DNA from: Thermodesulfobacteriota bacterium | Lineage (GTDB): Bacteria > Thermosulfidibacterota > Thermosulfidibacteria > Thermosulfidibacterales > B14-G1 | NCBI GenBank assembly: GCA_024274915.1 | Contig: JAJSAC010000063.1 | Span: forward strand, 19,976-83,975 | Length of the DNA: 64,000 nucleotides | Direction: 5' to 3' | Part shown: positions 1 through 64,000 of the stretch, piece after piece | Layout: each line of letters opens with the position of its first letter | Numbering within the stretch: position 1 is the stretch's first letter | The notes under the pieces: model-generated | The model's input: the letters and a program-made list of their open reading frames with translations, nothing else | The model's database searches: none | Told to the model about the DNA's origin: nothing | Made by a program: the position numbers and the translations under genes

Positions 1-1
1 C

Positions 2-577
2 TACTATATTCGCCAGCCCTTTACCCAGGATGAGTATTCCATGAAATGGGATGGGGAGTGGCAGATCACGTATGAGGTTTTCAGGGATCTAGGTCTGGCC
101 TTCGGGGCTGTTATGATAATCATCTATATTCTCATTGTAGGCTGGTTCCGCTCATATTCGGTGCCCATCACCATCATGGCTCCCATACCCCTCTCCCTGA
201 TAGGCATAGTGCCCGCCCATGCCCTCATGGGGGCCTTCTTCACGGCCACGTCCATGATAGGTTTCATCGCCGGTGCGGGTATCGTCGTGCGGAATTCCAT
301 TATTCTGGCAGACTTCATAGAGTTGCGCTTGGCCCAGGGCATGCCTTTGGAAGAAGCGGTGATAGACGCTGGGGCCGTTCGCTTCCGGCCTATGCTCCTT
401 ACAGCTTCGGCCGTGGTGGTGGGTTCCTTTGTCATCCTTTTCGATCCTATATTCCAAGGGTTGGCCATCTCCCTTATGGCAGGGGAAGTGGCCTCAACCC
501 TTTTCTCACGCATGGTGGTACCCATTCTTTATTACCTGGATCATCGCTGGAAGCGGGAAAAGAGGATAGTCCTTTAG
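2..577 (+). CDS. RND efflux transporter permease, C-terminal part (truncated by window edge)
   Basis: The reading frame is open at the left edge, so only the last 191 residues are visible. They form several hydrophobic segments ([51 protein letters not shown]). Known for the family: the AcrB/CzcA-type inner-membrane proton antiporter has this C-terminal helix set, including the conserved [10 protein letters not shown]-like stretch seen here, and works with a periplasmic adaptor and an outer-membrane channel to export drugs or metals. The pump class and substrate cannot be set from this fragment, and the partners must lie upstream of the window. The protein ends in a basic tail after the last helix. 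Confidence 0.88.
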
Positions 578-638
578 GCTGGCCGTGTTGCCTGGTGGAG
601 CCTGGATGTATTAAGTTAGGGGACCAGAGGAGGGGGTT

Positions 639-1313
639 ATGAAAAAGCTTGAAATGATGGCTTTGGTTCTTTTCTTTCTGGTGGGGTGTGCAGGGGTCCC
701 TAAGGGCTATTGGCCCATTCTTCCTTCCCCTATCACCCAGGCGTCCAAGCCCCAGAAGATTTGTATAAAAATGGAGGGCAAGGAAGCCCGAAAGTATACC
801 CTTAAATTGTCTATCTATCCTTCGAAGCTCTCCTTTGTGTGTATGAAGCCCAACGTGGATTATGAGTTGAAAAAATACATCAGGTCGGAGCTTTCTGATT
901 TTCGCGAGGTGTATTTCTTGGGTGAGAAAGGGAAGGTTCCCCGGGGGTGTTATCTCGTCTCCCTGTCTTGGAAGAATAGCTATAGAGGGTATATCAAAGG
1001 TGGGTTGGGCATCTTCGGGAGAACCTATGTGATAGGGGGGACGATCAAGGGGACTTTAGAAGGAAAGAAGGGGAGTTACGACTGTTCTGTGGCGGGGTGG
1101 GAGGTGGTGTCTGAGGGGGATTTCCACGGTGCCGAGGGTTACATGTGCAAGGACAGCCCGGCGGAGGTCTTCTTTAATAAAGTGGCTTCTCGGCTGGCTT
1201 ATAAAATGGCCCTGAGGATAAGGAAGGCCCTTTTGGTGGACATGGGTTACCGCCCCTCTACTGAGTTGGGGGCTGCCGATGAGAGGATGGCTGAGGAGCT
1301 GAGGGAGTGGTAG
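639..1313 (+). CDS. putative lipoprotein, unknown function
   Basis: A 224-residue protein with a short basic start, a hydrophobic run and the lipobox LVGC, which puts the lipidated cysteine at residue 17. It should be anchored in the inner or outer membrane. A purine-rich Shine-Dalgarno (AGGAGGGGG) precedes the ATG by a few bases. The body holds four further Cys and no motif I recognise; a glycine-rich segment ([15 protein letters not shown], about residue 120) resembles that of small outer-membrane lipoproteins. It follows the RND permease and overlaps the next gene by 7 bases, so co-transcription is likely. The function is unknown. Confidence 0.75.
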
Positions 1314-1972
1314 ACCTCCACACCCACACCACTTTCAGTGATGGAGAGCTCATCCCCAGTGAGCTTGTGAGGCGAGCCCAGGTGTTGGGTGTGAGATACT
1401 TGGGCATAACGGATCATGGGGATCTTTCCAACCTGGAAATCATTGTGCCGGCCATGGTACGGGTGGCTCTCCAGCTCAATGGTGTGCTGGAGGATATCAG
1501 GGTGATACCGGGCATAGAACTCACCCACGTGCCCCCCTCAGAGATTCCTTCCCTTATCTCCATGGCTAGGGGGCTAGGGGCCAGGATAGTGGTAGTTCAT
1601 GGGGAGACCCTGGTAGAGCCTGTGGCCCCTGGAACAAACCTGGCAGCTATAGAAGGAGGAGCCGACATTTTGGCCCACCCCGGGCTGATCACGGAAGAAG
1701 AGGTGACTTTGGCTGCCGAGAAGAGGGTCTATTTAGAGATATCTTCTCGGAGGGGCCATTCTTTGGCCAATGGCCATGTGGCCAGGCTGGCCAGGAAACT
1801 GGGGGCTCCTTTAGTGTTTAACACAGATGCCCATGCTCCTGGTGACCTCATTGACAGGGATAGGGCTTTTGGTGTTCTTCTGGGGGCAGGCCTTTCCTGG
1901 GGGGAGGCTAAAGAGGTGCTCTCTGAAGGGGAAGACCTTGCAAAAAGGCTGGGGGGTGAAGGGAATGGCTAG
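1307..1972 (+). CDS. PHP-domain hydrolase (histidinol-phosphatase-like)
   Basis: A 221-residue single-domain PHP protein. The metal-binding signature is clear: HTHTTFSDG at residues 5-13, ITDHGD near 38, HGE near 105, a later HPG, and NTDAH near 172. Known for the family: PHP proteins hydrolyse phosphoester bonds with a tri-metal centre and include HisK-type histidinol phosphatase and nucleotide phosphatases. The substrate cannot be deduced; the nearby-in-genome hisD is 19 kb away, which is weak support for a histidine role. The start is GTG, overlapping the lipoprotein gene by 7 bases, and the end overlaps the next gene by 8 bases, so it sits inside an operon. Confidence 0.85.
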
Positions 1973-2630
1973 AAGATCTGGGGAAGTGGAGTCGTCCGAT
2001 CCTTTCCTCGAGGCTTTTTCTAGGGCCTCGGATTGGGTTCTTAAGAATAAAGTTTCTGTGATAGGCGGCCTCGTGGTAGTTCTGGTGGTGATAGCTGCTG
2101 TCACTGGCTGGGTTTACCATCGTAGGAGTTATGAGAGGAAGGCTGCTACGGCCTTCGCCAGAGCTGTACGTCTCTATAAAGGCTTACCTCTCCAGGCTAA
2201 GGCAGATGATATGAAAAGAACTGTTCAGGCTTTCGAGGAGGTGGTGAAAGGGTATCCCGGGTCCCGATGGGCCTCTTTTGCCCATCTCTATTTGGGTAAG
2301 TGCTACCTTGGAATGGGGAAGGAGGAAGATGGGGTGAGGGAGTACGCCCTGGGGGTGAAAGGTATTAGGTCCGAAAGGTATTTCTGGCCCCAGTGGCTTA
2401 CTGCCATGGCGTTAGCCCAGGAACCGGATAAAGGCATAGGGACCTTGAAGGAGGGGCTCAAAGGAGAGAAACCTTTCTTGGAGCCATACCTCAGATACAA
2501 TTTGGCCTTCCTTTATCAGGAGAAGGGTGATTTAAGTAAGGCCGCCAAAATTTTGGAGGACCTCCGGGGACGCTTTCCTTCCTCTCCCTTTGGGATAGAG
2601 GCCCAGCGTCTTTTGGAGGTTCTCAAGTGA
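1965..2630 (+). CDS. membrane-anchored TPR-type repeat protein
   Basis: A 221-residue protein starting at the ATG after a GGTGAAGGG ribosome site. An upstream ATG in the same frame would lie deep inside the PHP gene and is less likely. After about 25 polar residues comes one transmembrane segment ([19 protein letters not shown]), then a soluble part with helix pairs resembling tetratricopeptide repeats, for example [20 protein letters not shown] and [18 protein letters not shown]. The layout is like that of YfgM/TPR_21 proteins, which assist periplasmic folding at the translocon; that role is only inference. It overlaps both neighbours, the next by a GTGA overlap. Confidence 0.72.
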
Positions 2631-4363
2631 GGGTTCTTCTCTCTGGTGATGAGGCCATTGCCTGGGGGGCTTGGGAGGAGGGAGTGGCGGTGGCTGCTGC
2701 ATATCCCGGCACTCCCAGCACAGAGATTCTAGAAACCCTGGCCACCCTTCCCGGAGTCCGGGCCCAATGGTCTTCCAACGAGAAAGTGGCCTTAGAGGTG
2801 GGTATAGGGGCTAGTATGGCGGGAGTGAGGGTCTTGGTGGCCATGAAACATGTGGGCCTCAACGTGGCAGCTGATCCTTTCATGACCCTCTCTTACACCG
2901 GTGTTGGAGGGGGGTTGGTGGTGGTCTCCGCAGATGATCCGGCCCTTTACAGTTCCCAGAACGAGCAGGACAACCGCCATTATGCCCGGATAGCCAAGGT
3001 TCCCATGCTAGAGCCTGCCGATAGCTGGGAATGTAAAGAACTCGTGGGAGAGGCCTATCATATTTCGGAGACCTTTGACACCCCGGTACTTTTCCGTGTC
3101 ACCACCCGTATAGCCCATGGCAAGGGTGTGGTGGAGCTGGGGGGGCGTAAGGAGATTTCCCCCCGGAGCATGGAATTGGACCCTGCCAAATGGGTCATGC
3201 TTCCCAACTTTGCCAGGGAACGCCATCCCATGGTGGAGGAGCGCATGAGGCGCCTGGTGAGTTACGGTGAAAGCTTTCCTGGTAACAGGATGGAGTTGAG
3301 GGATCTTTCCATGGGATTCATCACTTCAGGGGTGGCATATCAATATGTGCGGGAGGCCTTTCCCAGGGCTTCAGTGTTGAAGCTCACCCTTACCCATCCC
3401 TTTCCCAAGGCCAGGGTTTTGGATTTCGCTGGTAGGGTAGAAAGGCTCTTTGTAGTGGAGGAGCTGGATCCCTTCCTGGAGGAGCAGGTCCGGGCCCTGG
3501 GCATAGAGGTGGTGGGTAAGGAGGTTTTCCCAAGGGTGGGGGAACTCTCCCCGGAGTTGGTGAAGGCGGGGGTGGAAAGGGGTTATAAACCTTCTTTCGT
3601 TTCATTCTCCGCCATACCTCAGCGGCCTCCCACCTTGTGTCCCGGCTGCCCCCACAGGGGTGTATTCGTGGTCCTCAAAAAGCTGAAGATGACGGTCTTG
3701 GGGGATATAGGTTGCTATACCCTGGGGGCTTTGCCCCCCCTTTCCAGTCTCCACTCTTGCATCTGCATGGGGGCGGGAGTGGGCATGGTCCACGGGGCTG
3801 AAAAGGCTGGGGCCCCTGGGGGGATGGTGGCAGTTATAGGGGACAGTACCTTTTACCACTCTGGGATAACCGGGCTGGCGGACATCGTTTACAACGGAGG
3901 CACATCCACGGTGGTGATCATGGATAACGGTACCACGGCCATGACAGGTAGGCAAGGCCATCCTGGTACGGGGGTGGCTCTCCAGGGTGGGGGCAGGAGG
4001 GTTGATTTGGAGTCCCTGGTGAAGGGTTTGGGTGTGAATAGGTTGAGGGTGGTGGACCCTTACGACTTGAAGACTATGGAGGAGGTTTTTCGAGAGGAGA
4101 CGGAGGCCCGGGAGCCCTCAGTGATTGTGACCCGGCGCCCTTGCACCCTTATCACCTCCGGCCCCATAGGTACCTTCTCGGTCGACGAGGATCTCTGCAT
4201 AGGTTGTGGGCTTTGTGTGGGTGTGGGTTGTATAGCTCTGGCCATGGTGGGGGAGGGGAAGGGCAAAAAGTCCCGTATAGACCCACACCTCTGCTATGGC
4301 TGTGGGGTCTGTGCTCAGGTCTGTCCTAAAGGGGCCATAGGGGAGGCTGAAGGTGCTTCATGA
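2627..4363 (+). CDS. iorA: indolepyruvate:ferredoxin oxidoreductase, alpha subunit
   Basis: A 578-residue subunit of the thiamine-diphosphate enzyme that oxidatively decarboxylates aryl pyruvates (from Trp, Phe, Tyr) to acyl-CoA and reduces ferredoxin. Order of parts: pyrimidine-binding domain (start to about 165, with AYPGTPSTEILE), central domain, the CPGCPHRG motif near 340, ThDP-binding motifs GDIGCYTLG and GDSTFYHSG, and a C-terminal pair of 4Fe-4S motifs (CIGCGLCVGVGC and CYGCGVCAQVCP). One cluster motif is slightly irregular, as is common in IorA. The start is GTG in a GTGA overlap with the preceding gene. iorB follows with an 11-base overlap, giving the full two-subunit enzyme. Confidence 0.95.
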   Translation: MRVLLSGDEAIAWGAWEEGVAVAAAYPGTPSTEILETLATLPGVRAQWSSNEKVALEVGIGASMAGVRVLVAMKHVGLNVAADPFMTLSYTGVGGGLVVVSADDPALYSSQNEQDNRHYARIAKVPMLEPADSWECKELVGEAYHISETFDTPVLFRVTTRIAHGKGVVELGGRKEISPRSMELDPAKWVMLPNFARERHPMVEERMRRLVSYGESFPGNRMELRDLSMGFITSGVAYQYVREAFPRASVLKLTLTHPFPKARVLDFAGRVERLFVVEELDPFLEEQVRALGIEVVGKEVFPRVGELSPELVKAGVERGYKPSFVSFSAIPQRPPTLCPGCPHRGVFVVLKKLKMTVLGDIGCYTLGALPPLSSLHSCICMGAGVGMVHGAEKAGAPGGMVAVIGDSTFYHSGITGLADIVYNGGTSTVVIMDNGTTAMTGRQGHPGTGVALQGGGRRVDLESLVKGLGVNRLRVVDPYDLKTMEEVFREETEAREPSVIVTRRPCTLITSGPIGTFSVDEDLCIGCGLCVGVGCIALAMVGEGKGKKSRIDPHLCYGCGVCAQVCPKGAIGEAEGAS

Positions 4364-4940
4364 TGGCGTGGTGAATCTGGTCTTCTGTGGTGTGGGCGGT
4401 CAGGGGGTACTCCTTGCCTCGGAGGTGGTGGCTCAGGTGGCTTTGGAGGCTGGGTTGGATGTGAAGAAGAGCGAGGTCCATGGTATGGCCCAAAGGGGGG
4501 GCTCCGTGTTTTCCCATGTGAGGTTCGGGCGGAAGGTCTATTCTCCTGTCATTCCCTTGAGTGGGGCCCATGTGCTGGTGGCTTTCGAGGAGCTGGAGGC
4601 CCTGAGGTACGCTCCTTATGCCTCTCCCCAGGCCAGGATTTTGGTAAATACATTGGAAATAAACCCCGCCACCGTCCTTTCGGGGGATGCTACATACCCG
4701 AAAGATCCCCTTGGTATGTTGAGGGACCATTTCGTCCACGTGGAGGCCGTGGATGCTTTGGCCTTGGCCCAAAAGGCAGGATCGTCCAGGGCAGTTAATT
4801 CGGTGATGTTGGGCCTTTTGTCCCGTTATCTCCCCTTTGCACTCCCGTTGTGGCTGGAAGTTTTGGGTCAGCGGGTACCTGCCAAGGCCAAGGAAATAAA
4901 CGTTAAGGCCTTTGGCCTGGGGAGGGAGCTTTCTTCCTGA
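4353..4940 (+). CDS. iorB: indolepyruvate:ferredoxin oxidoreductase, beta subunit
   Basis: A 195-residue gamma-type 2-oxoacid oxidoreductase domain. It shows the typical opening GVGGQGVLLASEVVA, then KKSEVHGMAQRGGSVFSHVR, which is diagnostic for the IorB/PorG fold that contacts CoA and the alpha subunit. The start taken is GTG 18 bases before a second in-frame GTG; the first has the better ribosome site (GGGAGGCTGAAG). It lies directly after iorA with an overlap and before apgM with little or no gap, so the three are probably one transcript. The length matches the family. Confidence 0.93.
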   Translation: MLHDGVVNLVFCGVGGQGVLLASEVVAQVALEAGLDVKKSEVHGMAQRGGSVFSHVRFGRKVYSPVIPLSGAHVLVAFEELEALRYAPYASPQARILVNTLEINPATVLSGDATYPKDPLGMLRDHFVHVEAVDALALAQKAGSSRAVNSVMLGLLSRYLPFALPLWLEVLGQRVPAKAKEINVKAFGLGRELSS

Positions 4941-4960
4941 AAGCGGCAGGTAGGGAAAGG

Positions 4961-6214
4961 GTGCTTCTAGTGGTCCTGGATGGTCTGGGTGACCAGGCCC
5001 TGGAGGCTCTGGGAGGTAGGACACCCCTCCAGGTGGCCAGAACGCCCCAGCTTGATCATCTGGCCCTTCTGGGGGGAGGAGGGAGCTATCACCCTGGCAG
5101 GATGGGGGTGGCCTATTTCAGTGATCTGGCTTTCTTTATTGCTTTAGGGTACTCCCAGGGGGAATTTCCCGGTAGGGGGGTTCTGGGTGGGTACGCAGCT
5201 GGGCTTTCCATATCTCCTGGAGAGGTTTACGCCTTGGCTTCCATGGTTTCCCTGGAGGAGAGCTGTCCAGACGGACCCATCTTGGTGGAGCGGGGCGGTG
5301 ATCTGGCACCAGAGGAGTGGGAAGAAGCCCTGGAGATCCTGTCTCGTCCCTGGCATGGCAACGGGGTAGAGATCACCTTCCATCCTTTGGAAGTGGGTAT
5401 AGGAATCCTGAAGCTTGAAGGGGAAGTAGATCATCGAATCACCGATTCAGACCCTTCTCATAGGGGAGGGAAGGTCTACCAGGTGATGTCCAGAGGCGAA
5501 GAAGGAGAACTGGCAAGCCACACGGCCAGGGAGTTGAATCGTTACCTGGATGGGGTGGCTTGGAGGCTGAGGGAGGCTTCCTTTAACGCGTTGAGGATCA
5601 GGGAGGGCAAGAATCCCATGAATGCCCTTTTGGTTCAAGGGGCGGGCAGAGATAAGTTCCTGCCGTTTTTGAAGGAGCGCTGGGGGTTCGATGGTGCCCT
5701 GGTGGCTTCTGAGCCGTTTATCCTGGGGATAGGGAAGAAGTTGGGCATGGCGGTGATAGGGGTGGGAGAGGGAAGTCCCAAAAAGGAGCTCCTGATCAAA
5801 TTTAAAGAGGCCCTACCCCTGCTTGAAACCTACTCCATGGTGGTGATCCATACCCGTGCTCCGAAGCTGGCTTCCAGGAAACACAACCCCTGGGAGAAGG
5901 TGAAAGTGGTAGAGGAACTGGATGGGGCCTTTTCCTATCTCCTGGAATACCTTGTACCCAGGGAAGAGAGGCTATTAGTGGTATGGGGCGGTTCTTCTAC
6001 ATCTACGGGAGGCCCTTATCTCTATTCAGGAGATCCATCCCCCCTGTTGATGATAGGTCCCCGGGTGAGGAGGGGGCCTAGCCTCAAGTTTGATGAGCCT
6101 TCCCTGGCCTATGGGTCTATAGGTTTTCTAAAGAGGGAAGAGCTTATGCTCACTATCTTGAGCTATACGGGTAGGGCACCTCTCTGGGGAAGACACCAGG
6201 GTTTGCTGGTATAA
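4961..6214 (+). CDS. apgM: cofactor-independent phosphoglycerate mutase, archaeal (ApgM) type
   Basis: About 417 residues of the alkaline-phosphatase superfamily. It interconverts 3- and 2-phosphoglycerate without 2,3-bisphosphoglycerate. The nucleophile region is replaced by the ApgM form: VVLDGLGDQALEALGGRTPL at the start, then RMGVAYFSDLAFFIALGY and FPGRGVLGG. ITDSDPSHRGGK near residue 153 and the late VIHTRAPKLASRKHNP and WGGSSTSTGG supply metal ligands. The GTG start at 4961 is conservative: an in-frame CTG at 4937, in a CTGA overlap with iorB and preceded by GGGGAGGG, would add eight residues. It probably works in gluconeogenesis with the PEP synthase and enolase encoded further on. Confidence 0.9.
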   Translation: MLLVVLDGLGDQALEALGGRTPLQVARTPQLDHLALLGGGGSYHPGRMGVAYFSDLAFFIALGYSQGEFPGRGVLGGYAAGLSISPGEVYALASMVSLEESCPDGPILVERGGDLAPEEWEEALEILSRPWHGNGVEITFHPLEVGIGILKLEGEVDHRITDSDPSHRGGKVYQVMSRGEEGELASHTARELNRYLDGVAWRLREASFNALRIREGKNPMNALLVQGAGRDKFLPFLKERWGFDGALVASEPFILGIGKKLGMAVIGVGEGSPKKELLIKFKEALPLLETYSMVVIHTRAPKLASRKHNPWEKVKVVEELDGAFSYLLEYLVPREERLLVVWGGSSTSTGGPYLYSGDPSPLLMIGPRVRRGPSLKFDEPSLAYGSIGFLKREELMLTILSYTGRAPLWGRHQGLLV

Positions 6215-6347
6215 ATTGCATTCTTGTGCAGTATTTTCTCCTCCAACCTTTCCCTTGATGGGGACATGGCCTGGAAAAGATGTTGAAAATGCAAGCCTAA
6301 TCTGTCTGGCATGTTTTTGTGTTTAACTGATGGGCAGGAGGGAGTAG

Positions 6348-6377
6348 TTGACAGTTATGGAACTTTTGGCTTATCTA
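6348..6377 (+). promoter_or_regulatory. probable sigma-70 promoter for cytochrome c3
   Basis: TTGACA at 6348-6353, then an 18-base spacer and TATCTA at 6372-6377. It lies 50 bases before the cytochrome ATG, in a 213-base gene-free stretch after apgM. The -35 is a full consensus match, while the -10 matches at three of six positions. The gene itself has a near-perfect Shine-Dalgarno, AAAGGAGGTGA, suggesting strong expression. Confidence 0.5.
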
Positions 6378-6427
6378 GTCTGGGAAAGTGAGTATAAGAG
6401 CTTTAAAACGAAAGGAGGTGACCGCGC

Positions 6428-6802
6428 ATGAGGAAGATACTCAGCTTGTTGGTAGCAGTGGTTTTTGTGTTTAGTGCCATGGCGGTGGTGACGGCGGCAG
6501 AGTCGAACAAGGGGGCAGAGAAATACACCATCGACAAGTGTCAGAAGAGGAAAGGCCCTGTTCTCTTTAACCACTGGCAGCATCAGAAGATCCAGGGTGT
6601 TACCTGTAAGACCTGTCATCATAAGGCGGAGGAAGGTAAGGCCATCAAGAGTTGTCTTCAGTGCCATCAATGCAAGAAGGGAGAGGCTCCCGCTGCAAAG
6701 ATGGCCTTCCACAAGACCTGCAAGGGCTGCCATATGAAGATGAAGAAGGCGGGCAAGAAGACTGGGCCCACCGGCTGTACCAAGTGTCACGTCAAAAAGT
6801 GA
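6428..6802 (+). CDS. tetraheme cytochrome c3 (class III), periplasmic
   Basis: A 124-residue protein with a cleavable signal peptide (basic start, hydrophobic run, likely cut after VVTAA). It then has four CxxCH haem sites: CKTCH, CLQCH, CKGCH and CTKCH. Further His (FNHWQH, CHHK, AFHK) provide distal ligands, as in class III cytochromes. Known role: low-potential electron carrier in the periplasm of sulfate reducers, linking hydrogenases or formate dehydrogenases to membrane complexes. The mature part is Lys-rich, as usual. It is a single-gene unit with its own promoter, very strong ribosome site and terminator, so it is probably abundant. Confidence 0.94.
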   Translation: MRKILSLLVAVVFVFSAMAVVTAAESNKGAEKYTIDKCQKRKGPVLFNHWQHQKIQGVTCKTCHHKAEEGKAIKSCLQCHQCKKGEAPAAKMAFHKTCKGCHMKMKKAGKKTGPTGCTKCHVKK

Positions 6803-6815
6803 GTCTGCAGGGGTA

Positions 6816-6852
6816 GGGGGAAGGGGTTCTAGGCCCTTTCCCCTTTTCCTTT
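6816..6852 (+). terminator. rho-independent terminator after cytochrome c3
   Basis: A G-rich arm (GGGGAAGGG) pairs across a loop of about 8 bases with CCCTTTCCCC, with one bulged base. This is followed by a T-rich tract (TTTTCCTTT). It lies just after the cytochrome stop and ahead of dnaG. Confidence 0.7.
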
Positions 6853-6908
6853 AAAATCCTTTCATCCCCTTGAAAACCCGGGGGCCAGGTCTATATTGTC
6901 CCCCAATC

Positions 6909-8627
6909 ATGGGAAGAGTTGCCCCGGATATTTTGGAGGAGATCAAGGAGCGTATAGATATCGTCCAATTGGTCTCCCAGTATCTTCCCCTCAAGAGGGC
7001 GGGTAGGAATTTTAAGGCTCTCTGCCCTTTTCACGTGGAGAAGACCCCTTCCTTCACCGTCAGTCCTGAAAAACAGTTTTTTCATTGCTTTGGCTGCGGG
7101 GCCAGTGGGGATATTTTCCAGTTCCTGATGAGGATGGAGAATATAACTTTCCCCGAAGCCATGGAAAAGTTGGCTGAGCAAGCGGGAGTGGAGATTCCCA
7201 AAGGGCGGGAGGAAGAGGGGGACGGGGAGAGGAATAGGCTCTATTACCTTCACAAGGTGGCTACCGACTATTTCCACCAGGCCCTTCTCTCTCCTCCAGG
7301 CCAAAAGGCCCGGGAGTTGGTTTTATCCAGGGGTATAGGGTCTTCTGCCTGGGAGACCTTTCAGCTGGGTTATGCCCCTGACAGCTGGGATAGGCTCAGG
7401 GATGTGTTGAAGGCGAAAGGGTTCACTGCAGCTGAGATGCTTTCTGTAGGCCTGTTGGGGGAGAGGGAAGGGGGGAGAGACCCCTATGTCAAATTCCGCC
7501 ATCGCCTCATGATTCCCATATGGGATTCCAAAGGACGGGTGGTGGCTTTTGGGGGTAGGGCTTTAGACCCGAACCAGGAACCCAAATACCTCAATTCCCC
7601 GGAGCACCTCCTCTTCAAAAAGGGGGAGATCCTCTATCCTTTTCATATGGCCAGGAAGGCGGTCAGGGACATGGGGTATGTTTTGTTGGTGGAAGGGTAT
7701 ATGGACGCCATCACCTGCCATCTCCGCGGTTTCCCCAACGCTTTAGCTGCTCTGGGCACGGCCCTTACACCTTCCCAGGCTCGGAAGGTGGCCCGGCTTT
7801 CCAGAGAGGTGGTCTTAGCTTACGACGGTGACGATGCGGGGCGGAAGGCTGCCTTGAGGGCTGCTTCTGTCCTCTTCCAGGTGGGTGTGGTACCCAGGGT
7901 GGTTTTGCTTCCTCCTGGAGAAGATCCAGACAGTTTCCTCAGGAACCGAGGCCAGGGGACCTTTGCGTCCCTCGTAGAGGGGGCTGAGGATGTGGTGTTG
8001 TGGTACATGGCGGAACTGGAATCCCTCCATTCCCTTTCCCATCCCCGGGAAAGGGCCCGGTGGCTTAAGGAGGTTTTGGGCTTCCTTGCCCCATTGAAGG
8101 GTTCCCTGGATCTGGAGTCTTACCTGGTGGAGGTTGCGTCCAAGACGGGTGTCACCCTGGAGGGTCTTAAGAGGGAGATCTATGGGGGGGGTAAGGGGAA
8201 GGTAGGGAAGACATCCCGTGCCATTATGGGGTCTTGGGAGATGTTGTATTTGGCCTTGGCCCTGTCCAATCCCAGGTGGTGGAGGGTCTTCAAGGGGGAG
8301 GTGTTGGAGGACGCCTTTGTCCACTCCCTGTGGGAAAAAGTGAAAGGGGAGGACGACCCTTCCCTTGCTCTGTCCATGCTGGATGATAAGGAGAGGTCCC
8401 TTCTAGTGGCCAAAGTTATGGAGATCCCTGAGGAAGGAGTGGAAGATCTCTTTGCATCCTGCCACAGGAGGGCGGAAAGGAAGGCCTTGGAGAGGGAGGC
8501 CAGAAGGTTGAAGATGAATATGGAGGGTGTTTCTGGAGATGAGAGGGAGCACCTTTTGGCCCGGTATATAGAGATAATGAAGAGTATTAAAGGTACAGGG
8601 GAGGAGGGAGTTTATGAAACCCATTGA
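6909..8627 (+). CDS. dnaG: DNA primase
   Basis: A 572-residue primase that makes RNA primers at the replication fork. It has the N-terminal CHC2 zinc-binding domain (CPFH near 40 and CFGCGASGD near 60), followed by the catalytic TOPRIM core with VEGYMDA and the acidic [11 protein letters not shown]. The C-terminal helicase-binding part is present and diverged. The ATG of [13 protein letters not shown] is chosen because the family normally starts with such a sequence; an in-frame TTG 39 bases upstream would add unrelated residues. It overlaps rpoD by 14 bases, the classical macromolecular-synthesis gene order. Confidence 0.95.
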
Positions 8628-10395
8628 GGTATCTAAGCTTACTGAGCTCAGGAAACTCATCGCTTTGGGAAAGAAGAAAGGGTTTCTCACCTATGATGAA
8701 ATCCATGAGATGCTTCCTGGGGAGCTCAGTGTGCCCGAGCAACTTGAAGACATCTTTCATCTTTTGGAGGAGATGGACATCCAGGTTCTGGACCATCCCC
8801 AGGGCAAGCTGGGGACCAGTAAGGCCATATTGGGGGAGACCACAGGGGATGGGGAGCTCTTAGGCATGGTGATGGAGGAGCATGAAGAGGACTCAGGGGT
8901 TTCAGCGGATCCTGTGAGAATGTATCTCCAGGAGATGGGTTCCATTCCCCTTCTTTCCAGGGAGGAGGAGGTGGAGCTGGCCAAAAGGATCGAAGAAGGC
9001 CGGAATCTGGCCATAGAGGCTGTCATGTCTATTCCTCTTACGGTGAAGGAAATCATGAAGCTCCGGGATGGGTTGGAGGCGGAAGAGCTGGAGCTGGACC
9101 AGGTCTTCATATTGGAGGAGGATCTCTCGTCTGAAGATTCGGCTAAGGTGAGACAAAGGATTCTGCTGGAGTTGGAGGCCCTAAACAGGGTGTTTGACCT
9201 TTACGAGAAGAAGCGGAGGGAGCTCTTCCTGGGTGGTGATGCCATGACTTCGGAGGAGAGGGAGCGTATCCAGGAAGAGATAGAGAATAAAAGGATGGAA
9301 ATGATAGCCCTTATAAAGAAGCTGAGCCTTTCCAGTGCCCAGGTGGAGCGCCTTGTGGACCTTATCCGTGGGTATGTGCAGAGTGGTGACAGGGCTTTGG
9401 CCGAGATTAAGGAATGTGAGGAAGTCCTCCTCATGCCCGCTGACACTTTTATCCGGTTCTACGAAGATCTGGATACTTTGAATTCCTATGGAGAGAGGGA
9501 AGAAAGGGCCAGACAGGTGACCACTTTGTCTTTTGAGACCCTCTCTGGGTACTACGAAAAGATTTTGAAGGCCAGGGATGAGATCGGGTTCATCGAGTTG
9601 GAATCCACCCTTTCTCTGAGCGAGCTTAAAGAGATTCTCGCGGAGATCGAGAGGGGTCTGCATCAGGAGAAGGAGGCTAAGCGGCTTTTGGCTGAAGCCA
9701 ACCTGAGGTTAGTGGTGAGTATCGCCAAGAAGTATACCAATAAAGGTCTTCAGTTGCTGGATCTCATCCAGGAGGGGAATATCGGTCTTATGAAGGCCGT
9801 AGAGAAGTTCGAGTACAGAAGGGGATACAAGTTCAGCACTTATGCCACGTGGTGGATAAGGCAAGCCATCACCCGGGCCATAGCCGATCAGGCCAGGACC
9901 ATCAGGATTCCCGTTCACATGATAGAGACCATCAATAAGCTGGTGAGAACTTCCCGGCAGCTGGTCCAGGAATTGGGCAGGGAGCCCACTCCTGAGGAGG
10001 TGGCCCGCAGGTTGGAGATGGTCCCCGAAAAGGTGAGAAAGATCTTGAAGATTGCCAAGGAACCCATCTCTTTGGAGACTCCCATCGGTGAGGAGGAGGA
10101 TAGCCATTTGGGAGACTTTATTGAGGACAAGTCTATAGATTCACCAATAGACACAGCCATTGATGAGAGCCTGAGGGAGCAGATAGAGCAGGCTTTGGAA
10201 ACCCTTACCGACAGGGAGAAGACGGTTCTTAAGATGAGATTCGGTTTGGACATGGATTCGGAGCACACCCTGGAGGAGGTAGGCCGGGTTTTCCATGTGA
10301 CCAGGGAGAGGATCCGACAGATAGAAGCCAAGGCCCTGAAGAAACTCCGTCATCCTCGGAGGAACAAGAATATCAAGAGTTTGCTGGAGGTCTAG
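8614..10395 (+). CDS. rpoD: RNA polymerase primary sigma factor (sigma-70)
   Basis: A 593-residue housekeeping sigma factor. Region 1.1 opens the protein, and [11 protein letters not shown] marks region 1.2. A long non-conserved insert of about 220 residues follows, then region 2 ([33 protein letters not shown]), region 3 ([12 protein letters not shown]) and region 4 with the helix-turn-helix ([20 protein letters not shown]). It recognises -35/-10 promoters, in line with the TTGACA-type promoters in this window. It starts inside the end of dnaG with a GGAGGAGGGAG ribosome site. It meets the antiporter gene tail to tail, sharing stop-codon bases. Confidence 0.97.
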
Positions 10396-11834
10396 CGGAA
10401 GAAGATCAGGGTCACTACCACGAATATGGGGATGAGGATCACCAGGGAATATTTGAGGATGTAGCCAAAGAAGCTGGGCATCTCCACTCCGGCTTCTTCG
10501 GCTATGGATCTCACCATGAAGTTGGGAGCGTTACCTATATAGGTGTTGGCTCCCATGAAGACTGCCCCGGCGGAGATGGCCTCCAGGTAGATACCTTTCT
10601 GGGAGATGAGGTGGGCTACAGCTGTTTTTTCAGGCACTCCTGCGAAGAAGCGGCCCAGGGCAGTGTTAAGGAAAGTGAGATAAGTGGGGGCGTTATCCAA
10701 GAAGCTGGAGAGGCCACCTGTAATCCAGAAGAAGTGGTAGGGCTCTCTCACAGAGGCTATCAGGGCCCTGGCGGCACCTTCTTCCCCTGCCCTCAGGATG
10801 GCAAGGGCGGGGATCATGGTCATGAAGATACCGGCGAAAAGAATGGCCACCTCCTGGATGGGGAACCAGGTGAACTCGTTCTCTTCTCTGATCTGCCACG
10901 GGGTGAACTTGAGGGAGAGGAGTCCCATAGCCACCATAGCGGCGTCTCTGATGAGGGACTGGGTACTTCTTTCCACTCCCAGTATCTCTACGTAGCCCAG
11001 GTGGACAATGCCACTGAAAAGTACAGCTGCCACCACTCCCAAGAGGAAGAGGAAGTTGATGGAGCCCACTATTTTCAGTCTTTCCTCATCTTCTTCCCTA
11101 TCGGGCAAGGTCTCTTTTTTGAAATTGATATAGTCCATGATGAAGTAGAGGGCGATGAGAAGGCCGGCCACCGTGAGCATATGGGGTAGGATTTTGAAGG
11201 TCCAGAAAAAAGGCACGCCATGGAGGAATCCCAGGAAGAGGGGGGGATCTCCCAGGGGAGTGAGGGAGCCTCCGATGTTGCATACCAGGAAGATAAAGAA
11301 GACCACCATGTAAGTCTTTTTCTTTCGATAGGCGTTGGCTCTGAGGAAGGGCCTGATGAGGAGCATGGCTGCCCCTGTGGTACCCACCCAGGAAGCCAGG
11401 GCAGTTCCCACTGTCAGCATCCCTGTGTTGACCAAAGGGGTGCCCCGGAGTTTTCCCTTCAGTAGGATACCTCCTGCCACGGTATATAGGGACCACAGGA
11501 GGATGATGAAGGGTATGTAGTCGGCTATGAAGATGTGAAGGATTTCGTGGAGGGCTGCGCCTTTAAAGACCAATAAGAAGGGAATGGCTACTACCAATCC
11601 CCAGAAAGTGGACACTTTTCCAAAGTGGCTGTGCCAGAAATGGGGGACCAGTAGGGGGAAAAGGGCTATGGAGAGGAGAATGCCAGCGAAGGGTATGATG
11701 CTCCATAAAGGTAATTCGGTGCCAAGCTCGTGGGAGACTTCCGATGCCCATGAAGGGGTGGGGAGGATTAGAAGGGTGACACCGACCACACAAAAAATAA
11801 AAACGAGAGAGGCTGAGGATCCTTTATTACTCAT
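10392..11834 (-). CDS. sodium:proton antiporter / ion transporter superfamily membrane protein
   Basis: A 480-residue, strongly hydrophobic protein with about a dozen membrane segments. It has a signal-like first segment ending in WASEVS. Conserved-looking loops include [40 protein letters not shown] and [13 protein letters not shown], plus [19 protein letters not shown] near the end. These TTGAAM/GDPP/DNAP motifs are typical of the NhaD/ArsB-like branch of the ion transporter superfamily, usually Na+/H+ antiporters. The ion is inferred. It has its own promoter and is convergent with rpoD, sharing stop bases. Confidence 0.85.
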
Positions 11835-11872
11835 TTGCTCAGCTCCTTGGCCGTATTTCTAAAGACGGCGCA

Positions 11873-11901
11873 GGTATATATCTGTGAAATTCTGTTGTCA
11901 A
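11873..11901 (-). promoter_or_regulatory. sigma-70 promoter for the antiporter gene
   Basis: On the minus strand: TTGACA (positions 11901-11896), an exact 17-base spacer, and TATACC (11878-11873), about 39 bases before the antiporter ATG. The -35 is perfect and the -10 matches at four of six positions. It lies in the 104-base divergent gap shared with pilM. Confidence 0.7.
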
Positions 11902-11938
11902 GGTGGTGTGTTTTTGGTACCAGGGTAGATTAGTTACT

Positions 11939-12997
11939 ATGAGACGGGGTGTTAGAGTGCTTTTATTTAACCTGCTGAAAAGGAGAAAAAAGTACGCCTT
12001 TGGAGTAGACATAGGCCATTCAGGGCTGAAAATAGCGGTGTTTAAGAAAGAAGGTGGAAAGAAAATGGTGGAGAAATTACATTTGAGGAACTTCCCTCCA
12101 GAAGTGATGTCTGAGGGTAAGGTAGTGGATGAAGAAGCAGTGGTAAGGTCCCTTAGAGATTTGTGGAGAGGGGAGTCGTTCCCCAAAGGTACGGTGGTCG
12201 CTGCTGTACCGGGAGGCAATGTGGAAGTGAAAAAAATTAGGCTGCCAGTGATGGATAAGAAAGAACTGGACAGGTATGTTGCTTTAGAAGCGGAACGAGT
12301 TTTTGCTATGCCCTTTCTCAGTCTGGTTATAGACTATGTGGTCCTGAAAGAGGAGAAGGATTACACGGATCTGTTGGTTGTAGCTGTCCCCAGGGAAAAA
12401 GTTACTATGGTTAGAGAACTTTTTTATAAGGCTGGAATAGAGCTTCATGTATTGGAGGTGAATGCTTTGGCTTTATATCACCTTCTCACTTTTTTAGATG
12501 GTGAAAGGTTTAAAGGTCTTTCCGTGCTTTTGGATGTAGGTAAGAGTACGACCACTGTGGTGATAATTCTAGACGGTGAGCTCCTTTGTGCCAAGGAAGT
12601 GTTTGTGGGAGGAGATGTGGTCACTGAGATGATTCAGAATGAGGAAGGTTTAACTTATGGAGAAGCAGAAGCACTGAAGAGAGGGGGGTTTTCACAAAAA
12701 CCGTATAAGAGGAAAATTCTAGACAAGTTTGTTATTTCCTTGGGCCATGAGTTGAAACTGGTGTTGGATAGCTGTAGACTATGGTTGGAATCGGGAGAAG
12801 GAGAGGTGAAGAGGGTTTTTTATACGGGAGGGGGAGCTTTATTAGAGGATTTTGATAAAGCTTTTGAAGAAAGGTTTGACGTAGAGGTTAAAAGTGTGTA
12901 TTATTTGGATTTTGAAGGGGTGCTGGGAGAGGGGGGTGAGGCATTGGATAGACATTCTGTGGCGTTGGGTTTGTCTATCAGAGGGGCATCAGTATGA
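11939..12997 (+). CDS. pilM: type IV pilus assembly ATPase-like protein PilM
   Basis: A 352-residue actin-like protein of the type IVa pilus or type II secretion alignment complex. It sits in the cytoplasm and binds the N-terminus of PilN. The opening KRRKKYAFGVDIGHSGLKIAVF is the phosphate-binding start of the fold, and LSVLLDVGKSTTTVVII and FYTGGGALLEDF are the second phosphate and adenosine motifs. A GTG at 11957 is an alternative start giving a more family-like VLLFNLLKRRKK opening. The gene and its next two neighbours are visibly A+T-richer than the rest of the window. It overlaps pilN by ATGA. Confidence 0.9.
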   Translation: MRRGVRVLLFNLLKRRKKYAFGVDIGHSGLKIAVFKKEGGKKMVEKLHLRNFPPEVMSEGKVVDEEAVVRSLRDLWRGESFPKGTVVAAVPGGNVEVKKIRLPVMDKKELDRYVALEAERVFAMPFLSLVIDYVVLKEEKDYTDLLVVAVPREKVTMVRELFYKAGIELHVLEVNALALYHLLTFLDGERFKGLSVLLDVGKSTTTVVIILDGELLCAKEVFVGGDVVTEMIQNEEGLTYGEAEALKRGGFSQKPYKRKILDKFVISLGHELKLVLDSCRLWLESGEGEVKRVFYTGGGALLEDFDKAFEERFDVEVKSVYYLDFEGVLGEGGEALDRHSVALGLSIRGASV

Positions 12998-13584
12998 ATA
13001 AAGCAGAAGTTGTAGGCATAAATCTACTTAAAAGAGAGGTCAAAAGGCCTGTTGCAAGAAGGGTGGGAAGGAGGCCTGGAGAGAGGCGACCCTTCAGTTT
13101 AGACAGGGATAAAGCGATTATACTTGCCCTATTCCTGGTTTTTCTCCTGGGTTTTGGCGGATATTATTTGAAGCTGGAGAGCACCATCAAGGCCAAGGAG
13201 AGGATTCTGGTGGAAAAGAAAACCGAGTTGAAGAAGCTGGAAAAGGTCTACACCAGAATAAAGCTCTTGGAGGCCAGGAAACAGGAACTTCAAAGAATGG
13301 TGAAGGTGATTGAGAACCTCTCTTCAGGCAGGGATAGAGTGGTGCGATTTTTTGAAAAGCTAGAGGGCGCTCTCCCAGAGAATTCTTGGTTAAATTCGCT
13401 TAACTTTAAGGGAAATGAAGTGCGGCTAGTGGGGTACTCCCTTGAGGATAACGGCGTAGCAGACTTCATGGAAAATCTGTCGCGTGTTGAAGGGGTTTCC
13501 CGTTGCAAGTTGAAGTATATAAAAGAGGTGGGACTTGCCGGTATGAAGGTTAAACAGTTTGCTCTCACAGCTTTTTTGAGGTAG
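12994..13584 (+). CDS. pilN: type IV pilus inner-membrane protein PilN
   Basis: A 196-residue bitopic protein. The cytoplasmic start EVVGINLLKRE is the conserved PilM-binding sequence. It is followed by a basic stretch, one membrane span (AIILALFLVFLLGFGGYYL), a coiled coil (about 65-110) and a small ferredoxin-like periplasmic domain. It forms the PilM-PilN-PilO-PilP bridge that aligns the inner-membrane machine with PilQ. It starts in an ATGA overlap with pilM. Confidence 0.9.
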   Translation: MNKAEVVGINLLKREVKRPVARRVGRRPGERRPFSLDRDKAIILALFLVFLLGFGGYYLKLESTIKAKERILVEKKTELKKLEKVYTRIKLLEARKQELQRMVKVIENLSSGRDRVVRFFEKLEGALPENSWLNSLNFKGNEVRLVGYSLEDNGVADFMENLSRVEGVSRCKLKYIKEVGLAGMKVKQFALTAFLR

Positions 13585-13594
13585 GGTGCTGCCC

Positions 13595-14191
13595 ATGGAC
13601 AAGAGCCTTTTGAAGAAGGTATTGGCCTCTGTTCTATTGCTGGTGGCTTTGGGGTATGTGGGTAATTTATACGTTCTAAAACCCAAGAAAGAGCAGATCA
13701 CAAGATTGGATAGAGAGATCAAGAATGTAACCTTAAAGATAGAGAAAGGCAAGAAAGCCCTGAGAAGAGAAAAGGCCCTCACTAAAGAGATTGCAGCATT
13801 GGAAGCCAAGCTGGAAACTATGAAATCTGTGCTCCCTACTAAGGAGGAGATTCCGGGTCTCATAAGAGAGATATCCAGGTTGGGCTATTATAATAGGATC
13901 AATTACGCCCTATTTCAGCCTGGAAGGGAGGTGGTCAAAGCGGACCAGGGTTACGCTATTCTGGCTATCAGACTTGAGTTCAAGGCTTTTTATCCCCAGC
14001 TTATTTCTCTTTTAAGCGGTATTTCTAAAATGGAGAGGCTGGTAAAGCCCGTAACCCTGAAGGTTCTTTATGCTTCCAAGGGTAGGAAGGTGGTTCTGGA
14101 GAACCCCCACCTGATGGTGAAATGTGTCTTGGAGACCTACAGGTATGTGCCTCTCCAGAAGGTAAAGGAGAAGAAGGGTGGTAAGAAATAG
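13595..14191 (+). CDS. pilO: type IV pilus inner-membrane protein PilO
   Basis: A 198-residue bitopic protein: one membrane span near the start (VLASVLLLVALGYVGNLYVL), a coiled coil (about 35-80) and a periplasmic ferredoxin-like domain. The sequence LPTKEEIPGLIREISRLG is typical of PilO. The ATG at 13595 is taken rather than the GTG at 13586 because the ribosome site GAGGTAGGG would overlap the GTG. It is placed directly after pilN and overlaps pilP by 14 bases. Its partners are PilN and PilP. Confidence 0.9.
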   Translation: MDKSLLKKVLASVLLLVALGYVGNLYVLKPKKEQITRLDREIKNVTLKIEKGKKALRREKALTKEIAALEAKLETMKSVLPTKEEIPGLIREISRLGYYNRINYALFQPGREVVKADQGYAILAIRLEFKAFYPQLISLLSGISKMERLVKPVTLKVLYASKGRKVVLENPHLMVKCVLETYRYVPLQKVKEKKGGKK

Positions 14192-14588
14192 GATTATAGG
14201 AATCTTGATGATCGTGGGATTGGTTGTCTTTTCTCTCACGTCCCTCATGGCCTGGGGGGAAGTGGAGAAGAAGGGGGGCTTGACCCCTCCTTCGGTGGTG
14301 ATACGGAATCCTTTCCAGCCGCCTCCCGCCGTCACCAAAAGGTTGTTGCGTGCTAAAAGGGCCAATGTTCTCCTTTCTCCCCTTCAGAAGTACGATGTGG
14401 AGTCTTTTGTGCTTACAGGTGTCGTGGATGATATGGCTATGGTGGTTTCTCCAGACGGAGCCACCTACATTATAAGAAAGGGTACTCAAATAGGTAAATA
14501 TGGGGAAGAGGTGGTGGGGGTTTACAGAGATAGAGTGGCGATAAAAAGAGGGAACAAGGTCATATATCTCGCCTTTCCCAAGGATTGA
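14178..14588 (+). CDS. pilP: type IV pilus lipoprotein-like protein PilP
   Basis: A 136-residue protein with an N-terminal hydrophobic segment (IIGILMIVGLVVFSLTSLM). There is no Cys, so it is not lipidated as PilP is in Pseudomonas. A disordered proline-bearing linker (NPFQPPPA) follows, then the PilP beta domain with SFVLTGVVDDMAMVVSPDG and YIIRKGTQIGKYGEEVV. The domain is known to bind the N-terminal part of PilQ. The start is GTG inside the end of pilO. The lost lipobox is the only odd point; order and length fit the pilMNOPQ operon. Confidence 0.87.
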   Translation: MVRNRIIGILMIVGLVVFSLTSLMAWGEVEKKGGLTPPSVVIRNPFQPPPAVTKRLLRAKRANVLLSPLQKYDVESFVLTGVVDDMAMVVSPDGATYIIRKGTQIGKYGEEVVGVYRDRVAIKRGNKVIYLAFPKD

Positions 14589-14605
14589 ATTAAGGAGAGG
14601 TTATT

Positions 14606-16756
14606 ATGAGGGTAAAATGGTTACTTTGGGTGATTGGAGGGTTGCTGGCTTTTGGACTGGGTCTGGCAGAAGCCAAGGGGGCAGTTTATACAATTCAAAT
14701 TGCTGCCATTAAACATGCCAATAATCTGCCTGTCCTTGAGAAAGAGGCCATGGAGTTTTCACAGAAAGTGGGTCTCCCCGTGTTTCTGGTCCAGAAGGAC
14801 TCCACCTATGCCCTCATGGTGGGCCATTTCACCAGCCAGAGTGAGGGAAGTGTTTTCAAGGACAAGATATCCGATACTTTTCCCGATGCTTTTGTGATTC
14901 CTTGGAAGGGTATGAAAGTGGTGGAGGTTTTCAAAGGGGGAACTCCTGTTAAGGAGGGTGATGTATCTCAGGCCAAGAGCCCCTCTCCACCTGAGAAGAA
15001 GTCTGGCGCTGTGGAGGAGGGGAAGACAAGGGTGACCGGGGAGAAGATGGGTGGACTTCCCAAGGGTATTTATCCCAAGAACTCCCTTGTCAAAATCAAG
15101 GCCTTGGGATCCGCTCTGGTTTTGGTGGGTATGAATCCCTGGGGGTTTGTGGATCTAGAGAAGTTCTATCCACCCCTCCGTTATGTTGTTCATCTTTTTA
15201 ACACCAGCCCCGCTGTCACCCTGGATACCCTCTATTCTCCCACTCCTGGGGTGGAGAAGGTGAAGATCCTCTTCGATTATGTGGATAGGAAAACAGACGT
15301 GGTGATCTACCCTTCCGGTCCCACCCCTCTGGCACTGGAGAAGAGGGGAAAGGTGCTGGTCCTTTCCCTGAGGGGTCTTCAGGAAGAAGTTGGGGAGAAG
15401 AAGGGGGAGGTGAAGGCCTCTGTTCCCACCTTTGAAGGGAAGAAAAAGGTCTATACGGGGAAGAAGGTATCCTTAGAGTTTAAAAACGCCGACATAAGGG
15501 ACGTTATAAGGATACTGTCCGAGGTGAGTGGCCTCAATTTCGTTGTGGACCCTGATGTTAAAGGGACGGTGACCGTGAAGCTGGACAATGTCCCTTGGGA
15601 TCAGGCCTTGGACGTGATTCTTAGGACAAATAGATTGGGCAAGGTGGTGGAAGACGGCATAGTGAGGATAGGTACCCTTAAGAGTCTGGCCCAGGAGGGG
15701 CAGGCCCAGGAGTCTGCAAGGAAGGCCTTAGAGAAGACGAAGCCATTGGTATTGGAGGTAATTCCCCTCAATTTCGTGGAGGCGAGTAAGGTTAAGACCC
15801 TTATAACACCCCTCTTGAGTGATAGTGGTAAGGTGGACTATCTCGAGAGGATCAACGCCCTGGTGGTGAAGGACAACGCCGAAAGGATAGCTAAGATAAA
15901 GGACTTTGTGAAGAAAATAGACACACCTACCCCCCAGATCCAGATAGGGGCCAGGATTGTGGAGATTGTGACCACCTACATGAAGGAGTTGGGAATCCAG
16001 TGGGGGTTCTTGTGGAGACAGACCCGTACAGATATGCTCTTTCCTTACTCTTTCGGGGTGGGGGGTGGAGTGTCCACTGCTCCTGCCGCTACCCAGGCCT
16101 TGACCACTATGGAGGGGGTGTCTGGTTGGTCTCCCGCTTCCATAGCCCCCGGCTATGTGGTGGATCTACCCGCAGCAGTCATGACCGGTTCGGGTGGGGC
16201 TATTGCAGCCAGTTTGTTGAACGCCAGCGAGACTTTTGGCCTGGACATTCGTCTTTCTGCTCTGGAGGAGGAGGGTGTAGCCAGAACCGTTTCCAATCCC
16301 AAGCTGGTCACCTTGGATAATCAGGAGGCGGAAATCAGCCAGGGATATGAGATTCCCTTCGCCACGGTGTCTGAGTCTGGTACCCAGACGGAGTTTAAAG
16401 AGGCAAAACTTAAGCTCCTGGTGAAACCCCATGTCACTTCTAGTGGTGACATTGTGATGGATGTGGAAGTCTCAAAGGATTCGCCCGATTTTACCCACGT
16501 GACCCCTGACGGTGTGCCTATCCAGACCCGTTCTGTGAAGACATCGGTTCGGATGAAGAACGGGGACACCCTCATCATAGGTGGCATATATGAGATGACC
16601 AAGAGCAAGAAGAACAATCAGGTACCCGGGCTGAGCCGCATTCCTCTGTTGAGCTGGCTCTTCCGCCATAGATCAGAGAACCTGGAAAAGAGGGAACTTC
16701 TCATCTTTATCACTCCCACGGTGATTGAGGCCGGGATAGTTCAAGGGAAGAGATGA
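14606..16756 (+). CDS. pilQ: type IV pilus secretin PilQ with an N-terminal SPOR-like domain
   Basis: A 716-residue outer-membrane secretin through which the pilus passes. Order: signal peptide (to about 24); a region of about 75 residues opening [14 protein letters not shown] and containing [14 protein letters not shown] that looks like a SPOR domain; a linker; an AMIN-like region (about 155-255); the STN/N0 domain ([20 protein letters not shown]); an N1/NolW domain ([17 protein letters not shown]); and the secretin channel (from about 450) with [28 protein letters not shown] and [14 protein letters not shown]. Secretins usually carry AMIN domains as the peptidoglycan binder; a SPOR-like domain in front is unusual. 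The ATGA overlap with aroC joins pilus and shikimate genes. Confidence 0.92.
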
Positions 16757-17886
16757 GGTTTCTCACGGCGGGGGAGTCCCACGGGGCTGCCCTAGTTGCC
16801 ATAGTCGAGGGCGTACCCGCCCATCTGCCCATTGCGGCTGACTACATCGATGCCCATCTGGCCAGGCGCCAGGTGGGCATCGGTCGTGGTGGACGAATGA
16901 AGATAGAGAGGGACAGGGTGCAGATTCTATCCGGCGTGCGGGGCGGCTTCACCCTGGGATCACCCATTGCCCTCCTTATAGAGAACCTGGACTGGCCCAA
17001 TTGGGAAAGGGTGATGGCCGTGGAGGGTTCTTTGGAGGGGGAGAAGGTGACCAAGCCCCGCCCGGGGCATGCGGATCTCTCCGGGGCCCTTAAGTACCTT
17101 CACCGGGACATGAGGAACGTGTTGGAAAGGGCCAGTGCTCGGGAGACGGCAGCCAGAACGGCGGTAGGGGCAGTGGCCAGGAGGCTTCTGGAGGAGTTGG
17201 GTATAGTTGTTCTCTCCCATGTGGTGAGCATTGGACCTGTGGTGGTGGAGGAGGTGGTCTTTGACCGGGTGGAGGATTCTCCTTTGAGGTGTGGTGATCC
17301 CCGGGCAGAGGAAGCCATGAAGGAGGCTATATTTCGTGCCCAGGATGAAGGTGACACCTTGGGCGGTGTTTTTGAGGTGAGGGCAAGGGGGGTACTGCCC
17401 GGGTTGGGGAGCTATGTCCAATGGGACAGGCGTCTGGATGCCAGGTTGGCCCAGGCCATTATCTCCATTCCTGGGGTGAAAGGGGTGGAGATAGGTGAGG
17501 CCTTTTCCCTCTCTTCCAAGCCCGGCTCCCACGTCCACGATGCCATCTATTGGAGTGCTGAGAGGGGTTTTTACCGTGAAACCAACAGGGCTGGGGGTAT
17601 TGAAGGGGGCGTGAGCAATGGCGAGGAAATAGTGGTAAGGGGAGCCATGAAACCCATCCCTACCCTTTCCAGGCCTCTGGACTCGGTGGATATTGAGACC
17701 AAGGAGCCCTTTCCCTCCCATAAGGAGAGGTCCGACGTTTGTGCCGTACCTGCTGCAGGGGTGGTGGCGGAGGCCATGGTGGCTTGGATATTGGCCCAGG
17801 CTGTTATGGAGAAGATGGGTGGGGACACTCTGGAAGAGGTGAAGAAGCGTTGGGAGGAGCATCGGGAGAAGGTGAGGACCTTCTGA
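16753..17886 (+). CDS. aroC: chorismate synthase
   Basis: A 377-residue enzyme of the last shikimate step, converting 5-enolpyruvylshikimate-3-phosphate to chorismate with reduced FMN. Signature parts: [26 protein letters not shown] and [13 protein letters not shown], plus [10 protein letters not shown], the FMN/substrate-binding segment. [14 protein letters not shown] and [14 protein letters not shown] lie near the end. The length is normal. It starts in an ATGA overlap with pilQ, so its expression is probably tied to the pilus operon, and is followed without a gap by aroK and aroQ. Confidence 0.97.
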
Positions 17887-18383
17887 AGGGGCGGCCCCTT
17901 TTTCTGTTGGGTTTCATGGGGTCAGGGAAGAGCACCGTGGGCCTCCTACTGGCTAAGGCTCTGGGTTGTCCCTTTGTCGATTTGGATGCCCTCATTGTGG
18001 AGCGGGTGGGTAGGAGCATTGAGGACATCTTTGATACCGAGGGGGAAGAGGGTTTCAGGAGGTACGAGACCCAGGCCTTAAGGGCAGTGGCTAGGAAAGC
18101 CTCGGTGGTGGCCACCGGTGGGGGGGTGGTGACCCGTGAGGAAAACTGGGGGGTGCTGAATAGTGGCATTACGGTGGCCCTTACAGCATCTCCTGGTGCG
18201 TTAAGGCGGAGGTTGAGAAGGGGTGATGGACGCCCCCTTCTTCGGGGTGAGAAGGGTTGGGAGGAGTTGCTGATAGAGAGGGAACCCCTTTACAGGAGGG
18301 CCTGGCTGGTTATAGATACTACAAACTTGACGCCCCGAGAGGTGGTCGATCGCATCTTGAGGGCTCTCGAGGAGGGGTCTTGA
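17883..18383 (+). CDS. aroK: shikimate kinase (start codon uncertain, probably CTG)
   Basis: About 166 residues. The P-loop [11 protein letters not shown] near residue 11, the DLD metal motif (FVDLDALI), the FRRYETQAL shikimate-binding segment and [11 protein letters not shown] mark shikimate kinase. No ATG, GTG or TTG lies between the aroC stop and the first beta strand except a TTG inside that strand. The CTG at 17883 forms a CTGA overlap with the aroC stop and has AAGGTGAGG five bases upstream. The other option is a TTG at 17850, adding 11 residues. It ends in a TTGA overlap with aroQ. Confidence 0.9.
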
Positions 18384-18832
18384 AGGTCTTGGTCGTTAAC
18401 GGTCCTAACATGAATCTCTTGGGCAAGAGAGAGAGGGATCTATACGGCTCCTGGACTTTGGAGGATCTCCAGGGGGCTTTAAGGGAGAAGGGGAGGACTC
18501 TGGGCATAGTGGTGGATTTTTTCCAGTCCAACCACGAGGGGGAGATTGTTGAGAAAATTCAGGGGGCCGAAGATTACGACTATCTTGTGGTCAATGCAGC
18601 TGCCTATACCCATACCAGCGTTGCTATAAGGGATGCCCTTCTTGCCTTGGGTAAACCTTTCATAGAGGTACATATGACCAACGTTTATGCCCGAGAGCCC
18701 TTCCGTCATCGCTCTTATCTCTCCGACGTGGCAATGGGTCAGGTAGTGGGTTTCGGTGTATGGAGCTACTTTTTGGCTTTAGATGCTTTGGGCTATATGG
18801 GGGAGGGTAGGGGTGGACCTGGAGGGGATTAG
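18380..18832 (+). CDS. aroQ: 3-dehydroquinate dehydratase, type II
   Basis: About 150 residues. The start [22 protein letters not shown] carries the active-site Tyr (LYG). FFQSNHEGEIVEKI, VVNAAAYTHTSVAIRDAL and FIEVHMTNVYAREPFRHRSYLS give the rest of the dodecameric type II enzyme. The start is TTG at 18380 in a TTGA overlap with aroK, with GAGGAGGGG just before; the family begins exactly there. It dehydrates 3-dehydroquinate to 3-dehydroshikimate. It overlaps the following peptidase gene by 20 bases. Confidence 0.94.
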   Translation: MKVLVVNGPNMNLLGKRERDLYGSWTLEDLQGALREKGRTLGIVVDFFQSNHEGEIVEKIQGAEDYDYLVVNAAAYTHTSVAIRDALLALGKPFIEVHMTNVYAREPFRHRSYLSDVAMGQVVGFGVWSYFLALDALGYMGEGRGGPGGD

Positions 18833-19865
18833 GGAAAGGCTTTCCAGGGAGGAGGTGGAAGCTTTTCTCATATCCAATATCGTTAATGTCCGTTATGTCT
18901 CGGGTTTTACTGGTTCTTCTGCCTTTATTCTCATCAGCTCCAAGGAGGTGCTCTTTGTGACCGATCCCCGGTACGGAGAACAGGCTTCTTCCCAAATCCC
19001 CCCTTTCTACGATTTGGTGGTACTTAAACCGGGAGAGCGCCTCTCCTCGGTGATTAAAGGGAAAGGATGGTCTTCTCTGGCTGTGGAAGACTCCATTACC
19101 CTGGCCCAGTACAACTCTCTGAAAGAGGGACTGGAGGGGGTAGAGTTGGTGGCGTGGAAGGGAGTGGTGGAGACAGCCAGGAGGATAAAGGCACCTTGGG
19201 AAGTGGAAAAAATGAGGGGAGCTGTGGCCCTGGCTCAGGAGGCCTTTAATAGGCTCAGGGGCGTGATGAGACCTGGAGTGGTCGAGAGGGATTTAGCTCT
19301 GGAATTGGAGTTTGTCATGAGGAAGGCCGGGGCGGAGGGTGTGGCCTTTCCTGCTATTGTGGCCTCTGGCCCTCGATCGGCCCTACCCCACGGAGAGGCC
19401 TCTTCTAGGACCATAGGAGAAGAGGATTTGGTTGTGTTGGATTTTGGGGCCCGGTGGCAGGGCTACTACTCTGACATGACTCGGACCCTGAAATTCGGCC
19501 AGTGGCGGAGTTGGGAGAGGAAGGTTTGTCGGGTGGTCCTGGAGGCCCAGCAGGCAGCCTTGGAGGTGGTGAAGCCTGGGGTCGAGGCCAGAGAGGTGGA
19601 CGCTGTGGCCCGGGGGGTTATAGAGAAGGCAGGTTATGGGGAGTTTTTCGGCCATGGCTTGGGCCACGGGGTGGGGCTGGAGGTTCACGAGGCCCCTTCC
19701 CTTTCTCCCTCATCCCGGGATGTGCTGGAGGAGGGGATGGTTTTCACTGTGGAGCCTGGTATCTATCTTCCTGGTAAAGGGGGTGTGAGAATAGAGGACA
19801 TGGTCTATCTGGGTTTGGAGGGACCGGAAGTGCTCACCAGCCTTCCCAGGGAGGTGGAGGAATGA
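18813..19865 (+). CDS. M24 metallopeptidase, Xaa-Pro aminopeptidase type
   Basis: A 350-residue creatinase-fold protein. The N-terminal domain (FLISNIVNVRYVSGFTGSSAFILI) is followed by the pita-bread catalytic domain. Metal ligands are visible as LDFGARWQGYYSDMTRT (two Asp), GHGLGHGVGLEVHEAP (His), EEGMVFTVEPGIY (Glu) and VRIEDM (Glu). Known role: removing the N-terminal residue from peptides with Pro at position two. The GTG start gives MDLEGIRERL and sits inside the end of aroQ. In many bacteria this gene precedes efp; here it precedes a thioesterase instead. Confidence 0.92.
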   Translation: MDLEGIRERLSREEVEAFLISNIVNVRYVSGFTGSSAFILISSKEVLFVTDPRYGEQASSQIPPFYDLVVLKPGERLSSVIKGKGWSSLAVEDSITLAQYNSLKEGLEGVELVAWKGVVETARRIKAPWEVEKMRGAVALAQEAFNRLRGVMRPGVVERDLALELEFVMRKAGAEGVAFPAIVASGPRSALPHGEASSRTIGEEDLVVLDFGARWQGYYSDMTRTLKFGQWRSWERKVCRVVLEAQQAALEVVKPGVEAREVDAVARGVIEKAGYGEFFGHGLGHGVGLEVHEAPSLSPSSRDVLEEGMVFTVEPGIYLPGKGGVRIEDMVYLGLEGPEVLTSLPREVEE

Positions 19866-20275
19866 AGAAGGCCAGGGCCACCTTTAGGGTGAGGTACGGA
19901 GAGACGGACAGAATGGGAGGGGTCTATTACGCCAACTACGTGGCGTGGTTTGAAATGGGGCGGAGTACCCTCATGAGGGAGGCAGGATGTCCTTACAGCC
20001 TTCTGGAGGAAGGAGGGTGTGTCCTGCCGGTGGTGGAGGCTTACTGTAAGTATAGGTGCCCTGCCCATTACGATGATCGTTTGGTGATGGAGACGTGGCT
20101 TACCAAACTCACCAAGAGGGACATCACCTTCAGCTATCGGATTTTGAGGGACGGGAAAGTGCTGGCTGAGGGTTATACCCGCCACATACCCGTTAGTCCT
20201 GAAGGGAAGCGTATACCTGTGCCCCCTCGCCTCTTCCCTTTGCTGGAGCCTTACTTGGATGTTAGTGGGGTTTGA
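19862..20275 (+). CDS. acyl-CoA thioesterase, YbgC/4-hydroxybenzoyl-CoA family
   Basis: A 137-residue single hotdog-fold protein. The motif RYGETDRMGGVYYANYVAWFE holds the catalytic Asp and the conserved helix of the YbgC family. It should hydrolyse short acyl-CoA thioesters; the substrate is unknown. It starts in an ATGA overlap with the peptidase and is the last gene of the run that begins at pilM. The next gene, hisD, is 186 bases on and probably separately transcribed. Confidence 0.88.
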   Translation: MKKARATFRVRYGETDRMGGVYYANYVAWFEMGRSTLMREAGCPYSLLEEGGCVLPVVEAYCKYRCPAHYDDRLVMETWLTKLTKRDITFSYRILRDGKVLAEGYTRHIPVSPEGKRIPVPPRLFPLLEPYLDVSGV

Positions 20276-20299
20276 CAGGAGAATTATTTATGTTGTAGT
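20272..20299 (+). promoter_or_regulatory. possible promoter for hisD
   Basis: TTGACA at 20272-20277, a 16-base spacer and TGTAGT at 20294-20299. The -35 overlaps the stop codon of the preceding gene. The -10 is weak (four of six). The leader that would result, about 160 bases, contains small hairpins at 20308-20347 and 20403-20423; the second is followed by a T-rich stretch. I see no run of His codons, so a classic his attenuator is not supported. Confidence 0.35.
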
Positions 20300-20461
20300 T
20301 AGTCTTAGCGAGCCTTCCGCTGTTTCTGGGATGGAGAGGTTAGAAACGGAAGAGAGGGGTGGCCTTTTGTTTGGTTCTTCCCGCCCTGTGGGGCCGGCGA
20401 GGGGTAGAAAAGTTATATCTACCTTTCCTGTTTTATACCATCTTCTCCCCGGGGTGAGTTT

Positions 20462-21751
20462 ATGTTGAAGATCTACAAGGTGGGGGATTTCTCTTTCACC
20501 CACTGGTTAGATAGGTTGGAGAGACGGGGAGAGGTGTTGGAGTCTCGGGTAGTAGAGGAGGTTCGGGGTATCATTGAGGCTGTCAGGACCAAGGGGGACG
20601 AAGCCCTTTTGGAATATACCGAAAAGTGGGATGATTTTCGGATCTCTTCTCCTCAAGAGTTGATTATAGAGAGGTCCCAGATGGAAGCGGCCTTTCTTTC
20701 CCTGCCATCCGAGCTCCGTCTAGCTTTGGAGAAGGCGTCGGACAGGATCAAGAGGTTTCACGAGGTTCAGAGGGAAAATTCTTGGTTCTTTTGCGAAGAG
20801 AATGGCACTATTCTGGGACAGAAGGTGACCCCTTTGGATAGAGTGGGGGCTTATGTTCCTGGAGGTAGGGCCAGTTACCCTTCTTCTTTATTGATGAATG
20901 TGATCCCTGCCCGGGTGGCTGGGGTCAAGGAGGTGGTGGTTTGTTCTCCCACCCCCAGGGGCGAGGTTAATGAAGCCCTCCTGGGCGCGGCCTATCTGGC
21001 CCAGGTGGACAGAATATACAGGGTGGGTGGGGCCCAGGCCGTGGCTGCCATGGCTTACGGTACAAGGCTCATACCACCTGTGGACAAGATAGTGGGACCG
21101 GGCAATATCTATGTGGCCACAGCCAAAAAGATGCTTTACGGCAAGGTGGACATCGACATGGTGGCTGGTCCCAGTGAGATTCTCGTTTTGGCGGATGACA
21201 CAGCCCCTCCCTCCTATGTCGCTGCAGATCTCCTTTCCCAAGCTGAACACGATCCCTTGGCTTCAGCTATTCTCATCACTCCTTCCATGGCATTGGCCGA
21301 AGAGGTGGCAAAGGAAGTAGAGAACCTTTTGGAGGGGTTGACCACTTCCTCTACAGCTCGGGATTCCCTGGCTGAATATGGAGGGGCAGTGGTGTGTTCT
21401 ACCCTGGAAGAGGGGATAGATCTGGTGAATAGGCTTGCTCCCGAGCACCTGGAGATCCTTACCCGGGATCCCTGGGGGGTATTGCCCCTGGTAGACCACG
21501 CAGGGGCAATTTTTTTGGGTGTATATTCTCCAGAACCCATGGGGGATTACATGGCGGGACCCAACCACGTCCTGCCCACGGGAGGTCGGGCTAGGTTTTC
21601 TTCTCCCCTCGGTACCAGGGACTTTGTTAAGTACTCTAGTGTGATATCTCTGAGTAAAGGGGCTTTCAGAGAGCTGCAGGATGGGGTGGTTACCCTGGCC
21701 AGGTGGGAGGGGTTACCTGCCCATGCAAGGGCCGTGAAGATTAGAGAGTAG
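20462..21751 (+). CDS. hisD: histidinol dehydrogenase
   Basis: A 429-residue enzyme catalysing the last two steps of histidine synthesis (histidinol to histidine with 2 NAD+). Family signatures: VGAYVPGGRASYPSSLLM, the VDKIVGPGNIYVATAKK segment, VDIDMVAGPSEILVLAD, LLSQAEHDP (zinc ligand) and the late GPNHVLPTGGRARFSSPL. The length is typical. The ATG is preceded by GGGGTGAG. No other his gene is adjacent, so the pathway is scattered. It runs into the PEP synthase gene after 18 bases. Confidence 0.96.
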   Translation: MLKIYKVGDFSFTHWLDRLERRGEVLESRVVEEVRGIIEAVRTKGDEALLEYTEKWDDFRISSPQELIIERSQMEAAFLSLPSELRLALEKASDRIKRFHEVQRENSWFFCEENGTILGQKVTPLDRVGAYVPGGRASYPSSLLMNVIPARVAGVKEVVVCSPTPRGEVNEALLGAAYLAQVDRIYRVGGAQAVAAMAYGTRLIPPVDKIVGPGNIYVATAKKMLYGKVDIDMVAGPSEILVLADDTAPPSYVAADLLSQAEHDPLASAILITPSMALAEEVAKEVENLLEGLTTSSTARDSLAEYGGAVVCSTLEEGIDLVNRLAPEHLEILTRDPWGVLPLVDHAGAIFLGVYSPEPMGDYMAGPNHVLPTGGRARFSSPLGTRDFVKYSSVISLSKGAFRELQDGVVTLARWEGLPAHARAVKIRE

Positions 21752-21769
21752 AAGGATGGGGAGGAAAAG

Positions 21770-24211
21770 ATGAAATATATCAAATGGTTCAGAGAGATAG
21801 GCATGGAGGACTTGCCTCTAGTGGGGGGCAAGAACGCCTCTCTGGGAGAGATGTTTCGGGCCCTTACGCCCAAGGGGGTGAAGGTTCCCGATGGCTTTGC
21901 TATTACGGTGGACGCCTATTGGGATATTCTCGAGCATAACAATCTCAGGGAGAGGATCCAGGAGATCCTGGAGGATCTGGACACCTCAGACATGGAGGAT
22001 CTGGCCGCCAGGGGAAAGAAGGTGAGGGACCTTATCTATTATTCCAGTTTTCCAGAGGAGCTGGAGGCGGAGATCAGAGAGGCGTACGAAAGGTTGTGCG
22101 AGGAGTATGGTTCCGATACGGATGTGGCCGTCCGTTCTTCTGCCACGGCAGAGGATTTGCCTGATGCCTCCTTTGCAGGTCAGCAGGACACCTACCTCAA
22201 CATCAAAGGGGCTGACAAGGTGATAGATGCCTGTAAGAAGTGTTTTGCTTCCCTTTTTACCAACAGGGCCATCTCTTACCGGCATGATAAGGGTTTTGAC
22301 CAGTTTAGCGTGGGGCTGTCCATAGGTATTCAGAAGATGGTTCGTTCTGACCTGGCCTGCAGTGGGGTGATGTTCACCATAGACACAGAGAGCGGATTTA
22401 AGGACGTGGTTTACATCACCGCCACTTATGGTTTGGGTGAAGTCTTGGTCCAGGGAGAGGTGAATCCCGATGAGTATTATGTGTTCAAGCCCACTCTTTT
22501 TAAGGGTTACCGTCCCATTGTGAGGAAGCAGCTGGGGAAGAAGCAGATCAAGATGATTTACTCTGACAAAGTGGGTACCAAGAGTGTTAAGAAGGTGGTG
22601 GTACCTAAGCTGGAGAGGATGAAGTTTGCCCTCAACGATGACGAGATCCTCAGGTTGGCCCATTGGGCGGTGCTCATTGAGGACCACTATACCCAGAAGG
22701 CGGGTTCCCCCCGTCCCATGGACATAGAGTGGGCCAAGGACGGCATCACCGATGAGCTTTTCATAGTTCAGGCTCGCCCCGAGACGGTCCATTCCCAGCG
22801 GCGTATGGACGTTATGGAGACCTATCGTCTAAAGGAACGGGGCAAGGTGCTGGTGACAGGCAAAAGCGTTGGTGACAAGGTGGGCACGGGCAAGGTGAGG
22901 GTCATATCCAATGTCAAGGAGATGCACAAATTCCAGCCGGGGGAGGTGCTGGTCACAGAGATGACGGACCCCGACTGGGAGCCCATCATGAAGTTTGCCT
23001 CGGCCATCGTTACAGATAAGGGGGGCAGGACCTGCCACGCTGCCATAGTTAGCCGGGAGATGGGGGTGCCCGCTGTGGTGGGCACGGGTAACGCCACAGA
23101 GGTACTCATGACCGGTCAAGAGGTGACCGTTTCCTGTGCTGAAGGGGATGTGGGATACGTTTATGAGGGTATCCTGGGGTATGAAGTGGACAGGGTGGAC
23201 CTCAAGGACCTGCCTCGCCCCAAGACCAAGATCATGATGAACCTGGGCAATCCCGAGGAGGCCTTCAAGTACTCTTTCGTCCCCAACGACGGTGTGGGGT
23301 TGGCCAGATTGGAGTTCATCATCAACTCTTACATTAAGATCCATCCCCTGGCCCTGGCTTATTTCCACAGGCTGGAGGAGATTGGGGCCAGGGCGGGAGC
23401 CACTCCCGAGCAGATAAAGGATTTGAAGGCCACCATTGAGGAGATGACTTTGGGGTATCCTAGCAAAACGGAGTACTTTGTGAGAAAGCTGGCTGAGGGT
23501 GTGGGCACCATTGCCGCCGCCTTCTATCCCAATGATGTGATAGTTCGTATGAGCGATTTCAAGAGTAACGAGTATGCCAACCTCATTGGTGGGTTCCTCT
23601 TCGAACCCGAAGAAAACAACCCTATGCTGGGTTTCAGGGGTGCCAGCCGGTACTACCATCCCAAGTACAGGGACGGATTTGCCCTGGAATGTAGGGCCAT
23701 GAGGGTGGTGAGGGACGAAATGGGCCTCACCAACGTGAAGCTTATGGTACCTTTCTGCCGCACCCCCGAAGAGGGGATCAAAGTGATCGAGGAGATGGAG
23801 AAGAACGGTCTTGTCCAGGGAGATAATGGTCTTCAGGTCTATGTCATGTGCGAGCTCCCCGTGAACGTGGTCTTGGCCGATGCTTTTTCCGATATCTTCG
23901 ATGGGTTCTCCATCGGGTCCAATGACCTCACCCAGCTGGTCCTGGGGGTGGACAGAGATTCGGAGCTGATTGCCGACATCTTTGACGAAAGAAACGAGGC
24001 GGTGAAGCGCATGATTGCCCAGGTGATAGAGGTGGCCCATCGATACGATCGGAAGGTGGGTATCTGTGGACAGGCCCCTTCGGACTACCCCGAGTTTGCC
24101 CAGTTCTTGGTGGAATGTGGCATAGACAGCATATCCCTCAACCCCGACACGGTTCTCAAAGGCACCCTTACCATACTGGAGGCTGAGGGCAAGGGCAAAG
24201 TAGTGAGTTGA
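21770..24211 (+). CDS. ppsA: phosphoenolpyruvate synthase (pyruvate, water dikinase)
   Basis: An 813-residue enzyme making PEP from pyruvate and ATP for gluconeogenesis. The N-terminal ATP-grasp domain has VGGKNASLGEMF and VAVRSSATAEDLPDASFAGQ. The swivelling domain has the phospho-His motif GGRTCHAAIVSRE near residue 422. The C-terminal TIM barrel has MLGFRGASRYY, the GSNDLTQLVLGVDRDS segment and the catalytic Cys in VGICGQAPSD. The length is right for PpsA. The ATG has a GGGGAGG ribosome site. The gene is convergent with the HD-GYP regulator gene; a G/C hairpin lies between the two stops. Confidence 0.96.
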   Translation: MKYIKWFREIGMEDLPLVGGKNASLGEMFRALTPKGVKVPDGFAITVDAYWDILEHNNLRERIQEILEDLDTSDMEDLAARGKKVRDLIYYSSFPEELEAEIREAYERLCEEYGSDTDVAVRSSATAEDLPDASFAGQQDTYLNIKGADKVIDACKKCFASLFTNRAISYRHDKGFDQFSVGLSIGIQKMVRSDLACSGVMFTIDTESGFKDVVYITATYGLGEVLVQGEVNPDEYYVFKPTLFKGYRPIVRKQLGKKQIKMIYSDKVGTKSVKKVVVPKLERMKFALNDDEILRLAHWAVLIEDHYTQKAGSPRPMDIEWAKDGITDELFIVQARPETVHSQRRMDVMETYRLKERGKVLVTGKSVGDKVGTGKVRVISNVKEMHKFQPGEVLVTEMTDPDWEPIMKFASAIVTDKGGRTCHAAIVSREMGVPAVVGTGNATEVLMTGQEVTVSCAEGDVGYVYEGILGYEVDRVDLKDLPRPKTKIMMNLGNPEEAFKYSFVPNDGVGLARLEFIINSYIKIHPLALAYFHRLEEIGARAGATPEQIKDLKATIEEMTLGYPSKTEYFVRKLAEGVGTIAAAFYPNDVIVRMSDFKSNEYANLIGGFLFEPEENNPMLGFRGASRYYHPKYRDGFALECRAMRVVRDEMGLTNVKLMVPFCRTPEEGIKVIEEMEKNGLVQGDNGLQVYVMCELPVNVVLADAFSDIFDGFSIGSNDLTQLVLGVDRDSELIADIFDERNEAVKRMIAQVIEVAHRYDRKVGICGQAPSDYPEFAQFLVECGIDSISLNPDTVLKGTLTILEAEGKGKVVS

Positions 24212-24225
24212 TTTGTTGTGTTGGG

Positions 24226-24254
24226 GAGGGGGGATAGTCTAGCCTTCCCCCCTC
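24226..24254. terminator. hairpin between convergent ppsA and HD-GYP genes
   Basis: GAGGGGGGA at 24226-24234 is a perfect inverted repeat of TCCCCCCTC at 24246-24254, with an 11-base loop. It spans the stop codon of the minus-strand gene. Neither side has a clear T tract, so its efficiency as an intrinsic terminator is doubtful. Confidence 0.4.
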
Positions 24255-25354
24255 TTCAGACTCTCCAGGACCTTTAGAGTGCTTTTCACCCTCGAGTCTT
24301 GGATGGTCTTTTGTATCTCTTGAATCTCTGGCAGTGTGTCGAAGAAGGCCTCCACTATGAGAGGGTCGAAGTGTTTGCCAGATTCTCTTTTGATCACTTC
24401 CAAGACCTCCTTGTTATCCATGGCCGGCCGGTAGACCCTGTGAGAAGTGCAGGCGTCGAAAAAGTCTGCCAGGCCACATATACGCCCTTCCAAGGGGATC
24501 TCATCTCCCCGAAGCCCATGGGGGTAGCCTTTGCCGTCCCAGCGTTCGTGGTGGGTGAGGGCCATGGTCTCTGCCATTTTTAATACGGGGTGCTGGGAAC
24601 CTGAGAGGATCTCTGCACCTATGACGGTGTGGCGTTTCATGATCTCGAACTCTTCTTTGCTGAGGGGGCCTTGTTTCAAAAGGATGTTGTCGGGGATTCC
24701 TATCTTGCCCACGTCGTGCATGGGGGAGGCGTAGAGAATTTCTTTCTGTTCTTCCAAGGATAGCCCCATCTCCCGGGCCAGGACCTGGCAGTAACGACTC
24801 ATTCTCTGGATGTGCTCTCCTGTCTCGTCGTCCCTGTATTCGGCGGCTCTACCGAGGCGCTGGATGATTTCAAGATAAGCGTTGTCCAGTTTTTTGTAGG
24901 CTTCCTGGAGTTCCTGGGTCCTTTTGTTCACCTCCCTTTCCAGGAGATCCTTTATGCCTTCCAGGTAGTCGTTGTAGGCTTTCACCTTCAGCAGGTTCTT
25001 GACTCTGAGAAGGAGTTCTACCCTGTCTATAGGTTTTACCAGGTATTCATCGGCCCCAACTTCCAAACCCTTGAGCTTGGATTCCCTGTCTCCCAGGGCC
25101 GTCACCATGACAATGGGTGTGGTGGACAGTTCCTTCTTGGACTTGAGGGTCTTGCATACTTCGAATCCGCTGATGTCAGGGAGCATGATGTCCAGAAGGA
25201 TGATGCTGGGTTTTTCCTTTTGGGCTTTTTCTAGGGCTTCTGTGCCTGTTACTGCTTTGGACACCTGGTAGCCCAGTTGTTGAAGAATGGTTTCTAAAAG
25301 CATGAGATTGACGGGGTCGTCGTCTACCACCAGAATTTTAGTTGGCTCTTCCAT
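24239..25354 (-). CDS. response regulator with HD-GYP output domain (cyclic di-GMP phosphodiesterase type)
   Basis: A 371-residue cytoplasmic regulator. The receiver domain (1 to about 122) has the acidic pair in VVDDDP, the phospho-accepting Asp in LLDIMLPD and the Lys in LVKPID. A coiled-coil linker (about 125-170) leads to the HD-GYP domain with HDVGKIGIPD, HHERWDGKGYPHGL and LADFFDACTS. The diagnostic GYP and metal ligands are intact, so activity against cyclic di-GMP is likely. It overlaps the kinase gene by 17 bases, so the kinase is the probable phosphodonor. Confidence 0.92.
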   Translation of the reverse strand: MEEPTKILVVDDDPVNLMLLETILQQLGYQVSKAVTGTEALEKAQKEKPSIILLDIMLPDISGFEVCKTLKSKKELSTTPIVMVTALGDRESKLKGLEVGADEYLVKPIDRVELLLRVKNLLKVKAYNDYLEGIKDLLEREVNKRTQELQEAYKKLDNAYLEIIQRLGRAAEYRDDETGEHIQRMSRYCQVLAREMGLSLEEQKEILYASPMHDVGKIGIPDNILLKQGPLSKEEFEIMKRHTVIGAEILSGSQHPVLKMAETMALTHHERWDGKGYPHGLRGDEIPLEGRICGLADFFDACTSHRVYRPAMDNKEVLEVIKRESGKHFDPLIVEAFFDTLPEIQEIQKTIQDSRVKSTLKVLESLKRGEG

Positions 25355-26513
25355 CGTGTCCTCCGGTTTTTCTTGGGGGCTGGGGGATTATCATCACAAA
25401 TCTGACCCCTTTTCCACCCTCTCCTCGTTCTACCCATACATCCCCCCCATGGGCTGTGACAATCCTCCTCACCAGAGGAAGCCCCACACCCATGCCCTGA
25501 TACTTCCTGGTGAGGGGGTCTTCCAGCTGTTTAAAAGGCTCCCATATCTCTTCCATGTATTGGGGGGGGATTCCTATACCCGTGTCCCACACGGATACTT
25601 TAATTCCTCCCGGGGCTTCTTCCACCTTTATCCCAATCTTTCCCCCTGGCGGGGTGAACTTTACAGCATTGGACAGGAGATGGTGGAGGGCTCTGTGGAT
25701 CTTTCCCTTGTCAAGGAGGGCTCGACCGATTTTTACCTCCTTGACAAGGGAAAGGTTCTTTTCGAGGACTCTTGGACCCAGGGTTTCCAGCACCTTGTCT
25801 ATCAGGGAAAGGAGATCCACGCTCTCTAATTTTATCTTCCCTTCTTCTCTTTTCATCTCCCACAGTAGAGTGATATCATTTATTGTATCTTTCATCTCTT
25901 GGGCTTTCTCTAAAATGTGGTTCAGACATTCTTGGGTGTGGCTTGGTAGCTTGTCTCTCTCTTCTTCCAGTACCTGGGAGAACCCAATTATGCTGTGGAG
26001 AGGTGTCCGTAGTTCGTGAGCCACTCGTTTCATAAAAGTTGCCTGGATCTCCATGTTTTTTTTGAGTTCCCTGATGGTTTCCGAGAGCTCTTCTTCTCGA
26101 GCTTGGAGCTGTTGGGAGAGCTCCTTCTCCCTCCAGATCTTCTCAAGGGATGATGCGAGGATTTCTGCTATGACTTGCCAAATTTCTTCCTCTTCTGGAC
26201 TCATTTCCCAGGTATTTGATGGTAATATTATGAGACTCCCCAGTTGAGTGTCTCCCAGTTTTATGGCGAAATGTCTTCCCTTTTCTGTTTCTTGGGCCTT
26301 GTGGAGGAGTTGGGGATTGGAGGGTGGGAATGTGAAGGTCTCCTTCTCACCCCAGGGGGGGGCCATGATCAGAACCAGGCCTTCAAGACCCAAATCTTCC
26401 AGAGGAATGTCTTTGAGGGCGTTGAGGATCCCCTCCTTTTCTCGGGCCTTGATTATGCGAGAGCAGAGGTTTAAAAGGCTTCTTCCCCTTCTACCAAGAG
26501 AAGTTTTTTTCAT
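25338..26513 (-). CDS. soluble sensor histidine kinase
   Basis: A 391-residue protein without membrane segments. The N-terminal 150 residues resemble a GAF-like sensor, though without clear motifs, followed by a coiled coil. The HisKA domain carries the H box FMKRVAHELRTPLHSIIGFSQ. The ATPase domain shows the N box (HHLLSNAVKFTPPGG), G1 (VWDTGIGIP) and G2 (GMGVGLPLVRRIV). It should autophosphorylate and pass phosphate to the HD-GYP regulator encoded downstream in the same two-gene operon. The signal is unknown. The gene is divergent from the NarL-type regulator. Confidence 0.92.
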   Translation of the reverse strand: MKKTSLGRRGRSLLNLCSRIIKAREKEGILNALKDIPLEDLGLEGLVLIMAPPWGEKETFTFPPSNPQLLHKAQETEKGRHFAIKLGDTQLGSLIILPSNTWEMSPEEEEIWQVIAEILASSLEKIWREKELSQQLQAREEELSETIRELKKNMEIQATFMKRVAHELRTPLHSIIGFSQVLEEERDKLPSHTQECLNHILEKAQEMKDTINDITLLWEMKREEGKIKLESVDLLSLIDKVLETLGPRVLEKNLSLVKEVKIGRALLDKGKIHRALHHLLSNAVKFTPPGGKIGIKVEEAPGGIKVSVWDTGIGIPPQYMEEIWEPFKQLEDPLTRKYQGMGVGLPLVRRIVTAHGGDVWVERGEGGKGVRFVMIIPQPPRKTGGHDGRAN

Positions 26514-26712
26514 CTTTCCCTTCCTATGAAAGATATGCGTTTCCCGTTTTCCAAGTTAGAATACCCCCTTTCTGTTTCCAGTCAATTCCATGTCAGTCAA
26601 ACGTGGTATCCGGCTTGAGAGGTCTCTTCAGTTCGCATTTTGTGGATTCTATCCAATTAAAGACTTAAACTCCATCCCTGTGTAAGTACAGAAATTACAC
26701 ACTTTTTCCCAA

Positions 26713-26740
26713 TTGCCAACCCACTGGTTATAGGTATTAT
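26713..26740 (+). promoter_or_regulatory. probable sigma-70 promoter for the NarL-type regulator
   Basis: TTGCCA at 26713-26718, a 16-base spacer and TATTAT at 26735-26740, giving a leader of about 35 bases before the ATG. It lies within a 268-base A+T-rich divergent region (26514-26781) that I otherwise read as empty of genes. A promoter for the kinase operon must also lie here, but I could not fix it. Confidence 0.55.
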
Positions 26741-26781
26741 GGGGTATCAAAAGTTTTAAATAAATAAATCAAGGGGTCGTT

Positions 26782-27420
26782 ATGGTAAAGGTTATTTTAG
26801 TAGACGATCATACGCTTTTCAGAGAAGGATTGAGGCGCTTGTTGGAGGCGGAGGGAGACATTGAGGTAGTAGGAGAGGCTGAGGAAGGACTGAAGGCCCT
26901 TGGTATGGTTAGAGTTTATAGGCCCGACGTGGCCATTGTGGACATAGCCATGCCTGGGCTCAATGGAATAGAGATCACCAAGCTCCTCAAAGAATCTTCC
27001 CCGGAGACCAAGGTGATAATCCTGTCTGTTTATGATCGTTTGGACTATGTGAAGGAGGCTCGCGAGGCGGGGGCCTCTGCCTATCTGGATAAGGACGTCT
27101 CTTCCCAGGTGTTGCTGGATGTTTTAAGGAGGATTCTGAAGGGAGAGGAGTATTTCCCCCAGTTGGGTGACTTGAGGGGCAAGGAGAGGAAGAGGCAGCT
27201 CACTCCCAGGGAAAAAGAGGTGGTGAAGCTCATCGCCTTGGGTAAGACCAGCAGGGAGATCGCTCAGATTTTGGGTTTGAGTGTTAAAACGGTGAATACC
27301 CACAGGAACAACATTATGAGAAAGTTGGAGATTAAGAATACGGCTGGTCTGGTGAGGTATGCCCTATTCTCGGGCTTGGTCACCCCTTTTGACTTGGGGG
27401 AAGAAGAGCTCAATATGTGA
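26782..27420 (+). CDS. LuxR/NarL-family response regulator
   Basis: A 212-residue transcription regulator. The receiver has LVDDHTLFREG, the phosphorylated Asp in AIVDIAMPG and the Lys in YLDKDVS. The C-terminal LuxR helix-turn-helix is LTPREKEVVKLIALGKTSREIA with LSVKTVNTHRNNIMRKL. It has no adjacent cognate histidine kinase: the divergent kinase is paired with the HD-GYP regulator, so this one is an orphan or is cross-phosphorylated. It has its own promoter and is followed by two hairpins. Confidence 0.94.
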   Translation: MVKVILVDDHTLFREGLRRLLEAEGDIEVVGEAEEGLKALGMVRVYRPDVAIVDIAMPGLNGIEITKLLKESSPETKVIILSVYDRLDYVKEAREAGASAYLDKDVSSQVLLDVLRRILKGEEYFPQLGDLRGKERKRQLTPREKEVVKLIALGKTSREIAQILGLSVKTVNTHRNNIMRKLEIKNTAGLVRYALFSGLVTPFDLGEEELNM

Positions 27421-27484
27421 AGGGCCCCTTGGAGGGGCTTTTACCAGTGACAATAGGATTGGGCCTTTGCAAGAAGGCCCAATC
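27421..27484 (+). terminator. two tandem hairpins after the NarL-type regulator
   Basis: The first stem is GCCCC/GGGGC (27424-27438), followed by TTTT: a normal intrinsic terminator. The second is a perfect 11-bp stem, GATTGGGCCTT (27457-27467) with AAGGCCCAATC (27474-27484) and a 6-base loop, without a T tract. The second may protect the RNA end or be a regulatory structure ahead of the transaldolase gene. Confidence 0.65.
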
Positions 27485-27562
27485 TTATGGCTCGGCTTTG
27501 ACACCCCCCTTCACTGTTGCTACTAAGGTTTGCACCAGAGAATCTAGGGAGGGTGGAATTCC

Positions 27563-28216
27563 ATGAAGTTCTTTCTCGATACTGCGATAGTGGAGGAGAT
27601 CAGAGAGGCTGTAGGGTGGGGAGTGGTGGATGGAGTCACCACCAATCCCTCTCTGGTGGCCAAGGCGGGCAGGTCTATGGAAGAGGTGATCCTGGAGATA
27701 TGTGAGATAGTGGACGGTCCTGTTTCTGCCGAGGTTCTGAGTCTTACCGCTGAAGAGATGGTACCCGAGGCCCAGAAACTGGCGGCCATCCACCCCAACG
27801 TGGTGATAAAGATCCCCATGACGGAGGAGGGGCTCAAAACGGTTAGTCGCCTTTCTCCATTGGGGGTGAAGACCAACGTCACCCTGGTCTTTTCCGCCAA
27901 TCAGGCCCTCATGGCGGCCAAGGCCGGGGCCACCTTTGTCTCTCCCTTCATCGGTCGTCTGGATGACATTTCCCATGAGGGGATGGACATTATTAGAGAG
28001 ATAGTGCCCATCTTCCAGAATTACGACCTGGAAACCCAGGTGATAGTGGCCAGCATCAGGCATCCCCGCCATGTGGTGGAGGCCGCCCTTATCGGCGCCG
28101 ATGTAGCCACCATTCCCTTCAAGGTGTTGAAACAGATGGTGAAGCACCCCCTGACCGACATTGGTATTGCTCGTTTCCTGGAGGACTATAAGAAGGCGTT
28201 CGGTGAGAAAGACTGA
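27563..28216 (+). CDS. tal: transaldolase, small (TalC/FSA-like) type
   Basis: A 217-residue class I aldolase-fold enzyme. [11 protein letters not shown] and [15 protein letters not shown] open the barrel, [12 protein letters not shown] carries the Schiff-base Lys near residue 92, and [11 protein letters not shown] and [12 protein letters not shown] are the phosphate-binding segments. Small transaldolases of about 215 residues transfer dihydroxyacetone units in the pentose phosphate network; a fructose-6-phosphate aldolase activity cannot be excluded. It is monocistronic. A block of short-word repeats separates its end from rsmA. Confidence 0.93.
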
Positions 28217-28386
28217 GAGGTCAAAGGCTAAGGGCTAGAGACTGAAGGCTAAGGGTTAAGGGCGGGGGGGCAGCGTTCAGAGTTCTATGTTCAGTGTTCT
28301 AGGTCCTCTGAACCAGGGGATAAAGCTTTGAACCTTGGACGTAGAACGTTGAACAAGTGTCATGCTGTTACCCGTTACGTATCACG
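28217..28386. repeat. intergenic short-word repeat block with imperfect inverted repeat
   Basis: The gap between the transaldolase and rsmA is made of repeated words: AGGCTAAGGG twice, then GTTCAGAGTTCT/GTTCAGTGTTCT. The segment at 28289-28306 and the one at 28337-28354 are inverted copies matching at 15 of 18 positions. The block has no coding potential. It belongs to the family of word-repeat junctions seen at six other places in the window. Confidence 0.6.
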
Positions 28387-29214
28387 CTAGGAGAGCCAGC
28401 CCCTGGTCACGGCCTCTCTCGCCAGGGCGATCCACTGGCGGGGGGAGAGTTCCTGGGCTCTCGCCTGGGGAGAGAGGCCCAACTCTTCCTGGAGTTTTTC
28501 CCAGTCTCTCCCGGGATGAACCAGTTTCAAGCTGTTGACCAGAGTTTTTCTACGATGCCGGAACCCCGCTTCCACCAGGGTCTTGAAGGGCTTTTTTAGG
28601 GGTCCGAGCTTATCACTCCTCCAGGTGATTCTCACCACCGCCGAGTCCACGTCGGGGACGGGGCGGAATCAGTGGCGGGACACCCGGTGGACCACCTCAA
28701 CCTCGTGGGTGGTGGCGAAAAGGACGGTGATGAGGGAGTAGTCTTTTGTGCCTGAGGGGGCCGTGAGCCTTTGGGCCGCTTCCCATTGGACCATAATGAT
28801 CATCTCCCGGTATCGACCCTCCATCTCCCATAACCTGTAAAGCAAGGGAGATGTGATGTTGTAGGGGAGATTGGCCACCAACTTCTCCGGTGGTAGGTCT
28901 TCTATGGGTGTCTTCATTACGTCTCCTTCAATAAGGTGGAGGGAGGGATGGTTTCCCAGGAACTCCTGGAGGTACCGGTAAAGTCTTGGGTCTTTCTCTA
29001 TGGCCCATACCTCTGCTCCCCTGGCCAACAGTCCCCATGTGAGTACCCCGTTTCCCGGCCCCACTTCCAGGATCTTACTCCCTGGAGCGATATGGGAGGC
29101 TTCCAGGATGATCTCTCGTATGTTGTCGTCCACCAGGAAGTTCTGGCCCCACCTTTTGGAAGCCTTGAACCCCTTCTCTTTGAGGGCTCGGTATAGTGAA
29201 GTACAACTCTCCAT
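28387..29214 (-). CDS. rsmA: 16S rRNA dimethyladenosine transferase RsmA, interrupted by one in-frame TGA
   Basis: Reading on the minus strand from ATG 29214, the frame runs 181 codons to TGA at 28671-28669. It then continues in the same frame for 93 more codons to TAG at 28387, a normal RsmA length in total. Motifs: KRWGQNFLVDD, LEVGPGNGVLT (SAM binding) and NLPYNITSPLL (catalytic). The TGA falls in VSRH-stop-FRPVPDVDSAVV, where I recall relatives often having Cys. Three explanations remain: point mutation or base-call error, a pseudogene, or selenocysteine. A hairpin begins two bases after the TGA. RsmA methylates the 3' end of 16S rRNA. A GTG at 29247 is an alternative start. Confidence 0.85.
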
Positions 29215-29262
29215 GACAGACCCTTTATAACCTCCGTTATCCTCCACTGCCTAGGGGTTTTA

Positions 29263-29292
29263 TTGACTTTGGAGAAGGCCCTTTGCTACTAT
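29263..29292 (+). promoter_or_regulatory. probable promoter for the carboxylase/mutase operon
   Basis: TTGACT at 29263-29268, an 18-base spacer and TACTAT at 29287-29292, followed by an A+T-rich stretch. It lies 53 bases before the pccB ATG, in the divergent gap with rsmA. Confidence 0.5.
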
Positions 29293-29344
29293 TTTCCACA
29301 TTCGAAATTTTAAATTTTTATCTATTCTAGGTCAGGGGGGTTCT

Positions 29345-30895
29345 ATGGGCATAGAGGAGAAACTCCGGGAGTTGCACCGGCTTAACGAACTGGCAGAGCT
29401 GGGTGGGGGAAAGGCTCGGATCGAAAAACAACATAAAATGGGTAAACTCACAGCCCGGGAGAGGCTGGATATCCTTTTGGATAAAGGCACTTTTGTGGAG
29501 ATGGACAGGTTTGTGGTTCATAGGTGTCCCCATTTTGGCATCGACAAACAAAAGATCCTGGGCGACGGCGTAGTTACTGGCTACGGGAAGATAGACGGCC
29601 GCCTGGTCTATGTTTTTTCCCACGATTTCACCACCTTTGGTGGTTCTCTCTCCGAGATGTTCGGCAAGAAGGTGTGTAAGATCATGGACCTGGCTATGCG
29701 CAATGGGGCTCCTGTCATAGGTCTCAATGATTCAGGGGGGGCCAGGATTCAGGAAGGGGTGGTCAGTTTGGTGGCTTATGCAGATATCTTCCTCAGGAAC
29801 GTGCTGGCCTCCGGGGTGGTTCCTCAGATCTCGGCTATCATGGGTCCCTGTGCCGGTGGAGCCGTCTATTCCCCTGCCATGACGGATTTCACCTTCATGG
29901 TTAAGGGGACCAGTTACATGTTCATCACCGGTCCCGATGTGATCAGGGCCACCACCCATGAGGAGATCACCAAGGAGGAACTGGGTGGTGCCATGGCCCA
30001 TAACACCATAAGTGGTGTGGCCCACTTTGCCGCTGAAAACGATGAGGAGTGCCTCCTCATGATTCGGGAACTCATGAGCTTCTTGCCCAGCAACAACCTG
30101 GAGGACCCCCCTTACAGAGAGACCAATGACGATCCCTACCGGGAAGATGAGGACCTCAACTATCTGGTGCCCGACGATCCCAACAAACCCTACGACATGA
30201 AGGAGCTCATCAAAGCCGTGGTGGACGACCACTACTTCTTGGAGGTTCATCCCCACTACGCCCAGAATATTGTTGTAGGTTTTGCTCGTTTTAACGGTCA
30301 GCCGGTGGGTATAGTGGCCAATCAGCCCATGGTCTTGGCGGGCTGCCTGGATATAAAGGCTTCCATCAAGGGGGCTCGTTTCGTCCGTTTCTGTGATGCC
30401 TTCAACATTCCCATTGTCACCTTCGAAGACGTTCCCGGTTTCCTTCCCGGGGTGGCCCAGGAGCACGGAGGTATCATCCTCCATGGCGCTAAGCTCCTCT
30501 ATGCCTACTGCGAGGCTACGGTGCCTAAAGTGACGGTGGTTGCCCGGAAGGCTTATGGTGGTGCCTTTGACGTGTTGGGCTCCAAAAACGTGAGGGGAGA
30601 TATAAACCTTGCCTATCCAACGGCGGAGATCGCCGTTATGGGTCCTGATGGAGCCGTGAATATCATTTTCAGGAAGCAACTCATGGAGGCCGAAGATCCC
30701 GAGGCAGAGAAGGAGAGGTTGGTGGCCGAGTACCGAAAGACCTTTGCCAATCCCTATATGGCGGCTCAACTGGGTTACATCGACGAGGTTATCGAGCCCA
30801 AAATCACCAGGAAGCGCATCGTTCAGGCTCTGGAGTCTCTCCAGAACAAGAGGGATACCAATCCTCCCAAGAAACACGGGAATATCCCGCTGTAG
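29345..30895 (+). CDS. acyl-CoA carboxylase / methylmalonyl-CoA decarboxylase, carboxyltransferase subunit
   Basis: A 516-residue crotonase-fold carboxyltransferase of the PccB/MmdA group. Visible hallmarks: [64 protein letters not shown] and the MGPDGAVNI region. It moves CO2 between biotin and propionyl-CoA or methylmalonyl-CoA. The next genes supply biotin carboxylase and the biotin carrier, so an ATP-dependent propionyl-CoA carboxylase is more likely than a sodium-pumping decarboxylase, whose membrane subunits are not seen. It is first in a run through the mutase. Confidence 0.92.
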
Positions 30896-30906
30896 GGGGT
30901 GGGGAG

Positions 30907-32415
30907 ATGTTCAAAAAGATCCTGGTTGCCAACAGAAGCGAGATTGCCGTGAGGCTTCTCAGGGCCTGTCGGGAGATGGGCATCACCTGTGCCACCGTCT
31001 TCTCCGATGTGGACAGGGATGCCCTCCATGTGCGCTATGCCGATGAGGCCTATCACATAGGTCCCGCCCCCGCCCGGGAAAGCTATCTCAATATTGAGAG
31101 GATAATCGAGGTGGCCAAGAAGGCGGGTTGTGATGCCATACATCCCGGCTATGGTTTTCTGGCGGAGAACGCCGATTTCGCCACCCGCTGCGAGGAGGAA
31201 GGTATAGTCTTTATAGGTCCTCCCAAAGAGGCCATCGTGGCCATGGGTAGCAAGACGGTGGCCCGTCAGACGGCCAAAGAGGCAGGGGCACCGGTGATTC
31301 CCGGTACCCTGGAGCCTTTAGGCGATGAGGAGATCATAGCCCAGGCCCGTAAGATGGGTTATCCTGTTATGCTTAAGGCCGTCTCCGGTGGTGGTGGCAA
31401 GGGTATGAGACTGGTGGAGAAGGAAGAGGAGATGGCCAGTGCCATCAGGATGGCCCGTTCCGAAGCCAGGTCGGCTTTCGACGATGACTCCCTCTACCTG
31501 GAGAAGTATATTGAGAACCCCCGTCACGTGGAGATGCAGATTCTGGTGGACAGGGATGGTAACGGTATCTATCTGGGTGAGAGGGAGTGCTCCATCCAAA
31601 GGAGGCACCAGAAGGTGATCGAAGAGGCTCCTTCCGTCCTTATAGATGAGGATCTGCGCCGAAGGATGGGAGAGGCGGCCCTCAAGGTGGCCCAGGCGGC
31701 GGGCTACTACAGTGCAGGTACAGTGGAGTTTCTCATGGACAGGGATAGAAACTTCTACTTCCTGGAGGTGAACACCCGTCTCCAGGTGGAACATCCCGTC
31801 ACGGAGATGGTGACGGGTATAGACATCGTTAAGGAGATGATAAAAATAGCCGCCGGGGAGTCCCTCACCATTGCCCAGCATGAAGTGAAGATGAGGGGCC
31901 ACTCCATTGAATGCCGTATCTACGCCGAGGACCCCTACAACAACTTTTTGCCTTCTCCCGGCACTATCTGGGGTCTCAGGCTTCCAGGTGGACCTGGGGT
32001 GAGGGTGGACATCGGGGTCTTCGAGGGTGCTGTAGTGCCCATGGAGTACGATCCCATCATCGGTAAGCTGATTGTGTGGGGCAAGGACAGGCGAGAGGCG
32101 GTGGAACGGACCAGGAGGGCCCTCTCGGAGTTTGTAGTGAAGGGCATCAAGACCACCATACCCTTCCATGAGCGGGTCATGGACAACCCCCTCTTTCTGG
32201 AGGGTAACTTCGATACCACCTTTATAGACACTGTCTTCAAAAAGATGGAGGAGGGACGGGAGCCCCAATACCTGGACATAGCCCTGGCTGCCACGGCTGT
32301 CCATGTTTATCTGGAGGAGAAGGCTCCTAAGGCAGCTGCTCCCACTCAAAGCCAGGGGATAAGCCCCTGGAAGCTCTACGGCCGCAAGCTCCAGATGAGA
32401 ACGGGGCTCTGTTAA
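30907..32415 (+). CDS. accC: biotin carboxylase subunit of acyl-CoA carboxylase
   Basis: A 502-residue ATP-grasp enzyme that carboxylates biotin with bicarbonate and ATP. The opening FKKILVANRSEIAVRLLRACRE, the glycine-rich loop KAVSGGGGKGMRLV, ERECSIQRRHQKVIEEAPS, FYFLEVNTRLQVEHPVTEMV and the C-terminal MEYDPIIGKLIVWGKDR are all intact. It is about 50 residues longer than E. coli AccC, with an Ala/Lys-rich tail. It lies 11 bases after the carboxyltransferase gene and 23 bases before the carrier gene. Confidence 0.95.
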   Translation: MFKKILVANRSEIAVRLLRACREMGITCATVFSDVDRDALHVRYADEAYHIGPAPARESYLNIERIIEVAKKAGCDAIHPGYGFLAENADFATRCEEEGIVFIGPPKEAIVAMGSKTVARQTAKEAGAPVIPGTLEPLGDEEIIAQARKMGYPVMLKAVSGGGGKGMRLVEKEEEMASAIRMARSEARSAFDDDSLYLEKYIENPRHVEMQILVDRDGNGIYLGERECSIQRRHQKVIEEAPSVLIDEDLRRRMGEAALKVAQAAGYYSAGTVEFLMDRDRNFYFLEVNTRLQVEHPVTEMVTGIDIVKEMIKIAAGESLTIAQHEVKMRGHSIECRIYAEDPYNNFLPSPGTIWGLRLPGGPGVRVDIGVFEGAVVPMEYDPIIGKLIVWGKDRREAVERTRRALSEFVVKGIKTTIPFHERVMDNPLFLEGNFDTTFIDTVFKKMEEGREPQYLDIALAATAVHVYLEEKAPKAAAPTQSQGISPWKLYGRKLQMRTGLC

Positions 32416-32438
32416 ATCTGGACTGAAGGAGAAGCATC

Positions 32439-32963
32439 ATGGCTTACGTTGCTACCATAGAAGAGTTGGGTAAAGAGTTCAGGGTGGAAGTGGTGCCCTT
32501 GGGGGGGGATCTTTATAAGGTGGTGGTGGACGGTGAGAGAGGGCTGGTCCTGGATGTCCGGCGCCACGGCTGCTGTGTTTACTCTGTGCTCAAAGAAGGC
32601 GAGAGCTACGAGGTGGACGTGGATAACAGGCCTGGGGGAGGCTTCAGCGTCCTGGTGAAAGGAGAGCATTTCCACATCGATCTTATGGACGAGATGAAAA
32701 AGAAGCTTCTCTCCATCCTGGGTGAGGCTGTAGGGGCTGGTACAGGCGAGGTGGCCACGGCCATGCCTGGTAAGGTGGTGAAGGTGTTGGTCTCCGAGGG
32801 AGACCAGGTGAAGAAGGACCAGCCCCTGGTCATTCTAGAGGCCATGAAAATGGAGAATGAGTTTAAGGCCCCTTACGATGGGGTGGTGAAGAGCATAAAG
32901 GTGAAAGAGGGAGACACGGTGGAGGCCAGTGCCGTGCTGGTGGTCCTGGAACCTCAGGAGTGA
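32439..32963 (+). CDS. biotin carboxyl carrier protein
   Basis: A 174-residue protein. The N-terminal 90 residues form a small beta-rich region, as in the gamma/carrier subunits of acyl-CoA carboxylases, followed by a short linker. The C-terminal biotinyl domain (about 100-174) carries the biotinylation site EAMKMENEF (the Lys near residue 139), flanked by the usual AMPGKVVKVLVSEGDQV and VKVEGDTV-like strands. It shuttles carboxybiotin between AccC and the carboxyltransferase encoded upstream. The bioB gene in this window would supply the cofactor. Confidence 0.92.
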   Translation: MAYVATIEELGKEFRVEVVPLGGDLYKVVVDGERGLVLDVRRHGCCVYSVLKEGESYEVDVDNRPGGGFSVLVKGEHFHIDLMDEMKKKLLSILGEAVGAGTGEVATAMPGKVVKVLVSEGDQVKKDQPLVILEAMKMENEFKAPYDGVVKSIKVKEGDTVEASAVLVVLEPQE

Positions 32964-33020
32964 ATCTGTGGATTAGGAAGGCAAGGGGGGAGTCTTTTGG
33001 TGAGGGAGGTATAGGCAGAC

Positions 33021-34709
<1,689 letters not shown>

Positions 34710-34730
34710 TTGGCCAATCATTGCTTCAAT

Positions 34731-34770
34731 CGGGCCCTGGGGGAATATCCCCTGGGCCCGGTTTTATTTC
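34731..34770 (+). terminator. strong rho-independent terminator after the mutase gene
   Basis: CGGGCCC pairs with GGGCCCG, then after a T-T mismatch GGGGA pairs with TCCCC around a tiny loop. A TTTTATTTC tract follows. It closes the carboxylase/mutase transcript. Confidence 0.85.
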
Positions 34771-35106
34771 TTGGTAGCCATGGGAATAAGAATGAACAAA
34801 AAGGATCCGCTCTCAGTGTTGCCCCATAGGGAATCAGGACTTCCCTCATTTTTGGTCTTATGGGTCAGGGCGAGGCGTTCCGACCGCAGAGATGATAGCT
34901 CATAGTTCATAGCTCACAGTTGCTATCAGCCATGAGCCATCAGCTATCAGCCATGGGCAAGGGAGGAATGCCCCGCCTTTTCACTTGTTGGAAAGAAAAA
35001 ATCCAGGATTCTGAACATGATGCCTTTACCAGGAAGGGAATTTTGGGGGAAGTCCTGATAGGGAATCATTTGCCTAACGGGTTTATCCTCCGTAAACTGT
35101 TCTGCC
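34771..35106. other. gene-free stretch: word repeats and copy A of a 108-bp dispersed element
   Basis: No convincing gene lies between the mutase terminator and rqcH. From about 34890 the sequence is built from words such as GCTCATAG, GCTATCAGCC and CATGAGCC in both orientations. From 34951 to 35058 lies the non-coding element described separately. The last 48 bases probably hold the rqcH ribosome site, which is not obvious. Confidence 0.6.
34951..35058 (+). repeat. 108-bp dispersed non-coding element, copy A
   Basis: This segment matches positions 63938-63831 read on the minus strand, over 108 bases without gaps, with 96 identical. Eleven of the 12 differences are transitions. The last 38 bases (35021-35058) are identical in the two copies. 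Both copies are preceded by the same kind of CAGCCATGAGCC word block. No stable reading frame is shared. I do not recognise the element. Confidence 0.85.
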
Positions 35107-36810
35107 GTGGACTACTTTCTCTTCACAGCTGTGGTGAAGGCCCTGGGGGAGGTGCTGCCCGGGGCCCGGGTGAGGCGGGTTTTCCATACCACTCCCCTGG
35201 GGGTGGGGCTGGAACTGGGGGGTGGTATACTTTATTTCGCCCTGGACCCTGCCAGGGCGGGGGTCTATTGGCTGAAGGACCCTTCTTTCTTGTCGAAGGA
35301 GGCGGACCACTTTGCCCGCTATCTGGGGAGCCTCCTGAGGGGGGCTGTGATCCGGAGGGTGAGCCAGGTTCCTTCCGAGCGCATCCTTCATCTGGAGCTG
35401 GTGAAGAAAGACCTGGTAGGCCACGGCGATGCCTACATCCTGGTGGCGGAGATCATGGGTCGTCACTCCAATCTCATGGTCCTTGACAATAGTGGCAAGA
35501 TTCTCGAGGCGGCCAAGCGCATCTATCGGGACATGAGCCGGGTGAGGGAGGTGTTGCCGGGCAGATCCTACACCCCGCCCCCTCCCCATAACCGGTTGGA
35601 TCCCTTTGCCCTGGACAGGGAGGCTTTTTTAGAACTCTTGACCCGGGAAGCCACTCCCCTGGAGTCCCTGGCCCGCCATGCCCTCTTTCCGCCCTATGCC
35701 CTGAGGGAAATGGAATACCGCATGGGGGATGTCCAGGGGCCCTGGGCCCTCCTTAAGGCCTGGGAGGTGGGGCAGGAGATGCGGGAGGAGATGGAGGAGG
35801 GTGTGGGGCATTTATATCGGAGGGGTGAAAGCCCTATAGGGGTTTATCCCTTTCCCCTTCACCATCTGGGCCAGGGGGAGGTGGGGCCTTTGCTCTCACT
35901 CTTGGAGGCTTTTGTCCGGGAAAAGTGGGAGGGACAGGTCGCAGAGGCCCTTAGGTCTCGGCTTTTAAAGGCGGTAAGGAAGGAACTGAGGAAGGTGGGA
36001 AAGATTCTGGCTATCCTGGAAAAGGAGGAAAAGGAGACCCAGGATGTCCAGCGGTTTAAGAAGTGGGGGGAAACCCTCTTCATCCATCTTTCCCGCATTC
36101 CTCCCGGGACCCGGGAGGTGGAGATGGAGGACCCCTATTCTCCCGGGGAGATGCTCAAAATACCCATACCCCAGGGCCTCACCCCTTCCAGGGCGGCCCA
36201 GGAGTACTTTCGTCGGTATTCCAAGCTCAAGAGGAAGGCCCGGGCTATGGCCGCTAGGAAGGAAGGGCTGGAGGCCAGGAAGGGGTATCTGGAGGAGCTG
36301 GAGTGGCTTCTGGGATCGGCCCAGGGCCTGGAGGAACTGGAGATCATGCGGGGGGAGCTGGAGGCAGGTGGGCTTGGGATGACCAGAGACCGGGGACGGG
36401 GGACGGCAGGAAAGGGTAGGAGGAGCCAGGGTCCCAGCGTGTTGCCCTACCGGGTTTTCAGGTCTTCCATGGGGAATACCATCCTGGTGGGGCGCCACCC
36501 TAGAGGCAACGAAGAGGTAACCTTCAAGCGCTCTCACAGGCGAGATCTGTGGTTTCACGTCAGGGCTTACCCCGGTGCCCATGTGATTCTAAAAAGCTCT
36601 CAGCCCCTTGGCCAGGAGATCCAGGAAGCAGCGGCTCTGGCGGCTTACTTTAGCAAGGCCCGTCAGTCCCCGGCGGTGGATGTGGACTACACCCAGCGGC
36701 GCTACGTGAGGAAGATTCCTAAGGCTGCCCCCGGACTGGTCACCTACACCAACTTCTCCACCATACGGGTAGAGCCCCAGATCCCACCGGGGGTGGTGGA
36801 GGAGGGTTGA
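35107..36810 (+). CDS. rqcH: NFACT family protein, RqcH/FbpA-like ribosome quality-control factor
   Basis: A 567-residue protein. The NFACT-N region opens DYFLFTAVVKALGEVLPGARVRRV and includes ILVAEIMGRHSNLMVLD. A helix-hairpin region and a long coiled coil (about 285-440, Lys/Glu-rich) follow, then a short linker and the NFACT-R domain with RHPRGNEEVTFKRSHRRDLWFHV and YPGAHVIL. In bacteria RqcH binds stalled 50S subunits and adds alanine tails; fibronectin binding is only a by-name function. The start is GTG. It appears monocistronic and has a G/C-rich, basic linker (RDRGRGTAGKGRRS) before NFACT-R. Confidence 0.9.
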   Translation: MDYFLFTAVVKALGEVLPGARVRRVFHTTPLGVGLELGGGILYFALDPARAGVYWLKDPSFLSKEADHFARYLGSLLRGAVIRRVSQVPSERILHLELVKKDLVGHGDAYILVAEIMGRHSNLMVLDNSGKILEAAKRIYRDMSRVREVLPGRSYTPPPPHNRLDPFALDREAFLELLTREATPLESLARHALFPPYALREMEYRMGDVQGPWALLKAWEVGQEMREEMEEGVGHLYRRGESPIGVYPFPLHHLGQGEVGPLLSLLEAFVREKWEGQVAEALRSRLLKAVRKELRKVGKILAILEKEEKETQDVQRFKKWGETLFIHLSRIPPGTREVEMEDPYSPGEMLKIPIPQGLTPSRAAQEYFRRYSKLKRKARAMAARKEGLEARKGYLEELEWLLGSAQGLEELEIMRGELEAGGLGMTRDRGRGTAGKGRRSQGPSVLPYRVFRSSMGNTILVGRHPRGNEEVTFKRSHRRDLWFHVRAYPGAHVILKSSQPLGQEIQEAAALAAYFSKARQSPAVDVDYTQRRYVRKIPKAAPGLVTYTNFSTIRVEPQIPPGVVEEG

Positions 36811-36890
36811 AGAACCCCCTCTTCCCTTGTGTAATAGTGGGGGAAGGATTATTAAATTTGGAGCACAGATAGATGGGTGGGGGGTAAGAG

Positions 36891-37091
36891 GTGAACCTTT
36901 TAGAGGAGACTATTAAAAGGGTGGAGAGTTTTTCAGAGGAAGAACTCAGAGCTTTTAGGGAGTGGTTCGAGGAGTTCGATGCCAGGATATGGGACGAAAA
37001 GCTGGAAAGAGACGTTAGGGCGGGGAAGCTAGACGATCTGGCGACCCGGGCTATGGAGGACTTTAAGAAGGGGAAGTGTACTGAGTTATGA
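36891..37091 (+). CDS. small antitoxin-like protein of a RelE/ParE-type module
   Basis: A 66-residue acidic, helical protein: SFSEEELRAFREWFEEFDARIWDEK, then RDVRAGKLDDLATRAMEDFKKGKCTEL. This pattern is recurrent in small antitoxins placed before RelE-like toxins in many bacteria. There is no evident DNA-binding domain, so it probably acts by masking the toxin. The start is GTG. It overlaps the toxin gene by ATGA, which couples their translation. The toxin is frameshifted, so this antitoxin may have no target here. Confidence 0.75.
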   Translation: MNLLEETIKRVESFSEEELRAFREWFEEFDARIWDEKLERDVRAGKLDDLATRAMEDFKKGKCTEL

Positions 37092-37344
37092 GGCATTTTG
37101 CTTCCCCTTCTTTTTGGGATTGTTATAATAGATTGCCCAAATGGGTTCAGGGTCTGGCCGATAAGAGTTTCCAGTTGATGAAGACCCAACCTAAGCATCC
37201 TTCCCTCAAATCGAAGAAGGTAGGAAGATACTGGTCTGTCAGAGTAGGGAAGAGATACAGGGCCCTGGGAACGGAGGTAGATGAGGGGATGTCTGGTTTT
37301 GGATAGGTTCCCATTCCGATTATGATAAACTGGTGGGAAGATAA
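37088..37344 (+). pseudogene. RelE/ParE-like toxin gene with a one-base frameshift
   Basis: The first 67 codons give a typical RelE-like toxin (FASPSFWDCYNRLPKWVQ, KKVGRYWSVRVGKRYRALGTEVDEG). At the GGGG run 37285-37288 the frame breaks: the zero frame ends at TAG 37306 after MSGFG. The -1 frame carries on with DVWFWIGSHSDYDKLVGR to TAA at 37344, which restores the expected C-terminus of about 85 residues. One missing G in a G run, real or a base-call error, explains this. A programmed -1 shift is possible but the site is not a classical slippery heptamer. Confidence 0.8.
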
Positions 37345-37362
37345 TGGGATCAGGAGGTGGAC

Positions 37363-37761
37363 ATGTATGAAAAAGTGAGTCACATAGGGGTGGCCGTGAG
37401 GGATTTGGAGAAGGCCAAGGAGATTTTCAGGGCCCTGGGCCTGGAAGTGGAAGGGGAAGAAGTGGTGGAGGAGCAGAAGGTGAAGGTGGCCTTCATTCCC
37501 GTGGGTGAGACCCGTATCGAGCTTCTGGAAGCCACTTCTCCCGATTCTCCCGTGGCAAAGTTTATAGAGAAGAGAGGGGAAGGGGTGCATCACCTGGCCT
37601 TAGGAGTGGACAGCGTGGAGGCCATGCTGGAGAAGCTAAAGGCCAGGGGGGTCCGGCTGGTGGACGAGAAGCCTCGGAAGGGAGCCCACAACACCCTCAT
37701 CGCCTTCCTCCATCCCAAGTCCACGGGGGGGCTTTTGCTGGAACTGTGCCAGGAAGAATAG
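37363..37761 (+). CDS. mce: methylmalonyl-CoA epimerase
   Basis: A 132-residue glyoxalase-fold enzyme converting (S)- to (R)-methylmalonyl-CoA. Metal ligands and folds are recognisable: VSHIGVAVRDLEKAKEIFRALG, IPVGETRIELLEATSPDSPVAKFI, GEGVHHLALGVDSVE and FLHPKSTGGLLLELCQ. The ATG at 37363 is taken because AGGAGG lies five bases before it; the GTG at 37357 overlaps that site. It completes the propionyl-CoA to succinyl-CoA route with the genes at 29-35 kb, but is separated from them by rqcH and the toxin module. Confidence 0.95.
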   Translation: MYEKVSHIGVAVRDLEKAKEIFRALGLEVEGEEVVEEQKVKVAFIPVGETRIELLEATSPDSPVAKFIEKRGEGVHHLALGVDSVEAMLEKLKARGVRLVDEKPRKGAHNTLIAFLHPKSTGGLLLELCQEE

Positions 37762-37799
37762 CTCGTGGCTCATGCTCATAGCTGGTGAGTAGAGGGAAG

Positions 37800-39119
37800 A
37801 TGGAGGAGTCGATTTGGCGCAAGGCCCTGTGGGGAGGGTATAACATCCTTTTAGGGGGAGGTGCCCTGGTGGCCTCTCCCCTTTTGGCTTACAAGGTGGC
37901 TGCCACTCCCCGCTGGCGGGTGGGTTGGGAGGAGAGGGTGGCCCTGGAGTTGCCCCCCGAGCCCCAGGGGGAGCCCGTTTTCTGGATCCACGCTGTCTCC
38001 GTTGGAGAGGTGATGGCCGTATCCCCTTTGGTCAAGGCCTTGCGGGAGAAGTATCCCCAGGCCTCCATCTACCTCTCCACGGTGACGGAGACGGGCAAGG
38101 AGACGGTCTTGGAACGGGTGGGGAGGTACATAGACCATCACCTCTTCCTGCCCCTGGACTGGGCTCCTCTGGTGGGGCGGGTGGTGAGGAGGATTTGTCC
38201 CCAGCTCTTTGCCTTGGTGGAGACAGAGATATGGCCCAACCTTCTGCGGTCCCTGGCCTTGAAAGGGACCCAGGTTGTTTTGGTGAACGGGAGGATTTCC
38301 CCCTCTTCTTTTGAGGGCTACGGCAAGGCTCAGCCCCTCTTGAGGCACGTATGGAGATACTTCCAGTCCATGGCCATGCAGTCTCCCCGGGATGCCGCCC
38401 GGATTCTAGCCCTGGGGGCACCCAACGAAAAGGTGGTGGTGGCGGGTAACCTCAAGTATGACCAGGCCATCCTCCAGCTGGAGGAGGTGGATCCCCGGGA
38501 GGTGTTGGAAAGGTTCCGTTTATCCCGGGATGAGGAAGTGATAGTGGCGGGCTCCACCCATCCCGGGGAGGAGGAGTTGATATTGGATGCCTTTGTCTCT
38601 TTGAGGGGGGAGTTTCCCCATCTCACCCTCCTTTTAGCTCCTCGCCATCCCCGTAGGAGGGACGAAGTGGAGTCTGTCCTCCGGGACAGGGGAATGGCTT
38701 GGGTGCTAAGGACCCAGATAGAAGAACGCAAGGGAGAGCCCGTCATTCTTCTGGATACATTGGGGGAGCTGGCGGCAGCTTACTCTGTGGCCAGGATAGC
38801 CCTGGTGGGGGGATCCTGGATTGACCGGGGAGGCCACAACCCCCTGGAGCCCGCCTTCTTTGCCAAGTCCATCCTCATGGGTCCTAGCTATTTCAACTTT
38901 GTGGATATGGTGGAGGACCTAAGGAGGGGAGGAGGGATAAGGGTGGTGGCTCGGGAGGATCTGGAGAAGGAGATGAGGGCCTTCCTGGCCGATGAAGGGA
39001 AGGCCAGCTCCATGGGGGAGCGGGCCCGGGGGGTGCTCTTGAGAAATAAAGGGGCCCTGGATCGCCACATGGAGCTTATCCAGACCCTTTTGTCTGGTGG
39101 TCCAGAAGAAGCATTGTGA
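37800..39119 (+). CDS. waaA: 3-deoxy-D-manno-octulosonic acid (Kdo) transferase
   Basis: A 439-residue GT-B glycosyltransferase that adds Kdo to lipid A precursor at the inner membrane. It has an N-terminal membrane anchor (ILLGGGALVASPLLAYKV), the WIHAVSVGEVMAVSPLV segment with the catalytic Glu, YLSTVTETGKE, LVETEIWPNLL, NGRISPSSF, VAGSTHPGEEELIL and LVGGSWIDRGGHNPLEPA near the end. The start chosen has AGAGGGAAG before it; an in-frame upstream start at 37785 is possible. It is evidence for lipopolysaccharide and so for a Gram-negative envelope. Confidence 0.95.
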   Translation: MEESIWRKALWGGYNILLGGGALVASPLLAYKVAATPRWRVGWEERVALELPPEPQGEPVFWIHAVSVGEVMAVSPLVKALREKYPQASIYLSTVTETGKETVLERVGRYIDHHLFLPLDWAPLVGRVVRRICPQLFALVETEIWPNLLRSLALKGTQVVLVNGRISPSSFEGYGKAQPLLRHVWRYFQSMAMQSPRDAARILALGAPNEKVVVAGNLKYDQAILQLEEVDPREVLERFRLSRDEEVIVAGSTHPGEEELILDAFVSLRGEFPHLTLLLAPRHPRRRDEVESVLRDRGMAWVLRTQIEERKGEPVILLDTLGELAAAYSVARIALVGGSWIDRGGHNPLEPAFFAKSILMGPSYFNFVDMVEDLRRGGGIRVVAREDLEKEMRAFLADEGKASSMGERARGVLLRNKGALDRHMELIQTLLSGGPEEAL

Positions 39120-39270
39120 CCCTGTTTTCATCTCCCTTTCATCATGACCCATCCTTTTCTTGGCAAAGCTGGGGAAAAACGGGATAGCCCTATCAAAATC
39201 GCAGAGACATACGATTGTTACCCCCGGAATTGTCCCGGGTGAGAATCAAGGCCTCGGTTGTTTGGGGATT

Positions 39271-39636
39271 TCAAAGGTGAGGTTGGCTTTCTCCCAGGGG
39301 CACCACGGGGCCCAGGGACTGGAGATATCTTTCCCTCTCTTCCTGGGGTGCGAGAATGAGGTCGAAGGAGATCTCCAGTCTGGATGCCAGAAGGTCGTAC
39401 ACCCGGGAGTAGAGTTCCCGGAAATTCTCCCGGGTGAGTCCCTGGGCTACCACCAGGATGTCCATGTCGCTGGTGCCCGTGTGATCTCCCCGGGCCAGGG
39501 AGCCGAAGAGATAGACCTCCCTCACCCAGGGCAGTTCTTTCTTGAGGGCCTGGGCTGTTTCCAGAGCCAGGGCCAGGGCCTTGTCCCTATCCAGAGATAA
39601 GACCTTTACAGAACCCCATGATCCTTTCCGCCGCAT
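39271..39636 (-). CDS. MNT-type nucleotidyltransferase (antitoxin partner of HEPN)
   Basis: A 121-residue minimal nucleotidyltransferase. The core motif VYLFGSLARGDHTGTSDMDILV has the GS loop and both catalytic Asp, so it is probably active. Known systems: MntA-like proteins neutralise the HEPN RNase by AMPylating it. It starts 50 bases inside the HEPN gene (ATG shared with the GCGGCG stretch); no closer canonical start exists. It is the last gene of the minus-strand run from enolase. Confidence 0.85.
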   Translation of the reverse strand: MRRKGSWGSVKVLSLDRDKALALALETAQALKKELPWVREVYLFGSLARGDHTGTSDMDILVVAQGLTRENFRELYSRVYDLLASRLEISFDLILAPQEERERYLQSLGPVVPLGESQPHL

Positions 39637-39985
39637 TTATGGCCTCCAGGGCATCCTTTTGGGTGTAATAGTCGGAGGGGTTTCCCCAAGGGAATCCGTT
39701 GGGGTACCTGGTGGGTATGTACAACTTGTCCAGGGTCTTGGCCAGCTCCTTCAGGTCCCCTGGTATGGGTAGTTCCCCTTCTCTTTCTAAGACCCTTAGC
39801 ATCTCCAAGAGGGAATGGCCCCAGATGGTGAGTCCCCGGTGCATGGCCAGGGCTTTCACGGCCTTTTCTGAGGCCTGCTGGCTGGTGAAACAGGCCCATT
39901 CGTAATACCCGTGCTCCAGGTCCACTCTGGCCTTTTCCAGGTCCCGTTCCCCCTGCCTTAACCAGTCCAGGTGTCTCTTCACCAC
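39587..39985 (-). CDS. HEPN-domain protein (toxin partner of MNT)
   Basis: A 132-residue helical HEPN protein with WLRQGERDLEKARVDLEHGYYEWACFTSQQASEKAVKALA and the RX6H motif RGLTIWGH, which in HepT toxins forms the RNase site. It is paired with the MNT gene, with a 50-base overlap. It begins 9 bases after the MaoC gene, so it is embedded in the enolase transcript. A role as toxin-antitoxin is likely, while a simple nucleotide-binding role cannot be excluded. Confidence 0.85.
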   Translation of the reverse strand: MVKRHLDWLRQGERDLEKARVDLEHGYYEWACFTSQQASEKAVKALAMHRGLTIWGHSLLEMLRVLEREGELPIPGDLKELAKTLDKLYIPTRYPNGFPWGNPSDYYTQKDALEAINAAERIMGFCKGLISG

Positions 39986-39994
39986 CTCACCCCA

Positions 39995-41772
<1,778 letters not shown>

Positions 41773-41885
41773 TTAAATGGGTATCATAGGATCAGGTGGG
41801 AAGGCCAGGCCCTCTTTTCCCCTCCCTGTGTGCTTTAAACCTGGTGGAGGCTCTGGTAATCTGAAAACAAAAAGGAGGGTTTGTG

Positions 41886-42563
41886 ATGACACGCCCCACC
41901 CTATTTGAGCTAAATCACCTTTGCAACGAAGAGTCTTGGAGGATGTTTCGCATCATAGGGGATTTTGTTGAAGGTTTCGACGCCTTGCCTGCCTTTTTGC
42001 CGGCGGTTACCGTTTATGGCTCGGCCCGGGTGAAGGAAGGGGACCGGGTTTACCAGTTGGCCAGGGAGGTGGGAGTGGAGTTGGCAAAGGCGGGTTTTTC
42101 CGTCTTCACCGGAGGGGGGCCAGGGGTCATGGAGGCGGCCAACAGGGGAGCTTTTGAGGCGGGCGGTAAGTCCGTGGGCCTGAACATTGATCTACCCCAC
42201 GAACAAAAGCCCAACCCTTACACCACCCTCACCTTGAATTTCCATTACTTCTTTGTTCGCAAAGTGATGTTGGTGCGCTATGCTACAGCCTTTGTTCTCC
42301 TTCCCGGTGGTCTTGGGACCATAGACGAGTTTTTTGAGACTATCTTGCTCATCCAGACCTCCAAGATACAGCCTTTTCCTGTGGTGTTGGTGAGTAAGGA
42401 GTACTGGACGGGGCTGGTGGAGTGGCTCAAGGGTGAGGTGCTTGGCAGGGGATACATAGACGAGGACAATCTGGATATTTTTCATATCGTGGAATCGGCC
42501 CAGGAGGCTGTAGAGAGAATCATTGTCTGGTATCATGAGCACGAGAGGGAGTTTGTGATATAG
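41886..42563 (+). CDS. LOG-family Rossmann protein (TIGR00730 type)
   Basis: A 225-residue protein with the two LOG motifs: FTGGGPGVMEAANRGA and LLPGGLGTIDEFFE. Characterised relatives are nucleoside-5'-monophosphate ribohydrolases (cytokinin-activating in plants; PpnN in E. coli). The ATG at 41886 is six bases from AGGAGGG; the GTG just before is only three. It is divergent from enolase. A tiny membrane-protein gene follows eight bases later. Confidence 0.88.
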   Translation: MTRPTLFELNHLCNEESWRMFRIIGDFVEGFDALPAFLPAVTVYGSARVKEGDRVYQLAREVGVELAKAGFSVFTGGGPGVMEAANRGAFEAGGKSVGLNIDLPHEQKPNPYTTLTLNFHYFFVRKVMLVRYATAFVLLPGGLGTIDEFFETILLIQTSKIQPFPVVLVSKEYWTGLVEWLKGEVLGRGYIDEDNLDIFHIVESAQEAVERIIVWYHEHEREFVI

Positions 42564-42571
42564 GGGAAGGG

Positions 42572-42670
42572 ATGGGTAAGGGGCTTTTCATCATAGAGGT
42601 CGTTGCCTGGGTGAATGTGGTGGCCGTTCTCATTTGGTTTGGCATCAAGTTCTTCCGGCGTAGGCTCTGA
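42572..42670 (+). CDS. small single-span membrane protein, 32 residues
   Basis: The ATG follows GGGGAAGGG and opens a 32-codon frame ending in TGA. The peptide has a short start, one hydrophobic span (IIEVVAWVNVVAVLIWFGI) and a basic end KFFRRRL, so it should insert with its C-terminus in the cytoplasm. It lies eight bases after the LOG gene and is probably co-transcribed. No family is recognised. Codon use is normal for the window. Confidence 0.55.
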   Translation: MGKGLFIIEVVAWVNVVAVLIWFGIKFFRRRL

Positions 42671-42771
42671 GCGTGGTGCTTTTGCCTTAGTCTGGTGACG
42701 GGCAGGGCCCTCTAATGGTATGGCCCAGGCAGATTCGTTTGGAAGTTTCTTTGGGCTCTGGAGTGGGGCCC

Positions 42772-43671
42772 CTATCGTGCCCGATGGGATAATAGGGAGA
42801 GGATGATCTCTTCTATCTCTTTGTAACGGGAGATGGTCTTTTCTATGATCTCCTGGGGCAAAGGTGGAGCTGGGGGCCTTTTGTCCCAGTCCAGGGTCTC
42901 CAGATAATCCCGGATGAACTGCTTGTCATAGTTGGGGGGGCTGGTGCCTACCTGGTAGGTCCTCTGTGACCAGAAGCGGCTGGAGTCGGGGGTGAGGACC
43001 TCGTCTATGAGGTAGAGGTTGCTTTCTTGGTCCAGGCCGAACTCGAATTTGGTGTCTGAGAGGATGATGCCCCTGTCCCACAAGAGGTTGTGGGCCCAGG
43101 AGTAGATCTCCAGGGAGATCTCCTTCACCCTGTGGGCTATCTCTTCGTTGCCGACGATCCTGACGTACTCTTCGAAAGGGATGTTTTCGTCGTGGCCACT
43201 CTCTGCCTTGGTGGCAGGGGTGAAGATGGGTCGGGGAAAGCGCTCGGCCTGTTTCATGCCCGGTGGGAGTTTTATGCCGCATATCTCTCCCGTGGTCTGG
43301 TAGTCTTTCCAGGCACTTCCAAAGAGGTAGCCCCGGGCCACACACTCCACGTCCAGCCTTTTCAGTTTCTTCACCAGGACGGCCCTGTCTTCTAGCTCAG
43401 GGTAGTTGGCCAAAAAAGGTAGTTCTTCTTGGGGATGGGTGGAGATGAGGTGGTTGGGTACCTGGTCTATCATGCTGAACCATTTATTGGAGATGCGGGT
43501 GAGAACCTGGCCCTTGCCGGGGATGCCTTCGTCGAAAACCACGTCGAAGGCCGAGATGCGATCCGTAGCCACCAGAAGGATTTTGTCCCCATCCGCTTGG
43601 TAAACGTCCCTCACCTTGCCGGAGAAAAGTTTCTTAAGCTCCCTGATACTGGTACTGGTGACGGCTTCCAT
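42772..43671 (-). CDS. purC: phosphoribosylaminoimidazole-succinocarboxamide synthase
   Basis: A 299-residue ATP-dependent ligase of purine synthesis (CAIR plus aspartate to SAICAR). It shows the signature GKVRDVYQADGDKILLVATDRISAFD, ECVARGYLFGSAWKDY, ILSDTKFEFGLD and LIDEVLTPDSSRFW. The start has GAAGGAGGAG just before; upstream in-frame codons are unrelated. The length is that of the longer bacterial/eukaryotic form rather than the 240-residue type. It has a clear promoter and is divergent from relA/spoT. Confidence 0.96.
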   Translation of the reverse strand: MEAVTSTSIRELKKLFSGKVRDVYQADGDKILLVATDRISAFDVVFDEGIPGKGQVLTRISNKWFSMIDQVPNHLISTHPQEELPFLANYPELEDRAVLVKKLKRLDVECVARGYLFGSAWKDYQTTGEICGIKLPPGMKQAERFPRPIFTPATKAESGHDENIPFEEYVRIVGNEEIAHRVKEISLEIYSWAHNLLWDRGIILSDTKFEFGLDQESNLYLIDEVLTPDSSRFWSQRTYQVGTSPPNYDKQFIRDYLETLDWDKRPPAPPLPQEIIEKTISRYKEIEEIILSLLSHRAR

Positions 43672-43703
43672 TTTCTCCTCCTTCTTTATTACGGCTGTTC
43701 CCC

Positions 43704-43732
43704 ATCTTAGTATGGTATAGGTGCTGGAGCAA
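43704..43732 (-). promoter_or_regulatory. probable sigma-70 promoter for purC
   Basis: On the minus strand: TTGCTC (43732-43727), a 17-base spacer and TAAGAT (43709-43704), 33 bases before the purC ATG. Confidence 0.55.
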
Positions 43733-43870
43733 TGGGATCTACGATGAAGGGAGGGAAGTTCTTTCCCTGGGCCCCTTGGTAAAAGTTTGTGGGAGCCCAG
43801 TGGACCGTTTTCTCTTGCCAAGGTGGGAGTAGGGACCTATATTCCCACTATCCCGGGGAGAAGAAGAGAG

Positions 43871-46051
43871 ATGGAACCGGTCTACACTAAATACGAGGAA
43901 TACGAGGAACAGCTGGAGGATATAAAGAGGGAGATTCTTTCCCATCACCCCCAGAGTTCCTTGGAGATATTGGAAAGGGCTTTCCACTTTGCCGACGAGG
44001 CCCACAAGGGTCAGAAAAGGAAGTCGGGAGAGCCCTATATTGTTCATCCCCTCAACGTGGCCGTTATTCTGGCAAGGATGAGAATGGACCCTAACACTGT
44101 GGCCGCTGGCCTCCTCCACGATGTCCTAGAGGATACCGCTGTCGTTTTCAAGGATCTGATACGGGAGTTTGGTGAAGACATCGCCTTCTTGGTGGAGGGT
44201 GTCTCCAAGATTGGAAGGCTGGAGTCCAGGACCATGCTCCAGCAACAGGCAGAGACCATAAGGAAGATGCTCCTGGCCATGGCCAAAGATATCCGGGTCA
44301 TCCTTATCAAGCTGGCCGATAGACTCCACAACATGAGAACCATCCATTTTATCCCTAGGGAGGCCAAGCGGAAACGCATTGCTCAAGAGACCATGGATAT
44401 ATACGTGCCCCTGGCCCACCGGTTGGGCATTGCCTGGTTGAAATGGGAGTTGGAGGATCTGGCTTTTCGAGAACTCAACCCCGAGATGTACGAGTACATC
44501 CGGGAGAGGGTGGCCAAGAGGCGGGAAGAACGAGAAGCCTACATCCAGAACATGATTCGGGTGATGAAGGAAAAGCTGGAGGCGAAAGGGATCAGGGCGG
44601 AGGTGACGGGCCGCCCCAAGAGCTTTTTTTCTATCTATAGCAAAATGTTGGAGCACAACCTCACTTTCGAAGACCTTTACGACCTCATAGCTCTGCGGAT
44701 CATTGTGGACACCGTGGACCAGTGCTACATGGTTTTGGGGATCATACACTCCAGCTGGCCCCACATCCCCGGTCGTTTCAAGGACTATATAGCCATGCCC
44801 AAGCCCAATATGTACCGATCCCTACATACCACGGTGGTTGGTCCTGGAGGTGAAAAGGTGGAGTTCCAGATCCGCACGTGGGATATGCACCGGGTGGCCG
44901 AGGAAGGCATAGCTGCCCATTGGCGATACAAGGAGGGGAAGTCTGACCAGGAAGAAGACCGGGTGGTCACTTGGCTGCGTCACCTTCTTGAGTGGCAGCA
45001 GGACATGAGGGATTCCCGGGAGTTTCTCCAGAACCTCAAAGTGGATCTGTTCCCTGAGAAGGTCTATGTTTTCACCCCCAAGGGTGAGGTCAAGGCCCTG
45101 CCCCGGGGGGCCACGCCCATTGACTTTGCCTATGCCGTTCACACTGAGGTGGGACACCACTGTGCCGGTGCCCGGGTGGATGGTCGGTTGGTTCCTTTGA
45201 GTTACCAGCTGAAAACAGGGGAGCAGGTAGAAATTGTCACTTCCCCCGAGCGCCACCCCAGTCGGGATTGGTTGAGACTGGTGAAGACCACCCGGGCCAG
45301 GGCCAAGATCCAGTCTTGGCTTAGGGCCCAGGAGAGGGAGCGGGCCTTTGAACTGGGACGGGACCTGTGCCAGAAGGAATTCAGGAAGTTTGGCAGAAAC
45401 TTCCTGAAGAAGCTGGACAGGGGTGAAGTAGACAAGGTGGCCCAGGAATTGGGCTTCAACAACGCCTACGATTTGGTGGTGGCCGTAGGCTTTGGCAGGG
45501 TGGGTGCCCGCCAGGTGGTGAGGAGGGCCATACCCCCTGAGGAGATGGGGGAGCGGGAGAAGAAAAAGCTTCAAGAAGAGGTCCGCCGACCCCGCAAAGA
45601 GCGGGATGTGAAGGTCACGGTTAAGGGACTGGATGATGTGTTGGTTCGTTTCGCCCGTTGTTGCAACCCCATTCCCGGTGACGAGATTGTGGGTTATATC
45701 ACCCGAGGTAAAGGGGTCACCATCCATACCGCTGACTGTCCCAATCTCCTTCATTTGAGGGTGGATCCCGAGCGCCAGGTGGATGCTGAGTGGGACATAG
45801 ACGACAGGAGTGTGTTGCCTGTGAAACTCAGGGTGGAGACGGAAGATAAGATGGGGCTTTTAGCAGAGATTTCCCAGGCCATAGCGGGGGAAGGGGTGAA
45901 CGTGGAGAGGGCCGATGTGGCCACTACAGGCCAGGGAAAGGCCTACCTCAACTTCGTCATAGATGTGAAGGACGTGGAACACCTGGAGCGGGTTAAAAAG
46001 TCGATCCGTAGGATTCCCGGGGTGGTGAGAGTAGAGAGAATGATGAGGTGA
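43871..46051 (+). CDS. bifunctional (p)ppGpp synthetase/hydrolase, RelA/SpoT family
   Basis: A 726-residue stringent-response enzyme. The HD hydrolase domain has HFADEAHKGQKRKSGEPYIVHP, LLHDVLEDT and ADRLHNMRT, all intact. The synthetase has GRPKSFFSIYSKM and RIIVDTVDQCY with RSLHTTVVGPGG. These are followed by the TGS domain (VYVFTPKGEVKALPRGATPIDFAYAVH), a Cys-bearing zinc-finger/RIS region (FARCCNPIPGDEIVGYITRGKGV) and the C-terminal ACT domain. A typical Rel with both activities. The ATG at 43871 follows a GA-rich ribosome site and the family starts there. Confidence 0.96.
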   Translation: MEPVYTKYEEYEEQLEDIKREILSHHPQSSLEILERAFHFADEAHKGQKRKSGEPYIVHPLNVAVILARMRMDPNTVAAGLLHDVLEDTAVVFKDLIREFGEDIAFLVEGVSKIGRLESRTMLQQQAETIRKMLLAMAKDIRVILIKLADRLHNMRTIHFIPREAKRKRIAQETMDIYVPLAHRLGIAWLKWELEDLAFRELNPEMYEYIRERVAKRREEREAYIQNMIRVMKEKLEAKGIRAEVTGRPKSFFSIYSKMLEHNLTFEDLYDLIALRIIVDTVDQCYMVLGIIHSSWPHIPGRFKDYIAMPKPNMYRSLHTTVVGPGGEKVEFQIRTWDMHRVAEEGIAAHWRYKEGKSDQEEDRVVTWLRHLLEWQQDMRDSREFLQNLKVDLFPEKVYVFTPKGEVKALPRGATPIDFAYAVHTEVGHHCAGARVDGRLVPLSYQLKTGEQVEIVTSPERHPSRDWLRLVKTTRARAKIQSWLRAQERERAFELGRDLCQKEFRKFGRNFLKKLDRGEVDKVAQELGFNNAYDLVVAVGFGRVGARQVVRRAIPPEEMGEREKKKLQEEVRRPRKERDVKVTVKGLDDVLVRFARCCNPIPGDEIVGYITRGKGVTIHTADCPNLLHLRVDPERQVDAEWDIDDRSVLPVKLRVETEDKMGLLAEISQAIAGEGVNVERADVATTGQGKAYLNFVIDVKDVEHLERVKKSIRRIPGVVRVERMMR

Positions 46052-46138
46052 AGGGCTCTAGGCTGTCGGAGGCATCACCCAGGAATCCCTTTTGAGGAAC
46101 GCTGTGAAACAGGTGGGGTGCAGTTTTTTGTGAAGAGC

Positions 46139-46158
46139 GGGAGGAGAGCCTCCCCTTT
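46139..46158 (+). terminator. possible terminator after relA/spoT
   Basis: GGGAGG (46139-46144) and CCTCCC (46149-46154) form a 6-bp stem with a 4-base loop followed by CTTT. It is short, and lies at the tail-to-tail junction with rpmB. Confidence 0.35.
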
Positions 46159-46349
46159 CAGGCCTTGACCACTTTTCCTGCCTTGAGGCACTTGGTGCAT
46201 ACCTTGATGGTTTTTACTGTGCCGTTGGGATAGCGGACCTTAACCCTTTGGATGTTGGGCAGAAACTTCCGCTTGCTCACGTTGTGGGCGTGACTGATTT
46301 TGTGGCCGCTCATAGGACCCTTACCGCAGATTTCGCAACGCCTGGCCAT
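46158..46349 (-). CDS. rpmB: 50S ribosomal protein L28
   Basis: A 63-residue ribosomal protein opening [20 protein letters not shown], the standard L28 start. It keeps the Cys pairs CEIC and CTKC, so it is the zinc-binding form. The basic middle [14 protein letters not shown] binds rRNA. The start ATG has GGAG nearby. It stands alone on the minus strand. Confidence 0.96.
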
Positions 46350-46500
46350 GACCAACTCCTCCCACGGGTTTTAAAGCGCTCCCCTCCATAGCACAGGCCC
46401 CCATTTTTTTGCAAGGCCTTTTTATCCACTTCTCCCCTGAACTTCGAAGAAGGGGGTCCTTCCCTTTCAGAATCTTGGGAGGGGTGGTATATTTCAAGGC

Positions 46501-47577
46501 ATGAGACCCACAGGCGCTGCCCATTTGCCCTTGCACGGCGGTAAGGCGCCTCCCTGGCTTTTTAGCAGGATGGCGAAGCTGGCCCGGGAGGTGGTGACCC
46601 TTCTAGTGGCCGATTACGGCGGCAAGGAGGTGGTCCGCCGTTTTGCCGATCCTTTCTGGTTTCAGGCCTTTGGTTGTCTTTTAGGTTTCGACTGGCACTC
46701 CAGCGGTGTCACCACCACGGTCACGGGGGCGGTTAAGGAGGCGTTGAAGGATTCGGCACCCGAGCTGGGCCTATTCGTGGCTGGGGGCAAGGGTCGGGTG
46801 TCCAGGCGGACTCCCCAGGAGGTGGAGGCAGCAGCGGATTTGGGGGGTTTCGATCCTGCACCCCTGGTTTACGCCAGTCGTATGAGTGCTAAAGTGGACA
46901 GCACGGCTCTCCAGGACGGTTACCAGCTTTACCACCACGTCATCATTTTCACTCCCCAAGGCCACTGGGCTGTGGTTCAACAGGGCATGAACGTCACGAA
47001 CCGATATGCCAGACGGTATCACTGGCTCAGTGAAGGCCTTTCGTCATTTGTAGAGGAGCCCCACAAGGCAGTATGTGCCATGGCCAGAGGTAGGGCTTTG
47101 AACATGGTGGCCAGGGAGAGTTGCCAGGCTCGCCGGGGGGTGGTGACCCTGGTGGAGGAGTACCATGTCCAGGCCCTGGTGAAGGAGATGAAGAAGATTC
47201 AGGTACTGGAGATGCCCTCTCGCCACCATATCCTTATGAGGGACATTGATGTGGATAGGTTGAAGAGGGGCCTGGAGGAGGCAAGGCGCAGGTTGCCCCG
47301 TCATTTCCAGGAACTTCTGGAGACTCCGGGGTTAGGGCCCAAGACCCTCCGGGCCCTGGCCTTGACGGCAGAGGTCCTTTACGGCACCCCCGTGAGCTTT
47401 CGGGACCCTGCCCGATTCAGCTTTGCCCATGGTGGCAAGGACGGCCATCCCTATCCTGTGGATCGTTCCCTTTACGACCAGACCATAGAGATGCTGAGAC
47501 AGGTCGTCAGACGGGCAAGCCTTTCCCCTTTGGAGAAGGAGAGGGCCCATGAGAGGTTGAACAGGTTTAAGCGGTGA
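46501..47577 (+). CDS. DUF763 family protein
   Basis: A 358-residue protein with the recognisable DUF763 opening RPTGAAHLPLHGGKAPPWLFSRM. Other conserved-looking parts are DPFWFQAFGCLLGFDWHSSGVTT, the YASRMSAKVDSTALQDGYQLY segment, a His-rich MPSRHHILMRDID, and a helix-hairpin-helix-like LLETPGLGPKTLRALAL near residue 275, as in DNA-binding proteins. It ends with AHGGKDGHPYPVDR. The function is not known; a nucleic-acid role is inferred from the hairpin motif. The gene stands alone on the plus strand, divergent from rpmB. Confidence 0.8.
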   Translation: MRPTGAAHLPLHGGKAPPWLFSRMAKLAREVVTLLVADYGGKEVVRRFADPFWFQAFGCLLGFDWHSSGVTTTVTGAVKEALKDSAPELGLFVAGGKGRVSRRTPQEVEAAADLGGFDPAPLVYASRMSAKVDSTALQDGYQLYHHVIIFTPQGHWAVVQQGMNVTNRYARRYHWLSEGLSSFVEEPHKAVCAMARGRALNMVARESCQARRGVVTLVEEYHVQALVKEMKKIQVLEMPSRHHILMRDIDVDRLKRGLEEARRRLPRHFQELLETPGLGPKTLRALALTAEVLYGTPVSFRDPARFSFAHGGKDGHPYPVDRSLYDQTIEMLRQVVRRASLSPLEKERAHERLNRFKR

Positions 47578-47776
47578 AAAGTTAAAAGTTGAAAGTGAAG
47601 AGAGGGAGGTTGAAGACCCGTGGCTCATAGCTCATGGTGAAGGGTGGATGGGTTGACGGATAGACGGGTTGGGGAGGTGGATGGGTAGACATCTACCCTT
47701 CACCACTTCCCAATCCTCCGCTTCCCTTTCTTGCTACTTCACTATTTAACTAATTAACTAACTACCGGGAGGTTCT
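47578..47776. repeat. intergenic short-word repeat block with hairpin
   Basis: The gap between the DUF763 and PP-loop genes. It holds AAAAGTTAAAAGTTGAAAGT, then GGCTCATAGCTCATGG, then GGATGGGT-type words turning at GGGTAGA-CA-TCTACCC (a 7-bp palindrome) into pyrimidine words (CTTCACCACTTCCC, TTGCTACTTCACTATTTAAC). The purine half and the pyrimidine half form a long imperfect inverted repeat. There is no coding potential. Confidence 0.6.
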
Positions 47777-48763
47777 GTGAAGGCAGTGGCGCTGATTTCT
47801 GGAGGATTGGACAGCCTTCTGGCTGTGAAACTGGTGGAAGAACAAGGGGTGGAGGTGTTGCCCCTGCACATGGTCACCTCCTTTACAGGGAGGAAGGACC
47901 CCGCTTTTGTTCGGGATATGGAGAGGCTTTACGGTTTGAGGGTCCATAGAGTGGTGGACTTGACCCGGGAGTTTTTGCCCCTCTTACTGGATCCGCCCCA
48001 CGGTTTTGGCAAAAACATGAACCCCTGCATAGATTGTAAGATACTCTTTCTTCGCAGGGCCAAGGAGATCATGGAAGAGGAGGGGGCCTCCTTTGTCATC
48101 ACGGGAGAGGTGATGGGACAGAGACCCATGTCCCAGAGGAGTCCTATTCTGCGCCTCATCGAAAAGGAGACGGGATTGGAGGGGCTTCTCCTCAGGCCCC
48201 TTTCTGCCCGGCTTCTGCCCCCCACCATTCCCGAGAGGGAGGGATGGGTGGACAGGGAGAGGCTGGAGGCAATCCAGGGGCGAAGCAGGAAGAGGCAACT
48301 GGAACTGGCCAAGAAGTACGGGTGGGACAAGATTCCTTCCCCTGCCGGGGGATGCCTCCTCACGGATCCCGGCTACTCCAAGAGACTCAAGGACCTTTTG
48401 GACCACCTGCCCCCCGGGGAACTCCCCTCCCTCCGGGACGTGAAACTACTCAAGGTGGGGCGCCACTTTCGCCTGTCCCCGGGGGTCAAGCTGGTGGTGG
48501 GTAGAAGGGAGGGTGAGAACACCGTGGTCAAATCCCTGGCTACTGCCAGGGATATTCTCTTGGAACCCAAAGGGTTTCCTGGCCCTACTGGTCTTCTGAT
48601 TGGCGAGGAGCCCCAGGTGGAGTTGGCGAGGGCAGCTTCACTGCTGGGTCGTTATTGCAAGGGGCTTGGACCTTTCACTTTCTTATACAGGGGCGGGAGC
48701 GTGGGGGAGATCCAGGTTTCACCCCTGCCCCCAGAAGAGGTGGACAAATGGCTCATTATTTGA
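47777..48763 (+). CDS. PP-loop ATPase, MnmA/ThiI-like tRNA sulfurtransferase homologue
   Basis: A 328-residue protein. The PP-loop ALISGGLDSLLAVKL sits at the start. Conserved Cys occur in MNPCIDCKILFLRRAKE and SPAGGCLLTDPGYSK, the layout of tRNA thiolation enzymes of the MnmA/ThiI group. A C-terminal domain (about 220-325) with LKVGRHFRLSPGVKLVVGRREGEN resembles the RNA-binding NFACT-R fold; that assignment is from memory. It probably adds sulfur to a tRNA base; which base is unknown. It overlaps plsY by 16 bases. Confidence 0.78.
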   Translation: MKAVALISGGLDSLLAVKLVEEQGVEVLPLHMVTSFTGRKDPAFVRDMERLYGLRVHRVVDLTREFLPLLLDPPHGFGKNMNPCIDCKILFLRRAKEIMEEEGASFVITGEVMGQRPMSQRSPILRLIEKETGLEGLLLRPLSARLLPPTIPEREGWVDRERLEAIQGRSRKRQLELAKKYGWDKIPSPAGGCLLTDPGYSKRLKDLLDHLPPGELPSLRDVKLLKVGRHFRLSPGVKLVVGRREGENTVVKSLATARDILLEPKGFPGPTGLLIGEEPQVELARAASLLGRYCKGLGPFTFLYRGGSVGEIQVSPLPPEEVDKWLII

Positions 48764-49350
48764 CGGTGGGGAAAGTGGTACTCCTGATTTTCTTGGCCTT
48801 TTTCCTGGGTTCTGTGCCCTTCGGTCTCCTCTTTGCCCGCCTTTTTGGGAAGAAGGATCCCCGGGAGGTGGGTAGCGGTAATGTGGGTGCCACCAATGTG
48901 GCCAGGGCGGCCGGGAAGGTGGCGGGGGTGCTCACCCTGGTCCTTGACGCTGCCAAGGGGTACTTACCGGTACTCCTGGCTTGGGGCTGGCTTAAAAGCC
49001 CCGACTACGTGGCCCTGGTGGGTCTCTTTGCTATTCTAGGCCACTGCTACTCTCCCTTTCTCGGCTTTAAAGGAGGCAAGGGGGTGGCCACGGGCTTGGG
49101 AGTTTATCTGGCCCTTTCGCCCTTGGCGGTCATTTTTGCTGCGGTGGTTTTCGGTTTGGTCATCTGGCGTTGGCGCTATGTATCTCTGGCTTCCATGAGC
49201 GCTGCCTTGGCCATGGTCCCCTTCATCTACCTGGCCCAGAGGAGCCCCATGCTCACCTTCTTCACGGCATTGATAGCCCTGCTCATCACCTGGCGGCACA
49301 GGGCCAATATCCAGCGTCTCATGAGGGGGGAGGAACCCAAATTCTTTTAG
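48748..49350 (+). CDS. plsY: glycerol-3-phosphate acyltransferase PlsY
   Basis: A 200-residue inner-membrane enzyme with about five spans, using acyl-phosphate to make lysophosphatidic acid. The three conserved motifs are present: GSVPFGLLFAR with VGSGNVGATNVARAAG, GHCYSPFLGFKGGKGVATG, and RHRANIQRLMRGEE at the end. The ATG has AGAAGAGGTGG before it and lies inside the PP-loop gene's end. Length and topology are normal. Confidence 0.96.
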   Translation: MAHYLTVGKVVLLIFLAFFLGSVPFGLLFARLFGKKDPREVGSGNVGATNVARAAGKVAGVLTLVLDAAKGYLPVLLAWGWLKSPDYVALVGLFAILGHCYSPFLGFKGGKGVATGLGVYLALSPLAVIFAAVVFGLVIWRWRYVSLASMSAALAMVPFIYLAQRSPMLTFFTALIALLITWRHRANIQRLMRGEEPKFF

Positions 49351-49549
49351 TGAAATAGCGAGAGAGTGAAGTAGTGGGATAGTGAGACAGCGAAATGGCG
49401 AGGGATTCAAATAGTTAGATAACAAAACAGCAAAGTGGTAAAATGATTAAATAGGCGAGTATTCCCACACCCACACACCCTCACTCCCTCGCTACTTTAC
49501 TACCTCACCCCTTACACCTCACGCCTTACTCCTTACTCCTCTTACTTCC
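49351..49549. repeat. intergenic short-word repeat block, purine half then pyrimidine half
   Basis: A 199-base gap between plsY and a minus-strand gene. The left half is built of words like GTGAAGTAGTGGGATAGTGAG and GCGAAATGGCGAG. The right half is built of their complements (CCTCGCTACTTTACTACCTCACC, CCTTACTCCTTACTCC). The change-over lies near 49450-49460. The halves can pair imperfectly over most of their length. No gene is seen. Confidence 0.6.
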
Positions 49550-50008
49550 TTACTTCTTTACTCCCTCCCTCCTCCCTAGTCCCTCTTTGTATCCCTCCAG
49601 GAGGCAGGCCTTGGCGGGTTTCTTTTTGGGGTAGAGGACCCGGGGTTTAAGCCATAGGGCCAGGAGGCGGTCGTTCTTGTCTTTGCCCTTGGCCATCCTC
49701 TCCATGGCCGTTTTCCCCAGCCTTTTCCCCACCCAGTGGAAGTAGGGGCAAGAAAAGATCTGGATGCCCACGTACAGTACGAAGAAGGCGGCCATGACCA
49801 TGGCCATGAGGCGATTGTAGTCTATGGCCCTTCTGTAGATGAGGGCTAGTACGGCTCCTGTGAGGACCATGATGAAGGGGCCCAGGGTGAGGCCTGCACC
49901 CCAGGGTACCACAGACAACATGGAGTTGGGGAGGGGCATGAGGAAGGTGAAGGCCAGCCCCGCTGCCAGGGAGATGAAGAAGAGTCGGGGTTCATACCGG
50001 GACCGCAC
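49550..50008 (-). CDS. membrane protein of unknown function
   Basis: A 152-residue protein starting with GTG. It has three or four hydrophobic segments (FFISLAAGLAFTFLMPL, LTLGPFIMVLTGAVLALIY, LMAMVMAAFFVLYVGIQIF) and then a basic, probably cytoplasmic tail of about 60 residues rich in Lys and Arg. I recognise no family. It overlaps the preceding DHODH-like gene by 17 bases and is probably translated with it. Its end runs into the word-repeat block. Confidence 0.7.
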   Translation of the reverse strand: MRSRYEPRLFFISLAAGLAFTFLMPLPNSMLSVVPWGAGLTLGPFIMVLTGAVLALIYRRAIDYNRLMAMVMAAFFVLYVGIQIFSCPYFHWVGKRLGKTAMERMAKGKDKNDRLLALWLKPRVLYPKKKPAKACLLEGYKEGLGRREGVKK

Positions 50009-51077
50009 TGGATCCCACCACTCCTTTGTATTCTAGGGCCAGGTAGGGATTGAACATGGCCCCGGTGCAGGTGAACACGGCTTGGACTCCCAGGTTCAGG
50101 TATTCCTCAACGTGGGAGGGATGGGTCACTCCCCCGCATCCGCATATGGCCAGGTCATACTTCTCTACCTCTTTTATGGCCAGGGCTTCCTTTGCAAAGG
50201 CCAGGCCACACTGCCTTATGGCCCATCCGCACACACCGCTAGTGGTCCTTTCGGGGCCCAGGGCGGGCTGTCCCCCTTCGTCTACCACTGAGAGGGATAC
50301 GGAGTTTATCCCCACAATCCCTTGGACCCAGGGGGCCAGGGCTTTCATGAGCCCTTTCAGTTCCCGTCCCAGAAGAAGGCCCACTTTGATGAGGACTGGG
50401 GTGTCTTCCAGAACCTTTCTCACTTCCCGGGCGATACGTCCTGCCAGGGGGGGGTCGGTGTAGATGACTCCTTCCCCTTCTGCCGTGTTGGGGCATGAAA
50501 AGTTGAGTTCCACCACAGGTACACCCGTCTCCTTTATCATTGACGACACCCGAACGAAGTCTTGAACAAGCCTCTCTTCGCTATCCTCAAAGGTGCCCAC
50601 TCCACTCACTATAATGACTTGCCCCTTCCTCAGGTGGTCCAGGGCCCTCTCCACGTCTTCTTGCCAGTCCGGAGGTTCTAGGCTTGGCATGCCGAAGGAG
50701 TTGGTGATGGTGACTTGCCGTGGGGAGGGAGGTTCCCAGTTCCGGGGGGCCACTACCCTGTGGGGCAGGTCTCGGGGACTGAGCATGGGGGTTCTGACAA
50801 AGAGGCAATTGGGCCAAGGATGGACGGGATACTGGCGGCTACGCACCGTCTTGTAGACCAGGATGTCGTAGCCCAGCTGGGCGTAAAGCTTTATCCATTT
50901 AGAGTCCAGCAGGAGCCCTGCTGGTATGCCCAGGGGAGAGTTAAGGGTGTGGCCTAAGAAGGGGAAGGCAGGCTGGGTCTTCCAGGGGGGGATCTCTCCC
51001 GTGAATCGGGGACCCTGCTCTAGATTGTGGTAGTAGTCCCGGTCCATGTCATAGGTAGCCAGCCCTTTGATGGACAT
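49992..51077 (-). CDS. dihydroorotate dehydrogenase-like flavoprotein
   Basis: A 361-residue TIM-barrel protein with the DHODH-type core: LNSPLGIPAGLLLDSKWI, LGYDILVYKTVRS, VVELNFSCPNT (catalytic-loop region), PVLIKVGLLLG and IVGINSVS. DLAICGCGGVTHPSHVEEYL near the end binds the FMN phosphate. It differs from PyrD in several inserts and sits with no pyrimidine gene, so the substrate may not be dihydroorotate. The start at 51077 has GGGGGAAAT before it; the long upstream extension of this frame is spurious because it covers comF. Confidence 0.8.
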   Translation of the reverse strand: MSIKGLATYDMDRDYYHNLEQGPRFTGEIPPWKTQPAFPFLGHTLNSPLGIPAGLLLDSKWIKLYAQLGYDILVYKTVRSRQYPVHPWPNCLFVRTPMLSPRDLPHRVVAPRNWEPPSPRQVTITNSFGMPSLEPPDWQEDVERALDHLRKGQVIIVSGVGTFEDSEERLVQDFVRVSSMIKETGVPVVELNFSCPNTAEGEGVIYTDPPLAGRIAREVRKVLEDTPVLIKVGLLLGRELKGLMKALAPWVQGIVGINSVSLSVVDEGGQPALGPERTTSGVCGWAIRQCGLAFAKEALAIKEVEKYDLAICGCGGVTHPSHVEEYLNLGVQAVFTCTGAMFNPYLALEYKGVVGSSAVPV

Positions 51078-51128
51078 ATTTCCCCCTTTCGTTGAAAGGT
51101 TTGCTCTTTTGTTATAGATGCTGAAGCC

Positions 51129-51842
51129 ATGATAAGCAAAGATCTTTTTATTTCTCTGTTGAACAGGGTGGTGCCTTCTAGATGCCGGGGCTGCGGGGGA
51201 CCTTCTGCTCAGGGCCTGTGCCAGGCCTGTAGGGACGGGGTGGTCTTTTTGGAGGCCACTTGCACCCGGTGTGGTCTTCCCTACGACAGGGAGGTGCCCA
51301 TCTGCGGCAGGTGCGTTGGTAAGAGGCTCTACCTGGATTCGGTAGTGGCCCTCTATCTCTATGCTCCCCCTGTGAAGGATTTGATCCACGGGTGGAAGTA
51401 TTACAGGGATGGACGCTCGTGGGAGGCCATCCAGGAACTTCTCCTGAATGGCCTGGAGAGAAGGGAACTGGTCCTCAAGGCACTGGCCCTGGATGGGGTG
51501 GTTCCTGTCCCCCTCCATTGGCGGAGACAATGGAGCAGGGAGTTCAACCAGTCCCTTTTCTTGGCCGAGGAGGTGGCGGATTTCCTACGGGTGCCCCTCA
51601 TGGACGGCATTGTGAAAAGGGTTCGCCATACCCCTCACCAGATGGGTTTGTCTGCCGGGGAGAGGATGAGAAACTTGAAGGGCGCCTTCTCTCTGAAGGG
51701 GGACGTGGCGGGGAAGGTTCTCCTATTGGTGGACGACGTGGCCACCACCCTGGCTACGGCTTCCCAGGTGGCCCGGGCGTTGGTGGAGGGAGGGGCCCGG
51801 GGGGTTCATCTTTTGGTCCTGGCTCGGGCGGCAGGGGGGTAA
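51129..51842 (+). CDS. comF: ComF family protein (phosphoribosyltransferase fold)
   Basis: A 237-residue protein. Two N-terminal zinc-binding Cys clusters (CRGCGGPSAQGLCQAC and CTRCGLPYDREVPICGRC) are followed by a type I PRTase domain with the PRPP-binding motif VLLLVDDVATTLATASQ and RRQWSREFNQSLFLAEEVA. In competent bacteria ComFC helps bring single-stranded DNA inside; here a type IV pilus operon is also present. It ends in TAATG, sharing one base with prmA. Confidence 0.9.
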   Translation: MISKDLFISLLNRVVPSRCRGCGGPSAQGLCQACRDGVVFLEATCTRCGLPYDREVPICGRCVGKRLYLDSVVALYLYAPPVKDLIHGWKYYRDGRSWEAIQELLLNGLERRELVLKALALDGVVPVPLHWRRQWSREFNQSLFLAEEVADFLRVPLMDGIVKRVRHTPHQMGLSAGERMRNLKGAFSLKGDVAGKVLLLVDDVATTLATASQVARALVEGGARGVHLLVLARAAGG

Positions 51843-52651
51843 TGATGCTCTGGGTGGCCCACATGCCCTTGCCTCCCTCCTGTGTCGAGGAGGTTTTGGA
51901 GGCCCGGCTCCTGGACCTGGAGGATGTCACCTTTTCCTGGGAAGAAAGGGAGGGAGAGAGGTTTTTGGTTCTTTACGCTTCTCGACCTGTGGACGTGGCT
52001 CTGGAGGGCCTTCCCAGGCCCGAGTGGAGGGAGATGCCGGCGGGTTGGGAGGTTCGGTACCGGGAATATTTCCGTGGTTTTCCTTGGGGAGGGAAGCTTT
52101 ACATCCATCCTCCCTGGGAGAAGGGGGACTCCGGGCGTATCAATGTGGTTATCAACCCTGGTCGGGGTTTTGGCACAGGAACCCATGGCACCACCCGGTT
52201 GTGCCTTTCTTTCCTGGAAGATGTGGTGAGCCGGGAAAGGCCGGGAGTTGTGCTGGATGTGGGGACTGGTTCGGGGATCTTGGCTATAGCCGCCGTTAAG
52301 TTGGGGGTTCCCCGGGCGGTGGCGGTGGACGTCGACATGGACGCTCTGTGCAGCGCCCGGGAGAACCTGGCCCTCAACGGGGTCCAGGATCGGGTGGTCC
52401 TGGTGGCTGGTGGTCCCCAGGCGTTGAGGGGGACGTTTCCCCTGGTGATAGCCAACCTCCACTTTTACGCTTTTTTAAAGATATCCAAGGATCTTGCCCG
52501 CCTTACCGCCCCCGGCGGGTATCTCGTCATATCCGGATTTCTGGCGAAGGATGGTTTCGCGATGGTGGATGAAATGGCCTCGGTGGGTTTCCGGGAAGTG
52601 GAAGAAGAGGGTCTAGGAGGCTGGGGAGGACTGCTCTTTGTCCGTGGTTAG
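51842..52651 (+). CDS. prmA: ribosomal protein L11 methyltransferase
   Basis: A 269-residue SAM-dependent methyltransferase. Its N-terminal substrate-recruiting domain is short. The catalytic part shows NPGRGFGTGTHGTTRLCL (the PrmA hallmark), LDVGTGSGILAIAAVKLG (SAM motif I), AVDVDMDALCSARENLALNGV, and IANLHFYAFLKI in place of the usual NIL motif. It trimethylates L11 in relatives. The diverged NLHF motif is the only odd point. Adjacent rsmE is the usual neighbour. Confidence 0.9.
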   Translation: MMLWVAHMPLPPSCVEEVLEARLLDLEDVTFSWEEREGERFLVLYASRPVDVALEGLPRPEWREMPAGWEVRYREYFRGFPWGGKLYIHPPWEKGDSGRINVVINPGRGFGTGTHGTTRLCLSFLEDVVSRERPGVVLDVGTGSGILAIAAVKLGVPRAVAVDVDMDALCSARENLALNGVQDRVVLVAGGPQALRGTFPLVIANLHFYAFLKISKDLARLTAPGGYLVISGFLAKDGFAMVDEMASVGFREVEEEGLGGWGGLLFVRG

Positions 52652-53339
52652 GGTGCTGGTGGAGGATGTGGAATTGGTTCCTGGGGAGTTGGTTTTGCCC
52701 CCTGGAGAAGCCCATCACCTTCGGGTGAGGAGGGTTTCTCTGGGGGATAGGGTGGTGGTTCTGGACGGTAGGGGTAGGGAGGCCAGGGGGATTCTAGTGG
52801 CCCGGGACAGGGTGGCGATAGAGGAGGTGACGGAGAACCTGGAGAGGGAGCCTGCCGTGATCCTCACCCTTTATTTGGGCCTTCTCAAAGGGGAGAAGAT
52901 GGACCTGGTGGTCCAGAAGGTGACAGAGTTGGGTGTGGCCAGGTTGGTTCCCCTTTTGAGCCGGAGGTGTGTGCCCCGCCCCCGGCCTTCCCGGGTGGAG
53001 CGTTGGAGGGCCATTGCCCGAGATGCCCTGAAGCAGTGCGGAGGGACGGTGTTGCCCCGGATCGACCCCCCTGTTCCCCTTGAGGAGGTGGTTTTGGAAG
53101 GTGAGGGCTGGGTTCTGTGGGAGGGGGAGAAGGAGAGAACCCTGCCCCGGGTTGCCTCCGGGTGGAAGGTGGCTTTGGCCGTGGGGCCCGAGGGGGGATG
53201 GGAGGAGTGGGAGGTGGAACTGTTGGAGGCAAAGGGTTTTGTGCCTGCCACTTTAGGTCCCCGGATTTTGAGGTCTGAGACGGCAGCCATAGTGGGAATG
53301 GGAATACTGCTGTGGAGTACAGGCAGAGGCAAGGGCTAA
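52638..53339 (+). CDS. rsmE: 16S rRNA (uracil-1498-N3)-methyltransferase
   Basis: A 233-residue SPOUT-class methyltransferase. The N-terminal PUA-like domain (GEAHHLRVRRVSLGDRVVVLDG) is followed by the knotted domain with LGLLKGEKMDLVVQKVTELGV, ALAVGPEGGWEEWEVELLEA and LGPRILRSETAAIVGMGIL. The TTG start overlaps prmA; an in-frame GTG two codons later is possible. The protein ends GRGKG at the left arm of a perfect inverted repeat. Confidence 0.94.
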   Translation: MSVVRVLVEDVELVPGELVLPPGEAHHLRVRRVSLGDRVVVLDGRGREARGILVARDRVAIEEVTENLEREPAVILTLYLGLLKGEKMDLVVQKVTELGVARLVPLLSRRCVPRPRPSRVERWRAIARDALKQCGGTVLPRIDPPVPLEEVVLEGEGWVLWEGEKERTLPRVASGWKVALAVGPEGGWEEWEVELLEAKGFVPATLGPRILRSETAAIVGMGILLWSTGRGKG

Positions 53340-53395
53340 GGTAGAGGTAGAGATGGAGGAGAGGTTTTTCTCAACTTTAACCTCTACCTCTACCT
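53339..53395. repeat. perfect 14-bp inverted repeat of AGGTAG words between rsmE and nth
   Basis: AGGTAGAGGTAGAG (53339-53352) and CTCTACCTCTACCT (53382-53395) are exact reverse complements, separated by 29 bases. Each arm is a tandem copy of the word GAGGTA. It has the same build (purine words, then their complements) as the larger word-repeat junctions. No T tract follows. Confidence 0.8.
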
Positions 53396-53417
53396 GTTCC
53401 AACTGGGGGGTGGAACG

Positions 53418-54074
53418 TTGGCGAGGTTCGACATCCATAGGGCCTTGAAAATCCTGGAAAGGGAGTATCCCAGGTGGAGGGAGCCCGTTGTCACCCGGAT
53501 GGCCAGGGAGAAGAGGGATCCCTTCAAGGTGCTAATCTCCTGCATCCTGAGCCTCCGGACCCAGGACGGAACCACCAAGGAGGCTTCCCAGCGGCTCTTT
53601 GCCCTGGCGGAGACCCCCCAGGAGATGGTGAAACTCTCGGAAGAGGAGATTTCCCGGGCCATCTACCCCGTGGGTTTTTATCGAAACAAGGCCAGACAGA
53701 TCAGAGAGATCTGTCGGATCCTCTTGGAGGACTACGGCGGGAAGGTGCCCCAAGAGCTGAAGGAGCTTCTCAAGCTTCCCGGTGTGGGCCGAAAGACGGC
53801 AAACCTGGTCCTCACCCGGGGCTTTAACAAGCCGGGTATCTGCGTGGATACCCACGTCCACAGGATATGCAACCGGTGGGGTTACGTGGAGACCAAGACC
53901 CCTGAGGAGACGGAGATGGCCTTGAGGGAGAAGCTACCCCCCCAGTATTGGCTGAGGATAAACGACCTGTTGGTGGCTTTTGGCCAGAACGTGTGCCGGC
54001 CCATCTCTCCATTGTGCAGCCAGTGCCCCCTGGAGGGTATGTGTCCCCAAATGGGTGTGGACCGGCATCGTTAG
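53418..54074 (+). CDS. nth: endonuclease III (DNA glycosylase/AP lyase)
   Basis: A 218-residue HhH-GPD glycosylase for oxidised pyrimidines. The helix-hairpin-helix [16 protein letters not shown] supplies the catalytic Lys environment; [13 protein letters not shown] has the catalytic Asp. The C-terminal iron-sulfur loop has four Cys in C-x6-C-x2-C-x5-C ([17 protein letters not shown]). An unusual [10 protein letters not shown] replaces the common LSTQTTD. The start is TTG. It overlaps mreB tail to tail by 4 bases. Confidence 0.93.
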
Positions 54075-55126
54075 GTGATGCAGGCCTTTTTAAACCTGTG
54101 GAACTCCTCCAGGGCCCTGCCGGCTCCCCTCACCACACTGGTTAAGGGATCCTCCGCCATCTTGACGGGTATGGAGATGTGCTCTTCTATGAACCGATCC
54201 ATGCCCCGGATGAGAGAGCCTCCGCCCGTGAGGAAGATGCCCTCCCGGTGGATGTCTGATTGGAGCTCGGGGGTGGTCTTGTCCAGGACCTCCCGTATAA
54301 TCTCCAAGATCTGGTACAGGGGAGTCTGAATGGCTTCTGCCACCTGGGCCGAGGAGAGGATCACCTCTTTGGGAGTTCCTGTTACCAGGTCTCTCCCCCT
54401 TACAGGGCAGGTTTCCCCATTGTCCTGGGGGTAAGCGGAGCCGATCTTGATCTTCACCTCTTCGGCCTCTAGGTGGCCGATCATAAGGTGATGGCTGGTC
54501 CTTACGTACTGGGCTATGGCGCTGTCCATCTCGTCTCCCGCCACCCTTTTGGAGTCACTCACTGCCGTGGCCCCCATGGAGATGACGGCCACGTCGGTAG
54601 TGCCTCCCCCGATGTCCACCACCATCACCCCTTGGGGATTGTCTATGGCCAGTCCTGCTCCGATGGCGGCAGCCATGGGTTCCTCTATGAGGAAGACCTT
54701 GCCCGCTCCACATTGGAAGGCAGCGTCTATGACGGCCTTTTTCTCCACCTGGGTGATGCCCGAAGGCACGCAGATGATGATCCGGGGTTTGAGGATCCTG
54801 CCCAGACGGCTGAGAGCCTTGTTTATGAAGTGCTTGATCATGAGTTGGGCAGGCTCCAGATCGTTGATGACACCATCTTTTATCGGCCTGTAGACCTCGA
54901 TATGCCTGGGTGCCCTGCCCCACATAACCTTGGCCTCCATACCCACGGCATGGATGGACCCTTCCTGGGTATTGATGGCGATGTAGGAGGGTTCGTTGAG
55001 GACGATGCCCTTCCCTTTTACATAGACCAGGGTGTTGGCCGTCCCCAGGTCCATGGCTATGTCTTTGCCCACGGAGCCCAGGCCAGCGCCTGGGAGTTTG
55101 CCAAAAATTCTAGACAGTATCCCCAT
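54071..55126 (-). CDS. mreB: rod-shape-determining protein MreB
   Basis: A 351-residue bacterial actin that organises peptidoglycan synthesis at the inner membrane. Nucleotide-binding motifs are [15 protein letters not shown] (phosphate 1), [15 protein letters not shown] (phosphate 2) and [14 protein letters not shown] (adenosine). [11 protein letters not shown] is also typical. The short N-terminus [10 protein letters not shown] could be an amphipathic membrane anchor. mreC and mreD do not follow; instead mreB lies 3 bases after a GAF-domain gene. Confidence 0.96.
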
Positions 55127-55129
55127 CTC

Positions 55130-56470
55130 TTAGATCCTGAAAAGCCCTTTTCCTTGATTTAACCCTTTCATGAGACTCTGCATCACCTCTTCAGCTCCTT
55201 TCTTCACGGATGGAGGTATAACCTCCCAGGTGACCTTCACCTCTGCCTTGGTTCCGTTGAGGGAGGAGGTGAGGGGGAGGTTTTTCTCCATGGCTTTTCC
55301 TGAAGCCTCCAAATACTTGGTATCCCTGTGGACCTTATAGCCCACCAGGATGTTGCCTCTGAAGGAACATACCCTACCTTCCAGGCTTTGGGCAAACTCT
55401 TCTTCCAAGGTGCGTAGGATCTTCTCTGTCTTAAATACTCCCATCTTTTTGTCTAGGTCTTCCAGGTTTTTCACCTTGCATGCCACCAAAAGCAGGGCGC
55501 TTTCTCCCTGGCCCACCTTCTCCATTGCCTTCTCCAGCTCTTCCGCGAAGCTGGGAAAGGATGGCGATTCAGTGGATGCCTGCATCCTTTCAAGGTTGGG
55601 CTCCAGAAGCTTTGCCAGGGTGTTAACCAGGTCCAGTATTTCTATGGAGAGATCATGCACTCCTCGGGAGGCCAATCCCAGATACCCGGGAATTTCTTCC
55701 ATGGGGACGATAATGACGGAGGGGAATCGGGCTTCCCCTATCCCCATGATAAAGGGCGCCTTATCTTTACCCTTGTGGATATAAGGGGTGCCCTTCTCTA
55801 TCACCTTTTGCCAAGGGGTGCCTCTGATGGGCAGGGTTCTGTCCAGATACTCTGTGGAGAGGGGGCCGTAGCCTAAGGCCACTTTAAGATTCCCACGGTC
55901 CTGGTAGAGGACCATGGCTTCTTCCACTCCCATCTCCTCCATCACCTTGGAGAACCCTTCTTGAAGCTGTTCCCCCGTGGGCAAAGGGGGATGGAGATGG
56001 TGGAGCATACTGGTGACGGCCAGGTATTTGCCACTATTTATTAGTTTGGGCCTCAGATCCTTGGCTTTTTCCAAGATCATGTCTATGAGATGGGAGAAGT
56101 GGACCAGGAGCTTTTGGTGCTTCTCTGTGAACCTGTACTGGCGTTTGGTGTCAACACACAGGATACCCTTACCTTCTCCCACTCGGGCAGCCATGAAGGT
56201 TTTAACGTCTTCGTGGTCGGAGTAGTAAGGGATTTCGTACCTCTTCTTGTCTAGGCCCTCTAGAACAAAGGTCTCCTTGTCCAGGGCCAGGGTGAGGATG
56301 CCACCGTCTTCCAGTTTGAGACCCAGGGGATGACGTATATGGGGGCTGAGGGAATGGTGGACCACCATAATGAGTTTCTCCTCCTTCACCAGGAAGAGGG
56401 CGGCGGTGAAAGCTTCTAGGGTGTTGCTAATAAGTTTAACAATTTCCTGGAGTTCTTCTTTGAAAAGCAT
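55130..56470 (-). CDS. GAF-type sensor protein with a degenerate GGDEF-like C-terminus
   Basis: A 446-residue soluble protein. Residues about 1-145 and 160-300 each look like a GAF domain (YSDHEDVKTFMAARVGEGKGILCVDTKR; ARFPSVIIVPMEEIPGYLGLASRG). The last 110 residues (LLLVACKVKNLEDLDKKMGVFKTEKILRTLEEEF, then RGNILVGYKVHRD) have the pattern of a GGDEF fold but no GGDEF/GGEEF motif, so cyclase activity is not expected. It is placed 3 bases ahead of mreB in a two-gene unit, suggesting it senses something that bears on cell shape. The family assignment is tentative. Confidence 0.6.
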   Translation of the reverse strand: MLFKEELQEIVKLISNTLEAFTAALFLVKEEKLIMVVHHSLSPHIRHPLGLKLEDGGILTLALDKETFVLEGLDKKRYEIPYYSDHEDVKTFMAARVGEGKGILCVDTKRQYRFTEKHQKLLVHFSHLIDMILEKAKDLRPKLINSGKYLAVTSMLHHLHPPLPTGEQLQEGFSKVMEEMGVEEAMVLYQDRGNLKVALGYGPLSTEYLDRTLPIRGTPWQKVIEKGTPYIHKGKDKAPFIMGIGEARFPSVIIVPMEEIPGYLGLASRGVHDLSIEILDLVNTLAKLLEPNLERMQASTESPSFPSFAEELEKAMEKVGQGESALLLVACKVKNLEDLDKKMGVFKTEKILRTLEEEFAQSLEGRVCSFRGNILVGYKVHRDTKYLEASGKAMEKNLPLTSSLNGTKAEVKVTWEVIPPSVKKGAEEVMQSLMKGLNQGKGLFRI

Positions 56471-56600
56471 CTCTTCCCCTGGATCAGGAGTGTGACTTTA
56501 TACTAAGGGTCCCTTGGCGTGGTGTCAATTGATGGGTGTAAAAAATGGGCGGGGAATGGATCAACCTGTCCTTGCTCCTGAAGGCTTTTTTGTTTACTAG

Positions 56601-57044
56601 ATGGCCATGGCGGTTATCAAAGAGCGTTCAGCCGGTGGGGTGGTTTTTAAAAAGGGGGAGGAGGATGTGGAGATTCTCCTTGTGGCCACCAAGGGTGGGG
56701 CTCGGTGGCAGTTGCCCAAGGGCAAGGTGGAGCCTGGAGAAAGCTCCCTAGAGGCCGCCTTCAGGGAGGTGAAAGAAGAGGGGGGTGTGGAGGGGGAGCC
56801 CATATGTCCCCTGGACACCATCTCCTATTGGTATTATTGGGATGGGGAGAGGCACCGCAAGCTGGTGGATTTCTTTCTCTTTCGCTATGTCTCCGGTGAT
56901 CCTGGTCAACACGACTGGGAAGTGGACGATGCCCGGTTTTTCCCTGCCAGGGAGGCCCTTGAGATCATCACCTTTCCCACGGAGAAGAAGGTTTTGGAAC
57001 GGGCCCTGGAAATCATCAGGAAGAAACACTTGCTAGAAGGCTGA
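56601..57044 (+). CDS. Nudix hydrolase
   Basis: A 147-residue protein with a complete Nudix box GKVEPGESSLEAAFREVKEEGGV and the flanking ARWQLPKGKVE. SAGGVVFKKGE at the start and YYWDGERHRKLVDFFLF resemble the diadenosine polyphosphate/(d)NTP hydrolases of the MutT-AP4A branch. The substrate is unknown. The start region lacks a good ribosome site; ATG 56601 or 56607 are both possible. It is convergent with bioB. Confidence 0.9.
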   Translation: MAMAVIKERSAGGVVFKKGEEDVEILLVATKGGARWQLPKGKVEPGESSLEAAFREVKEEGGVEGEPICPLDTISYWYYWDGERHRKLVDFFLFRYVSGDPGQHDWEVDDARFFPAREALEIITFPTEKKVLERALEIIRKKHLLEG

Positions 57045-57115
57045 GCTTCCCTGTTTCTATTTTACTATCTCCCTATCTCACTGATTACGCATCCACGCAT
57101 CTATGTCCTTACGCA
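57045..57115. repeat. short-word repeat block between Nudix and bioB genes
   Basis: A 71-base convergent junction of pyrimidine words: CTATTTTACTATCTCCCTATCTCAC, then TTACGCATCCACGCATCTATG and TTACGCATCACC. It corresponds to the right-hand (pyrimidine) half of the blocks at 61.8 and 63.8 kb, without a left half. Confidence 0.5.
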
Positions 57116-58081
57116 TCACCTAAGATCCAGTCCCAGGTCCTCTATGAGCTGGCGGTCCAGGGAGGGGTCCCGGCCCGGCCTTGTGAGGTATCCCCCCACC
57201 ATGAAGCCGTTGACCATCATGGCCCCTAAGGGTTGGAAGTCTCGGAGGTGGGCTTCTCTGCCCCCACAGATCCTGATCTCCCTGTCGGGGAGGACCAGCC
57301 GGAACATGGCCAAGATACGCAGGCAGTGTATGGGGTCCAGGTCCCTTTGGTTTTCTAATGGGGTCCCGGGGATGGGGATGAGGAAGTTTAAGGGCACCGA
57401 GTCTACCCCCATCTCTTTGAAGGTGAAGGCCAGGTCTACCCTGTCTTCGTCCGACTCTCCCATGCCGAAGAGGGCGCCACTGCAGGTGGAGAACCCCATC
57501 TCCTTTGCCGTCTCCACGAAGGATCTTTTCTCCTTCCAGTCTATCTTCGTGGTCACCTTGGGGTAGAACCTTTCAGAGCTCTCCAGGTTATGATGGATAC
57601 GCTCTACTCCCGCATCTTTTAAGGCTTGAAGATGGTGGGGAGGCATGATGCCCAGGGACACGTCCAGTTTCAGAGGGAACTTCTGCTTGATGGTTTCGAT
57701 GGCCTGGAGGATGACTTTTATCTCCTTCTCTGTGGTCCTCCTCCCGCTGGTGACTACGCTGTACCGGCTGGATCCCACTTCCCGGGCTTTGGCGGCCCCT
57801 TTCACCATCTCCTCTACGGAGACCAAGGGGTATATGGGGGCCTGGGTCTTCTTGGGGTTGGCCTGGGCGCAGAAGATGCACCCTGCATCACACAATCCGC
57901 TTTTGGCGTTGATGATGGTGCAGAAGGAGAAGGTGTCTCCCCAGTTTTCCCGTTTCACCCTCTGGGCCAGGGAGACCATATCCAGGATCTCCTCTCTTGG
58001 CCACTGGAGAACCTCCAGGGCCTCCTGCCTGGTGATATCCCCTTTTGGGGAGATCTGGTATGATCCCTTTTGCAGAAACAT
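57116..58081 (-). CDS. bioB: biotin synthase
   Basis: A 321-residue radical SAM enzyme inserting sulfur into dethiobiotin. The 4Fe-4S motif CDAGCIFC (C-x3-C-x2-C) sits near residue 70, with INAKSGLC just before. VERIHHNLESSERFY, TCSGALFGMGESDEDR and IRICGGREAHLRDFQPLGAMMVNGFMVGGYLT are BioB signatures. The start at 58081 follows AAGGGTG; an upstream in-frame ATG at 58150 overlaps the -35 of the promoter. The product serves the biotin carrier of the carboxylase at 29-33 kb. No other bio gene is nearby. Confidence 0.95.
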   Translation of the reverse strand: MFLQKGSYQISPKGDITRQEALEVLQWPREEILDMVSLAQRVKRENWGDTFSFCTIINAKSGLCDAGCIFCAQANPKKTQAPIYPLVSVEEMVKGAAKAREVGSSRYSVVTSGRRTTEKEIKVILQAIETIKQKFPLKLDVSLGIMPPHHLQALKDAGVERIHHNLESSERFYPKVTTKIDWKEKRSFVETAKEMGFSTCSGALFGMGESDEDRVDLAFTFKEMGVDSVPLNFLIPIPGTPLENQRDLDPIHCLRILAMFRLVLPDREIRICGGREAHLRDFQPLGAMMVNGFMVGGYLTRPGRDPSLDRQLIEDLGLDLR

Positions 58082-58121
58082 GGCACCCTTTATACAGAAA
58101 GTTTTCCTGTAGGTAAAGGAG

Positions 58122-58150
58122 GTAATATTCCCTTTTATTGACCCTGGCAA
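58122..58150 (-). promoter_or_regulatory. sigma-70 promoter for bioB
   Basis: On the minus strand: TTGCCA (58150-58145), an exact 17-base spacer, and TATTAC (58127-58122), 40 bases before the bioB ATG. No clear BirA operator palindrome was seen. Confidence 0.6.
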
Positions 58151-58230
58151 AACCCTTTGGAAGGGCTATCTATTTGGGCGGAAGACCTTCGGCCCAGAGG
58201 TACCACGTCAAGTTGTGAAGGAGGTGGAAC

Positions 58231-60051
58231 ATGGTTATCAAAAAGGCCCATGGGCTGCTTCTGTTGAGGCTGGGGGAAAAGTGGGAGGAAGGGCTTTCCC
58301 TGGAGAAGGTGCTGGATGCCCTTACCGGCGAGGAGCTGGAGAGTCTTTGCCAGATGAACTTGGCGGGATTGGTGGAAGAGGAGGATGGCCGCTTCACCCT
58401 CACCTACGCCGGCTCCCTGGTTTTAGACACCCTCAAAGAGGCCATGGATGCGGGTCTGCCCCATCCCGGTGAGTGGAATGGGGGCTTTCGCTGGGTGGGT
58501 TCCGAGGTGATCTCTATGTTGGAGGTGGCCCGTCATGCCCAGGGGAAGGTGGTAGGGAGCCTTCCCGTCTCTCAGGAGCTGGAGAGACGGTTTCTGGCCA
58601 AAGACGGGACCCTCTTGCCTTTGGGGGAAACCATTTTGGAGGCCTACCAACAGGCTGACCCCAGGGTCTTTGTGGGGGAGGCCTTGGCGGCTTCCCTGAG
58701 AAAGAGCCCTCCCGGTCCGGGACGCAAATCCCTACTGCCCCTTGAAGACCACCATCTCCTGGAGTTGGAGTCCATGAGGCTCCTCACCTACTCCTTGCCC
58801 TACGGTAACACCTACTCCTTCACCGGCCCTGGACAGCAGATCCGGATGGCCCTCCTCAAAGGGGTGAGCCCCATCCATCCCATAGACGATGCCCTGTTGA
58901 AGCTCCTCATCCGTGGGGGGGATCTAGGCGAGGAGGACGTGAACCGGCTCATGGCCATGGGTATCTTGAACGATGGAGGGGTGTTGCTCCCGGGTGGTGT
59001 GCATCTTAGGAAGGCGGCCCAGCTCCTCTATGTGAGTCCCGTTGCCATCAATCCATCCGTTCACCTTTCGGTGCGGGACGTGGAGGTGTTGCGTCTCTTT
59101 CCCAGGGCGGCCAGTGCCTTGTCGGGGATGATCCAGAGGGGGAGGGGGGACATTGAGCCCTTGGATTGTCCCCTGCCTGCTAGAGAGTTTAAAGAATTCT
59201 TGGCCAGGACTTCTCCAGGGATGGATGCTGGGGAGATCTCCAAGGCCCTTTACACTTTGGAGAGCTTCAAATTGGTGGAGTCCAAGGGAGGCGAAGGAGG
59301 CCTTCTCTACTCCCTCACCCCTTTGGGGAAGGGGCTGCTGCCCCTCCTTGGGGACAGAGGAGTCTCTGCCCGGGGGGTCATGGCCATCACAACCACCCGC
59401 ATGGAGCACCTTTCCCCTGGAGATTCCTGGTGTAGTGCTGCCGAAAGGGAGGGCCTGGTGGGTCAGGGCTATCCTACCAGGCTGGGAAACCAGGTGGCCA
59501 GGATAGCCAGCACTGTGGAGAGGTGGCCCCTGGTTTCGGGCCGGGACGCCCGGGTCCTCTTTGTCGTGCCCCTTTGGCATGGTGTTTTCGAGGAAGAGAT
59601 CCTGGCGCGATTCCCTGGCCAGGAGGCTGAGACCAAGGAGGCCCTGGAGCGCCTGGTGGCCCAGGGCATTCTGGATCTGCTCCCCGGTGGTCTATATCAC
59701 GTTACCCGGGTGGGGGAGAAGCTCAAAAGGGCCTTGGCCTCCGTGCCCCCGGGCTTGGAGTTTCCTCTCAACCCCCATGTGTGTCGCTTCCTCAAGGCCG
59801 TGGAAGAGGTGGGGGAGCCCATGAAGGGTAGCGGTAAGATAAGACTCGCCCCCGAGAAGCGAAAGGAACTGGAGCGTCTGGTTGATCTGGATCCTGAGGC
59901 CTACAGGGACGCCATGGTCCTGGCGGAGCAGTGCCGCTTCTTTCTCAAGGACGCCGTGACTCCCGCAGGTGTCCTGGTCCTGGAGGGCTTGGCCCTCTTG
60001 AGAAACTTCAAGATCGGGTGGGAAGAAATGGAGCTCCAATCAGGGTTTTAA
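58231..60051 (+). CDS. large protein of unknown function built of winged-helix-like segments (possibly DUF505)
   Basis: A 606-residue soluble protein with no membrane segments or known catalytic motif. At least four segments share a helical pair followed by a small beta wing ending in an LT-x-x-G pattern: LCQMNLAGLVEEEDGRFTLTYAG (about 40), ALYTLESFKLVESKG with YSLTPLGKGLL (about 345), LERLVAQGILDLLPGGLYHVTRVGEKL (about 470), and one near the end. The style and length recall DUF505 proteins, but this is from memory. AGGAGGTGG precedes the ATG. It is divergent from bioB. Confidence 0.6.
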   Translation: MVIKKAHGLLLLRLGEKWEEGLSLEKVLDALTGEELESLCQMNLAGLVEEEDGRFTLTYAGSLVLDTLKEAMDAGLPHPGEWNGGFRWVGSEVISMLEVARHAQGKVVGSLPVSQELERRFLAKDGTLLPLGETILEAYQQADPRVFVGEALAASLRKSPPGPGRKSLLPLEDHHLLELESMRLLTYSLPYGNTYSFTGPGQQIRMALLKGVSPIHPIDDALLKLLIRGGDLGEEDVNRLMAMGILNDGGVLLPGGVHLRKAAQLLYVSPVAINPSVHLSVRDVEVLRLFPRAASALSGMIQRGRGDIEPLDCPLPAREFKEFLARTSPGMDAGEISKALYTLESFKLVESKGGEGGLLYSLTPLGKGLLPLLGDRGVSARGVMAITTTRMEHLSPGDSWCSAAEREGLVGQGYPTRLGNQVARIASTVERWPLVSGRDARVLFVVPLWHGVFEEEILARFPGQEAETKEALERLVAQGILDLLPGGLYHVTRVGEKLKRALASVPPGLEFPLNPHVCRFLKAVEEVGEPMKGSGKIRLAPEKRKELERLVDLDPEAYRDAMVLAEQCRFFLKDAVTPAGVLVLEGLALLRNFKIGWEEMELQSGF

Positions 60052-60197
60052 AGCAAATTGAAAGTTTTCATGGTTTGGTGATTGTGTATTGATGTTTATG
60101 GCTGCCCGTTTATAGGCATTTTTCACTAGATTGACTTTTATAGTATCCAATGGTTTTTTGTTCCCAGATGCCGGGTAATTTTTATGAGAGGGATGGG

Positions 60198-60590
60198 ATG
60201 GATCGGGGAGCCACGGTGCTGGTGGTAGAAGACGAAGAGTTTATCAGGGCCCTTTTGCGGGAGATTCTTGAAGCTCAGGGTTTGAGGGTTCTTCTGGCTT
60301 CTGAGGGAGGGGAGGCCCTAGACCTCTTTTCCCGTTGTGGGAAGGAGATAGACCTGGTAATCCTGGACCTGGTTCTCCCAGGAATGAAGGGGGAGGAGAT
60401 CCTGACCAGGATGAAGGAGTTGGATCCGGAGGTGAAGGTCCTCATCACCACGGGATTTGGGGAGGAAGAACCCGTAGAAAGGGTGAGGAAATTGGGGATA
60501 GAAGGGGTTTTGACCAAGCCCTTCCGGCTTCCCATGCTACTGAAAACCATCGGGGCTGTCCTGGGTGGAGAGGGTTCCCTGTCTCATTAG
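60198..60590 (+). CDS. single-domain response regulator (CheY-like)
   Basis: A 130-residue receiver domain without an output domain. The acidic pair is in VLVVEDEEF, the phospho-accepting Asp in VILDLVLPGMKG, the Thr in LITTGFGEE and the Lys in LTKPFRLP. The ATG at 60198 follows GAGAGGGATGGG; an earlier in-frame ATG at 60168 is less likely. No kinase is adjacent. It overlaps the DUF523 gene by 26 bases. Confidence 0.9.
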   Translation: MDRGATVLVVEDEEFIRALLREILEAQGLRVLLASEGGEALDLFSRCGKEIDLVILDLVLPGMKGEEILTRMKELDPEVKVLITTGFGEEEPVERVRKLGIEGVLTKPFRLPMLLKTIGAVLGGEGSLSH

Positions 60591-61017
60591 TGCCTGCCTT
60601 GTGGGGGTGGAGTGCAGGTATGATGCCACCCACCGGGCTCTGGCGCGGGAGGTCTTGGAGAAGCTTAGGAGCCGTTATCTCTTGGTTCCCGTTTGTCCCG
60701 AGCAACTTGGCGGCTTACCCACTCCCAGGGATCCTGTCCAGTTTTATGGGGGGGACGGGAAAGCTTTTTGGGTGGGGAGGGCGCGGCTTTTGACCCAGCA
60801 AGGAGGGGACATTTCCCCTGCCTTCTTGAAAGGGGCCGAGGAGGTTTTGAAATTGGTTCACCTCTTGGATATAAAGGTGGCCATCCTCAAGGAGAAGAGC
60901 CCTTCCTGCGGTGTCTCGCTGGTTTACAGGGAAGGGAAGTTGGTAAGGGGGATGGGTGTGGTGACAGCGGTTCTCACCTCCAGGGGGTTAGAGGTCCTTT
61001 CGGGGGATGATCTGTGA
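60565..61017 (+). CDS. DUF523 family protein
   Basis: A 150-residue protein with the DUF523 features: ISACLVGVECRYDATHRA at the start, VPVCPEQLGGLPTPRDP, and ILKEKSPSCGV near the end. The three conserved Cys motifs suggest metal or thiol chemistry, but no activity is established that I know of. The start is GTG inside the CheY-like gene, and it ends in a GTGA overlap with the rhomboid gene. Confidence 0.88.
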   Translation: MERVPCLISACLVGVECRYDATHRALAREVLEKLRSRYLLVPVCPEQLGGLPTPRDPVQFYGGDGKAFWVGRARLLTQQGGDISPAFLKGAEEVLKLVHLLDIKVAILKEKSPSCGVSLVYREGKLVRGMGVVTAVLTSRGLEVLSGDDL

Positions 61018-61763
61018 TACCCCTCAAAGACGAGAACCCTACCGAAATCGTTCCCTACGTCACCATAGGCCTAATAGTGGTCAACGTCTTGATCTTCTTC
61101 TTTGTGGGTCCCGCCATAGGCGCCAAGATAAAACTGCTAGTTATGTACCATGGCCGGCTGGTGCTCCTGAAGGGATCCCAGGCCTTGGCCTACGTGTATG
61201 GCTTCATTCCTTATGAGCTTTTTCAAGGGAAGGAACTCACCCCCCAGTATCATGTGCCCGTTCTGGTCACCCTCTTTGCTTGCATGTTCCTCCATGGTGG
61301 TCTCCTCCACCTGGGGGGAAACATGCTCTATCTCTGGATCTTTGGAAACAACGTGGAGGATGAGTTGGGCCATGTTCCTTTTATCATCTTTTACATCCTG
61401 TGTGGTCTTGTCGCTTCCCTGGCCCATGCGGTTCTCACTCCCTCTTCCCGAATTCCCATGATAGGGGCCAGTGGAGCCATATCGGGGGTGTTGGGGGCCT
61501 ACGCCATCCGATTTCCTTGGGCTAGGATCAAAACTCTGATTTTCCTCTTCTTCTTTATCACTGTGGTGGACATCCCTGCCCTCTTTTTCCTGGGGTTCTG
61601 GTTCCTCTTCCAGTTCATGAGCGGTACGGCTGCCCTGGGATCGGGGGTCTCCAGCGGTGTGGCCTGGTTCGCCCATGTAGGGGGATTCGTTGCAGGCATG
61701 GTTTTCTTCCGCTTCTTCCCCAAGAGGAAGAGGGGGGTGAGGATCAGTTACAGGATAGATTAA
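61014..61763 (+). CDS. rhomboid-family intramembrane serine protease
   Basis: A 249-residue inner-membrane protein with six or more spans. The HGGLLHLGGNMLYLWIFGNNVEDELG segment, the nucleophile motif IGASGAISGVLGAY and the partner His in WFAHVGGFVAGM form the Ser-His dyad, so it is likely active. A long extra loop (GKELTPQYHVPVLV) is usual for this group. The start is GTG in a GTGA overlap with DUF523. It ends at the word-repeat block before the leu operon. Confidence 0.93.
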   Translation: MIPLKDENPTEIVPYVTIGLIVVNVLIFFFVGPAIGAKIKLLVMYHGRLVLLKGSQALAYVYGFIPYELFQGKELTPQYHVPVLVTLFACMFLHGGLLHLGGNMLYLWIFGNNVEDELGHVPFIIFYILCGLVASLAHAVLTPSSRIPMIGASGAISGVLGAYAIRFPWARIKTLIFLFFFITVVDIPALFFLGFWFLFQFMSGTAALGSGVSSGVAWFAHVGGFVAGMVFFRFFPKRKRGVRISYRID

Positions 61764-61892
61764 CGCGTTGATGTGTGAATATGTTAATGAGTAGATGAGT
61801 GAACGGGTGAATGGGTGGGCGCGTGGATGCGTGGATGCGTAGAAAGGTATACCCACTGACCCATCTACCCATACACCCATTTACCCATTTGC
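61764..61892. repeat. intergenic short-word repeat block before the leu promoter
   Basis: The left half repeats words such as GATGAGTGAACGGGTGAATGGGTGGG and GCGTGGATGCGTGGATGCGTAG. The right half repeats their complements (CCCACTGACCCATCTACCC, CACCCATTTACCCATTT). The turn lies near 61843-61850. It forms a long imperfect hairpin ending two bases before the leu -35 box, and may end rhomboid transcripts. Confidence 0.6.
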
Positions 61893-61894
61893 CC

Positions 61895-61923
61895 TTGACA
61901 TCTCCTCTCTCCCGGTTTATTTA
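61895..61923 (+). promoter_or_regulatory. sigma-70 promoter of the leucine leader and leuA
   Basis: TTGACA at 61895-61900, an exact 17-base spacer and TATTTA at 61918-61923. Transcription should start near 61930, about 24 bases before the leader-peptide ATG. Confidence 0.8.
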
Positions 61924-61953
61924 CCCCCTAACCTTGCACAGGGAGAGAATTGG

Positions 61954-62037
61954 ATGAGTAGCTCTAGGAAATACATGAGCCTGTTGCTTAGCCTGCTATT
62001 GCTGAAGGCCCGCTCAGGGGTCTTCAGGGGGGGCTAG
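61954..62037 (+). CDS. leuL: leucine-operon leader peptide
   Basis: A 27-residue peptide starting with ATG after GGGAGAG. Its middle is LLLSLLLL, seven Leu codons (CTG, TTG, CTT, CTG, CTA, TTG, CTG) within eight codons at 61981-62004, and it ends with TAG at 62035. Several of these codons are non-preferred types. Such a Leu run just upstream of alternative hairpins and leuA is the mark of ribosome-mediated attenuation: the ribosome stalls here when charged tRNA-Leu is scarce. Confidence 0.9.
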   Translation: MSSSRKYMSLLLSLLLLKARSGVFRGG

Positions 62038-62053
62038 GTGTAGCGACTTCTGA

Positions 62054-62090
62054 GGGCCACGGGCGGGCCAGCCCGTGGCCCTTTTCTTTT
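62054..62090 (+). terminator. first leu attenuator terminator
   Basis: GGGCCACGGGC pairs perfectly with GCCCGTGGCCC across a 6-base loop. The run TTTTCTTTT follows at 62082-62090. Confidence 0.92.
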
Positions 62091-62129
62091 GGGCCACGGT
62101 TCAACCAAGGATCGTGGCCCTTTTTATTT
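62091..62129 (+). terminator. second leu attenuator terminator
   Basis: GGGCCACG (62091-62098) pairs with CGTGGCCC (62113-62120), followed by TTTTTATTT. The arms have the same sequence as the lower part of the first terminator, so the two can exchange partners. Confidence 0.85.
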
Positions 62130-62160
62130 GGCCAAAAAACACAGGGAGGAGGTAGAGGTT

Positions 62161-63699
62161 ATGTCGGACAACAGGGTGTACATCTTTGACACTACCCTCA
62201 GGGACGGGGAGCAGGCCCCTGGTTTTTCCATGAATATTGAGGAGAAGATCGCTGTAGCCAAGCAGCTGGCCAGGCTGGGGGTGGACGTCATCGAGGCGGG
62301 CTTTCCCATTGCTTCCCCCGGCGACTTCGAAGCGGTGAAGCGGGTGGCCCAGGAGGTGAGGGGGACCGTCATTGCTGGGCTCTGCCGGGCCAACGAGAAG
62401 GACATTGAGCGGGCGGCGGAGGCCCTGAAGTACGGGGAACGGGCCAGGATCCACACCTTCATTGCCACGTCGGAGATCCACATGAGGTACAAGCTCCAGA
62501 TGGATCCCGAGGATGTGCTCCAGGCGGCGGTGGCGGCCGTGAGGTTTGCCCGGAACTTCACCGACGACGTGGAGTTTTCCGCAGAGGATGCCACTAGGAC
62601 GGACATGGACTTTCTCTGCCGGGTGGTGGAGGCCGTTATAGGCGCTGGGGCCACCGTGGTGAACATCCCCGATACTGTGGGTTACACCATTCCGGAAGAG
62701 TTTGGGGAGCGCATTGCCATCATCATGAATCGGGTGCCCAATGTGGACAAGGCCATCATAAGTGTCCACTGCCACGACGATCTGGGCCTGGCCGTGGCCA
62801 ACTCCCTGACGGCGGTTAAGGCCGGGGCCCGGCAAGTGGAGTGTACCGTCAACGGCATTGGCGAGCGGGCAGGCAATGCGTCCATGGAAGAAATTGTCAT
62901 GGCTATCAGGACCAGGAATGATCTCTTCGGCCTCACCACGGGCATTCAAACCCAGGAGATCTACCGTACCAGCCAGTTGGTCTCCAGGGTGACAGGGGTT
63001 TATGTCCAGCCCAATAAAGCCATCGTGGGGAAGAACGCCTTTGCCCATGAGGCAGGTATCCACCAGCATGGGGTCTTGTCCAATCCCCTCACCTACGAGA
63101 TCATGACTCCCGAATCTGTGGGGGTGCCCAGCAGTCGCCTGGTCTTGGGCAAACACTCGGGTCGCCACGCTCTCAAAGAGCGCCTGGCCTCTTTGGGCTT
63201 TGATTTGGACGATGAGACCCTCAACCAGGTCTTTGGCAAATTCAAGGCTCTGGCTGATAAGAAGAAGGAGGTCTTTGACGAGGACATCATCATCATCGCC
63301 GAGGAAGAGCTCATGGCCGTACCCCGGGCCTTCGAGCTGGACTACATCCATACCACGGCGGGCAACAAGGTCCTGCCCACGGCCACAGTGCGCCTTAAGA
63401 GGGGGGAGGAGAGTTTTCAGGACTCGGCCATCGGGGACGGTCCCGTAGAGGCCTCTTACAACGCCATAGACCGTATCACAGGCGTGCCTGGCAAGCTCCT
63501 GTCTTACCAGATCAGGGCCGTTACCCACGGTCGTGAAGCCCTGGGTGAGGTGACGGTGAAGGTAAAATTTAATGGCATCACCGTCTTAGGCCGGGGCTCC
63601 AGCACCGACATTATAGAGGCCTCGGTTAAGGCCTACATAAATGCGGTGAACAAGTACGTGTATAAGAAGAAGAGAGAGGAGCAGGGGGCCGATAGTTGA
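62161..63699 (+). CDS. leuA: 2-isopropylmalate synthase
   Basis: A 512-residue enzyme condensing acetyl-CoA with 2-oxoisovalerate, the first step of leucine synthesis. The catalytic barrel has [69 protein letters not shown] and the [19 protein letters not shown] segment with the metal His/Asn. [18 protein letters not shown] and [10 protein letters not shown] lie in the linker, and the C-terminal allosteric domain (from about 390) binds leucine. The ATG has GGGAGGAGGTAGAGG before it. Regulation is by the upstream attenuator and probably by leucine feedback. Confidence 0.97.
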
Positions 63700-63706
63700 G
63701 TAAATT

Positions 63707-63818
63707 GTAGATAGGTGGATGGGTGGATGAGTATATGGGTAAAGGGGTGTCAACCCGACCCCTTGTTTATCTATTTTGTCATTCACACATTAACGCATCC
63801 ACTCATCTACCCATCTGC
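63707..63818. repeat. imperfect inverted word repeat after leuA
   Basis: The 24-base arms 63707-63730 and 63795-63818 match as reverse complements at 19 of 24 positions; four of the five mismatches are transitions. The arms are made of GATGGGT/GATGAGT words. A smaller perfect stem (AAGGGGT with ACCCCTT) sits in the middle. Confidence 0.75.
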
Positions 63819-63830
63819 TTGTCTTCCCTC

Positions 63831-63938
63831 TCAGGACTTCCCCCAAAATTCCCTTCCTGGTAAAGGCACCACGCTCAGAATCCTGGATTTCCCCCTTCAA
63901 ACGAGTGAAAGGGCGGAGCATTCCTCCCTTGTCCATGG
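63831..63938 (-). repeat. 108-bp dispersed non-coding element, copy B
   Basis: On the minus strand this is 96/108 identical, without gaps, to copy A at 34951-35058. The 38 bases at 63831-63868 are an exact match. It is followed (minus-strand upstream side, 63939-64000) by the same CAGCCATGAGCC word block that precedes copy A. The flank opposite differs, so the core boundary at 63831 looks sharp. Confidence 0.85.
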
Positions 63939-64000
63939 CTGATGGCTGATTGCTCATGGCTCATGGCTGATAGCAACTATGAGCATTGAACCATGAACTA

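Follow-up and report, generated by a model that had tools for sequence, protein, structure and literature searches.

A divergent DUF505 protein with eight predicted winged-helix-like units, from a family linked in its relatives to a filament-type prefoldin

The gene at positions 58231-60051 of the window (the whole 64,000-nucleotide stretch of DNA that was analysed) encodes a protein that sequence comparison places as a divergent member of DUF505, a known but functionally uncharacterised family. A high-confidence structure prediction shows the protein as a rigid row of eight winged-helix-like units, and our best overall explanation, to which we assign a probability of roughly 0.45, is that this row serves to dock the components of a proteostasis assembly in thermophiles, as a scaffold or adaptor. 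Gene order and co-occurrence in relatives point to a link between the family and UPF0128, a Csm5-like RAMP and a filament-type prefoldin, and recurrent adjacency points to a further link with a membrane serine protease of the SDH type. DUF505 and UPF0128 are both families without known function, and no paper on either was found in the literature searched. This apparently undescribed, prefoldin-centred gene set is the interesting part, beyond the window protein: it gives the orphan DUF505 family its first testable role and makes one testable system of separate unknowns.

The open reading frame is intact and comprises 606 codons on the plus strand, exactly as claimed in the preliminary description. 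It starts with ATG, and in the alignment Met 1 coincides with the first position of almost every relative. A strong Shine-Dalgarno sequence, AAGGAGGTG, lies just 5' of this ATG at 58231.

58218-58230, plus strand: ribosome-binding region (AAGGAGGTGGAAC) just 5' of the ATG, read directly from the sequence.
58231-60051, plus strand: gene for the 606-residue DUF505 protein, an open reading frame matching PF04458 (E 5e-116), single copy in the genome (model pLDDT 92, pTM 0.92).

Comparison with the PF04458 (DUF505) profile gave a score of 388.9 bits, against a gathering cut-off of 28.7 bits, with both halves of the 622-position model (1-292 and 365-620) matched co-linearly in one frame, thereby bearing out the earlier suggestion that the protein might belong to this family. 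Models from NCBIfam, PDB and PADLOC gave no good match (best PADLOC E 0.002), and a search of genome contigs with the window protein alone as the query found no relative. Compared to other DUF505 proteins, the window copy belongs to the same length class and retains the FRW-GSE-type motif and the T-x-x-G of the wing, but its identity to the relatives found is only 27-38%. Among 61 near-invariant positions, 49 are kept and 12 are changed, including K384, K533 and E534, the last of which is invariant elsewhere. The window copy is also the most divergent row of the tree, with a branch of 2.09 versus a median of 0.12.

An AlphaFold model built from a 62-row alignment was obtained with a pLDDT of 92 and a pTM of 0.92; single-sequence folding was unusable (pLDDT 36). 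Units were assigned from DSSP, Foldseek and profile evidence. DSSP analysis of the model revealed eight helices-wing-helix repeats across the 606 residues, the two-strand wings being full in units 1, 3, 5 and 7 and short or reduced in units 2, 4, 6 and 8.

58243-58449, plus strand: unit 1, residues 5-73, winged helix with a two-strand wing at 48-57 and LTYAG (DSSP of the model, motif).
58501-58653, plus strand: unit 2, residues 91-141, winged-helix-like with a reduced wing (DSSP of the model).
58678-58857, plus strand: unit 3, residues 150-209, winged helix with a wing at 185-197 and FTGPG (DSSP of the model, motif).
58888-59031, plus strand: unit 4, residues 220-267, winged-helix-like with a reduced wing (DSSP of the model).
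59179-59349, plus strand: unit 5, residues 317-373, winged helix with a wing at 349-362 and LTPLG, where the duplicated C-terminal half begins (DSSP, N/C duplication).
59368-59514, plus strand: unit 6, residues 380-428, winged-helix-like with a reduced wing and PTRLG (DSSP of the model).
59539-59736, plus strand: unit 7, residues 437-502, winged helix with a wing at 481-491 and VTRVG (DSSP, motif).
59851-60003, plus strand: unit 8, residues 541-591, winged-helix-like with a short wing and VTPAG (DSSP, motif).

The preliminary description had counted four or more tandem winged helices ending in an LT-x-x-G-type wing, and had named a predicted structure without tandem winged helices as the outcome that would speak against it. 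The model shows such units in tandem, in a number that had been underestimated (eight, as 2 x 4). A hydrophobic residue followed by T-x-x-G occurs five times (positions 57, 197, 362, 491 and 576) versus 0.72 expected (5000 residue shuffles, p 0.0006), indicating that the repetition exceeds chance. The T-x-x-G is located where the wing passes into the final helix of each unit. An x-x-G follows the wing in all eight units, with further sites at 128, 251 and 415. Alignment of the profiles of residues 1-290 and 330-606 gave a score of 55.2 (probability 93, E 3.7e-7, 213 columns), far above the controls (at most 23.6 over 60 column shuffles; 17.7 with a reversed profile), indicating that the chain arose by duplication of an array of four units. 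Comparisons between single unit pairs were weaker than that between the two halves. Together, DUF505 membership and the winged-helix array of the window protein are close to certain.

Local Foldseek matches were to single winged-helix regulators, the best being of the PadR type (e.g., PadR 5dym, probability 0.98). No whole-chain match was found in the PDB (none below E 0.006) or a viral fold library, or by PDB sequence search. Winged-helix regulators have basic, DNA-binding recognition helices, whereas the recognition helices of DUF505 are net negative in 8/8 units (family mean). The family has a pI of 4.8-6.2 and a mean net charge of -18 for the whole protein. Since both the recognition helices and the family are acidic, classical DNA binding by DUF505 appears unlikely and protein docking is favored over it, net charge being a crude guide to binding. 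Thus, of the nucleic-acid- or protein-binding scaffold proposed earlier, the protein-binding option fits better. DUF505 might instead be a DNA- or RNA-binding regulator or ribonucleoprotein scaffold, in which the eight winged helices track along a nucleic acid and the RAMP marks an RNA-handling complex. Winged helices are mostly nucleic-acid binders, and both the PadR-type regulators among the best local matches and the RAMP-like partner (see below) are in agreement with this function, as are the remote matches, which include RPC62 and the mRNA-binding fragment of SelB; the acidity of the proteins and of all eight recognition helices, together with the lack of a whole-chain match below E 0.006, makes it unlikely. 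Under the protein-docking explanation, the faces of the winged helices would contact other proteins instead of DNA, and a RAMP carrying RNA may be among these partners. Docking as the mechanism of DUF505 is itself proposed tentatively.

Analysis of gene order in relatives revealed UPF0128 (PF03673) immediately upstream of the DUF505 gene, at a distance of 10-140 bp, in 17 loci from five phyla (Chloroflexota, Caldisericota, Hippea-type Campylobacterota, Thermaceae and WOR-3). A cluster of antisense open reading frames that masked UPF0128 in GC-rich loci was discarded after tblastn. A 240-residue RAMP-like protein adjoins DUF505, or is encoded near it, in Thermodesulfobacteriales, Thermaceae, Anaerolineales and Aquifex-type loci. 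This protein has no Pfam match and matches Csm5 RAMP models (PADLOC E 3e-6); the four best PDB matches of its profile are Csm5 chains, with E values of 0.0018-0.07 over about 45 residues. The loci of the Aquifex type (L070, L074 and L120) have a gene run (L070:6826-11962) that starts with prefoldin alpha and continues with two membrane genes, UPF0128, RAMP, a 99-residue prefoldin-beta-like protein and, finally, DUF505; most of these genes touch or overlap. The linked prefoldin alpha (PF02996, E 4e-28) has as its best PDB match 6vy1, "prefoldin subunit alpha 2" (E 1e-30; 110 bits versus at most 52 for ordinary alpha subunits), which we take to be the gamma-prefoldin filament chaperone of Methanocaldococcus jannaschii. 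By these scores, the linked subunit most resembles the "alpha 2" (gamma) type, which forms filaments. For the 99-residue protein, the resemblance to prefoldin beta is weak (PF01920, E 6.5e-6, slightly below the cut-off; PDB E 0.37). Prefoldin alpha and a short helical gene are found immediately upstream of DUF505 in L081/L125 and L124 (genomes G192/L081 and G193), with UPF0128 and RAMP located on a different contig in G193. A membrane SDH-type serine protease is encoded within 2 kb of DUF505 in eight loci from five phyla and overlaps DUF505 in WOR-3. The adjacency of DUF505, UPF0128, RAMP and prefoldin has been lost in many lineages.

A truncated Csm5-like RAMP without recognised Cas neighbours was observed in L030, L031-L033, L036, L039, L042, L070 and L074, and may be a case of a CRISPR-type fold serving outside CRISPR. 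The linked set could also be a CRISPR-derived or defence system, comprising the Csm5-like RAMP and effectors, with DUF505 as a defence component. The Csm5 matches of the RAMP-like partner (PADLOC E 3e-6; PDB E 0.0018) are the basis for this explanation, which we regard as very improbable: the neighbours listed include housekeeping genes and, among them, no other recognised Cas gene, the best PADLOC match of DUF505 is weak (E 0.002), and no DUF505 relative was found in viral contigs or plasmids. The Thermaceae locus L033 (2429-2926) encodes, between DUF505 and RAMP, a 165-residue protein without Pfam match that is winged-helix-like by eye. A protein of 360-390 residues, also without Pfam match, is encoded directly downstream of DUF505 at L087:9679-10827 and in related loci, in the Desulfurobacteriaceae only. 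Fragments of DUF505 (9200-10483) and UPF0128 (8941-9132) with in-frame stops lie side by side in G083:C43, and stem either from degeneration of one copy of the set or from a fault in the assembly.

In the window itself, bioB (PF06968/PF04055; 57116-58150, minus strand) is located 80 bp from the DUF505 gene in the divergent orientation. This proximity was correctly reported in the preliminary description, but in the neighbour scan of DUF505 loci bioB was not conserved beside the gene. On the 3' side, the window encodes a response-regulator receiver protein, a 2-thiouracil desulfurase (PF04463) protein and a rhomboid protease.

61014-61763, plus strand: rhomboid protease gene, 0.96 kb downstream of DUF505 (PF01694, E 4e-32; neighbour scan).

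Since L036, L040 and L051 likewise have a rhomboid no more than 2 kb from DUF505, the rhomboid is a possible, weak candidate for a functional neighbour of the window DUF505, although the recurrent proximity may be due to chance. In the Thermaceae locus L036 (10001-14770), DUF505, RAMP, rhomboid and SDH-type protease genes follow each other in tight order. Further downstream in the window (62052-62120), the start of a leuA-like (2-isopropylmalate synthase) gene bears two strong terminator-like hairpins arranged back to back.

Co-occurrence was analysed in 136 genomes of one phylum (that of G018), in which DUF505 was detected in 65, UPF0128 in 47, RAMP in 48 (threshold E < 1e-10) and prefoldin in 47. 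Carriers of the partners fell within the DUF505 set in 45/47, 46/48 and 45/47 cases for UPF0128, RAMP and prefoldin, respectively, the exceptions without DUF505 being G171 (86% complete) and G174 (78% complete). The association with DUF505 was significant by genome (Fisher p about 1e-17, a figure that is inflated by shared descent within the phylum) and by genus (14/14, p 2e-5), the genus being the level up to which shared descent was corrected for. Prefoldin and UPF0128 are separated by at most 3 kb in 38 of 45 genomes of this phylum. A functional link of the DUF505 family to the prefoldin, UPF0128 and RAMP set is very probable. Both UPF0128 and RAMP are missing from 16 of the 65 DUF505 genomes, and neither these partners nor prefoldin were detected in the window's own genome (G000, 93% complete; best prefoldin E 0.06). 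A single assembly gap could hide both UPF0128 and RAMP, because they are usually adjacent. The absence of the partners from the window genome and from the 16 genomes indicates that DUF505 must also work without them.

A scan of GTDB contigs led to the retention of 79 DUF505 loci, nearly all of which come, by title, from thermophile groups or from metagenome-assembled genomes of such groups. They belong to Aquificota, Thermodesulfobacteriota, Chloroflexota, Caldisericota, Thermaceae, Campylobacterota, WOR-3, Dictyoglomota, Thermotogaceae and some Flavobacteriales/Chlorobiota metagenome-assembled genomes. Only Thermotoga maritima and Methanocaldococcus jannaschii carried DUF505 among 14 control genomes. 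Reverse gyrase was uninformative as a marker of thermophily, with a match in 136/136 genomes of the G018 phylum. The thermophile distribution of DUF505, together with several weak Foldseek matches to aRDF chains of Pyrococcus furiosus, would fit a ribosome-associated stress or hibernation factor similar to archaeal aRDF. This resemblance was set aside as too weak (Foldseek probability about 0.15, TM about 0.2, no sequence match), and such a function is very unlikely, as aRDF is reported to be restricted to Pyrococcus (PMC11724365; PMC13324472).

The distribution is also patchy, with DUF505 present in 4/9 genomes of the window's phylum, 1/40 of the G020 phylum and 65/136 of the G018 phylum. Within the window organism's order, three genomes carry DUF505, which is absent from the two congeners examined and from three other near relatives (G003-G005). 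Comparison of descent and transfer within the order gave an AU p of 0.061, with the window copy on a long branch. The window copy could be a decaying or repurposed orphan from which the family function is gone, in view of its branch, by far the longest, the 12 changed near-invariant positions, the partners not found in its genome and the two congeners lacking DUF505. We consider this improbable, since the frame is full-length and intact, the ribosome-binding site is strong, 49 of the 61 near-invariant positions are kept and the fold is confident. A scaffold function would probably be retained by the window copy in a reduced or diverged version, performed alone, the other members not having been found. 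We are less sure of the role of this copy than of that of the family, because it is the most divergent and its partners were not found in its genome.

For the family, we propose that DUF505 would act in the cytosol, docking the components of a protein quality-control assembly of thermophiles as its scaffold or adaptor. The set, handling protein and perhaps RNA, would be organised around the filament-type prefoldin. Its members would be a gamma-type prefoldin and its beta-like partner, UPF0128, the Csm5-related RAMP, two membrane proteins and membrane proteases, the latter in some lineages only. That they form an undescribed thermophile proteostasis module common to bacteria and Methanocaldococcus, with DUF505 as the scaffold, is a proposal to which we give slightly less than even odds.

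Several winged helices per chain are found in RPC62/RPC3 of RNA polymerase III, in TFIIH p52 and in the C-terminal region of SelB. These proteins were among the remote Foldseek matches of the DUF505 model, with a TM of about 0.1, E values of 0.006 or worse and no sequence match, and the likeness is an architectural analogy only. Gamma-prefoldin is, in contrast, a putative partner of DUF505 rather than a homologue, and none was found in the window genome. In M. jannaschii it forms filaments, and lethal heat shock induces it 26-fold, its role being stated to be unclear (PMC11117396). M. jannaschii, the gamma-prefoldin organism, carries DUF505, UPF0128 and prefoldin in the control genome, and the proposed module, if true, would supply the missing partners of gamma-prefoldin.
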